From positions 1 to 44,996 of the forward strand of contig WFUE01000197.1 of the NCBI GenBank assembly GCA_015485125.1: DNA of 44,996 bases, read 5' to 3'. The stretch is from Lysobacterales bacterium. Lineage in GTDB: Bacteria; Pseudomonadota; Gammaproteobacteria; Xanthomonadales; S139-57. Position numbers and translations under genes: made by a program. The notes beneath the pieces were generated by a model. That model was given only the letters and a program-made list of their open reading frames with translations, had not been told where the DNA came from and ran no database searches. Shown here piece after piece: positions 1-44,996 of this stretch (its first letter is position 1; every line of letters starts with the position of its first letter).

Positions 1-128
1 GCATTGGTCAATTGCTGGATTTGCCGGGCATCCAGCCACCCAGCCACCGCTTGCAGGCGATGGCCGAGTTCTGGATCGAATTCCCGGGCTTCTTGTAGTG
101 CAGTCGCTATGGAAAGTGGCTTCTTCAT
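1..128 (-). CDS. Unknown protein, N-terminal 42 residues only
   Basis: This is the 5' end of a minus-strand gene that runs off the left edge. It starts at ATG 126-128, behind a good ribosome site (GGGAGAGGA) about 8 bases upstream. The visible product begins MKKPLSIATALQEAREFD and looks like a soluble, helical, charged protein with no signal peptide. I do not recognise the family from so little sequence. It is divergent from the small basic protein at 305, and the two share a 176-base intergenic region. Confidence 0.6.
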   Translation of the reverse strand, partial: MKKPLSIATALQEAREFDPELGHRLQAVAGWLDARQIQQLTN

Positions 129-236
129 TGCATGGTCCTCTCCCTCGCCGCCCGTACAGGCTGCCGTTACATGCCGGTCGTAGCCCGCTGGCGCGGCTCC
201 TGTCAGTGTGTTTTTTTTCAACCGAAAACGCAAGCC

Positions 237-256
237 GCGCACAAGCCCTTGTGCGC
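237..256. repeat. Perfect 9-bp inverted repeat, operator-like
   Basis: GCGCACAAG and CTTGTGCGC are separated by two bases. The right arm overlaps the putative -35 of the downstream gene. There is no T-run after it in either direction that would make it an intrinsic terminator, so an operator, or a structured leader for the divergent gene, is more likely. Confidence 0.5.
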
Positions 257-277
257 TACTGGCTCCAGCGTTATATT
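249..277 (+). promoter_or_regulatory. Putative sigma-70 promoter for the small basic protein
   Basis: TTGTGC (249-254) and TATATT (272-277) are separated by exactly 17 bases and lie just upstream of the gene starting at 305. The -35 hexamer falls inside the right arm of a 9-bp palindrome (237-256), so a repressor bound there would block the promoter. This is read by eye, with no experimental support. Confidence 0.45.
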
Positions 278-304
278 GCGCCACCCCAAAACGGAGCATG
301 CACT

Positions 305-595
305 ATGAAGAAGAAAACCCAACCACCACGCAACAACCCGGTGGCCAGGCACGCGGCCCGGTTTCAGCGAGCGCAGGTTTTTCGTGACCGCAGCAAGTAT
401 CGCCGCAAGGCCAAGCATGTGCGCAAGGCGGGTTGGTCAGGGTCCATGGCTTTCGTGGGCCGTGACCAGCCCGTCTGTGTTCAGGCCCGGGTCAGTCGCG
501 CGATCTGCCGGTCCTGCCAGCGGGCCAGCGTGACCATGGCCAGGCTGGCGCCAATCAGGGCCATGAACATGTCGGACTGGGTATCCCAGACATAG
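305..595 (+). CDS. Small very basic conserved-looking protein
   Basis: The ATG at 305 follows a CGGAG ribosome site with 8-base spacing. The first ~45 residues are extremely rich in Lys/Arg (MKKKTQPPRNNPVARHA, then FRDRSKYRRKAKH). This recalls the small ribosome- or RNA-associated basic proteins common in gammaproteobacteria (ArfA-like or DUF7230-like), but I cannot assign it firmly. The frame stays open to 595, and its last 115 bases run antisense through the 3' end of the yjdF-like gene. The C-terminal half has no obvious character, so the functional part may be only the N-terminal ~45 residues. An in-frame start at 98 was rejected because it overlaps the divergent gene and lacks a ribosome site. 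Confidence 0.5.
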   Translation: MKKKTQPPRNNPVARHAARFQRAQVFRDRSKYRRKAKHVRKAGWSGSMAFVGRDQPVCVQARVSRAICRSCQRASVTMARLAPIRAMNMSDWVSQT

Positions 596-1086
596 CCCTG
601 GGTGCCGAGAAAGGCTTCCGCCGCCTGGCCGGAGAACAGCGCCACCCACCATTCGATCAGTTCATAGAAAGCGGAGATGGCCAGGGCCACGCACACGGAC
701 AGAAAAGCCTGCCAGCGCCGGCCCTGGACGATGTGCAGGCGGATGAACAGCTCCCGCGCCACCAGTGCCGGCACGAAGCCCTGGGCCAGATGCCCCAGCT
801 TGTCATAGTTGTTGCGGCTAAAGCCGAACCAGTCCATCCACCATTGTCCCAGCGGCACTTCGGCATAGGTGTAGTGCCCGCCTGCCATGAGGATGATGCT
901 GTGCAGGAGAATCAGCAGATAGAGCAAGGGGGTCAGCGGAAAGCGCCGGCGGGTGAAAAACAGCACGGCGGCGGCCACCAGCGCCGGGGTGACTTCCAGC
1001 CACCAGGTGGGGTAGTCATGGGGCCGCCAGGCCGACCAGCCCAGTACGCCGGCGAAGATCAACCACCACAGCGGCCCGAATGGCAT
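481..1086 (-). CDS. yjdF: YjdF-like inner-membrane protein (DUF2238)
   Basis: This 201-residue polytopic membrane protein has about six hydrophobic segments. Diagnostic family features are the central NNYDKLGHLAQGFVPALVARE block, the helix containing YELIEWW, and the terminal GYVWDTQSDMFMALIGA segment. These match the YjdF/DUF2238 family, whose function is unknown. Conserved Asp/His/Glu residues inside membrane segments suggest ion or metal handling, but that is inference. It follows the LEA-type lipoprotein gene by 15 bases on the same strand, so the two are probably co-transcribed. Its 3' end overlaps the convergent small basic gene. Confidence 0.8.
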   Translation of the reverse strand: MPFGPLWWLIFAGVLGWSAWRPHDYPTWWLEVTPALVAAAVLFFTRRRFPLTPLLYLLILLHSIILMAGGHYTYAEVPLGQWWMDWFGFSRNNYDKLGHLAQGFVPALVARELFIRLHIVQGRRWQAFLSVCVALAISAFYELIEWWVALFSGQAAEAFLGTQGYVWDTQSDMFMALIGASLAMVTLARWQDRQIARLTRA

Positions 1087-1101
1087 GCGGCAACCTTCGC
1101 T

Positions 1102-1566
1102 TCAGCCACGCAGGTGCCAGGGCTTGCCCGGCACCTTGTAGAGCTGGCCCTTGATCTCCTGCCGCCATACCTTGCCGCCCTGTACCCGCACGGTGATTTC
1201 CGCCGTGTAGGGCATGGCATCACCGGGGCGGTTGATGAAGGCGGTCCAGAGAATCTTGCTCAGCTGGGTACGCTGTACTTCCAGCTCCACCAGCTCGGTG
1301 GCGTTCTTGCCGATTTCCAGCGGGGTTTGCGTCTCGCCGCGCAGGTGCAGTTGCGGGTCCAGCCTGATCACGGCCTCGATACCTTCGATGCGATAGCCGC
1401 GCCTGACCGGGTTTTCCAGTTGCAGCCGCAACAGAAAGCGGCCCTGTTGCAGGGCTGTGGGCTGCAGGCCGCGAATTTCCACCAGCGGCTTTTTCAGGTT
1501 GGGCTGACAGGCGGCCAGCAGGGCCAGTGCCCCGGCGGCCAGCAGGAAACGGGCGAATCGACGCAT
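1102..1566 (-). CDS. LEA type 2 / WHy-domain lipoprotein
   Basis: The product is 154 residues. The start is ATG 1564-1566 after AAGGAG; an upstream in-frame ATG has no ribosome site. The N-terminus MRRFARFLLAAGALALLAAC is a lipoprotein signal with the lipidated Cys at position 20. The mature part is one beta-sandwich: QLENPVRRGYRIEGIEAVIRLD, then an alternating strand pattern typical of the WHy (water stress and hypersensitive response) or LEA_2 fold. Bacterial members are periplasmic or outer-membrane anchored, with a proposed stress-protective role. It lies between the peptide-transporter operon and yjdF, with 46 bases after oppF, so read-through from opp is possible. Confidence 0.75.
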   Translation of the reverse strand: MRRFARFLLAAGALALLAACQPNLKKPLVEIRGLQPTALQQGRFLLRLQLENPVRRGYRIEGIEAVIRLDPQLHLRGETQTPLEIGKNATELVELEVQRTQLSKILWTAFINRPGDAMPYTAEITVRVQGGKVWRQEIKGQLYKVPGKPWHLRG

Positions 1567-1612
1567 GCGGCAATCTCCTTGGGTTCGCTGCGCCGATAAT
1601 GGCATTGCCGGC

Positions 1613-2590
1613 TCAGGTATACAAGTGGCAGCGAATCAGATGCGGGTCGCTTTCACTGCCCAGGTTGATCTGCTCGGGCATGGCCTGGCGGCAGATATCT
1701 TTTGCCTGCGGGCAGCGCGGGTGGAAATGGCAGCCTTTGGGCGGGTTGAGCGGCGAGGGTACATCCCCTTCCAGCACGATGCGCTTGGCCCGCTTGCGCG
1801 GGTCGGGCACGGGTATGGCCGACAGCAGCGCCTGGGTATAGGGGTGTTTGGGCTCGCGGTAGAGGTTTTCCGCCGAGGTCATTTCCACCAGCTGGCCCAG
1901 ATACATCACGCCCACATCGTCGGAGATGTGCTGCACCACCGCCAGATCATGGGAGATGAACAGGAAGGAGATGTGCTTTTCCCGTTGCAGGCGGGCGATG
2001 AGGTTGAGTACCTGGGACTGCACGGAGACATCCAGTGCCGAGACCGCCTCGTCGGCGACGATGAACTTGGGATTGAGCGTCAGGGCGCGGGCAATGCCGA
2101 TACGCTGGCGCTGGCCGCCGGAGAATTCGTGCGGATAGCGGTGCAATACATGCGGGCGCAGGCCGACGATGTCCAGCAGCTCCTGAATCAGCGCCCGCCG
2201 GCTGGCATCATCGCCGATGCCGTGGGTTTCCAGCGGTTCCAGCAGGGTTTGCAGAATGGTGCGCCGCGGGCTCAGGGAGGCGTAAGGGTCCTGGAAGATG
2301 ATCTGCATGTTGCGCCGCTGGGCCACCAGGGCCTGGTGATCCAGCGCGGTGATGTCCTCGCCGTCCAGTATCACCTGCCCGGCGGTGGGCTCGTGCAGGC
2401 GCAGGATGGCCCGCCCCAGGGTGGACTTGCCGCAGCCGGATTCACCCACCAGCCCCAGAGTACGGCCGGCGCGCAGCTGGAAGCTGACGCCATCCACGGC
2501 CTTGAGCCAGCCCACGGTACGGCGAAAAAACCCGCCCTTGATGGGGAAATGCTTTTTCAGATTGCGTACATCCAGCAAGATCTCGCTCAT
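1613..2590 (-). CDS. oppF: Peptide ABC transporter ATPase, OppF/DppF type
   Basis: This 325-residue cytoplasmic ATPase energises peptide import. Walker A is GESGCGKST at residues 49-57, the ABC signature is FSGGQRQR, and Walker B ends in [11 protein letters not shown]. The C-terminal extension [15 protein letters not shown] is the oligopeptide/dipeptide C-terminal domain, which in this family often binds an iron-sulfur cluster through its cysteines. It starts with an ATGA overlap on the preceding oppD, which indicates translational coupling. It is the last gene of an A-B-C-D-F operon. Substrate (peptides versus nickel or murein peptides) cannot be decided from sequence. Confidence 0.92.
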
Positions 2591-3576
2591 GCGCCGGCCT
2601 CCAGCGGGTAGAAACAGGCCACCTGGCTGCCATCGGCCTGGCGTTCCAGCGCGGGCTCGGCCTGGCAGCAGCGCTCCTGTGCCTGAAAGCAGCGGTCGAC
2701 GAAACGGCAGCCGTTGGGCAGGTGCAGCAGATCCGGCACCGTGCCGGGAATGGTGGGCAGTTCCGCCTTCTTCTGTTCACGAATGCGGGGGATGGAATCC
2801 ATCAGCCCGCGGGTATAGGGGTGCTTGGGGTGGTGGAACAGGGTTTCGATGTCCGCTTCCTCGATGACCTTGCCGCAGTACATTACCACCGCCCGCTGGC
2901 AGGTTTCCGCCACCACGCCCAGATCATGGGTCACCAGCACCACGGCGGTGCCGAATTCTTCCTGCAACTGGACGATTTCCTCCATCACCTGCGCCTGGGT
3001 GGTGACATCCAGCGCGGTGGTGGGCTCGTCGGCCAGCAGCAGTTTGGGCCCGCAGGAAAGCGCCATGGCGATCATCACCCGCTGGCGCATGCCGCCGGAG
3101 AGCTGGTGCGGGTATTCGTCGATGCGCTTTTCCGGCGAGGGAATGCCCACCTTGGCCAGCATGTCGATGGCCACCTGCCGCGCCTGCTTGCGGGTCAGCT
3201 GCTTGTGGCGCACCAGCACATCCACCATCTGGCTGCCGACGGTGAATACCGGGTTCAGCGCGGTCATGGGTTCCTGAAAGATCATGGAGATTTCCCGCCC
3301 GCGCACCCGGCGGTATTCCGCTTCCGGCAGGCCCACCAGCTCGCGGCCCTGCAGACGGATGCTGCCGGAGACGATGCGCCCCGGCGGCGAGGGGATCAGG
3401 CCGAGAATGGCCAGCGAGGTCACCGACTTGCCACAACCGGATTCGCCCACCACGCCCAGGGTTTCACCCGGCAGGATGTCGAAACTGACATCGTCGATGG
3501 CGCGCACCACGCCGCGCTCGGTGTTGAATTCGATGCGCAGGTTGCGCACGCTGATCAGGGGTTCCACCGCGCTCAT
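2587..3576 (-). CDS. oppD: Peptide ABC transporter ATPase, OppD/DppD type
   Basis: The protein is 329 residues from ATG 3574-3576 ([17 protein letters not shown]), one base after the oppC stop. A longer in-frame start would run into oppC without a ribosome site. Walker A is GESGCGKS at residues 44-51, the signature is LSGGMRQR, and Walker B is [12 protein letters not shown]. The C-terminal [17 protein letters not shown] is the usual cysteine-bearing peptide-transporter extension. It pairs with oppF as the heterodimeric nucleotide-binding unit of the importer. Confidence 0.92.
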
Positions 3577-3577
3577 C

Positions 3578-4480
3578 TCATTGCACCTTCTTCGGGTCCA
3601 GCGCATCCTGCAATGCGTCGGAGAACATGTTGAACGCCATCACCAGCACAAAGAGAAAGGCGGAGGCGGTGATGAAATTGGAGAAGTGGCCGGCCTGCAC
3701 TTCCTGGGTGGATTCGGCGATCATCAGCCCCCAGGAGACACCGTTTTTCACCCCCAGGCCGAGGAAACTCAGAATCACTTCCGACTTGATGGCACCCACG
3801 AAGACGATGGTGGCCTGCACCAGCAGAATGTGAAAGGTGTTGGGCAGGATATGGCGGAAGATGATGGTGAACTGGGGCACGCCGATGGCGCGGGCCGCCT
3901 CGACAAATTCGAAGTTCTTCAGCTTGATCACCTCGCCGCGCACCAGGCGGGCGGTGGCCGTCCAGAAGGTCAGCACCATGGCCACATGCATGGCGTAGGG
4001 AAAGCCGGAGAGGGCAAAGGCGATGGCGGCCACGAACAGGTAGAAGGGAATGGAATCCAGCACACCCATGAGCCAGAGAATCAGCTCGTCGGCCCAGCGG
4101 TTGCTGAAAAAGCCGGACAGCGCGCCCAGCAGCCCGCCGAGAATGGTGGACAGTACCGCCACCACCAGGCCCACTTCAAAGGCGGTCTTGGTGGAGAAGA
4201 TGGCCCGCTGAAAGATATCCTGGCCGATGATGTTGGTGCCCAGCCAGTATTCACTGGAAGGCGGTGCCCACATGGGGCCGTCGTTGGCGCTCCAGCCCTG
4301 ACCCCAGAGGCCGGCCCACACGCCCAGGGCGATGATGCCGTAAAGGGCCACCACCGCCAGCGACCACATGCCCATGCGGTCGTGCATGAACTTGTACAGG
4401 GCCTTGGACCACAGACTCTCGCGGGCGCGGGGTTCTTCCGCGGCCACCTCCACGGCGCAACCGGTATTCGCTTGACTCAT
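3578..4480 (-). CDS. oppC: Peptide ABC transporter permease, OppC/DppC type
   Basis: This 300-residue inner-membrane permease has an N-terminal cytoplasmic tail of about 40 residues, then six predicted membrane helices. The first helix is WSLAVVALYGIIALGVWAG. The EAA loop that contacts the ATPases is FVEAARAIGVPQFTIIFRHILPN. The gene starts with an ATGA overlap on oppB and is followed one base after its stop by oppD. The YWLGTNIIGQDIFQRAIFSTKTAF segment is typical of OppC-family proteins. Confidence 0.92.
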   Translation of the reverse strand: MSQANTGCAVEVAAEEPRARESLWSKALYKFMHDRMGMWSLAVVALYGIIALGVWAGLWGQGWSANDGPMWAPPSSEYWLGTNIIGQDIFQRAIFSTKTAFEVGLVVAVLSTILGGLLGALSGFFSNRWADELILWLMGVLDSIPFYLFVAAIAFALSGFPYAMHVAMVLTFWTATARLVRGEVIKLKNFEFVEAARAIGVPQFTIIFRHILPNTFHILLVQATIVFVGAIKSEVILSFLGLGVKNGVSWGLMIAESTQEVQAGHFSNFITASAFLFVLVMAFNMFSDALQDALDPKKVQ

Positions 4481-5430
4481 TTCAAAGAAACCCTCGGGTC
4501 CACAACCTTGTACAGGATGTCGTTGATAATCAGCACGACGACGAACAGCACCGCCGTCAGCCCCACCACCGCCTTGAGGATGGGCTGGTCACCGGTGGTG
4601 ATGGCATCGAAGGCCACCTTGCCCACGCCGGGAATGCCGAAATAGCTTTCGATCAAAAGGGAGCCGGACACCACCACCAGCGGAATGGAAAACATGATGC
4701 GGGTGATGATGGGGATCAGGCTGTTCTTGAGGATGGACTTGAACAGCAGCTCCGCCGGCGAGGCGCCGTAGGCCCTGGCGGTGCGTACATGATCACGCCC
4801 CATCTCCTCGACGATGACCGCGCGGTAGAAACGGGTGTTGTAGCCCAGGGCCACGAACACGGAGGCCAGCGTGGGCACGGTGACATAGCGCAGGTAGTCC
4901 CAGAAGCTGTAGACATCCCAGCCCAGCACCGGAAACCAGTTCAAACCGTAGCTGGAGGAGAAGATCACCTGGAAGGCGATGATGACGATGAGAAAACTCA
5001 CGCTCATGCCCACCACCGAACCGGCCATGATCAGCTTGTCGATCCAGCCGCCGCGGTGATAGGCGGCCACCAGCGCCAGCACCACCCCCAGCAGGTTGCC
5101 GAGGATGAAACCGGGCAGTATCACCGCCAGCGACACCGGAATGGTGCGCTTGAGAATGCTGCCCACCCGCTCGCCGGAAGAATCCGAATAGCCGAAGTCC
5201 AGGGTCACCAGCTCACGCAGGTAGTCCAGATAGCGCACCACGAAAGGCTGGTCATAGCCCAGCTGGTGGCGCACCTGGGCGATTTCTTCCGGCGTGGGGT
5301 TCTTGCCCAGCAGGTCGTAGGTCTTGTCCGGGCCGAAATAGACCATCAGCACGAAGGAAATCAGGGTCACGCCCAGCACCAGCGGGATGCCGGTAATCAG
5401 CTTGCGCAGGGTGTATTGCAGCATTTCCAC
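4477..5430 (-). CDS. oppB: Peptide ABC transporter permease, OppB/DppB type
   Basis: This 317-residue inner-membrane permease opens with MEMLQYTLRKLITGIPLVLGVTLISF, the first helix seen in OppB proteins. A periplasmic loop (residues ~40-95) and five further helices follow. The EAA-type loop is DHVRTARAYGASPAELLFKSILKNSLIP. It starts three bases after the oppA stop and overlaps oppC by ATGA, so A through F are surely one transcript. Confidence 0.92.
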   Translation of the reverse strand: MEMLQYTLRKLITGIPLVLGVTLISFVLMVYFGPDKTYDLLGKNPTPEEIAQVRHQLGYDQPFVVRYLDYLRELVTLDFGYSDSSGERVGSILKRTIPVSLAVILPGFILGNLLGVVLALVAAYHRGGWIDKLIMAGSVVGMSVSFLIVIIAFQVIFSSSYGLNWFPVLGWDVYSFWDYLRYVTVPTLASVFVALGYNTRFYRAVIVEEMGRDHVRTARAYGASPAELLFKSILKNSLIPIITRIMFSIPLVVVSGSLLIESYFGIPGVGKVAFDAITTGDQPILKAVVGLTAVLFVVVLIINDILYKVVDPRVSLK

Positions 5431-5433
5431 GGC

Positions 5434-7275
5434 CTAGTTCTCCTCTTTCTGCAGTACATCCACGAAACGCAGGTGGAAGCCGCCGACGATCTGGCGGTCG
5501 GCGTAGGAAATCACATTCTTGTGCCACATCATGATGCGGTCGCGGGAAAGCCCGGTATTGCTGACGCAATCGTCGATCATGATTTCGTTCATCTTGCGGT
5601 AGATGCGCGTGCGTTCCGGCGAGGGCTGCATCACCGCGGCCTGCTCGTACAGGCGGTTGTATTCCGGGTTGTTGTAGTTGGAGTTGTTGGAACCGGGCGA
5701 GCCGTAGGGGCCGTAAAACAGTTGCAGGGTGTTCTGGGCGTCGGGGTAATCCAGCCCCCAGCCCATGCCCACGATCATGATCTTGGCCTGCTTCACCGCC
5801 TTGTTGAAATCGCCAAAGGTGGCGTAGGAATCGAATACCACCTTCTCCTCGGGAAAGCCGATGGCCTTCATCCAGCCACGGAACTGCTCGAACATCTGCC
5901 GGGTGGTGACCGAGGCCACGCCACCATAGACCAGCGTGGGCAGGTTCTCCGCCGTCCAGCCGCCGGCCCGCATCAGGGCACGGGCCTTGTCCAGATCACG
6001 GGTGACACTTTCACGGGAGAGATTGGGGTCGAACTCCGGCACCACCGGCGGAATGATGCCGGGGAAAATCACCCCGATGCCGGAGTAGAAACGCTGGTTG
6101 CGGTCTTCCCAGTCGAAGGCGGCGCGAATGGCGCAGCGCAGCTGCTTGTTGCGCTTCTCCCGCTCCGGATCGTCGTTGTAGCCGATGGCCGGGTCACGCA
6201 TGTTGAAATCGGTATGGACGAAACCGGCCTCGATGGCATGGCTCATGCGGTATTTTTCCGCGTACTCCGGCTTGAGTTTCAGTGGCCGCTGCTTGCTGGC
6301 CAGCACTTCCTCCACCTGCTCCACCGGCACGCCGGTGAACTGGATTTCATTGCCCTTGGTGAAGGACGCCCACTGGGCCGCGGACTGCTTGATGAAGTCG
6401 ATCTTGAGCACATCCACCAGCGGCGGAGCCTTGCCCTGAATGGCCTCCAGCCCGAAACCATCGTGCAGTTTCGGGTCGAAGCCTTCGGCTTGCAGATCGA
6501 TGGGTTCCTGGCGGAATTTCACGTTGCGCACCATCAGCGCATAGGTGCCCGGCTCGTAACGCAGCATGCGGAACGGGCCGGAACCCACCGGATGCACGGC
6601 GAACTCCCTTCCGTACCGGGCCACCGCCTCCCTGGGCACGATGGCGGAAAAGCCCTGGGCGAAGGTATGAATCAGTTGTGGATAGGGTTTCTTCAGCTTG
6701 ATCTGGATGGTGTAGCGGTCCAGCGCCTTCAGCCCTTCCACCTCGGCGTTGTAGTCGGCACCCTGCTTGCCCCAGTCGTCCAGACCGATGATACGACCGG
6801 CCCAGAGCCAGCTGCCCTGAGAGCGGTTGTTGGGGTCGAAATGGCGCTGGATGCTATAAACGAAATCGGCGGCGGTCAGCTCGCGGCCCTTGCCATCGGG
6901 AAAGGCCGGATCATCGATGAAATACACGCCGGGCTTGATGCGGAACACATAGGTCAGCCCGTCTTCGGAGACCTCCGGCATGCCCGTGGCCAGATTGGGG
7001 GTGATTTCGTAGGGCCGGGCCAGATACTTGTAACGATACAGGGTATCGTAGACATTGGTCATGATGGTATTGGCGTACATGGTGGCCGAGTTGAGCGGGT
7101 CCAGCGAAGCCGGCGCCCCGGCCAGGGAATGGCGGTAGATTTTCGGCGGGCCGTTCAGATGCCCTTCCAGTGCCTTTTCCACATCCACCCCCGCGCCACA
7201 ACCCAGCAGGGACAGGGGGAGTACAGCCAGCACCAGCGCCTTGCGCAGGGCCTGAAACACGGTGATTGGAATCAT
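5434..7275 (-). CDS. oppA: Peptide-binding lipoprotein, extracellular solute-binding family 5
   Basis: This 613-residue binding protein is somewhat longer than the usual ~540. The lipoprotein signal ends in LLGC, with the lipidated Cys at position 26, so it is membrane anchored rather than free in the periplasm. The SBP family 5 pattern is clear: SLDPLNSATMYANTIMTNVYDTLYRY near the start, a VFRIKPGVYFIDD block, and QLRCAIRAAFDWEDRN in the middle. It is the first gene of the opp operon and delivers peptides to OppB/C. The 74 bases between it and mnmE must hold its promoter, or it is read from mnmE; I see no strong hexamers and no good ribosome site there. Confidence 0.9.
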   Translation of the reverse strand: MIPITVFQALRKALVLAVLPLSLLGCGAGVDVEKALEGHLNGPPKIYRHSLAGAPASLDPLNSATMYANTIMTNVYDTLYRYKYLARPYEITPNLATGMPEVSEDGLTYVFRIKPGVYFIDDPAFPDGKGRELTAADFVYSIQRHFDPNNRSQGSWLWAGRIIGLDDWGKQGADYNAEVEGLKALDRYTIQIKLKKPYPQLIHTFAQGFSAIVPREAVARYGREFAVHPVGSGPFRMLRYEPGTYALMVRNVKFRQEPIDLQAEGFDPKLHDGFGLEAIQGKAPPLVDVLKIDFIKQSAAQWASFTKGNEIQFTGVPVEQVEEVLASKQRPLKLKPEYAEKYRMSHAIEAGFVHTDFNMRDPAIGYNDDPEREKRNKQLRCAIRAAFDWEDRNQRFYSGIGVIFPGIIPPVVPEFDPNLSRESVTRDLDKARALMRAGGWTAENLPTLVYGGVASVTTRQMFEQFRGWMKAIGFPEEKVVFDSYATFGDFNKAVKQAKIMIVGMGWGLDYPDAQNTLQLFYGPYGSPGSNNSNYNNPEYNRLYEQAAVMQPSPERTRIYRKMNEIMIDDCVSNTGLSRDRIMMWHKNVISYADRQIVGGFHLRFVDVLQKEEN

Positions 7276-7349
7276 GCAAACCCGTTGACCAATTTTGGGA
7301 GGCGTAAGCGTACCCCAAACGGGGGAGGTTGGCCAGTATGGCCACGGGC

Positions 7350-8675
7350 TTACTTGCCAATACAGAAACTGGAGAAGATTTCCCCCAGCAGGTCATCGGC
7401 GCTGAAGCGGCCGGTGATCTCCGACAGGGCCTGCTGCGCCAGGCGCAGTTCCTCGGCCAGCAGCTCGCCGGCACCGCTCAGGCGCAGGGCTTCGCTACCC
7501 TGCTGCACATGGCTCCAGGCCCGTTGCAGGGCATCGAGGTGGCGCTGGCGGGCACTGAAGACACCGCTGTGGTGGCCACCGCAGGCCCCGTCATAGAGGC
7601 GATCTTTCAAGGCCTGTAGACCCTCGCCGGTGCGGGCGGAGATGGCCAGGGCATTTTCCCCCGCTGGTGGCGGGCGGTCACACAGGTCCACCTTGTTGTA
7701 GAGCAGCAAACTGGGCAGGCGGCGGATTTCCTCCGGGATTTCCGGGCGCTGATCCGGGCAGGTGGCATCGACGATTTCCAGAAGAAAATCCGCCTGGCGG
7801 GCTTCCTGCAATGCCCTTTCCATGCCCAGCCGTTCGATCCGGTCGCCACTGGTACGCAGCCCGGCGGTGTCGATGACATGCACCGGCATGCCGTTGAGCA
7901 GGATCTGTTCCCGCACCAGATCACGGGTGGTGCCGGGAATGTCGGAGACAATGGCCGCCGCCTCGCCGGCCAGGGCGTTGAGCAGGCTGGACTTGCCGGC
8001 ATTGGGCCGACCCAGCAGAACCACCCGGATGCCATCACGCAGCACCTTGCCCTCCTGTGCCTGGGCCAGTACCTGACGGAAGCGATCCTCCAGCGCCTCC
8101 ACCAGTGCCAGCAATTGACCATCGGCGAGAAAGTCGATCTCTTCCTCGGGAAAGTCGATGGCGGATTCCACCCACATGCGGCAGTGGGTCATCTGTTCCT
8201 GCAAGTCGCTCACGGCCTCGGAAAAGGCACCGCTCAGGCTGCGGTTGGCCGCGCGCACGGCCGCTTCGGAGGCGGCATCGATGAGATCGGCCACCGCCTC
8301 GGCCTGTACCAGATCCATGCGCTCATTGACAAAGGCCCGCTGGCTGAACTCGCCGGGGCCGGCCTGGCGCGCGCCCAGTGCCAGTACCCGTTTCAACAGC
8401 AGGGAAAGCACCACCGGGCCACCGTGGCCCTGCAATTCCACCACATCCTCGCCGGTGAAGGAGGCCGGGCCGGGAAACCAGAGCAGCAGGCCCTGATCCA
8501 GACTTTCGCCCTGTTCATCGAGAAAATGGCGCAGAACCGCCTGTCGCGGGGCCGGCAGGGGTTTGCCGGTCAGGGTTTCGGCCACAGTACCCGCGGCCGG
8601 GCCGGAGATACGAATCACGCCCACCCCGCCCCGGCCCGGCGGGGTGGCGATGGCGGCAATGGTATCGCTGGCCAT
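7350..8675 (-). CDS. mnmE: tRNA modification GTPase MnmE
   Basis: The protein is 441 residues; family members are ~450. An N-terminal formyl-THF-binding domain begins MASDTIAAIATPPGRGGVGVIR. A helical domain is interrupted by the GTPase domain, with G1 GRPNAGKSS at residues 222-230, DIPGTTRD in the switch region and DTAG following. The C-terminus is FCIGK, with the catalytic Cys of the family. With MnmG it installs the cmnm5 group on U34 of several tRNAs. It follows yidC by 10 bases in the standard rpmH-rnpA-yidC-mnmE order. Confidence 0.97.
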   Translation of the reverse strand: MASDTIAAIATPPGRGGVGVIRISGPAAGTVAETLTGKPLPAPRQAVLRHFLDEQGESLDQGLLLWFPGPASFTGEDVVELQGHGGPVVLSLLLKRVLALGARQAGPGEFSQRAFVNERMDLVQAEAVADLIDAASEAAVRAANRSLSGAFSEAVSDLQEQMTHCRMWVESAIDFPEEEIDFLADGQLLALVEALEDRFRQVLAQAQEGKVLRDGIRVVLLGRPNAGKSSLLNALAGEAAAIVSDIPGTTRDLVREQILLNGMPVHVIDTAGLRTSGDRIERLGMERALQEARQADFLLEIVDATCPDQRPEIPEEIRRLPSLLLYNKVDLCDRPPPAGENALAISARTGEGLQALKDRLYDGACGGHHSGVFSARQRHLDALQRAWSHVQQGSEALRLSGAGELLAEELRLAQQALSEITGRFSADDLLGEIFSSFCIGK

Positions 8676-8685
8676 GGCCCGCGGC

Positions 8686-10344
8686 TCAGGCGGGTTTCTG
8701 CTCCAGCCGGCGGGTGATCACCCACTGCTGCAGCAGGGAGAGGCCGCTGTTGACCGTCCAGTACAGCACCAGGCCAGACTGGAAGAAGGCGAACATCACC
8801 GAGAACACCAGCGGCATGGCCTGCATGACCTTCTGCTGCATGGGGTCGGTACCCATGGTGGGCGAGAGCCGCTGGGTCAGGTACATGAACAGGCCGTTCA
8901 GGGCAGGCAGCACGTAGTAGGGGTCCGGCGAGCTGAGATCCTGCAACCAGAGGATGAAGTGGGCCTGGCGCAATTCCACCGATTCCAGCAACACCCAGTA
9001 CAGGGCGATGAATACCGGAATCTGCACCAGCATGGGCAGGCAGCCACCCAAGGGGTTGATCTTTTCTTCCTTGTACAGCTTCATCATCGCCTCATTGAGG
9101 CGCTGACGATCCTCGGCGTAACGCTGCTTGATGGCCTCGATGCGTGGCTGCATCTGGCGCATGCGCGCCATGGAGCGGTATTGCGCCTCACTGAGCTTGA
9201 AGAAGGCCAGCTTCAGCGAAAGCGTCAGCAACACGATAGCCCAGCCCCAGTTGCCCACCAGACTGTGGAAGAAGTCCAGCACATGGAACAGCGGCTTGGC
9301 GAAGATGGTGAACATGCCGTAATCCACCACCAGCTCCAGCCCGTCGGCCACTTCCGGCAACACATTTTGCAGTTTCGGGCCGGCAAACAGACGGCTCTGG
9401 AAAACGGTTTCCTCGCCGGGAGCCAGCTGGCGGGGTTCGCTGACTTCCGTCAGCAGGTAGCGGGGTTCCGTGCCGGGAATGACCCGGGTGCTGTAATGCC
9501 AGACTTCTTCCGCCGGCGGTATCCAGGCGGTAAAGAAATGCAATTGCAGCATGGCGCCCCAGCCCTGGGCGAAACTGGCCTTCAGGGGTTCATCCGCCAT
9601 CTCGTCCAGCGGCAGCTTGACGAAGTGTTCCTCCGGGTTGTAGATGCCAGCCCCGACAAAACTGTAGCGGCTGGTATCGGAATAGGAGAAAGTATCATGC
9701 GGTTTGGGTGCGGTGCGCTGGAACTGCTGGTAGGCACTGAGGGTGCGGGGCTGGTCACCGGTATTGCGCACCACCTGTTCGCTGTGGATGACATAGCTCC
9801 CCCGCTCAAAGCGATAGCGCTTGGTCACCGCCAGGCCGTCACCCTGCCAGTGCAGTTCCACGGTCAGTGCATCCGCATCACCCAGACGATAATTATCCTG
9901 CTCCGTCTGGAAAGGCGTTTTGTGAGTGGGCGCGCCCCCTTCCGGGCTGATCAGGCCGTTCTGGCTGACATAGAACAGCTGGTCACTGTGGTCCAGCAGG
10001 ACAAAAGGCACATCCGGCTGATCCGCCGCCACCGGAAATGCGGGCAGGTCGGCATAGACGATACTGCCGCCATTCAAGTCCAGCTTGAGGTTGAGTACAT
10101 CGGTCTGTACTTCAATCAGCCGGGCCGAGTGGTCGTTATCCATGGTGGTAGCAGGCAGGTCCGCCGAACCCGTGGCCTGGCGTGCATCGGGTACATCGGC
10201 CACATCCGCCAGCTGCCCTGGCGTAGCAGCCGTCTGTGCCGGCTGAGGCTGGTGGTGGGCGCGATTCTGGTCATCCATCCAGGCCTGCCATAGCAGGTAG
10301 GAGACAAAAAGAAAGGAGAAAACCAGCAGGGTACGGGTATTCAT
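8686..10344 (-). CDS. yidC: Membrane protein insertase YidC
   Basis: The protein is 552 residues. An N-terminal membrane anchor (MNTRTLLVFSFLFVSYLLWQ) precedes a large periplasmic beta-sandwich domain (about residues 60-340). The conserved insertase core with five helices occupies the last ~200 residues, including the cytoplasmic hairpin around EAQYRSMARMRQMQPRIEAIK and the NPLGGCLPMLVQIPVFIALYWVL block. It inserts membrane proteins alone or with SecYEG. It starts only three bases after the rnpA stop, so there is no room for the yidD gene often found between them. Confidence 0.97.
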   Translation of the reverse strand: MNTRTLLVFSFLFVSYLLWQAWMDDQNRAHHQPQPAQTAATPGQLADVADVPDARQATGSADLPATTMDNDHSARLIEVQTDVLNLKLDLNGGSIVYADLPAFPVAADQPDVPFVLLDHSDQLFYVSQNGLISPEGGAPTHKTPFQTEQDNYRLGDADALTVELHWQGDGLAVTKRYRFERGSYVIHSEQVVRNTGDQPRTLSAYQQFQRTAPKPHDTFSYSDTSRYSFVGAGIYNPEEHFVKLPLDEMADEPLKASFAQGWGAMLQLHFFTAWIPPAEEVWHYSTRVIPGTEPRYLLTEVSEPRQLAPGEETVFQSRLFAGPKLQNVLPEVADGLELVVDYGMFTIFAKPLFHVLDFFHSLVGNWGWAIVLLTLSLKLAFFKLSEAQYRSMARMRQMQPRIEAIKQRYAEDRQRLNEAMMKLYKEEKINPLGGCLPMLVQIPVFIALYWVLLESVELRQAHFILWLQDLSSPDPYYVLPALNGLFMYLTQRLSPTMGTDPMQQKVMQAMPLVFSVMFAFFQSGLVLYWTVNSGLSLLQQWVITRRLEQKPA

Positions 10345-10347
10345 GGA

Positions 10348-10692
10348 TCAGGCTCCGAATGTTCGCCAGTGGCGTTCCAGCGCTTTGAGCAGGGTTTCGT
10401 TGTCGGCCCGGGTGGCCGCCGGGCGGGCCATCACTACCAGATCCACGGCAGACAGGTCTTGACGGTGTTGGCGGAAACTTTCCCGTACCAGCCGTTTGAT
10501 CCGGTTGCGGCCCACGGCGCGTTTGTCCACTTTTTTCGATATGGCCAACCCCAGTCGAGCGGATGCTTCCCCGTTGGGCCGGCCCAGAACAGTAAAAAAG
10601 CGATCCGCGGATCGCTCTGCCTGTTCAAACACCCGCCTGAACTGGGCCCCGTTGAGCAAGCGCGCCTGGCGCGGAAAACGGGTGCCGGTCAT
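10348..10692 (-). CDS. rnpA: Ribonuclease P protein component
   Basis: This 114-residue basic protein assists the RNase P RNA in cutting 5' leaders from tRNA precursors. The family signature is the RNR motif region AVGRNRIKRLVRESFR. The N-terminal RFPRQARLLNGAQFRRVFE and the ARLGLAISKKVDKRAVGRN stretch are also typical. It lies 26 bases downstream of rpmH and three bases before yidC. The normal expectation is co-transcription with rpmH from the promoter at 10901-10930. Confidence 0.96.
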   Translation of the reverse strand: MTGTRFPRQARLLNGAQFRRVFEQAERSADRFFTVLGRPNGEASARLGLAISKKVDKRAVGRNRIKRLVRESFRQHRQDLSAVDLVVMARPAATRADNETLLKALERHWRTFGA

Positions 10693-10718
10693 GGTTCAGA
10701 CGGGTGGCAAGACCCGTC

Positions 10719-10853
10719 TCAAGCGCTCAGACGCTTGCGGCCCTTGGCGCGACGCGCGGCCAGGATGGCGCGGCCACTGCGGGTTTTCATGCGGGCACGG
10801 AAACCGTGGGTACGCTTGCGCTTCAGATTGCTGGGTTGAAATGTGCGTTTCAT
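10719..10853 (-). CDS. rpmH: 50S ribosomal protein L34
   Basis: This 44-residue, very basic protein of the large ribosomal subunit begins [18 protein letters not shown] and ends GRKRLSA, an unmistakable L34. The ATG at 10851-10853 follows an AAAGG ribosome site. A strong promoter sits about 48 bases upstream. Upstream of it, where dnaA often stands divergently in gammaproteobacteria, there is instead a repeat cluster and then a metallo-beta-lactamase-fold gene. Confidence 0.97.
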
Positions 10854-10900
10854 GTCTACAAACCTTTGCGATAAATCAGGGTGCGAAAATCAAGAGGCGA

Positions 10901-10930
10901 ATCATACTTTTCGCCGGGGCTTGCTGTCAA
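10901..10930 (-). promoter_or_regulatory. Sigma-70 promoter of rpmH-rnpA
   Basis: On the minus strand TTGACA (10925-10930) and TATGAT (10901-10906) are separated by 18 bases. One hexamer matches the consensus exactly and the other is one base off. Transcription would start about 40 bases before the rpmH ATG, which fits the strong expression expected of a ribosomal protein gene. The repeat cluster begins some 40 bases upstream of the -35. Confidence 0.75.
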
Positions 10931-10969
10931 TGGCTTTTGTTGACGGGCTTGTATTGACTACGAACGGCA

Positions 10970-11018
10970 ACCGAGTTAGGCAGCCCGTGCAACGCAGAGA
11001 TACGGAAAACAAGCCGCC
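10970..11018 (+). repeat. Right-half fragment of the 127-bp fold-back element
   Basis: This fragment contains CAACGCAGAGATACGGAAAA followed by CAAGCCGCC. It is nearly identical to the corresponding part of the inverted full copy at 34954-35080, including the ACCGAG..AGGCAGC lead-in, and less like its immediate neighbours. It lacks the left half and the terminal CCAAAA, so it is a truncated remnant of the second subfamily. Confidence 0.7.
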
Positions 11019-11042
11019 TATTTCCCTTTCTACCAGCACCCA

Positions 11043-11169
11043 TTTTGGGCGAGCGGTTTTTTGCCAGACAAGGCGGAGGGGGTAAACGAGGAGGGAGCAT
11101 ACATTCCAGTATGTGACCGACGAGTGCATCCCCTCCAACGCCGTATGGCGGAAAACAAGCCGCCCAAAA
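11043..11169 (+). repeat. 127-bp fold-back repeat, copy A (full length)
   Basis: It runs from TTTTGGGCGAGCGG to CAAGCCGCCCAAAA; the two ends are imperfect inverted repeats sharing nine identical terminal bases. Inside, GGAGG (11075-11079) can pair with CCTCC (11132-11136). A central hairpin CATAC-ATTCCA-GTATG lies at 11098-11113. About 10 substitutions separate it from copy C, which has exactly the same length. It looks like a MITE-type or structured intergenic element; no transposase is present. Confidence 0.85.
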
Positions 11170-11170
11170 C

Positions 11171-11255
11171 CGTAGGGTGCAATAGCGCCAGCGTATTGCA
11201 CCGGGACCCTTTCAGTTTCCACGGCGGAATACGGCTTCGCCTATTCCGCCCTACG
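11171..11255 (+). repeat. 85-bp double-hairpin (BIME/REP-like) element, left copy
   Basis: The element starts CGTAGGGTGCAATA and ends TATTCCGCCCTACG. The first hairpin pairs GGTGCAATA with TATTGCACC; the second pairs GGCGGAATA with TATTCCGCC. Both outer ends carry the GTAGGG tetraloop-like motif of REP sequences, in opposite orientation, so this is two REP units in a bipartite element. An 85-bp copy of identical layout lies inverted at 35246-35330. No RAYT (REP-associated tyrosine transposase) gene is in the window. Confidence 0.85.
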
Positions 11256-11270
11256 ACAGCCAGTTTCAAA

Positions 11271-11385
11271 CAGCGGTTTTTCGCAAATTGAGGCGCCGGG
11301 GTCAGATTGCGAGGGAGCGTACCGGTCGGTACGTGACCGACGAGTGCGTCCCCTCCAATGCAGTATGGCGGAAAACAAGCCGCCC
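11271..11385 (+). repeat. 127-bp fold-back repeat, copy B (degenerate left end)
   Basis: The right two-thirds match copies A and C well: GAGGGAGCGTACC, GTGACCGACGAGTGCGTCCC, and GTATGGCGGAAAACAAGCCG. The left part is reduced to CAGCGGTTTTTCG plus unrelated sequence, and the terminal AAAA is lost. The central hairpin survives as CGTAC-CGGTCG-GTACG (11318-11333), with a different loop. Confidence 0.75.
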
Positions 11386-11408
11386 GGTCATCCATATACC
11401 TGCACAGA

Positions 11409-11547
11409 TTTTGGGCGAGCGGTTTTTCGTCAGACAAGGCGGAGGAGGTAAACGAGGAGGGAGCGTACAGGTCAGTACGTGACCGACGAGTGCATCCCCT
11501 CCAACGCAGTATGGCGGAAAACAAGCCGTCCAAAAAGCCGCCCAAAA
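11409..11547 (+). repeat. 127-bp fold-back repeat, copy C, with duplicated right end
   Basis: The full 127-bp unit spans 11409-11535. It is followed by a 12-base repetition of its own right end (AGCCGCCCAAAA, 11536-11547). The central hairpin is CGTAC-AGGTCA-GTACG (11464-11479), and the outer stem GGAGG (11441-11445) with CCTCC (11498-11502) is kept. The duplicated end touches the stop codon of the persulfide dioxygenase gene directly. Confidence 0.85.
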
Positions 11548-12246
11548 TCAGGCTGCGTGCGTCTCCAACCCACACACCTTGTTCGCCGGCACAGCCTCGT
11601 CAATTTTCTTCGGCCGGGCCAGGTTCAGGTTGTTCATGATCTCCACAAATTCTGCTTCACTTTTACCGGCCAGGCGCGGATTGGTGCGTTTTTCCTCGCC
11701 GATGCTGCTGACGGTACGGCCCTTGTAGTCGTGGCCGGGGTAGACCAGGGTTTCCTCCGGCAGGACGAACAGGCGGTCAACAATGCTGTGGTAGAGATCC
11801 TTCGGGTTGCCGCCCTGAAAATCGGTACGTCCACAGCCACCGATCAGCAGGGCATCGCCGGTGAATACGCGGTCGCGCCAGTGGTAGGAAACACTGCCCG
11901 GTGTATGGCCCGGCGTGTTGATAACCCGAATCACCTCGTTGCCGAAAACCAGTGTCTGTTCATCTTCCAATTGCACATTGGCGCATTCGGCACCGCAGTT
12001 GCGGCCCACGGCGGTGGTGGCGCCGGTGGCGTCTCGCAGCTGGCCGGCGGCGGTGATGTGGTCGGCGTGTACATGGGTTTCGAGAATCCAGCGCAGTTTC
12101 AGGCCCAGCCGTTCCAGTTCGGCCAGGTAGAAATCCTTTTCGCTGTCCACGGTGTCGATCAGCACGGCTTCACGGGTATCGCTGTCGGCCAGCAGATAGG
12201 TGTAAGTTGAGCTTTCCGGTTCGAAATACTGTTTGAATATGGCCAT
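11548..12246 (-). CDS. ETHE1-like persulfide dioxygenase (metallo-beta-lactamase fold)
   Basis: The protein is 232 residues from ATG 12244-12246, behind a perfect AGGAGG site. Metal ligands are visible: H58, H60, D62 and H63 in THVHADH, H114 in TPGHTPG, D131 in FTGDALL, and a final His in VYPGHDY. The stretch GGCGRTDFQGG is the mark of the ETHE1/persulfide dioxygenase group, which oxidises glutathione persulfide to sulfite with a single iron. A glyoxalase II is less likely given that motif. It is divergent from the TonB receptor. Its stop codon abuts the repeat cluster, so repeat hairpins lie at the 3' end of its transcript. Confidence 0.85.
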   Translation of the reverse strand: MAIFKQYFEPESSTYTYLLADSDTREAVLIDTVDSEKDFYLAELERLGLKLRWILETHVHADHITAAGQLRDATGATTAVGRNCGAECANVQLEDEQTLVFGNEVIRVINTPGHTPGSVSYHWRDRVFTGDALLIGGCGRTDFQGGNPKDLYHSIVDRLFVLPEETLVYPGHDYKGRTVSSIGEEKRTNPRLAGKSEAEFVEIMNNLNLARPKKIDEAVPANKVCGLETHAA

Positions 12247-12379
12247 GACGATCCTCCTGAAACGATGGTTGTGAGTGAACAAGATGCGGGCTGTGGGGTC
12301 GAATTGCAAGTTTGCCCTGGCGGGATGGTACCGGTAGAGTGGCCGCCCCGCTGGTTTTCATTAGATATTGGAGGCGATT

Positions 12380-14386
12380 TTGCGGTCCGGGTTCCTTTTA
12401 TTTTGTTTTGCTGCGTGGGCACAGGCCCAGACTGAACTGGTGCCCGTGCAGGTCACCGCTGAACGCAGTGCTGTTTCCGTGGCCGATACCGCCGCAGCCG
12501 TAACCGTGGTGGAGATGGATCCCAACACTGCACCAGCGCTGTTGCTGCTGCCCGACTACCTGCGAGGTCAGACCGGCGTGTTCGTGCAGCAGACCACGCC
12601 AGGGCAGGCCACGGTGATCGTACGCGGTCTGAAGGGCTCGCAGGTACTGAACCTGGTGGATGGCATGCGCCTGAACAACGCCTTCTTCCGCGCCGCGCCC
12701 AACCAGTATCTGGCACTGGTCAACCCGCAGTGGGCCGACCATGTGGAGGTGGTGCGTGGCCCTGCTTCCGTACTGCATGGCGGGGATGCCATGGGCGGGG
12801 TGGTGCAGGTGATTACCCGTCAGCCAGCCTGGAACCAGCCGGCCGAAACCACCGTGCAACTGGCCGGCGACACGGCCCAGCAACTGCGCCGGCTGGGGGT
12901 GGAATATAGTCAGGCTGGCGAACGCTGGGCCAGCCTGCTCCTGGCCGACGGCCAGCAAACCGGCCCGCTGCAGACCGGCGGCGAACAACTGGATAGGGCC
13001 GGCTACCGCAGCCAGTCTGCCTTTTACAAGTTGCGTTACCGCCATGGCGAGGATGGCGAATGGATGTTCAATGTGCAACATCTCAGGCAGCCGGCCACAC
13101 CACGGCTGGATGAACTGGTGGCTGGTTACGGCCAAAGCGAACCATCCTCCAGCTTGTTTCGCTTCGAACCCAATCAGCGGGATTTCGCCCATCTGCGCTG
13201 GCAGAAAAGCCTAAGCCAGCCCTGGGCCCGGCAGCTGGACATGCACCTGGCCTGGCAACGCATCGAAGACAGCCGCCGCACCCGCGATACCGGTTCCCCG
13301 TGGGAAAACCGCGAATTCAATCGTAGTGATCTGGCCGGCTTCACCGCGCAGTTCGATACCTGGCTGGGCCGGCAACGGCTGGTCTACGGGCTGGAGTTTT
13401 GGCGGGATCGCGTAGCCAGTGAGCGCTACCGCCTGCGCCGTGATGAAGGGCTGATGGAAATGCGCCGCAGCCGCTTTCCCGATGGCGCGCGCATGAACAG
13501 CGATGCCTTCTACGCGGAGCTGGATGGTGGCAATCATGGCTGGCACTGGGGCGCGGGCCTGCGCTACAGCCGTTATCGCATCACCCTGCCGCAGGCTGCG
13601 GCAGATACCGCGATCCAACTGCAACCGGCCGATACATCCGGCAGTCTCAGCCTGCGGCGGGAACTGGGCCCGGCCCTGCAATGGGTGAGCACCTTCAGTA
13701 AGGGGTTCCGTCCACCCAATGTCTATGATCTGAGCGCTCTGGGACCACGGCCCGGCAACCGGTTCAATATCGCCAATCCGGATTTGGGGCCGGAGGCGGT
13801 CTACAGCCTGGACAGCGGCTTCAAATGGCAGGGTACGGGCCATTTTGCCGAGCTGTACCTGTGGACGGCCCGCTATCGGGATCGCATTGCCGCCGTGCCC
13901 ACCGGTGTGCTGACCGATACCGGCCGTATCGTGGTGCAGAATCGAAATCTGGGGCGGGAAAACCTGCACGGGCTGGAAGCCGGCTGGCACTGGCAACAGG
14001 GCTTGAACCGCTGGCAGGCCAGCCTCAACTGGGTTTGGGGAGAAAGCCGCGGCGAAGGCAGCACCACGCCAGCGGACCGCATTCCGCCCCTCAACGGCAT
14101 GCTGGCGCTGGAGCGGCCACTGCGGCAATGGGAGTTGCGCCTGTGGACACGCTGGGCGGCACGGCAAAACCGCCTCAGCCCGCGGGATGTGCGTGACCCG
14201 CGCATCCGCCCCGATGGCACACCGGGCTGGATCACGCTCAACGCCGCCCTCGGTGGCCATTGGGGCCCACACTGGCGCTGGAGCCTGCGACTGGAAAACC
14301 TGCTGGATGCCCGCTATCGGGAACACGGCTCCGGCATCGACGCGCCGGGCCGCAACCTGGGCCTGTGGTTGGAGGGGCGTTGGTAA
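12380..14386 (+). CDS. TonB-dependent outer-membrane receptor, ligand unknown
   Basis: The protein is 668 residues if started at TTG 12380, placed five bases after GGAGG. An earlier TTG at 12368 overlaps the ribosome site. The signal peptide is RSGFLLFCFAAWAQA. The plug domain (about residues 30-150) contains VEVVRGPASVLHGGDAMGGVV, diagnostic of the family. The rest is a 22-strand-type barrel ending in an aromatic residue (GLWLEGRW). A GFRPPNVYDLS block and the RIPP/LENLLDARYREHGSG ending resemble haem/siderophore receptors, but no ligand can be claimed. I found no cobalamin riboswitch or Fur box upstream. Confidence 0.85.
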   Translation: MRSGFLLFCFAAWAQAQTELVPVQVTAERSAVSVADTAAAVTVVEMDPNTAPALLLLPDYLRGQTGVFVQQTTPGQATVIVRGLKGSQVLNLVDGMRLNNAFFRAAPNQYLALVNPQWADHVEVVRGPASVLHGGDAMGGVVQVITRQPAWNQPAETTVQLAGDTAQQLRRLGVEYSQAGERWASLLLADGQQTGPLQTGGEQLDRAGYRSQSAFYKLRYRHGEDGEWMFNVQHLRQPATPRLDELVAGYGQSEPSSSLFRFEPNQRDFAHLRWQKSLSQPWARQLDMHLAWQRIEDSRRTRDTGSPWENREFNRSDLAGFTAQFDTWLGRQRLVYGLEFWRDRVASERYRLRRDEGLMEMRRSRFPDGARMNSDAFYAELDGGNHGWHWGAGLRYSRYRITLPQAAADTAIQLQPADTSGSLSLRRELGPALQWVSTFSKGFRPPNVYDLSALGPRPGNRFNIANPDLGPEAVYSLDSGFKWQGTGHFAELYLWTARYRDRIAAVPTGVLTDTGRIVVQNRNLGRENLHGLEAGWHWQQGLNRWQASLNWVWGESRGEGSTTPADRIPPLNGMLALERPLRQWELRLWTRWAARQNRLSPRDVRDPRIRPDGTPGWITLNAALGGHWGPHWRWSLRLENLLDARYREHGSGIDAPGRNLGLWLEGRW

Positions 14387-14401
14387 ATGTAGTGGATCCG
14401 C

Positions 14402-14620
14402 TTAAATGGCTACCGGGTGCAGTTCGTAAACCTTGGCGTACCTGGCAGCTGTTTTGAGATCATGGTTCTTCAAGGCTGTACGAATGTCATCCAATCTGTA
14501 GGCTTCTTCCAGGCCAAGATAGGGAGCCCATTCCGTATCGTCCAGAACAACTTCCACCTCGACCTCGGCCACATACTTCCCTTCATGAATAAACTTCTTT
14601 TTTCGACACGTTCTGTTCAT
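14402..14620 (-). CDS. Putative antitoxin partner of DUF4258-type toxin
   Basis: This 72-residue acidic protein begins MNRTCRKKKFIHEGKYVAEVEVEV, followed by DDTEWAPYLGLEEAYRLDDI and a C-terminal helix. Similar short proteins accompany DUF4258 proteins in many genomes and are presumed antitoxins; this is from memory of the family pattern, not from a search. Its ATG overlaps the toxin stop codon (ATGA), so the pair is translationally coupled with the toxin first. Its stop is 15 bases from the convergent TonB receptor stop. Confidence 0.6.
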   Translation of the reverse strand: MNRTCRKKKFIHEGKYVAEVEVEVVLDDTEWAPYLGLEEAYRLDDIRTALKNHDLKTAARYAKVYELHPVAI

Positions 14621-14940
14621 TTTCTTCGTCTCGCGAAATTCTCATCCCACAATGTCGGGTCAGGTTTGTATGCTGTCACCAGCACGGCGGGCTGATCCTG
14701 GTTTTTTGGAATGCCCCAGACTGCGTGAACGGGCTTGCCATGCCTGTCTTGCTGCAATACCAGTACACATGCTCCTTTGGGATAGTCGGGGTAGTCCTCC
14801 AATAGGCTGGCAGCCATCAGTCCATCCACAATCTCTCGCGCTGTCAACCCGTCATTCGCCAGTTCGTCGTACCCGTGCTCGGATATCCGTATTTTGCCTG
14901 CCTTGGCAAGGGCTTGTATGTTTACCAGCGTCTTGCTCAC
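14617..14940 (-). CDS. DUF4258-type putative toxin
   Basis: The protein is 107 residues, starting at GTG 14938-14940 after GCAGGG. The motif KIRISEHGYDELANDGLTAREIVDGL, with His22, followed by a strand-rich half (GACVLVLQQD, HAVWGIPKN, AVLVTAYKPDPTLWDENF), fits the DUF4258 family, a RelE/BrnT-like fold seen in toxin-antitoxin pairs. It sits alone with its small partner between two unrelated genes, and a 7-bp inverted repeat (14956-14986) lies just upstream as a possible operator. Local composition is more AT-rich than the flanking genes, consistent with transfer. Confidence 0.6.
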   Translation of the reverse strand: MSKTLVNIQALAKAGKIRISEHGYDELANDGLTAREIVDGLMAASLLEDYPDYPKGACVLVLQQDRHGKPVHAVWGIPKNQDQPAVLVTAYKPDPTLWDENFARRRK

Positions 14941-14955
14941 TTTCTACCCTGCAAT

Positions 14956-14986
14956 GGACAGGGGGTTCCCATGGATTCTCCTGTCC
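14956..14986. promoter_or_regulatory. Inverted repeat upstream of the toxin/antitoxin pair
   Basis: GGACAGG (14956-14962) and CCTGTCC (14980-14986) form a 7-bp inverted repeat ending about 15 bases before the toxin GTG. Type II modules are commonly autoregulated through such palindromes. No convincing -10 or -35 was found nearby, so the assignment rests on position alone. Confidence 0.35.
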
Positions 14987-15049
14987 TCATCAACTATCGA
15001 AATCTCTGGTGACAGTGTTGCGTGAAATGGCGGTGTTTTCAATGAAAAA

Positions 15050-17209
15050 CTACGGGCAACTGCCGTACACCACCGCATCTCCGTGATACACCGCCTCGAA
15101 ATCCCCGGCGGTCAATTGCTTCAGTTCCCGCAGCAAGTCGTCATCCCAGTTGTCGTGGTGTTCACCGGTAATGAACAGATTGCTGCCGGTATCCGCCAGC
15201 ACGATGCCGTATTTTTTCATTGCTCGCAGTATGGCCTGAATGGGCGGGCTGAAGCCGGAAATGTCGTAGCCGGCCTTCAGGCGAAAACGCTGGCCCATGG
15301 CCGGCAGTGCCGTACTGCAACCACCCTGGCCGTCGGAATGGGTGGCCGGCGGGATATAGGCGCGGCGAATGTTGCCCAGGGTAAAGCGCAGGGCGTGGTT
15401 GACCTGGCCTGTGACCATCACTTCCTCGTAGCGCACCAGCCCCGGCAGAATGGCCAGGCCGGAGGCGTCCGCCGAAGTCCAGCCCGCCGGGCGGTTCTGT
15501 TTCTGTGACAAATCCCAGATGGCACCGGAGCCGGCCTGCCAGCTGCCGGATGCGCGGCTGGTGGCAAAGGTTTCATAGAGCTTGCAGCTGCCCTGTTCCA
15601 CTACCAGCACATGGCGGTCGCCACTGTCCACCGGCGCGCCTTCGATGGCCGGGTTGTCGGGAATGGGGTAACAGCCCACATCCTGCGCGCCAGCGGTGTT
15701 GCACTGGTCGGCCTCCAGATCACTCTCGTCCCAGTAGGTGAATTGTACCGGCACCCGTGTCTGCCCCTGGGGCACGATATTGTAGGGAATGCCGATGTCC
15801 TGCCCCGCCCACTGGGTGCCGAAATCCGGGTGCAGCGGGGTGCTGGCTCCGATGCTGGCGATATAGGCATCGGAATCCGGATGCACGGGGGCCTGATCGA
15901 TGGGCGTGTTCCACAAATCATCCGCAGGGAACAGGGAACAACCGGCAATGCCGGGCACATTGCCACCCGGTGCGCTGGCCTGACCTTCAAACCCATCGGA
16001 AAATGCGCTGTCACTGCCACCACCGAGCTGGCTGTACTGGGCACTGTCCACCACCTGCCAGTTCAGCCCCAGGCTTTTGGTCTCCAGGCTGACGGCAGGG
16101 CCATTGACGGTGATGACGGTATAGGTGGTCATCTTTTCCTGTTCGCCATAGCTGGCCCAGTTGTGATAGCTGGCCGCGTCAAACCACTGGTCGGCGGTAT
16201 TGCCATCGGTAAGCGCGCCAGCCACGCCCACGGTGAGGTACACCGTACCCTGCGCGTCTACCTGCTGCCCTTTCACCGGGTGGCTGCGCTCATAGGCGTG
16301 GTTATGGCCATTGATGTACATATCCACCCCGTACTGCTCCAGCAGGGCGCGCAGTTGCGGCGCTTCCGAAGTGGGGCCGTGGCTGTCACCGGTGCCGAGC
16401 AGCGGCGCGTGGCCGAAGACGAAGATATGTTCATATTGCCCCTGCGCCTGTGCCAGTTGTTCGCGCAGCCAGTCGTACTGGTGCACGCTGTAGCAGTTGC
16501 TGTTGCGGGCCGGGTCGTTGAACAGGGCCGGATCACTACAATACTCAGCACAACTGGCATGGCTGGCCGGCAGGTTGTTGCAGGAGAGCATGTTGCCGTA
16601 ATCATTGTTCAGCCGCAGCATGATGAACAGGCTGTTGCCATAGCTGAAACGATAGTAGAAATAGCTGGGGTAATCGCTGGTGTTGGGGTCCAGCGAGCAG
16701 ACCGCGCCGGGGGAATGATCGGTGATGTAGCGATTGAGCAGGGTGAATTCGGACGTGCCGCCATCCTGATCGTAGAGGTTGCAGATGCCGTCGCCGCACA
16801 GATCCGGGTACCAGTTGCTGCCCCAATTGTCATCATGATTACCCAGGGCCGGGTAGAAACTGGCTCCCAGGCCCATCACCGGCGTCCGGTCCAGAATGGG
16901 AGACAGCATGGCCTTGACATTGCCGTTGGGCGCGCCCGTACAACTGCTGTTGGGGTCGATGGTGGCCGGGTCGGTGGCAAAGCAACTGGTGATCTGGCCA
17001 TTTTCCCGGTAGCCGTCGATGAGATCGCCAGTGGAGACATAAAAGGCCACGTCCGCCTCGGTGGCCACCTGGTCGATCACCTGCTGTACCCGCGCGTTGC
17101 GGGCGCAGCCGCCACCGTTGAAATCGCCGAATACCACGAAACGAAAGCTACTCTGCTGGGCATGGGCCGACAAGGCCAGCAGCAAAATCCACCCGTGCAA
17201 AAACCGCAT
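15050..17209 (-). CDS. Secreted two-domain metallophosphoesterase
   Basis: The protein is 719 residues from ATG 17207-17209 after GGGGGGA. The signal peptide is MRFLHGWILLLALSAHA. The N-terminal calcineurin-like phosphoesterase domain (about residues 20-370) shows all motifs: FGDFNG, STGDLID, LGNHDDNW, VFGHAP and NGHNHAYE. A Gly/Ser/Asp linker follows, containing FSDGFE at residues 403-408. The C-terminal domain (about 425-719; LFPADDLWNTPID, HPDFGTQWAG, GDRHVLVVEQGSCKLYE, GLAILPGLVRYEEV, NHALRFTLGNIRRAYIPPATH) is a widespread but uncharacterised secreted domain. Many cysteines suggest disulfides. The substrate is unknown; purple-acid-phosphatase-like activity is possible. Confidence 0.8.
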   Translation of the reverse strand: MRFLHGWILLLALSAHAQQSSFRFVVFGDFNGGGCARNARVQQVIDQVATEADVAFYVSTGDLIDGYRENGQITSCFATDPATIDPNSSCTGAPNGNVKAMLSPILDRTPVMGLGASFYPALGNHDDNWGSNWYPDLCGDGICNLYDQDGGTSEFTLLNRYITDHSPGAVCSLDPNTSDYPSYFYYRFSYGNSLFIMLRLNNDYGNMLSCNNLPASHASCAEYCSDPALFNDPARNSNCYSVHQYDWLREQLAQAQGQYEHIFVFGHAPLLGTGDSHGPTSEAPQLRALLEQYGVDMYINGHNHAYERSHPVKGQQVDAQGTVYLTVGVAGALTDGNTADQWFDAASYHNWASYGEQEKMTTYTVITVNGPAVSLETKSLGLNWQVVDSAQYSQLGGGSDSAFSDGFEGQASAPGGNVPGIAGCSLFPADDLWNTPIDQAPVHPDSDAYIASIGASTPLHPDFGTQWAGQDIGIPYNIVPQGQTRVPVQFTYWDESDLEADQCNTAGAQDVGCYPIPDNPAIEGAPVDSGDRHVLVVEQGSCKLYETFATSRASGSWQAGSGAIWDLSQKQNRPAGWTSADASGLAILPGLVRYEEVMVTGQVNHALRFTLGNIRRAYIPPATHSDGQGGCSTALPAMGQRFRLKAGYDISGFSPPIQAILRAMKKYGIVLADTGSNLFITGEHHDNWDDDLLRELKQLTAGDFEAVYHGDAVVYGSCP

Positions 17210-17314
17210 ATTCCCCCCTGGAATGCGTGAAATGGATGGCCAGACTAGACCATGCACCGGTCTGCGTCTGTGAAGCATGGCACAAATACTGGCGAATGCC
17301 CTGACGGTCGCGGG

Positions 17315-17343
17315 TTTTGTTGCCGCAGGCTTCAGGCTACAAT
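17315..17343 (+). promoter_or_regulatory. Putative promoter for ppa
   Basis: TACAAT (17338-17343) is a good -10. At 17 bases' distance lies TTTTGT (17315-17320), a poor -35. The ppa start codon is 40 bases downstream of the -10. The hexamer match is driven mostly by the -10. Confidence 0.4.
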
Positions 17344-17382
17344 GCGCGCGACGTTTCCTTTTACATTCTGGAGTGATTACCC

Positions 17383-17913
17383 ATGGGTTTGAAAACCGTA
17401 CCCGCCGGCCCGAATCTGCCGGAGGTGGCCAATGTCATCATTGAAATTCCCGCCCACGCCGACCCCATCAAGTACGAAGTGGACAAGGATACCGGTGCCT
17501 TGTTCGTGGACCGTTTCATGGCCACGGCCATGCACTATCCCTGCAACTATGGCTATATTCCCAACACCCTGTCGGATGATGGTGATCCGGTGGATGTGCT
17601 GGTGCCCACGCCCATTCCGCTGCAGCCCGGTTGCGTGATTCGCTGCCGCCCCATCGGTGTGCTGAAGATGGCCGACGAGAAGGGCGAGGACGAGAAGGTC
17701 ATCGCCGTGCCGGTGGACAAGATCACCCCCCTGTACGCCCATGTGCAACAGCCGGAGGATCTGCCCGAGCAACTGTTGCAGCAGATCGCCCATTTCTTCG
17801 AACACTACAAGGATCTGGAAAAGGGCAAGTGGGTGAAGGTGGAAGGCTGGCACGGTGCCGACGAGGCCCGCCGCATGGTTTCCGCCGCCGTGGAGCGCTT
17901 CAACCAGGCCTGA
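17383..17913 (+). CDS. ppa: Inorganic pyrophosphatase (family I)
   Basis: This 176-residue soluble enzyme hydrolyses pyrophosphate to phosphate and drives biosynthetic reactions. The signature DGDPVDVLV lies at residues 66-74 with the metal-binding aspartates, and [14 protein letters not shown] and [11 protein letters not shown] are the other conserved blocks. Length equals that of other bacterial family I enzymes. The ATG follows a GGAGTG ribosome site. leuS begins 23 bases downstream. Confidence 0.97.
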
Positions 17914-17927
17914 GTGCCACTAGATAA

Positions 17928-21032
<3,105 letters not shown>

Positions 21033-21055
<23 letters not shown>

Positions 21056-22076
21056 TCTGCAACGGGCGCTGGCGCAAACGCCATTGCCGCCGGCCTGGTT
21101 TCTGGTATCGGAAGACCCGCTGCTGTTGCAGGAAGCCTGCGACCGTGTACTGCAACAGGCACGCGGGGCCGGCTATCTGGAACGGGAGATTCACACCGTC
21201 GAACCCGGCTTCGACTGGGCGGCGCTGGAGCAATCCGGTGCCAGCATGAGCCTGTTCGCCAGCCGCAAGATCATCGACCTGCGCATCCCCACCGGCCGGC
21301 CCGGCGATACCGGCACCCGCGTGCTGGAAAACCTGCTGCAACAGGCCGGGGAAGATACCCTCCTACTGGTGCGCTGCAGCAACTGGGAACCGGCCATCCG
21401 CAAGCTCAAATGGGTCAGGCTGCTGCAGAAACAGGCCCACGCACTGGTGCTCTGGCCGCTGAAGCCGCACGAGTTCCTGCCCTGGGTGGAACAGCGCATG
21501 CGGGCCTGCGGCCTGCAACCGGAAGCGGCGGCGGTGGAAGCGCTGGCCATGCGCACCGAGGGCAATCTGCTGGCCTGTGATCAGGAAATCCGCAAGCTGC
21601 ACCTGTTTCTGGGTGAAGGGCCGGTCTACAGCCATCAGATCGACGAACTGGTGGCCGACTCCGCCCGTTTCGACGCCTTCCGGCTGGTGGAAGTGGCCAT
21701 GCAGGGCCAGGCCCGCCGCGCGGTGGAGATACTGGCCCATATTCGCGCGGAAGGGCTGGCGCCGCACATCGTGCACTGGGCGCTGAACCAGCGCATCCAG
21801 GTGCTTGCCGATCTGGCGCTGGCCGGCGCGGATGCCGCCGCCCGCCAGCGTGTGTTCGACCAGCACCGCATCTGGCGCAGCCAGCAGGCCATGCTGGAAC
21901 GGCTGGCACGCAAGCACAAGCCGGGGCGCTGGTATGCCCTGCTGCAGGAAAGCCTGGCCTGTGAGCGCATCCTCAAGGGCCGTCAGGCCGGTGACGGCTG
22001 GCTGGAGCTGGAACGGCTGGTGCTGGCCCTGGCCGATCAGCCCCTGCCCAAAAGGCCGAAGTTCGAGCCGGTCTGA
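21033..22076 (+). CDS. holA: DNA polymerase III delta subunit
   Basis: This 347-residue subunit of the clamp loader opens the beta sliding clamp. The ATG at 21033 lies inside the end of lptE (23-base overlap); earlier in-frame ATGs are deeper in lptE with no ribosome site. PPAWFLVSEDPLLLQEACDRVLQQA opens the ATPase-like domain. SLFASRKIIDLRIPTGRPGD and QLDELV-type regions (YSHQIDELVADSARFDAFRLVEVAM) are as in HolA. It is joined to nadD by a TGATG overlap. Confidence 0.95.
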
Positions 22077-22723
22077 TGCGTAGCGAGCTGGCGGGTGCCA
22101 TCGGCATCTATGGTGGCACCTTCGATCCCATTCACAACGCCCATCTGGCCGCTGCCCGCTATGTGCGCGACCGCCTGCAATTGCAGCCGGTGCATCTGGT
22201 GGTGGCCGCCGACCCGCCCCATCGCACGCCCCCATGGCTGAACGCGCGACAGCGCCTGCAACTGGTGCAAAGAGCGGTGGCCGATGAGCCCGGCCTGCTG
22301 GCCGACGACTGTGAACTGCAACGGCCCGGCCCTTCCTACATGGTGGAGACACTGGCTGATTTTCACCGGCGTTACCCCGGCCAGGCACGGGTACTGATCC
22401 TGGGGGCCGACGCACTGGCCGGCCTGCACCGTTGGCATCAGCATGAGCAACTGCCCCGGTTATGTCATCTGGCCGTGCTGCGCCGGCCCAACCAGCCGGA
22501 AAACCAGACTGTACCCGGTTTTTCCGTAGTGGATGAAGCCGAAGCAGTACAGCGGTTCAGGCAAGCCGATGCCGGCCTGATCACCCATCTGAACAACCCG
22601 CAGATGGCGCTGGCCGCCACGGATATACGCCAGCGCCTGCAATCCGGTCAGGCGGTGGAAAACGCGCTGCCGGCACAGGTGTGGCAGGCGCTGCGGCAGA
22701 TGGCGCCGTTCATTCATTCGTAA
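22076..22723 (+). CDS. nadD: Nicotinate-nucleotide adenylyltransferase
   Basis: This 215-residue enzyme makes deamido-NAD from nicotinate mononucleotide and ATP. The nucleotidyltransferase motif GIYGGTFDPIHNAHL spans residues 10-24, and the second motif region ending in ATDIRQRLQSGQ carries the usual S/T-x-x-R-type site. It is the last gene of the leuS-lptE-holA-nadD run. In most relatives rsfS and rlmH follow directly; here they lie 16.6 kb away at 39361-40173. Confidence 0.95.
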   Translation: MRSELAGAIGIYGGTFDPIHNAHLAAARYVRDRLQLQPVHLVVAADPPHRTPPWLNARQRLQLVQRAVADEPGLLADDCELQRPGPSYMVETLADFHRRYPGQARVLILGADALAGLHRWHQHEQLPRLCHLAVLRRPNQPENQTVPGFSVVDEAEAVQRFRQADAGLITHLNNPQMALAATDIRQRLQSGQAVENALPAQVWQALRQMAPFIHS

Positions 22724-22827
22724 TCATTGGCTCTGGTCGGCCCAGTGCGGCCGCTGGTCGGAAAAACCCTGCAAAAAACGCACAAATCCCTAAGATTGCG
22801 GATGTTTTTTCAAAGGGGGTGTGATGC

Positions 22828-24351
22828 ATGTATGCTCGACTCAACCGGGCGAGTATCCGGCTTGTTTTTCTTTTCTGCGCTTTCTCCAACGCCTGGGCTG
22901 CCTTTCCGGACAGCGTCGACCTGACGCAGGCCGATGGCAATTTTGCCTTCGAACTGACCGGCGCGGAGGATACGGAAGTGGCCGGTATTGGTGATATCAA
23001 CAATGACGGCCTGGACGACTTCATCGTCGGCAGCCGCTATGCCCAGCAAAACAATGAAATGCCGGGTTCGGCCTATGTGGTGTTCGGGAATGCCAGTGGC
23101 TTTCCCGCCAGCGTGTCATTGGCCACGCTGGACGGTAGTGACGGTTTTCGCATGGATGGAGTGGTTTCAGGAAGTTCACTGGGCGCGCAGGTCAGTGCCG
23201 CAGGTGATATCAATGGCGATGGTGTGGATGATTTCATGATCGGCGCACCCCAACAGCAGAAGGTCACGGTGGATGGCACGCTGACCTGGGCGGGCGCAGT
23301 CTACGTGATCTTTGGCCATGCCGGCGCCTATCCGGCCGTGCTGGATCTGAATACCCTGGATGGCAGCAACGGCTTTCGCATGGAAGGTGAAGCGGCACTG
23401 GATCAGCTGGGTCTGGTGATTGCCGCTGCCGGGGACATCAATGGCGATGGCTATGACGACCTGTTGCTGCCAACTTACCAGCACGAACCCAGCGGCGTGG
23501 TCTACGGAATCTATGGCCGCGCGGGTGGTTTTCCCGCCAACCTCGAACTGTCCACGCTGGACGGGAACAATGGCTTCCGGGCCTATGGGTTCAGTGATGT
23601 GGATAAACTGGGTACGAGCGGTAGTGGTATTGGCGACTTCAATGGAGATGGCATCGATGACTGGATGGTTGGCACCAATATCAACCAAGACCAGCTGGGG
23701 GTCGTCTTTGTGATCTTTGGCCGCAGTGGCGGCTACGGCAGCACGCTGGATCTGAGTACCCTGGATGGCAATAACGGCTTCCGGGTGCTGGGTGAACACA
23801 CGGGTGCGTGGCTGGGGCAGGTCAGCGATACCCTCGGCGACATGAACGGAGATGGCCTCACGGATATTGCCCTGGGAGCCCCCAGAGAAAATTACACAGG
23901 CACCAGATCCGGTTCCACGTATGTGCTTTTCGGTCGTGCCACGGGCTGGGGAGCGACCTTTGATCTGGCCGGTCTGGACGGCAGCAACGGCTTTCGTCTG
24001 GATGGAGAGGGAGGCTTCCAGGGGACCAACATGAATGTGTTCGGCATCGGTGATCTCAACCGGGACGGGCTTGCGGAACTGGCTGTCCAGACCATATATG
24101 GGCAGACACAGGCCTATGTGGTCTACGGCCAGTCTGACCCCTATCCGGCCAACTGGGATCTGTCCAGTGTTTCCGGTTCGGTCGGGTTCGTCGTATTGGA
24201 CAGGCATCCTTCCCTGGATCGGGCCGGTGATGTAAATGGCGATGGTGTCAATGACCTGATTCTTGGAGGAAGCAACCTTGGGGACAGCCCATCGGCCTAT
24301 GTGCTTTACGGGCAGAATGAAGACGCCATCTTTGCCGACTCTTTCGAGTAA
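22828..24351 (+). CDS. Exported FG-GAP (integrin-alpha-like) repeat protein
   Basis: The protein is 507 residues, starting at ATG 22828 seven bases after AGGGGGT. A signal peptide (LVFLFCAFSNAWA) is followed by seven calcium-binding FG-GAP units recognisable as D-x-N-x-D-G: DINNDGLDD, DINGDGVDD, DINGDGYDD, DFNGDGIDD, DMNGDGLTD, DLNRDG and DVNGDGVND. Between them a second motif repeats (TLDGSDGFRMDG, TLDGSNGFRMEG, TLDGNNGFRAYG and similar). The whole is a beta-propeller, probably extracellular, of unknown ligand. It ends exactly in FADSFE, the same motif type found inside the metallophosphoesterase. Confidence 0.8.
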   Translation: MYARLNRASIRLVFLFCAFSNAWAAFPDSVDLTQADGNFAFELTGAEDTEVAGIGDINNDGLDDFIVGSRYAQQNNEMPGSAYVVFGNASGFPASVSLATLDGSDGFRMDGVVSGSSLGAQVSAAGDINGDGVDDFMIGAPQQQKVTVDGTLTWAGAVYVIFGHAGAYPAVLDLNTLDGSNGFRMEGEAALDQLGLVIAAAGDINGDGYDDLLLPTYQHEPSGVVYGIYGRAGGFPANLELSTLDGNNGFRAYGFSDVDKLGTSGSGIGDFNGDGIDDWMVGTNINQDQLGVVFVIFGRSGGYGSTLDLSTLDGNNGFRVLGEHTGAWLGQVSDTLGDMNGDGLTDIALGAPRENYTGTRSGSTYVLFGRATGWGATFDLAGLDGSNGFRLDGEGGFQGTNMNVFGIGDLNRDGLAELAVQTIYGQTQAYVVYGQSDPYPANWDLSSVSGSVGFVVLDRHPSLDRAGDVNGDGVNDLILGGSNLGDSPSAYVLYGQNEDAIFADSFE

Positions 24352-24373
24352 CGTATTCGAGACCTGAAAATAA

Positions 24374-24405
24374 AAAAACCCCGGTCACGAATGGCCGGGG
24401 TTTTT
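24374..24405. terminator. Bidirectional intrinsic terminator
   Basis: AAAAACCCCGG (24374-24384) and CCGGGGTTTTT (24395-24405) form an 11-bp hairpin with a 10-base loop and T-runs on both strands. It lies between the stop of the FG-GAP gene and the stop of the convergent cytochrome gene, so it can end both transcripts. Confidence 0.85.
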
Positions 24406-24425
24406 ACTGGAAGCCGCCAAGAGGC

Positions 24426-24758
24426 TTACTTGTGCAGAATACCCACTGCCGGGGTCTGTGAAGCATACCAGGCGGCGATATTGCGAATGTCCTCGTCACT
24501 CAGGCCCGCGGCCATGCCGGCCATGATGGGGTTCTTGCGCTTGCCGGATTTGTAGTCGTGCAGGGCCTTTTCCAGATAGTCGGGATACTGCCCGGCCAGT
24601 TTGGGGTAGGCGGGCATCACCGGCTTGTCACCGGTCTTGGAATGGCAGGATGCACAGACTTGTTCCGCCTTGGTGCCTCCAGCCGCGGCATCGGGTTTGC
24701 CGGCAAAGACGGCGGTGGAAACGGTCAGGGCCAGACTGGCCAATAGCAGCTTCTTCAT
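24426..24758 (-). CDS. Small periplasmic cytochrome c (second of pair)
   Basis: The protein is 110 residues from ATG 24756-24758, overlapping the preceding cytochrome stop (TGATG). The signal peptide is MKKLLLASLALTVSTAVFA. A single haem site CASCH and a downstream Met-bearing loop (NPIMAGMAAGL) give His/Met ligation. The fold is that of class I cytochromes of the c553/c5 kind, and YPKLAGQYPDYLEKALHDYKSG is the family's conserved middle. It is a soluble periplasmic electron carrier; the redox partner is unknown. Confidence 0.88.
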   Translation of the reverse strand: MKKLLLASLALTVSTAVFAGKPDAAAGGTKAEQVCASCHSKTGDKPVMPAYPKLAGQYPDYLEKALHDYKSGKRKNPIMAGMAAGLSDEDIRNIAAWYASQTPAVGILHK

Positions 24759-25078
24759 CACTTCACCTCCATCTGGCTGAACCAGGCGGCAATGTCCTGC
24801 ATGTCCTGTTCGCTCAGGCTCTTGGCCTGCGGGCTCATGGTGGCGTGCTGGCGCTCACCGTTCTTGTAGGCTTTCAGGGCGGCCACGATATATTCCGCGT
24901 TCTGCCCCGCCAGCTTGGGCACCCGGTAGGTGGGATAGGTGTTCTGGTAATTGGCGATGCCATGACAACCCAGGCAGGTATTGCCCTTGGCCTTGCCGGC
25001 TTCGATATCCGCCGCCAGCGTACTGCCCCCCAGGGCCAGCAACAGCCCCGCAGTTGCGTATTGTAGTGCTTGTTTCAT
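24758..25078 (-). CDS. Small periplasmic cytochrome c (first of pair)
   Basis: The protein is 106 residues, starting at ATG 25076-25078 behind GGGAG. The signal peptide is MKQALQYATAGLLLALGGSTLA. The haem site is CLGCH and the Met ligand lies in HATMSPQAKSL. PKLAGQNAEYIVAALKAYKNGER parallels the second cytochrome, so the two arose by duplication. Overlapping stop and start codons mean they are made together, perhaps forming a functional diheme pair resembling a split cytochrome c4. Confidence 0.88.
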   Translation of the reverse strand: MKQALQYATAGLLLALGGSTLAADIEAGKAKGNTCLGCHGIANYQNTYPTYRVPKLAGQNAEYIVAALKAYKNGERQHATMSPQAKSLSEQDMQDIAAWFSQMEVK

Positions 25079-25140
25079 CAACGCTCCCCTCATACAGATT
25101 GTGGTATCCGGCCAGGCCGGTCCCGTGATTCCAGCGCAGG

Positions 25141-25146
25141 ATTATA
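25141..25146 (-). promoter_or_regulatory. Consensus -10 element upstream of the cytochrome pair
   Basis: TATAAT on the minus strand lies 63 bases before the first cytochrome ATG. No good -35 stands 16-18 bases further upstream, which would suit an activator-dependent promoter. An imperfect inverted repeat (TAGTCT at 25169-25174, AGACTA at 25192-25197) covers the region just beyond. Confidence 0.35.
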
Positions 25147-25335
25147 GCCACAACCTGGCATAAAAGCGTAGTCTTTTCAGCATATTAGAATAGACTAATG
25201 CGCAGTGCTCATTCATTGACTGTAACGGGCCGGGTCAAAAGTCATGCGCCTGCTTCGTGCCCTTTGGCACTGTCCCCGGCGGCTTGTCTTGCAGAAAATG
25301 GGCGCGATCGAATCAAAATGGCAAGGATTGATGGC

Positions 25336-26448
25336 ATGAAAGCACGCTTTGTAGGGTTCATGGTGCTGGCCATGGCACTGTTGCTGACCGGTTGCAACGG
25401 CAGTGACCAGGGCAAGCCGGACAAGAAGAAAAAAACCACCGCCATTCCGGTGGAAGCCGCCCGGGTGGAGCAGCGCGACATCAGCGCACGCTATCAGGGC
25501 ATCGCCACCCTGGAGGCGGACCGGCGCACGGATGTGGTTGCGCAGGTGGGCGGCATTGTCGAACAGGTGCTGGCCGAGGAAGGGGATCGTGTCGCCGCCG
25601 GCGATGCGCTGGCGCAACTGGATGATGCCCGCTACAAGCTGGAGCTGGAACGGGCCCAGGCCACGCTGGAGAAACTGCGCCAGAACCTGCAGCGGGAAAA
25701 GCGCCTGCACGACCGCAAGCTGGGCAGCACCCAGCAGTACGAAGGGCTGGTGCATGATCTGGAAGTGCAACAGGCACAAGTGGCGCTGGCAAGGTTGAAT
25801 CTGGAATACACCCGCATTCGCGCCCCTTTCGCCGGCGTTATCGACAGCCGGGAAGCACGGGTGGGCATGCTGGTCAATCCCGGGCAGAAGCTGTTTGGCC
25901 TGTATGACCCGGAAAGCCTGCAAGCGCGGGTCTACGTGCCGGAACGGGAACTGGCCCTGCTCAGTACCGGCCTGGCGGCCAGCCTGACGGTGGATGCCTG
26001 GCCCGGCGAGCGTTTTGCCGGAGCCGTGGCGCGCATCAGCCCGGTGGTGGACGCCAGCTCCGGCACGGTGGCGGTGACCGTGGCCGTGCGTTCCGATGAA
26101 CGGCTGAAACCGGGCATGTTTACACGTCTGGACATTCCCTATGACACCCATGCCCAGGCCGTGGTCATGCCGGAACAGGCGCTGGTGGAACGGGATGGCC
26201 AGACCGGCGTCTGGCGCATCGATGCCGACAGCCAGGTACACTGGCAGCCGGTCCAGACCGGCTACCGGGAACAGGGCTGGGTGGAAGTGCTGGACGGCCT
26301 GGCCGTGGGTGACCGGCTGGTGACCCTGGGCCGGCACAGCCTCAAGGAAGGGGCGCAGGTGCAGGTCATCGACCCGCTGGCCGAAACGGCAGAAGGGAAA
26401 ACCGAAAAAAAGACCGCTGAAAGCGGCAAAGGGCAGGCCGGCGAATGA
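25336..26448 (+). CDS. RND efflux membrane-fusion lipoprotein
   Basis: This 370-residue periplasmic adaptor starts at ATG 25336 after AAGGA. The lipoprotein signal MKARFVGFMVLAMALLLTGC has the lipidated Cys at 20. The order of parts is the usual one: a lipoyl half-domain (VVAQVGGIVEQVLAEEGDRVAAGDAL), a coiled-coil hairpin (about residues 95-160), the second lipoyl half (YTRIRAPFAGVIDSREARVGMLV), a beta-barrel domain, and a membrane-proximal domain (VVMPEQALVERDGQTGVWRI). The Lys/Glu-rich tail is unstructured. It bridges the following RND pumps to an outer-membrane channel not encoded here. The stop overlaps the first pump's start. Confidence 0.92.
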   Translation: MKARFVGFMVLAMALLLTGCNGSDQGKPDKKKKTTAIPVEAARVEQRDISARYQGIATLEADRRTDVVAQVGGIVEQVLAEEGDRVAAGDALAQLDDARYKLELERAQATLEKLRQNLQREKRLHDRKLGSTQQYEGLVHDLEVQQAQVALARLNLEYTRIRAPFAGVIDSREARVGMLVNPGQKLFGLYDPESLQARVYVPERELALLSTGLAASLTVDAWPGERFAGAVARISPVVDASSGTVAVTVAVRSDERLKPGMFTRLDIPYDTHAQAVVMPEQALVERDGQTGVWRIDADSQVHWQPVQTGYREQGWVEVLDGLAVGDRLVTLGRHSLKEGAQVQVIDPLAETAEGKTEKKTAESGKGQAGE

Positions 26449-29400
26449 GTCTGGCGGCCTTTTCCATTCGCCGTCGGGTGACGGTGATGATGGCGGCGGT
26501 CACCGGTCTGCTGTTCGGGTTCATTGCCCTGAACGAGCTGCCGGTCAACCTGCTGCCGGAACTGTCCTACCCCACCCTGACCGTGCGCACCGAATGGCCG
26601 GGCGCGGCGCCTTCCGAAGTGGAAACGGCCATCAGCGAGCCGGTGGAAGAAGCCTTGGGCGTGGTTCGGGGTGTGCGCAAGCTGGTCTCCAGTTCCCGTA
26701 CCGGCCAATCCGATGTGCGCCTGCAATTTGCCTGGGGCACCGACATGGAACAGGCCACGTTGCAGGTGCGTGAACGGCTGGAAATGCTGACCCTGCCGCT
26801 GGATGCCAAAAAACCCTTGCTGTTGCGCTTCGACCCCTCCAGTGACCCGGTGATGCGCCTGGCCCTGGCCTGGGCAGGCGCGGCGGGCGAACAAACGGAA
26901 AGCGCGCAGAAACGCCTGCGCCGTTATGCCGAAGACCGCTTGCGCAAGCGGCTGGAACCTTTGGATGGCGTGGCGGCGGTGAAAGTCAGTGGTGGCTTGC
27001 AGGATGAAGTACAGGTCTGGCTGGATTTGCCCACGCTGGCCCGTCTGGGCATGCGGCCGGAAACCGTGGCAGAGCGGCTGGAACAGGAGAATGTCAATCT
27101 TTCCGCCGGCCAGCTGGAACAGGGGCAACAGCGGTATTTGCTGCGCAGCCTCAACCAGTTCCGCTCGGTGGAAGAAATGGCCGATCTGATTCTGCGGGAT
27201 GTGGATGGCGTGCCCGTGCGCCTGCGCGATGTAGCCGAAGTACGCATGGGCCATGCCCGGCCCCAGGCCATCATTCGTCTGGATGGCCGCCCGGCGGTGG
27301 AACTGGCGCTGTACAAGGAAGGGGACTACAACCTGGTCAAGATGGCCGATGGCGTGCATCGGGCCCTGAAAAGGCTGCGCAAGGCCCTGCCCGAAGGCAT
27401 GGAGCTGGAAGTGGTGGCCGACCAGTCCGATTTTGTGCGCCAATCCATCCGGGAAGTGGCCAATGCCGCCTGGCTGGGCGGGCTTTTGGCCGTGCTGGTG
27501 GTGTATTTCTTCCTGGGCAGCGCCCGGCCCACCTTCATTATTGGCCTGGCCATTCCCCTGTCACTGATCACCGCCTTCTTTTTTCTCTACCAATGGGAGA
27601 TCAGCCTGAACATGATGTCCCTGGGCGGCATGGCGCTGGCGGCGGGATTACTGGTGGACAACGCCATCGTGGTACTGGAGAACATCGCCCGCCAGCGGGA
27701 ACTGGGGCACGGCCAGCGGGAAGCGGCCCGTCGGGGGGCGGAAGCAGTCACCGGCGCCGTGGTGGCTTCCACCCTGACCACCGTGGCGGTCTTCGTGCCA
27801 CTGGTGTTTGTCGAAGGCATCGCCGGGCAACTCTTTCGTGACCAGTCCCTGACGGTTGCCATCGCCCTGCTGGTGTCACTGGCGGTGGCCTTGACGCTGA
27901 TCCCCATGCTGGCCGCCGGCAAACCGGCGGCGACCGGGCCGGCACCCGAGCCCGTTCATCCGGAAGACCCGCCGACCACGGGTCGCCTGTCACGTCTGCG
28001 CCGGGTGCTGCTGACCGACCTGCCCCGGCGCATGACTGCCGGCTTGCGCGGTCTGTGGCGGTTGGCCGGGCGTGGGCTGGGTGGCCTGATGCGGCCCGGT
28101 GTCTGGCTGATGCAACGCTTCATGCACGCCGCCGAGGCGCTGTATGGCCGGCTGCTGCCCTGGGCCCTGCGCCACCGGGGGGCCGTATTGCTGAGCGCGG
28201 CCCTTTTGTTCGTTGCCGCACTGGGGCTGGCACGCCAGTTGGGGCTGGAATTGCTGCCCCGGCTGGGGCAGAGCCAGTTTCAGGTGCTGCTGGACCTGCC
28301 ACCGGGCACGCCGCTGGAACAGACCGACCAGCGGGTGCGCGCGCTGCAACAATCGCTGGAGTCACAAACGGGGCTGAAGAACAGCTTTGCGGTCAGCGGC
28401 ACCGGCAACCGGCTGGATGCCAACCCGGTGCAGTCCGGCGAGCAGCACGGCGAGATCTGGGTGAACGCCCGCAGCAGTACCGCCACGACGCAACTGATGC
28501 AACAGGCACGGGACTGGGCCAGCCGGCAGCCGGCCTTGCAGGCGGAAGCCCGCCTGCCAACGCTGTTCACCCTCGGCCCGGCCATCGAGGTGGAAATCGC
28601 CGGTCATGATCTCCGGCGGCTGCAGGCGCTGGCGGCGGCGATAGAGAAAAAACTGCGGGCACTGCCCATGCTGGTGGATGTGCGTTCCAGCGTGGAGCAG
28701 GGCTATCCGGAAGTGCGCATCCGTTTCGATGCGGACCGGGTGCATGCCCTGGGCTTGCAGGTACGCGCTTTGGCCGAGCGGGTGGTGCAGCAGGTACAGG
28801 GCAAGGTGGCCAGCCGCTACAGCCAGGCCGAGCGCAAGATCGACATCCGCGTGCAGGGTGCCGAACAGGCACGGGATTCCGTGCGCGATCTGGCCGACAT
28901 GCTGATCAACCCCGAGGCGGAACATCCCCTGCCACTGGCCGCCGTGGCCCGAATCGAGACCGGCATGGGGCCGGCGGAAATCCGTCGGGTGGATCAGGAA
29001 CGAGTGGCGCAGGTGCTGGCGGAAGTGGGTGAGGGCGATCTCGGCAGCGCGGTGACGGCGGTACGCGCCGCCCTGCGGGACTGGCCCCTGCCCCCGGGCT
29101 TTTCCCTGCGCGTGACCGGCCAGAACGAGAACATGCAGGCTTCGTTCCAGTCGCTGTATTTTGCCCTGGGGCTGGCGGTGTTTCTGGTGTATCTGGTCAT
29201 GGCCTCGCAGTTTGAATCATTGCTGCAGCCGTTTGTGATTCTGTTTTCCGTGCCGCTGGCGCTGATCGGGGCCGTGCTGGCCCTGTGGCTGACCGGGGCC
29301 ACCGTCAGCGTGGTGGTCCTGATCGGTGGCATCATGCTGGCCGGCAGCGTGGTCAACAACGCCATCGTGCTGGTGGACCTGATCAATCAGCTGCGCCAGC

Positions 29401-29657
29401 AGGGCAGCTCCTTGTTGCACGCCATCGAGCAGGCCGGCCACCAGCGGTTGCGCCCCATTCTGATGACCACCCTGACCACCGTGCTGGGCCTGCTGCCGCT
29501 GGCACTGGGGCTGGGTGAGGGAGCCGAGATTCGCGCGCCCATGGCGGTAACGGTGATCGGTGGCCTGCTGCTGTCCACCCTGCTGACGCTGGTGGTGGTG
29601 CCGGTGATCTACAGTCTGGTCACTCCGGACCATGGCGGCCGGAGCGCCTCGGCATGA
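26445..29657 (+). CDS. RND-family efflux pump protein 1
   Basis: This 1070-residue inner-membrane pump has twelve helices and two large periplasmic loops. The N-terminal FSIRRRVTVMMAAVTGLLFGFIALNELPVNLLPELSYPTL is typical of the HAE1 group. In helix 4 the motif is GLLVDNAIVVLENI: Asp405 is kept, but the second proton-relay Asp of AcrB-type pumps is Asn406. In helix 10 the AcrB Lys position reads VVNNAIVLVD. A long Pro/Arg-rich cytoplasmic segment (about residues 485-555) extends the central linker. It is translationally coupled on both sides by ATGA overlaps. The substrate is unknown. Confidence 0.92.
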   Translation: MSLAAFSIRRRVTVMMAAVTGLLFGFIALNELPVNLLPELSYPTLTVRTEWPGAAPSEVETAISEPVEEALGVVRGVRKLVSSSRTGQSDVRLQFAWGTDMEQATLQVRERLEMLTLPLDAKKPLLLRFDPSSDPVMRLALAWAGAAGEQTESAQKRLRRYAEDRLRKRLEPLDGVAAVKVSGGLQDEVQVWLDLPTLARLGMRPETVAERLEQENVNLSAGQLEQGQQRYLLRSLNQFRSVEEMADLILRDVDGVPVRLRDVAEVRMGHARPQAIIRLDGRPAVELALYKEGDYNLVKMADGVHRALKRLRKALPEGMELEVVADQSDFVRQSIREVANAAWLGGLLAVLVVYFFLGSARPTFIIGLAIPLSLITAFFFLYQWEISLNMMSLGGMALAAGLLVDNAIVVLENIARQRELGHGQREAARRGAEAVTGAVVASTLTTVAVFVPLVFVEGIAGQLFRDQSLTVAIALLVSLAVALTLIPMLAAGKPAATGPAPEPVHPEDPPTTGRLSRLRRVLLTDLPRRMTAGLRGLWRLAGRGLGGLMRPGVWLMQRFMHAAEALYGRLLPWALRHRGAVLLSAALLFVAALGLARQLGLELLPRLGQSQFQVLLDLPPGTPLEQTDQRVRALQQSLESQTGLKNSFAVSGTGNRLDANPVQSGEQHGEIWVNARSSTATTQLMQQARDWASRQPALQAEARLPTLFTLGPAIEVEIAGHDLRRLQALAAAIEKKLRALPMLVDVRSSVEQGYPEVRIRFDADRVHALGLQVRALAERVVQQVQGKVASRYSQAERKIDIRVQGAEQARDSVRDLADMLINPEAEHPLPLAAVARIETGMGPAEIRRVDQERVAQVLAEVGEGDLGSAVTAVRAALRDWPLPPGFSLRVTGQNENMQASFQSLYFALGLAVFLVYLVMASQFESLLQPFVILFSVPLALIGAVLALWLTGATVSVVVLIGGIMLAGSVVNNAIVLVDLINQLRQQGSSLLHAIEQAGHQRLRPILMTTLTTVLGLLPLALGLGEGAEIRAPMAVTVIGGLLLSTLLTLVVVPVIYSLVTPDHGGRSASA

Positions 29658-32600
29658 ATCTCTCCCGCCTGGCCATACGAAGGCCGGTGACCACCGGCAT
29701 GGTCTTCGTCTCCCTGCTGGTGCTGGGGCTGGTGGCGGCCCAGCGCCTGCCGCTGGAGTTTTTCCCGGAAGTGGAGGTGCCCTTTCTGTTCATTCAGGTG
29801 CCCTACCCCGGCTCCAGCCCGCGGCAGGTGGAAGAGAGCATCACCCGGCCGCTGGAAGAATCCCTGGCGACCCTGAAGGGCATCTACTCAATGAACTCCA
29901 ATTCCAGGGCCGATCAGGCGCAAATCTTCATCCGCTTCGACTGGGGCGAGAAGATCGGCCCCAAGGCGCTGGAGGCCCGTGCCCGCATCGACGCGGTTCG
30001 CCATCTGCTGCCCGATGATGTGCAGCGCATCCAGATCTTCCGCTTCAACAGTTCGGATGCGCCGGTGATGACCTTGCGCATTTCCAGCCAGCGGGATTTG
30101 AGCCAGGCCTGGGAACTGCTGCAACGGCGGTTGATTCGCCCGCTGCAACGGCTGGAAGGGGTGGCACGGGTGGAACTGCAAGGCGTGGAGCCCATGGAAA
30201 TCCGCATCCAGCTCGACCGCGAGCGTCTGGATGCGCACGGTTTGCAGGCCGTGGAGGTGTTGCGCGTCCTGCGCCAGCACAACTTCAATATTTCCGCCGG
30301 CCAGCTGGAGGGGGAAACCCGCTGGCAGGTGATGGTGGACGACCGCTGGACCGATCCGCAGACCCTGCGTGACTGGCCTCTGGGGCGCAAGGGCCTGCGG
30401 CTGGGGGATGTGGCGGAGATCCGCTACGCGCCGAAGGAACGGGACTATGGCCGGCATCTGGACATGCGCTATGCGGTGGGCGTACAGGTGTTCAAGGAAT
30501 CCGGTGCCAACATGGTGGATGTAGGCCGGCGGGTGCTGGAAGAAATCGATCGTATCGGCCAGTCGCCGGAAATGCAGGGCATCCAGCTGTTTTTTCTCAA
30601 TAATCAGGCGGAAGGGGTCAAGACTTCACTGGCGGATCTGCTCAAGTCCGGCCTGCTGGGGGCGCTGCTTTCGCTGCTGGTGCTCTATGCCTTTCTGCGC
30701 GATTGGCTCACCACCCTGACCGTGTCGCTGGCGGTGCCGGTTTCGGTGCTGATCACCCTGGGAGCCATGTATTTTCTTGGCGTGTCACTGAACATTCTCT
30801 CCATGATGGGGTTGATGCTGGCGGTAGGCATGCTGGTGGACAATGCCGTGGTGGTGGCCGAAAGCATTTTCGCCCTGCGTCAGCAAGGTGGCCACACGCC
30901 CTTCCAGGCGGCGGAGCAGGGCAGCGCCCGTGTGGGCGTGGCGGTATTCGCCGGCACACTGACTTCCATGATTGTTTTTCTGCCCAATATTTTTGGTGAT
31001 CAGGATCAGATCAGCCTGTTTCTTTCCCATGTGGCCCTGGCCATCACCCTGGCACTGGGCGTGTCGCTGCTGATTTCCCTGACAGTGATTCCCATGATCA
31101 CCGCGCGCATGCGCCATGTGCCCGTGGTACGCGAAGGCGCACTGTTTCACCGTCTGCAGCGGTGGTATCAACGCTGGATGGCCTGGTCCCTGCGCCGCCG
31201 GGGGCGCGCCGGCTTGATACTGCTGCTGGTGCTGCTGGCCAGCGCGGTGCCCGTATCCGGCGTGCACATGGACATGTTTCCCGATGAAGACGGGCGTGAA
31301 TTGCAATTGCAGTACAACCTGCACGGCAGCTACCCGCTGGAAGTGGTGGAAGCACAGGTACTGCGGGTGGAGAAATACTTGTATGCCAACCAAAAACGCT
31401 TTGAGATCAAAGCGGTGTACAGCTTCTTCAACCACCGGCAGGCTTCTTCCACCATTCTGTTGACCGAGCAGAACAAGGCCCATCGCGCAGCCAGACAGAT
31501 CAAGCGGGACATTCTCAAGGGCCTGCCCGCCTTGTCCATTGGCCGGCCTGGCTTCGAGTTTCGCCGCCAGGGCGGGCGGGACGCGCTGGCGGTACAACTG
31601 CGGGGAGAATCCACCAGTGAACTCTACCGGCTGGCCGAGCAGGCCCGCCGGCAGCTGGCCCATGTGCCGGGCGTGGTGGATGCTTCCGTGGAAAGCGGCC
31701 CGCCCAGCAAGGAAGTGCAATTGCTGTTTCAGCGGGAGAAGGCCCTGCGCTTTGGCCTCAACAGCCGCGATATCGCCCAGCGGGTGGGCGCCGGCCTGCG
31801 TGGTGTGCAGCTGGGCGAATGGCACGGGCCGGAGGGTGAAGTGCCCATCCAGTTGCGATTTCGCGAAGAGCAGACCCGCAATCTGGACGACCTGCGTCAG
31901 TTGCGCCTGGACGGGCGCGTGCCACTGGGCGCGGTCAGCCATTATCAGGTGGTGGATTCTCCCGGCGTGATCCGGCGCAGCAACCGGCAGACCACCCTGC
32001 GGGTGCGCCTGGGGCTGGAAGAGGGCGCGGATCTCAAGGCCGTGCGCCAGGCCATCGAACAGGTCATGGGGCAGATGAAGCTGCCCAATGGCTATGGCTG
32101 GGCGCTGGGGCGCGGTTTTCAGGATGACCGGGCAACCCAGCAGACCATGTTGTTCAACATGCTGGTGGCCGTGGCCCTGATCTACCTGCTGCTGGCCGCG
32201 CTGTTCGAATCCCTGCTGTTGCCGGTGACCATGGTGTTTTCCATTGTCTTCGGGGTGCTGGGCGTGTTCTGGCTGTTCTGGATTTCCGGCACCACCTTCT
32301 CGCTCATGGCCATGATCGGCATCCTGATTCTCATTGGCGTGGTGGTGAACAACGGTATCGTGCTCATCGACCATATCAACCAGCTGCGCTGGCAGGGCCA
32401 GGCGAGAGATGCCGCAGTGCTGGCCGGTGGCGCCGATCGCCTGCGGCCCATCCTGATGACGGTGGCCACCACGGTGCTGGGGCTTTTGCCGCTGGCACTG
32501 GGCGATACCCAGGTGGGTGGCGACGGCCCGCCCTACTACCCCATGGCCCGCGCCATCATCGGTGGCCTGAGCGTGGCCACGGTGCTGGGGCTGATGTTCA

Positions 32601-32698
32601 TGCCCTGGCTCTACACTCTGCTGGATGATCTGGCCGGCTGGTGGCAGCGCCTGTGGCAACCGTTACCTTTGGCCGAATCCACGCCCGGAAAAGACTGA
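29654..32698 (+). CDS. RND-family efflux pump protein 2
   Basis: This 1014-residue second pump is only distantly similar to the first. The N-terminus is LAIRRPVTTGMVFVSLLVLGLVAAQRLPLEFFPEVEVPFLFIQ. Helix 4 reads GMLVDNAVVVAESI with Asp396-Asn397, the same Asp-to-Asn change as in its partner, and helix 10 reads GVVVNNGIVLIDHIN. With one adaptor and two pumps in a row, the arrangement recalls MdtABC, where two different RND proteins form a mixed trimer. Whether these do so is inference. Confidence 0.92.
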   Translation: MNLSRLAIRRPVTTGMVFVSLLVLGLVAAQRLPLEFFPEVEVPFLFIQVPYPGSSPRQVEESITRPLEESLATLKGIYSMNSNSRADQAQIFIRFDWGEKIGPKALEARARIDAVRHLLPDDVQRIQIFRFNSSDAPVMTLRISSQRDLSQAWELLQRRLIRPLQRLEGVARVELQGVEPMEIRIQLDRERLDAHGLQAVEVLRVLRQHNFNISAGQLEGETRWQVMVDDRWTDPQTLRDWPLGRKGLRLGDVAEIRYAPKERDYGRHLDMRYAVGVQVFKESGANMVDVGRRVLEEIDRIGQSPEMQGIQLFFLNNQAEGVKTSLADLLKSGLLGALLSLLVLYAFLRDWLTTLTVSLAVPVSVLITLGAMYFLGVSLNILSMMGLMLAVGMLVDNAVVVAESIFALRQQGGHTPFQAAEQGSARVGVAVFAGTLTSMIVFLPNIFGDQDQISLFLSHVALAITLALGVSLLISLTVIPMITARMRHVPVVREGALFHRLQRWYQRWMAWSLRRRGRAGLILLLVLLASAVPVSGVHMDMFPDEDGRELQLQYNLHGSYPLEVVEAQVLRVEKYLYANQKRFEIKAVYSFFNHRQASSTILLTEQNKAHRAARQIKRDILKGLPALSIGRPGFEFRRQGGRDALAVQLRGESTSELYRLAEQARRQLAHVPGVVDASVESGPPSKEVQLLFQREKALRFGLNSRDIAQRVGAGLRGVQLGEWHGPEGEVPIQLRFREEQTRNLDDLRQLRLDGRVPLGAVSHYQVVDSPGVIRRSNRQTTLRVRLGLEEGADLKAVRQAIEQVMGQMKLPNGYGWALGRGFQDDRATQQTMLFNMLVAVALIYLLLAALFESLLLPVTMVFSIVFGVLGVFWLFWISGTTFSLMAMIGILILIGVVVNNGIVLIDHINQLRWQGQARDAAVLAGGADRLRPILMTVATTVLGLLPLALGDTQVGGDGPPYYPMARAIIGGLSVATVLGLMFMPWLYTLLDDLAGWWQRLWQPLPLAESTPGKD

Positions 32699-32740
32699 TA
32701 CAATTCGATACATTTTGATGAGAACGGATCTGTCTTCCCC

Positions 32741-34939
32741 ATGAAAGCCTGGTTACTGGCGCTGCTCCTGCCGGGGCTGGCCGCTGCCGCCCAGCAGGAA
32801 ATTCCGCACACCCGCCTGCCCCTGCAACTGGACGGGCGGCTGGATGACGCCCTCTGGCAGCAGGCGCTGCATCTGCAACTGGGCTATGAAACCCGGCCCG
32901 GCGAGAACACGCCGGCACCGGTCAAGACGGATTTCTGGGTGGCTGAAGACGGCCAGCGATTGCTGCTGGCCTTTCATGCCCATGACCCGAACCCGGAACG
33001 GATCATCGCCCACCTGCACGACCGGGATGAATTCTGGGAGGACGATTTTGTCGGCGTGCTGCTGGATACCTTCAATGACGAGCGCCGCGCCTACCAGTTT
33101 TTCGTCAATCCGCTGGGGGTGCAGGCCGAAGCCACCCTGGACGACACCCGGCGCAATTCCGACGACCCGTCCTGGAACGCGCTCTGGGACAGTGCCGCCC
33201 GCCGGGTCGAGGATGGCTATGTGGTGGAAATGGCCATTCCGTTTTCCTCCATCAACATGCCCAAGCCCCAGGGCCAGCCACTGACCTGGGGGCTGGAAGC
33301 TATCCGCTATTGGCCACGGGCGCAGGTGCATCGCCTGTCCATCATTCCAGTGGACCGCAATCGCAACTGCCAGGTCTGCCAGTTTGCCAAGTTCACCGGC
33401 TTCCGTGAAATCGAACAGGGGCTGGATCTGGAGCTGACACCCACTGTCACCGTGGCCCAGCACCGCGGGCGTGAGGATGCCGATAGTTCCATGCAAACCG
33501 ACAAGCCGGACGCCGAAGCGGGGCTGGATGTGAACTGGGGCATCAGCCCCAACCTCACCCTCAATGCCACACTGAACCCGGATTTCTCCCAGATCGAGGC
33601 CGATTCGGTGCAGGTGGATGTCAACACCACCTTTGCGCTGTTCTTTCCGGAAAAACGGCCTTTCTTTCTGGAAAACGCCGACTATTTCGCCGCCCCGTCA
33701 CGGCTGATCTACACCCGCAATGTGGCCGACCCGGATATCGGCATTAAGTTTACCGGCAAGACCGGCCCGCACCAGTATGGCTTCTTTGCCAGCAACGACA
33801 CCGTGACCAGTTTCTTCGTGCCCGGGCCGGAAGGCTCCTCGCTGGCCAGCCTGGATAGTAGCAGCCTGGCCGCGGCAGGCCGCTATCGCTACGAAGCCAC
33901 CCCGGATTTGACCCTGGGACTGGTGACCACCTACCGCTCGGCCAGCGACTACTATAGCGGTCTGGCCGGTGCCGATCTGCGCTGGAACATCAACGAAACA
34001 GACCGTCTGCAACTGCAATGGGTGGAAAGCCAGAGTGAATACCCGGAAACGGTAGTCGAATCCTATGATCTGGCTCAGCAGCGTTTTTCCGGTGGCCGCT
34101 ACCAGTTCCGCTTCAACCATCGGGGCCGCAATCTGTTCTACTGGACAGCCATCACCCGCAATGATCCCGGCTATCGTGCCGATCTGGGTTTTCTGCGGCG
34201 GGTCAACCTGGACCGCTTCGCCGGTGGCGGTGGCTATGACTGGATCAACCCGGACGGACAGGCCTGGTGGAGCCGTTTCGGCATCTCTACCCGCAACTGG
34301 ATGATGCAGCGGGCTGACAATGCCCTGTTGCTGGAACGCAATTTCCAGTTGCGTTTTGAATTTGAAGGCGCGCTGCAGACCAAGGCTGACTGGAATTTCA
34401 TCCGCAGAACCACGGTCTATCAGGGCCGGGTTTTCCCGCGGGATTTCATGGAAGGTCAGATCAACTTCCGTCCTCATGCACGTCTGCAACTGGGCATGCA
34501 GGCGCAAGTAGGGGATGATGTAGACTACACCCATATCCGCCCGGCCAGCCGCACCCAGTTCCGCCCCTCGTTCAGCCTCAATCTCGGCACCGGCCTGAAG
34601 GTGGATTTCAGCCACCTGCGTCAGGATCTGGATGTCAGCGGTGGCCGCCTCTACCGCCTCGATCTGGGAGAACTGCGCGCCAAATGGCAATTCACCAGTC
34701 GGGCCTACCTGCGCCTGATCAGCCAGTACCGCAAGCTGCAGCGCAACCCCGAGTTGTATGCAAGTGATGTGGATCGGAACTACCAGCGTCTTTCCAACCA
34801 GCTCCTGTTTGGCTACAAGCTCGACGCCAAGAGCGTGGCCTTTCTCGGCTACTCCGACCAGGGCTTCAGCGACGACGATGTACCCGACCGGGTGACCATG
34901 GATCAGACGGTGTTTGTCAAGCTAGGGTATACCTTCTGA
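32741..34939 (+). CDS. CBM9-like domain plus DUF5916-type outer-membrane protein
   Basis: This 732-residue exported protein has the signal peptide MKAWLLALLLPGLAAAA. Residues ~20-215 form a family-9 carbohydrate-binding-like beta-sandwich (LDGRLDDALWQQA, then DEFWEDDFVGVLLDTFNDERRAYQFFVNPLGVQAEA). The rest matches DUF5916: NPDFSQIEADSVQVDVNTTFALFFPEKRPFFLEN, then many alternating amphipathic strands ending in VKLGYTF, a C-terminal Phe like that of outer-membrane barrels. The role is unknown. It begins 42 bases after the second RND gene on the same strand and may be co-transcribed, although TACAAT-like hexamers at 32699-32714 could give it a separate start. Confidence 0.75.
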   Translation: MKAWLLALLLPGLAAAAQQEIPHTRLPLQLDGRLDDALWQQALHLQLGYETRPGENTPAPVKTDFWVAEDGQRLLLAFHAHDPNPERIIAHLHDRDEFWEDDFVGVLLDTFNDERRAYQFFVNPLGVQAEATLDDTRRNSDDPSWNALWDSAARRVEDGYVVEMAIPFSSINMPKPQGQPLTWGLEAIRYWPRAQVHRLSIIPVDRNRNCQVCQFAKFTGFREIEQGLDLELTPTVTVAQHRGREDADSSMQTDKPDAEAGLDVNWGISPNLTLNATLNPDFSQIEADSVQVDVNTTFALFFPEKRPFFLENADYFAAPSRLIYTRNVADPDIGIKFTGKTGPHQYGFFASNDTVTSFFVPGPEGSSLASLDSSSLAAAGRYRYEATPDLTLGLVTTYRSASDYYSGLAGADLRWNINETDRLQLQWVESQSEYPETVVESYDLAQQRFSGGRYQFRFNHRGRNLFYWTAITRNDPGYRADLGFLRRVNLDRFAGGGGYDWINPDGQAWWSRFGISTRNWMMQRADNALLLERNFQLRFEFEGALQTKADWNFIRRTTVYQGRVFPRDFMEGQINFRPHARLQLGMQAQVGDDVDYTHIRPASRTQFRPSFSLNLGTGLKVDFSHLRQDLDVSGGRLYRLDLGELRAKWQFTSRAYLRLISQYRKLQRNPELYASDVDRNYQRLSNQLLFGYKLDAKSVAFLGYSDQGFSDDDVPDRVTMDQTVFVKLGYTF

Positions 34940-34953
34940 TTTTGAGCGGCTTT

Positions 34954-35080
34954 TTTTGGGCGGCTTGTTTTCCGTATCTCTGCGTTGCAAGTGCTGCCTC
35001 ACTCGGTCACGTACTGAATCGTACGCTCCCTCGCGATTCATCCCTTGCGCCTTGATCTACGTAAAAACGCTCGCCCAAAA
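34954..35080 (-). repeat. 127-bp fold-back repeat, copy E (full length, inverted)
   Basis: This copy has the same 127-base length and the same ends (TTTTGGGCGAGCG, CAAGCCGCCCAAAA on the minus strand) as copies A and C, but belongs to a second sequence subfamily. The central hairpin is kept (CGTAC-loop-GTACG at 35010-35025). The outer stem is changed on both sides: GCAAG with CTTGC, in place of GGAGG with CCTCC. It lies 14 bases after the stop of the DUF5916 gene. Confidence 0.85.
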
Positions 35081-35102
35081 TCTTTGCTGGTAGATAAATG
35101 AA

Positions 35103-35152
35103 CAGCTTGTTTTCCGCAACGCTTCTTGCAATAGTCATCTTGCTCGGTCATA
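35103..35152 (-). repeat. Degenerate fragment of the 127-bp element
   Basis: CAGCTTGTTTTCCGCAACG, then CTTGCTCGGTCAT, resemble the right half of copy E in the same orientation. Identity is partial and the left half is missing. It probably represents an older, decayed insertion. The ~90 bases between it and the next element show nothing I can name. Confidence 0.45.
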
Positions 35153-35245
35153 GCGCCTTTTTGCGGATGAGGTATTCCTCCCCCGTCACTGCACCCGGTC
35201 CGGCATCCCTGCCGACCGTTCAGCCCGGCTGCGTGTCACTGATGT

Positions 35246-35330
35246 CGTAGGGCGGAATAGGCGAAGCCGTATTCCGCCGTGGAAACTAAAATGGTTCTGG
35301 TGCAATACGCTGGCGCTATTGCACCCTACG
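35246..35330 (-). repeat. 85-bp double-hairpin (BIME/REP-like) element, right copy
   Basis: This is the same 85-base element as at 11171-11255, in the opposite orientation. Both hairpin arms (GGCGGAATA/TATTCCGCC and GGTGCAATA/TATTGCACC) and the CGTAGGG ends are identical. Differences are confined to the central spacer between the hairpins. The ~90 bases from here to the thioredoxin stop contain no other feature. Confidence 0.85.
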
Positions 35331-35421
35331 ATTTTTGAGCGGATTGTTCTTCACGCGAGGGTGCGAAATGAAACCGGTCATAGACTGGTCTTGTGCTTCT
35401 CGTGAACGGAACGGCGCTTCC

Positions 35422-35799
35422 TTACTGGTCCTGCTGCTGTGCCTGCTGTTCGGCGATTTGCTTGTGCACTTCGGCCATGTCCAGTTCACGGGCCTTGCTG
35501 ATGATTTCTTCCAGGGCGGATTCCGGCAGCATGCCCGGCTGGGAGAAGATCATCACCCGCTCGCGCATGACCATCAGGGTGGGAATGGAGCGGATCTGGA
35601 AGTAGGCGGCCAGTTCCTGCTCCTCTTCCGTGTTGATCTTGCCGAAGACGATGTCCTCGTGGTTTTCCGAGACCTTTTCGAAGATGGGGGCAAAATTCTT
35701 GCAGGGACCACACCAGGGTGCCCAGAAATCCAGAATGACGAAATCGTTGTTTTCCACAACTTCGTTGAAGTTGTCCTTGGTGAGGTTGACGGTTGCCAT
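35422..35799 (-). CDS. Thioredoxin-like protein with C-terminal extension
   Basis: This 125-residue cytoplasmic thiol-disulfide reductase is somewhat longer than the usual ~108. The active site WCGPC occupies residues 29-33 and the cis-proline is Pro73 in SIPTL. The additional ~15 C-terminal residues form a charged helix ending in a Gln-rich tail (AEQQAQQQDQ). An AAGGA ribosome site precedes the ATG. A good promoter (35828-35856) lies upstream, inside the end of the HD gene. Confidence 0.93.
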   Translation of the reverse strand: MATVNLTKDNFNEVVENNDFVILDFWAPWCGPCKNFAPIFEKVSENHEDIVFGKINTEEEQELAAYFQIRSIPTLMVMRERVMIFSQPGMLPESALEEIISKARELDMAEVHKQIAEQQAQQQDQ

Positions 35800-35827
35800 G
35801 GGGGGTTCCTTGTTGAAAGTTCAGACA

Positions 35828-35856
35828 ATTCTAATATATTGCGCAGATCGCTTCAA
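35828..35856 (-). promoter_or_regulatory. Sigma-70 promoter of the thioredoxin gene
   Basis: On the minus strand TTGAAG (35851-35856) and TAGAAT (35828-35833) are exactly 17 bases apart. Transcription would start about 20 bases before the thioredoxin ATG. The -35 overlaps the last codons of the upstream HD-domain gene, so thioredoxin can be made independently of it. Confidence 0.65.
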
Positions 35857-36443
35857 TCCTCGCGGTTTGCGCCCTCGTCCGGCAACGCCTCTTCGATCAT
35901 GCTTCGGGCTTCCTGCCACAACGGGTGGGAACCGGCTTCAATGGCCCGGTTGCGAGCCAGTACCTGTTCGCGGCTGACGCCATGCATGCGCCAGCTCTTG
36001 CCGCCGGTGCCATGGTTGTGGGTAACGGGCAGCAGGCGATCCACGGCGGCGGCAAAACGGGCTTCCGGGGTTTCACCCGCTTCGAATTCATCCCAGATGG
36101 CCCGGAATCGGCGAGCCTGATCGGCTGGCAACAGGCCAAACAGCCGTTCGGCGGCCCGCTGTTCCTTTTCCGCCTTGGCGGCCATGGCGGCCTCGTCGTA
36201 GACATAGGTATCGCCGGCATCGATCTCGACGATATCGTGCAGCAGCATCATCTGGATGACCTTGCAGACATCCACCGTTTCATTGGCATGTTCAGCCAGT
36301 ACCCACACGGCCATGGCCACATGCCAGGAATGCTCGGCGCTGTTTTCCCAGCGCTCTTCATGCAACAGCAGGGAACGCCGCTGAACCTGCTTGAGCCGGT
36401 CGATTTCGCGCAGAAAGGCCATCTGCTGCCGCAGGCGGTTCAC
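35853..36443 (-). CDS. HD-domain phosphohydrolase (YfbR-like)
   Basis: The protein is 196 residues if started at GTG 36441-36443, which overlaps the preceding gene's stop (GTGA) and has GGGAG upstream. The motif ENSAEHSWHVAMAV and the HD pair in MMLLHDIVEIDAGDTY are the metal-binding residues of the HD superfamily. Overall length and the opening FLREIDRLKQVQRRS fit the HD_3/YfbR 5'-deoxynucleotidase-type group, which dephosphorylates nucleotides. The exact substrate is not determined. Confidence 0.85.
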   Translation of the reverse strand: MNRLRQQMAFLREIDRLKQVQRRSLLLHEERWENSAEHSWHVAMAVWVLAEHANETVDVCKVIQMMLLHDIVEIDAGDTYVYDEAAMAAKAEKEQRAAERLFGLLPADQARRFRAIWDEFEAGETPEARFAAAVDRLLPVTHNHGTGGKSWRMHGVSREQVLARNRAIEAGSHPLWQEARSMIEEALPDEGANRED

Positions 36444-37042
36444 AGGCCGGTTCTCCCGGTAATGGCATTGCGAAAACCGCCGTTGGCACCCGTGCCCAGC
36501 CAGATGTTCCACAGTGCGCGGTTGATGTCGGAGCCGACAAAATGCAAAGCCTTTTTGCCACCCACATAGAGTATCGTGCCGGTGTCCGGCTGGTATTCAA
36601 ACACCCAGCGCTGGTTGGCCGGTTGCTTGCCCAACACGCTGACATACTGGTCGATACGAGCCTGGTTGCGTTGCAGGTTTTCCGGGTCCGCAAAGCCTTC
36701 CTTCAGTTTTCTGGCCCACCACTGGCCGATGCGATCGGCGGCCAGCAGCTTGTTGCGCCAGACCAGTTCCAGCCGCTTGGGTGTGAGTTCATCCACGACG
36801 GAATCCGCCGTCTGCCCCTGTGGCACATACAGACCGGCCATGAACAGGGGCAAAAAACGCTCTTTCCAGGTGGCCGTGCCCAGCAGTTTCAACGGCTGGT
36901 CGAACCCTGTGCTGACCAGAGCGGTATCAAAACGGGCCGTGCGCTCCGTCACCTGTTGCGGAGGAACGTTCTGCGCCTGGGCCACCAGCGCGGTCAGTAA
37001 CCACATGCAGCACACGCTGCGGATAGGGAATGGTAATTTCAT
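36440..37042 (-). CDS. Periplasmic chalcone-isomerase-like protein
   Basis: This 200-residue protein has the signal peptide MKLPFPIRSVCCMWLLTALVAQA. The domain pattern LLGTATWKERFLPLFMAGLYVPQGQ, followed by LELVWRNKLLAADRIGQWW and GGKKALHFVGSDINRALWNIWLG, fits the bacterial chalcone isomerase-like family. These are secreted, lack flavonoid chemistry, and have no defined substrate. Its first 116 bases overlap the 3' end of the mscS-type gene in another frame. A second ATG at 37006 would shorten the overlap but remove most of the signal peptide. Confidence 0.7.
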   Translation of the reverse strand: MKLPFPIRSVCCMWLLTALVAQAQNVPPQQVTERTARFDTALVSTGFDQPLKLLGTATWKERFLPLFMAGLYVPQGQTADSVVDELTPKRLELVWRNKLLAADRIGQWWARKLKEGFADPENLQRNQARIDQYVSVLGKQPANQRWVFEYQPDTGTILYVGGKKALHFVGSDINRALWNIWLGTGANGGFRNAITGRTGL

Positions 37043-38267
37043 GATCTTTGAAGGCCTTCCAGATGTTCAGGTTGACGGCGGAACGCACGTTGGTCACGCC
37101 GTTTTGCGGGTCACTGATCCACACCCGCAACTCCAGTTCGATCCCGTTATCTCCAAAACGCACCAGCCGCGCCGCCGGTGCCGGGTGTGCCAGCACGCGC
37201 TCCACCTTGCTGCCGGCTTCTTCCATCAATTGCATGGCCTGTTCCGGCTCGTCATCATAGCTGATGGACACCGGAATTTTCAGGCGTACACGCGGGTCCG
37301 AGTAGCTCCAGTTGATCACTTCCGAAGTGATGAGGTTTTCATTGGGCACCAGCCGCTCCACCCCATCGCGGTCGCGCACCACCAGATAGCGGGCGCGCAG
37401 TTCTTCCACCCAGCCGAAAGTACCGCCGAGGGAGATGACATCCCCCGGCTTGATGGAGCGGTCCAGCACCAGAATGAAACCGCTGATGAAATTGCTGGCG
37501 ATGCGCTGCAGGCCGAAACCGATGCCCACACCCAGCGCGCCCCCGAAGACAGTGAGCGCGGTCAGGTCGATGCCCACGCTCTCCAGGGCCAGCAGCAGGG
37601 CAAGAATGATGATGATCACCCGGCTGAACTTGACGATGCCCACCTTCATGCGCGGGCTGAGATAGCGGGCACGGTTGACATTGCGTTCCAGCACATTGCC
37701 CAGCACCAGCGCCAGCAGCACCATGACCGAGGCGGAAATCAGCAGCTTGAGCACCGACAGCAACGAGATGCGACTTTGCCCGATCACGATGGCCGGGCCA
37801 TCCAGGGCCTGGGTGATGGCCGGCAACCAGCCCAGCAGATAGAGGGCCACGCCCACCCAGACCAGGGTGCTGATCACTGACTCCCACGCGCGCAGACCCG
37901 GCGTGGGGCGGAAGGTGCGTTGCAGCACATACACCACAAAGCGCACCAGTGCCAGGGCGGTGGCCAGGGTCATGGCCAGCCGCAACACGGTCACCGGCTC
38001 ACCCAGCGCGGTGAGAACCGCGCGTGCCAGACCAACCAGCAGGATAAAGGTCAGTGGCAGCAGCAGGCGTTCCAGCAGGCGCAGGCCAATCTCGCGCAGG
38101 TTGCCGGCCAGCTTGTCGCCCATGTGGCCATCAAGCCAGCGGCGATAGCGCCGGGCCAGCCACCAGGCCGGCAAACCGGCCACAAACAGGCTGGGCCACT
38201 GCCACCAGAAACCGGGGCGGGCCATTTCCAGATTGATCCAGGTTTGCAGGTTCTGCCACCATTCCAT
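36927..38267 (-). CDS. MscS-family mechanosensitive channel
   Basis: The protein is 446 residues from ATG 38265-38267; a TTG six codons earlier is an alternative, and neither has a clear ribosome site. Five to six membrane helices lead to the pore helix ALTVFGGALGVGIGFGLQRIASNFISG, followed by the beta domain (LDRSIKPGDVISLGGTFGWVEELRARYLVVRDRDGVERLVPNENLITSEVINWS) typical of MscS. The C-terminal domain ends in the family's IPYPQR plus a poorly conserved tail that overlaps the next gene. It opens under membrane tension to release solutes on osmotic downshock. Confidence 0.92.
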   Translation of the reverse strand: MEWWQNLQTWINLEMARPGFWWQWPSLFVAGLPAWWLARRYRRWLDGHMGDKLAGNLREIGLRLLERLLLPLTFILLVGLARAVLTALGEPVTVLRLAMTLATALALVRFVVYVLQRTFRPTPGLRAWESVISTLVWVGVALYLLGWLPAITQALDGPAIVIGQSRISLLSVLKLLISASVMVLLALVLGNVLERNVNRARYLSPRMKVGIVKFSRVIIIILALLLALESVGIDLTALTVFGGALGVGIGFGLQRIASNFISGFILVLDRSIKPGDVISLGGTFGWVEELRARYLVVRDRDGVERLVPNENLITSEVINWSYSDPRVRLKIPVSISYDDEPEQAMQLMEEAGSKVERVLAHPAPAARLVRFGDNGIELELRVWISDPQNGVTNVRSAVNLNIWKAFKDHEITIPYPQRVLHVVTDRAGGPGAERSSATGDGAHGPF

Positions 38268-38323
38268 GGGTACAAAATAGCACAATTCAGCCGCTCGAAG
38301 GCTCCGGCAACAGTGCTTTGCTA

Positions 38324-38352
38324 TTGCATCGGTCGGTGGATTTCCCTAGAAT
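38324..38352 (+). promoter_or_regulatory. Sigma-70 promoter of tRNA-Thr
   Basis: TTGCAT (38324-38329) and TAGAAT (38347-38352) lie exactly 17 bases apart, 18 bases before the mature tRNA. The short GC-rich stretch between the -10 and the tRNA (GCCGTCCCGATGCCC) resembles a discriminator under stringent control. Confidence 0.65.
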
Positions 38353-38369
38353 TGCCGTCCCGATGCCCG

Positions 38370-38445
38370 GCCGGCATAGCTCAGCTGGTAGAGCAACTGA
38401 TTTGTAATCAGTAGGTCCGCGGTTCGAATCCGTGTGCCGGCACCA
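38370..38445 (+). tRNA. tRNA-Thr, anticodon TGT
   Basis: The sequence folds as a complete 76-base cloverleaf. The acceptor GCCGGCA pairs with TGCCGGC, the D arm is GCTC-AGCTGGTA-GAGC, and the anticodon stem ACTGA/TCAGT encloses loop TTTGTAA with TGT in the middle. The T arm carries TTCGAAT and the CCA end is encoded (38443-38445). It stands alone, not in a tRNA cluster. No attachment-site duplication of its 3' end is seen in the window. Confidence 0.97.
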
Positions 38446-38452
38446 TCCTCCT

Positions 38453-38770
38453 TCAATGTTCCGCGAAAGCTTCTGCAAACACTTCGTGGTGTACCACCTT
38501 CTCCTCGAACTCCAGCAAATAGCGCTGATCTTCCGGATAGTACTTGGCCTTTTCCAGATCCTCACCGGCAAAATTGCGGATCACCTCCAGATTCTCCCAC
38601 CAGGTAATCAGGGTGAAATGGGCCACCTCTCCTTCCAGACGACGGAGAAAACTCAGCCGTACAAAGCCCTCCGTACCCTGGTAGTCGGGAATGGCGCGCT
38701 GGCGCAGGAATTCCGTATAGGCTTCGTAGTCACTTGCACGGGTTCTGCCGTGCCAAATGCGTGCAATCAT
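38453..38770 (-). CDS. Antibiotic-biosynthesis-monooxygenase-like (ABM) protein
   Basis: The protein is 105 residues from ATG 38768-38770 after AGGAGGA. The one-domain ferredoxin-like fold is suggested by MIARIWHGRTRASDYEAYTEFL, GFVRLSFLRRLEGEVAHFTLITWWENLEVIRNFAG and the terminal YYPEDQRYLLEFEEKVVHHEVF. Related small dimeric proteins act as monooxygenases or haem-degrading enzymes, but this one carries no diagnostic catalytic residue that I can name. It ends seven bases from the convergent tRNA gene. Confidence 0.65.
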   Translation of the reverse strand: MIARIWHGRTRASDYEAYTEFLRQRAIPDYQGTEGFVRLSFLRRLEGEVAHFTLITWWENLEVIRNFAGEDLEKAKYYPEDQRYLLEFEEKVVHHEVFAEAFAEH

Positions 38771-38835
38771 GCGCTTGTCCTCCTGCGGTTTTGCTATCGA
38801 TCCAAAGAAAAGGCAAGAGGCTTCCCGGCATCCTC

Positions 38836-39243
38836 TCAGTGTTCGTTGCCGTGATAAATCCACATGGCCTGAGTCTGGCCCGCCGGTACAAAACCGGCCT
38901 TGCGGTAGAACTCGACGGCTTCTCCATCGGCCACCACCATCTGCATGTGGAAATGACCATATTTTTCCTGCATGCGGGCCATGATTTGCGCACCAATCCC
39001 CTGCCCCTGATATGCTGGATGCACCAACAGATGCGGGTAGTAGACAACCAGATGGCCATCACTGATGGCATTACCCAGGCCCACCAGCCGATCTCCCGCC
39101 CAGGCGGTAATCAGGGTATCGGAGTGCAACAGCCCCTGACGCAGGGCTTCCGGCTTGGAAGCCGCGCTCCAGCCAAGCGCCTGATACAGGGCCAGCAATT
39201 GCGACAGAGAAGGGTGTTCGGCATCACGCAGTTCAATGGTCAT
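38836..39243 (-). CDS. GNAT-family N-acetyltransferase
   Basis: This 135-residue enzyme has the acetyl-CoA-binding motif A as LLVHPAYQGQGIGAQIMARMQEK, containing Q-G-x-G-I-G, followed by a short strand (FHMQMVVADGE) and the motif B helix AVEFYRKAGFVPAGQ. The small single-domain form is common for acetyltransferases of amines or protein N-termini. The substrate is unknown. It is divergent from rsfS with ~117 bases between them. Confidence 0.85.
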   Translation of the reverse strand: MTIELRDAEHPSLSQLLALYQALGWSAASKPEALRQGLLHSDTLITAWAGDRLVGLGNAISDGHLVVYYPHLLVHPAYQGQGIGAQIMARMQEKYGHFHMQMVVADGEAVEFYRKAGFVPAGQTQAMWIYHGNEH

Positions 39244-39360
39244 GGCTTCTTGGCGAATACTTGATGCCCTGCACTGTAAAACAACAACGGCAACCCGTCC
39301 ATACAGCTGCTACCCCTTGACCGGTGGTGGTATCATGGATTTTTGTTCAGAGAAATGCCC

Positions 39361-39699
39361 ATGCAAGACAGCGATACGCTCAAGAATCTGGTTGTGGCCG
39401 CCATGGAAGATGCCAAGGCGCAGGAAGTCACCGTGCTCGATCTGCAGGGGAAGACCTCTCTCTGTGATTTCATGGTCATCGCTTCCGGCACCTCCCAGCG
39501 CCACCTGAATACCATCGCCGAGCGTGTCAGCCTCAAGGCCAAGGAAGCCGGCTACCCGCCACTGGGGGTGGAAGGAGAGCGGGAAAGCGAGTGGATTCTG
39601 GTGGATCTGGCCGATGTGGTGGTGCATGTCATGCTGCCGGCCACCCGCGCCTTCTACAATCTGGAAAAACTCTGGTCGGAACTGGAACCGGAGTTTTAA
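39361..39699 (+). CDS. rsfS: Ribosomal silencing factor RsfS
   Basis: The protein is 112 residues. The start MQDSDTLKNLVVAAMEDAKA is preferred over an ATG six bases earlier because the AGAGAA ribosome site then has normal spacing. LDLQGKTSLCDFMVIASGTSQRH and the WILVDLADVVVHVMLPATRAFYNLEKLW ending are diagnostic. It binds L14 of the large subunit and prevents subunit joining when cells starve. It is followed three bases later by rlmH. Confidence 0.95.
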   Translation: MQDSDTLKNLVVAAMEDAKAQEVTVLDLQGKTSLCDFMVIASGTSQRHLNTIAERVSLKAKEAGYPPLGVEGERESEWILVDLADVVVHVMLPATRAFYNLEKLWSELEPEF

Positions 39700-39702
39700 T
39701 TC

Positions 39703-40173
39703 ATGAAGTTCCACCTGCTGGCCGTGGGACAGAAGATGCCCACCTGGGTGCAACAGGGCTGCGCCGAATATGACAAGCGCATGCCACCGCATCTGAAAAT
39801 CCAGTTGCAGGAAATTCCTCCGGCCCAGCGGGCACAGAAGAAACCGGTCAGCCACTATCGCGAGGAAGAGTGCCAGCGGCTGGCGGCGGCGCTACCACCC
39901 CAGGCGCATGTGGTCATGCTGGATGTGCGCGGCAAGACCTGGAGTACCGAGGAACTGGCGGAACAACTGGATGGCTGGCAACAGCTGGGCCAACCGGTGG
40001 CGCTGACCATCGGCGGGCCGGACGGCTATACGGAGGCCTTCCGCCAGCAGGCAAGGCAACGCTGGTCCCTGGGGCCATTGACCCTGCCCCATCCGCTGGT
40101 GCGGGTGGTGCTCTACGAACAACTGTACCGGGCCTACAGTATTCTGGCCGGGCACCCCTATCACCGCGGCTGA
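39703..40173 (+). CDS. rlmH: 23S rRNA pseudouridine-1915 N3-methyltransferase
   Basis: This 156-residue SPOUT-class enzyme methylates pseudouridine 1915 in helix 69. LTIGGPDGY forms the cofactor-binding knot, and the C-terminus LTLPHPLVRVVLYEQLYRAYSILAGHPYHRG matches the conserved end of RlmH. It is paired with rsfS in the usual order, but without nadD before it. Its stop lies eight bases from the convergent folA stop. Confidence 0.97.
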   Translation: MKFHLLAVGQKMPTWVQQGCAEYDKRMPPHLKIQLQEIPPAQRAQKKPVSHYREEECQRLAAALPPQAHVVMLDVRGKTWSTEELAEQLDGWQQLGQPVALTIGGPDGYTEAFRQQARQRWSLGPLTLPHPLVRVVLYEQLYRAYSILAGHPYHRG

Positions 40174-40181
40174 AACCGGCC

Positions 40182-40667
40182 TCAGCCTGTTTTCCGCTCC
40201 CAGCGTTCAAAGACCATCCAGTAGAGATTGCGTTCGTCCGCCGGATGGGGGATGCGTTCGACACACTGCCAGGGTTCAGCTTCCCAGGCCGGAAACCAGG
40301 TATCGGCTTCGGCCACGGCGGTGTCGATGCGGGTCAGCCACATGCGCCGGGCCTGCGGTAACAGGCTGGCATACAATTCGCCGCCGCCGATCACCATGAT
40401 TTCTTCCTCGCGTTCCTTCAGCGCATCCAGCGAATGCAGCACGGTCACGCCTTCGGCGGCAAAATTCCGGCTGCGGGTCAGTACCAGGTTCTCCCGCCCC
40501 GGCAGGGGCTTGCCAATGGATTCGAAGGTCTTGCGCCCCATGAGCACCGGGTGACCCAGGGTCTTCTCCTTGAAATGGCGCAGATCCGCCGGCAGATGCC
40601 AGGGCATGGACCCGTTGCAGCCAATAGCGCGGTTGCGGTCCATGGCGGCGATCAGCGTCAGCTTCAT
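40182..40667 (-). CDS. folA: Dihydrofolate reductase
   Basis: This 161-residue enzyme reduces dihydrofolate with [28 protein letters not shown] and the active-site acid Asp28 in [13 protein letters not shown] are as in chromosomal DHFRs. [17 protein letters not shown] and [15 protein letters not shown] complete the pattern. The start overlaps the thyA stop by ATGA, which couples production of the enzyme that consumes methylene-THF with the one that regenerates THF. Confidence 0.97.
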
Positions 40668-41497
40668 ACCGCCACCGGCGCGGGAATGTGCGGATGGTGC
40701 TGGTAGCCCTCCAGTTCGAAATCCTCGTAACGGAAGGCAAAGAGATCCTTCACCGCCGGATTCAGACGCATTTGTGGCAGCGGATAGGGTTCCCGCGTCA
40801 GCTGCTCCCGGGCCTGTTCCACATGGTTGCTGTAGAGATGCACATCACCGAAGGTGTGCACGAAATGCCCCGGTTCCAGACCGGTCACTTGCGCCATCAT
40901 CAGGGTCAGCAGGGCATAGCTGGCGATGTTGAAGGGCACGCCGAGAAAGATATCGGCACTGCGCTGATAGAGCTGGCAGGACAGTCGCCCGTCAGCCACA
41001 TAGAACTGGAACAGAGTATGACAAGGTGCCAATGCCATGCGCCCCCGGGCCACGTTCTCCTGCGGCGAAAGCGATTCGTCCGGCAAGTCGGCCACATTCC
41101 AGGCCGACAGCAACAGACGGCGGGAGTCGGGATTGTGGCGGATTTGCTGCACCAGCTCGGCCATCTGGTCCACTTCCCGCCCGTCCGGGGTCTGCCAGCG
41201 GCGCCATTGCTTGCCGTAGACCGGCCCCAGCTCACCGGCCTCCGTGGCCCATTCGTTCCAGATGCGTACCCCGTTTTCGTTGAGGTAGCGAATGTTGGTG
41301 TCGCCTTGGAGAAACCAGAGCAGCTCGTGAATGATGGACTTCAGATGCAACCGCTTGGTGGTGACCATGGGGAAACCTTCCGCCAGGTCGAAACGCAACT
41401 GGTGACCAAAACTGGAATAGGTGCCCGTTCCGGTACGGTCTCCCTTGCGACTGCCGGATTCCAGCAGATGGCGCATCAAATCCAGATAGGCTCTCAT
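40664..41497 (-). CDS. thyA: Thymidylate synthase
   Basis: This 277-residue enzyme converts dUMP to dTMP using methylene-tetrahydrofolate. The catalytic Cys159 lies in [13 protein letters not shown], and [15 protein letters not shown] and [19 protein letters not shown] are conserved. It is about 13 residues longer than the 264-residue enterobacterial enzyme. The extra residues lie just before the catalytic loop (around [12 protein letters not shown]), an insertion known in some other bacteria. The start overlaps the lgt stop (ATGA). Confidence 0.97.
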
Positions 41498-42285
41498 GCG
41501 GTCGCTCTCCCCTCGTAACGATAGGCTCGAACCATCAGCACCACACCCACCAGCATCAGCGGCAGGGAAAGCAGTTGCCCCATGCTCATCCAGCCAAGGG
41601 CGACAAAGCCCAGTTGCGGGTCGGGCTGACGGAAAAACTCGGTACAGAAACGCGCTACCCCATAGCCCAGCGCGAACAGGCCGGCGACGGCACCGGTGGG
41701 CCGGGGCTTGCGGCTGTAGAACCACAGCAGGGCAAACAGCAGCACGCCTTCGGCAAAGGCCTGGTACAACTGGGAGGGATGACGTGGCAGCCCGTCGTAG
41801 GCCGGGTAGACCATGGCCCAGGGTACATCGGTGACCCGGCCGGGCAGCTCGCCATTGATGAAATTGCCCAACCGGCCCAGGCCCAGACCAATGGGCACCA
41901 GCGGAGCGACAAAATCCATCACCGCCCAGAAGGAGCGTTGCTGCTTGCGCGCGAACCACCACAGGGCCAGCAGCACGCCCAGCAGGCCGCCGTGAAAGGA
42001 CATGCCCCCCTGCCAGACCATGAACAGGCTCCAGGGCCGGGCCAGCAGTTCGGGCCAGTTGTAGAACAGCATATAGCCCACGCGCCCGCCAACGATGACA
42101 CCAATGGCACCGTAGTAGAGCACATCCATGACCTGTTCGGCCGTCCAGCCGCCAAGCCTGCGTGCCCGCCGCTTGCCCAGCAGGTAGAAGGCGGTGAAAC
42201 CACCCAGATACATCAACGCGTACCAGTGGATCTGCAAGGGCCCCAGGCGCAGGGCCACCGGGTCCCAGCCCGGATGGGTCAGCAT
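41494..42285 (-). CDS. lgt: Prolipoprotein diacylglyceryl transferase
   Basis: This 263-residue polytopic inner-membrane enzyme attaches diacylglycerol to the lipobox cysteine of lipoproteins such as LptE, OppA and the RND adaptor seen here. The Lgt signature [16 protein letters not shown] is present, with [13 protein letters not shown] and [11 protein letters not shown] as the other conserved blocks. It overlaps rlmI by seven bases upstream and thyA by four bases downstream. Confidence 0.97.
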
Positions 42286-43493
42286 GCCAGTCTCCGTACC
42301 ACGAAGCCCTTGAGGTACTCGGTCTCCACCATGGCCGGGTGAACCGGGTGATCCGGGCCCTGTTGCAGGTTTTCCAGTACCTGCAGGGGAATACCCTGGC
42401 GCATGCCCGCGCGATTGATGGTCTTGCGCAGCTCGTCGCGGCTCAGGTGCTGGGAACAGGAGAAACTGAACAATACCCCGCCGGGGCGCACGATCCGCAG
42501 GGCCAGTTCATTCAGACGCTGATAGGCGCGCTGGCCATCCCGCTGATCACGCTTGCGCTTGATCAATGCGGGCGGGTCCAGCACCACCACATCGAATTGC
42601 CGCCCTGCTTCCAGCGCCTGCTGCATCCATGCCTGTACATCCGCCTTGCAAGCGGCCACCCGGTCGCTCAACTGATTGGCTTCCGCCGCGTGCCGCACGC
42701 CTTCCACGGCGGTCGGGGAAGAATCCACGCACACCACCGACTGGGCGCCGGCCTGGGCCGCACGCAATCCCCAGGCCCCCAGATAGCTGTACAGGTCGGC
42801 CACATCCGCGCCGGCCACATACTTGGCCAGCCGGTGGCGATTGGCTGTCTGGTCGTAGAACCAGCCGGTTTTCTGCCCCTGGATCAACGAGGTTTGAAAG
42901 ATCAGGCCGGCTTCATGCACTTCCACCTGCTCGGGCATCTGCCCGAATACCCGTGTGTTTTCCGGCGACAGTCCTTCCAGTTGCCGCACCGCCACATCAT
43001 TGCGCCAGATCAGGCTGCGCGGTTGCAGCAGTTCTTCCAGCGCGTTTTCGATTTCCGCCTGAAAGCGTTGCATGCCGGCGGTGGTGATCTGGCCGCTGTA
43101 GTAGTGGCCGAAGCGGTCCAGCACCAGCCCCGGCAAGCCGTCGGACTCACCAAAACACAGGCGGTAGTAGGGCTCCGGGTAGATGGCCTGACGCAGAGCC
43201 AGTGCCTGCCCGAGACGCTGGCGGATAAGCACGCCGTCGAGTGCGGTTTCCAGTGAACGGGTGACCAGCCGCGCGCAGATCAGCGAGTTCGGGTTGACAT
43301 AGCCGGTGCCAATCACCCGAGAACTTGATGAGACAATCATCACCGGCTGCCCCGGCTTGAAACGCTTGAGCGGCGTCTTGCGGTTGTCCACCTCGTTGCT
43401 GTAGACCCACAAATGGCCGGCCAGCAGGCGTTTTTCTTCCCGTGGCTTCAGTTGCAGCAGGTGGAAACGGGTGGGGTCGCTGCGCTCAACCAT
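42279..43493 (-). CDS. rlmI: 23S rRNA cytosine methyltransferase, RlmI family
   Basis: The protein is 404 residues. The start [23 protein letters not shown] (ATG 43491-43493) overlaps the gcvPB stop by eight bases. An N-terminal PUA domain ([36 protein letters not shown]) is followed by a class I SAM-dependent methyltransferase core: [30 protein letters not shown] for SAM binding, [15 protein letters not shown] for motif IV, and the FSCSQHLS catalytic-type segment. The family makes 5-methylcytosine at 23S position 1962; orthology is inferred from architecture. Confidence 0.9.
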
Positions 43494-44931
43494 GCCAGGC
43501 CAGATCCGGTTCCCTGGCGGCCTTGACCTCATCCAGCCGCTTCACCGGCAGGGTCACCGGCGCGGCCTTGATGGGTGCGATGTCCGCCTCGGCCTGGGCC
43601 AGGATTTCCGCCATGGCCTCGACGAAGGCATCCAGCGTCTGCTTGCTTTCGGTTTCCGTCGGCTCGATGAGCAGGCACTCCGGCACCAGCAGCGGGAAAT
43701 ACACCGTGGGCGCGTGAAAACCCTTGTCCAGCAAGGCCTTGGCCAGATCCAGCGCGGTCAGCCCCAGTTCCTTGGCCTGCCGCTTGAGGGTGACAATGAA
43801 TTCGTGGCTGGCCCGCCGACCGGGATAGGCCAGGTCGAAACCGGCCTCTTCCAGTGCCTTCATCAGGTAGTTGGCGTTCAGGGTGGCATATTCGGCCACC
43901 CGCTCCATGCCTTCCCGGCCCAGCATGCGGGCATAGACATAGGCACGCAGCAACACGCCGGCGTTACCGGCGAAGGCAGACAGGCGGCCGATACTCAGGG
44001 GCCGTTCGCTGGCATCCTGCAGGTAGTAGCCCGCATCGTTTTTTGCCACCACCGGCAAGGGCAGGAAGGGTTCCAGCCGCGGGCCCACGCCCACCGCGCC
44101 GGAACCGGGACCGCCACCACCATGCGGGGTGGAGAAGGTCTTGTGCAGGTTCATGTGGATGACATCGAAACCCATGTCTCCCGGACGCACCTTGCCCAGG
44201 ATGGCGTTGAGATTGGCACCATCGTAGTAGAGCAGGCCGCCGGCATCGTGCACCTTGCGGGCAATTTCCTGTATGCGCCGCTCGAACACGGCCACGGTGG
44301 AGGGATTGGTGAGCATGATGCCCGCGGTATGCGGGCCCAGCGCGGCTTCCAGCGCGTCCATGTCCACATCACCGTCCGGGCCGGTGGGGATTTCGCGCAC
44401 CTTGTAGCCACACATCACCGCCGTGGCCGGATTGGTGCCGTGGGCGGCATCGGGCACGATAATTTCCCGTCGCGCCTTGTCACCACGGGATTCGTGATAG
44501 GCACGAATCATGGCTACACCGGCCAGCTCCCCCTGCGCACCCGCCATGGGCGTCAGGGAGACGGCCTGCATGCCGGTGACTTCCGCCAGGATGTCCTGCA
44601 GTTCGTGCATGCATTGCAGGAAGCCCTGGGAAAGCGCTGGTGGCGCCAGCGGATGCCGGGCCAGGAAACCATCCAGCATGGCCAGGCTGTTGCAGGCACG
44701 CGGATTGTATTTCATGGTGCAGGAGCCCAACGGATAGAACTGGGTGTCAATGGAAAAATTCTGCTGGGAAAGCCCGGTGTAGTGGCGCACCACATCCAGT
44801 TCGGAGACTTCCGGCAGTGCGGGCGGGGCCTCGCGGAGCTGATCAGCCGGCAATGCCGGTGCCTGCGCGGCAGAAGGCCATTGCGCCTGGGCGGCGCGGC
44901 CTGCCCGGCTGCGTTCAAAAATCGTTGTCAT
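43486..44931 (-). CDS. gcvPB: Glycine dehydrogenase (decarboxylating) subunit 2
   Basis: The protein is 481 residues from ATG 44929-44931 ([19 protein letters not shown]). The PLP lysine is Lys264 in [41 protein letters not shown] and [10 protein letters not shown] are typical. This is the C-terminal half of the P-protein in organisms that split it; gcvPA should lie just beyond the right edge, and the last codons visible on the minus strand (GLE then TAA at 44985-44996) could be its end. The P-protein decarboxylates glycine and hands the aminomethyl group to GcvH. Confidence 0.95.
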
Positions 44932-44996
44932 CGTTACAGGCTCGTAAATTGGGATAGCCCGCATTATCGCCTGTTCATGGCCGGTTATTCCAGACC

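Follow-up and report, generated by a model that had tools for sequence, protein, structure and literature searches.

An ERIC-like miniature element with a conserved folded core in a Lysobacterales genome, and its relatives in distant bacteria

The 127-bp units repeated in this Lysobacterales genome are best explained as copies of a non-autonomous mobile element (MITE) from a superfamily that includes ERIC, in which a conserved structured core is combined with interchangeable ends; we put the probability of this reading at about 0.78. The unit is short, non-coding, present in high copy number and bounded by terminal inverted repeats, which are among the features by which a MITE is recognised. 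The preliminary description of this DNA had left the family unnamed, a gap now closed by its identification as an ERIC-like miniature mobile element. In its anatomy, an outer stem carries terminal inverted repeats specific to the lineage (here TTTTGRGCGAGC../..GCCGCYCAAAA), followed by a mid-stem free in sequence with pairing preserved, a conserved internal loop (CAAGG[C/A]/[G/A]ACGC) and, at the apex, a conserved core (GGGAGC-N-TAC/GTA-N-GTGACC) that contains tandem G·A pairs and leaves its loop free in sequence. Copies would be moved in trans by any insertion-sequence transposase matching their ends; the ends would change while the core stays.

Units in the window and their fold

The window, that is, the whole 44,996-nt stretch analysed, contains an array at 10970-11547. 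The array sits upstream of rpmH (10722-10853, minus strand) and, on its other side, downstream of a probable gloB (11548-12309, minus strand), a gene of the metallo-beta-lactamase fold. Its full-length members are copy A (11043-11169) and copy C (11409-11535), each 127 bp and on the plus strand, accompanied on the same strand by a degenerate copy B without the outer left end (11271-11385) and a degenerate right-half fragment (10969-11018); these lengths, positions and states of decay are as first described. Part of a conserved 5' extension of ~22 nt, found upstream of many copies with the consensus ..CTACCAGCACARG, lies at 11027-11042 (plus strand), and the right end is duplicated after copy C (AAAAAGCCGCCCAAAA, 11532-11547, plus strand). 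On the minus strand, a fourth full copy, absent from the first description and of another subfamily with mid-stem GCAAGGGAT / GCACTTGC, occupies 34954-35080, and a further right-half fragment occupies 35099-35151. Units are frequently arrayed, either abutting or ~22 nt apart, the latter spacing because of the conserved extension ending in ..CTACCAGCACARG; a CRISPR-like array was rejected, since the ~22-nt "spacers" are this same extension and not unique sequences.

The arrays mix the ERIC-like units with REPIN-like pairs of hairpins that carry a GTAG tag (GTAGGGTGCAATA..TATTGCACC with GGCGGAATA..TATTCCGCCCTAC), in the window at 11173-11266 and 35246-35332. There is also an element form of ~195 nt in which the middle is swapped for another G+C-rich repeat (..GACCGTGGGTCCGGTGGACC..GGCCGGCAGGGAGGCCGG..), seen at L017:43-238, L037:1231-1425 and L041:1621-1816, and also in L022, L024 and L039; a similar stretch lies at about 35190-35245 of the window. 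BOX elements of Streptococcus pneumoniae are structured repeats reported to vary in the middle, and by description the ERIC-like element with its ~195-nt forms resembles them in this respect.

Copy A found 42 BLAST matches in its own genome (2.41 Mb in 214 contigs), where the strict core is carried by 32 copies; the true number is probably higher, because many copies sit at contig ends. The sister species, sole other genome of the genus (G001), carries at least 22 copies, and 59 further genomes of the order yielded none at the same threshold. The window array had no match in plasmid and phage collections. With Rfam, a single tRNA was all that reached the gathering threshold over the window, and the elements in seven other loci (L057, L054, L059, L100, L105, L078 and L104) gave no match up to E 0.1.

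The units had been reported as fold-back repeats whose central hairpin showed a compensatory change, and the three stem-loops agree with that report, loops included: CATAC (11098-11102) and GTATG (11109-11113) around ATTCCA in copy A, and CGTAC/GTACG around CGGTCG in copy B and around AGGTCA in copy C. One double change in three related copies is weak evidence alone; genome-wide it is strong. We wrote a structure by hand from 28 full copies of the two species and then counted pairs. Paired cells amounted to 92.6%, against 38-44% when the partner was slid, and 145 cells were changed on both sides, against 50.3 +/- 6.3 after shuffling, spread over 21 pairs with both-side changes (shuffled mean 15.5). 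RNAalifold, run independently, predicted a nearly identical fold. Between subfamilies the mid-stem is wholly different in sequence with pairing retained (GGAGGGGG/CCCCTCC, GCAAGGGCT/AGCCCTTGC, GAAGCCGGT/ACCGGCTTC). The claim of covariation is thus confirmed and extended, and the reading of a selected structure is strongly supported, for a single strand and for an extent well beyond the central hairpin: the fold-back spans the whole 127 nt, and the apical stem of copy A (hairpin at 11098-11113, plus strand) is longer than first drawn, with six pairs including a G·T and then tandem G·A pairs (GGAGC/GTGAC). Folding energies were -70.1 kcal/mol for copy A (z -8.5), -59.2 for copy C (z -6.9) and, on its minus strand, -56.6 for the fourth copy (z -7.7).

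The tandem G·A / A·G mismatches beside the apical stem are invariant in the 28 own-genus copies and present in 64 of 72 copies from outside the genus, where one of the two pairs is part of the search pattern. These pairs form solely on the strand reading GGAGC..GTGAC, and it is this strand that has the better fold in all 28 own copies and in 91 of 95 others, the opposite strand being worse by ~13-20 kcal/mol (~13-18 on average). The original alternative of an RNA or a protein-recognised cruciform can be narrowed accordingly: because of the G·A pairs and the better fold on one strand, a one-strand form, RNA or single-stranded DNA, fits better than a double-stranded cruciform. We infer that the core would act in its folded state, as RNA or as single-stranded DNA. 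The expectation set down for an unselected structure, stem substitutions breaking pairing as often as keeping it, was not borne out: in 242 copies representing many phyla, the variable apical pair was G-C in 160, A-T in 76, A·C in 3 and G·T in 3, so that 236 keep it, in a set of sites drawn partly by an R..Y pattern that itself permits A·C and G·T. The apical loops of these copies took 132 distinct sequences.

Relation to ERIC and spread across bacteria

ERIC, known since about 1990, underlies ERIC-PCR typing and is usually called enterobacterial, with reports also from Vibrionaceae. A covariance model trained on own-genus copies only, in an unfiltered search of 43 kb, found ERICs of Klebsiella (E 4.3e-8), Serratia (3.9e-7) and Citrobacter (2.7e-6), with alignments extending through all 126 model positions; the ERICs of E. 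coli were matched weakly (E 0.005 and 0.015). The core of the element also resembles ERIC (GGAGCTTACATAAGTAAGTGACTGG; for the consensus, PMC2759123). Like the ERIC/IRU/RU-1 elements (MITEEc1, MITEYpe1 and MITEPlu5, of Enterobacterales and Vibrionaceae), the units are ~127 bp long, extragenic and folded back over their whole length, and share with them the apical core GGAGC-N-TAC..GTA-N-GTGAC with its G·A pairs and the internal-loop motif. They differ in their ends (TTTTGRGC..GCYCAAAA vs TATACCC..GGGTATA), in part of the core (GTGACCG vs GTGACTGG), in host (a Lysobacterales MAG lineage vs Enterobacterales and Vibrionaceae), in the arrays with their ~22-nt 5' extension and REPIN-like neighbours, and in that the TA target duplication of ERIC was found at none of the copies with readable flanks. 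The element is therefore homologous to ERIC without being ERIC in the strict sense, its ends and host being different, and forms a new branch of a much wider family.

When a single genome of each species was scanned, the pattern GGGAGCRTACN{4,7}GTAYGTGACCG matched at least 111 loci. Among the loci listed were Clostridia, Bacteroidales (Porphyromonas, Tannerella, Alistipes), Desulfobacterota, Myxococcota, Verrucomicrobia, Sulfurovum, Acidobacteriota (Luteitalea), Sporosarcina, Lysinibacillus, Coriobacteriales and several Gammaproteobacteria. In 50 genomes from these listed loci the strict core occurred in 1 to 127 copies per genome (reversed control 0); among 399 Pseudomonadota genomes it was present in 11, mostly of one family with ERIC-type cores (reversed control 0), and IMG/VR yielded just 10 contigs with the core. 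With our covariance model R1, 82 loci yielded 99 matches at E < 0.01, of which most were full-length. Some relatives lie in or beside rRNA and tRNA operons (L104:4234-4358, L100:758-955, L103, L061, L067); a Chromatocurvus copy lies in the 16S-23S spacer, between 16S and tRNA-Ile, and copies of Sporosarcina and Lysinibacillus lie near tRNA clusters. Legionella spacer probes contain the GTATGTGACC of the core (PMC4254607). In the literature searched, chiefly openly readable papers, we found no statement of a cross-phylum ERIC-like family.

Since the cross-phylum loci had been chosen by their core, features beyond the core were tested, by arm-swapping and by motif counts. Among 78 non-redundant copies, own arms scored 36.8 and swapped arms 16.5 (sd 5.8). 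The internal-loop motifs C[AG]AGG[CA] and [CT][AG]AC[GA][CA] were present in 43 and 59 of 76 copies (at most 13 and 24 after shuffling), a count that needs no model. One internal-loop pair, read from the model-fitted alignment, was C·A in 44, A·G in 18, C·G in 1 and A·A in 0 (Fisher p 7e-15). Ends vary by lineage while the folded core recurs in very distant groups, which suggests one structured core spread by borrowing different transposases.

Evidence of movement

Transposition was shown in Porphyromonas somerae, where 9 of 9 distinct insertions were flanked by target duplications of 4-6 bp (10 of 306 when flanks were swapped) and copies end in GAGA[A/C]TGTTGCACGAAG..CTTCGTGCAACAGTCTC. Forms of 172-207 nt occur in this species (L276, L280 and others), with extra small hairpins in the left arm and target duplications kept. 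In P. levii, TGCAACAGTCTC, 12 bp identical to the element ends, comes directly after the C-terminal portion of a transposase of IS4/IS5 type, and ISPg4, of the IS5 family, has those same 12-bp ends (PMC4596501). The ends of MITEPgRS equal those of ISPg4 with one change on one side (PMC4596501), TGCAACAGTCTC being common to ISPg4 and the elements of other Porphyromonas; the identity of MITEPgRS/MITE464 of P. gingivalis, with its IS5/ISPg4-type ends, with the ERIC-like family is a lead only, drawn from the ends. The ERIC relative MITEPlu5 of Photorhabdus has IS630-like ends and a TA duplication and, when two strains are compared, accounts for 47 insertion/deletion differences (PMC6267812). Judged by their end types, then, the two lineages, those of P. 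somerae and Photorhabdus, appear to rely on different families of transposase and to share one conserved core. Ends would on this evidence have been exchanged between transposases, and the copies in the genome of the window were probably moved by the same kind of mechanism.

Signs of movement were sought in the own genome and elsewhere. Neither window site gave a filled/empty pair, the array being present also in the sister species and the contigs breaking there, and a target duplication could be demonstrated neither at the window sites nor at readable flanks elsewhere in the genome. In own and sister genomes there were no matches to PF01609, PF13358 or PF00078, some genomes being incomplete MAGs, and a search for insertion sequences ending in TTTTGRGCG found none. 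A clostridial genome (G491) showed sharp copy ends and no clear target duplication. A broad scan on guessed ends found duplications of at least 4 bp in 2 of 75 copies (0.24 expected), and a possible empty site for an E. coli ERIC, at ybhJ-ybhI, proved to be filled in nearly all genomes listed.

Other readings and the role of the core

The most serious alternative, which we nonetheless judge rather unlikely, takes the unit for a cis-acting RNA element retained because it serves the host, whether in the stability of mRNA or in its processing or termination, with mobility incidental; such a role has been reported for ERIC in Yersinia. It would account for the better fold of the sense strand in all own and nearly all other copies, and for the copies inside transcribed rRNA or tRNA regions (L104, L100, L067); according to PMC2229807, citing De Gregorio 2005, ERIC alters mRNA stability via RNase E in an orientation-dependent manner. 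A host function of this kind sits poorly with the way copies are oriented towards co-directional genes, which shows no significant bias (sense 15, antisense 23, p 0.26, by a rough gene call), with a copy number as patchy as 1 to 127, and with the lack of a recurrent single gene neighbourhood. Copies are in excess at convergent gene ends (24 vs 9, by a rough test), as expected for insertions that avoid promoters. On the mobile-element reading, the core would be kept for the element's own propagation or tolerance, and host effects, as in Yersinia ERIC, would be secondary.

Less probable still is a single pan-bacterial enzyme, for instance a Y1/HUH transposase of the RAYT type or a reverse transcriptase, that would recognise the folded core. 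That the core and not the ends is conserved across phyla, and that it is strand-specific, would suit such an enzyme. Against it, the target duplications of P. somerae point to a DDE-type transposase, and Y1 has matches in only 11 of 26 element-rich genomes: it is absent from the sister species and from the genome with 127 copies (G452), and the own genome has a single weak match (L230). Reverse transcriptase was found in 6 of 20 element-rich genomes, IS630 in 2 of 20 and IS4/IS5 in 5 of 10, so that each of the four is missing from some of them and was rejected as a universal mobiliser; likewise, the ORFs neighbouring the core in the 111 loci listed belonged to generic families only. A Kofleriaceae MAG (G470, L073) has 34 Y1_Tnp matches, many in ORFs of ~270 aa, in what is an expanded transposase family. 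The units resemble REPINs and RAYT-moved REPs in being short, non-coding, palindromic and dispersed in high copy number, and are their neighbours in arrays. They have neither the GTAG tag nor a REP pair, and differ in length and core; for want of the tag, and with Y1 missing from G001, G452 and others of the element-rich genomes, membership of the REPIN/RAYT group was rejected. Integron attC sites, of similar size, were set aside too, there being no cassette genes and, by eye, no R-box motif.

Finally, the paired changes could in principle come from mutation, by template switching that copies one arm of an imperfect palindrome onto the other, since such quasipalindrome correction is established and the mid-stems change fast with pairing kept, but we consider this quite improbable because it would erase mismatches, and here neither the tandem G·A pairs nor the asymmetric internal loop has been lost, with C·A exchanging for A·G.

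More tentatively, a single structured RNA or single-stranded DNA module of ~85 nt, conserved across distant phyla, might work with some near-universal component of the cell and have outlived repeated swaps of its ends between unrelated transposases, with ERIC as just its enterobacterial branch; we regard this as possible, at rather less than even odds. What the comparison does provide is a place for ERIC within a far broader family whose consensus structure is defined. Two questions thereby become testable: which agent mobilises these elements, and for what reason the fold of one strand, with its specific non-canonical pairs, is conserved whichever transposase is used.
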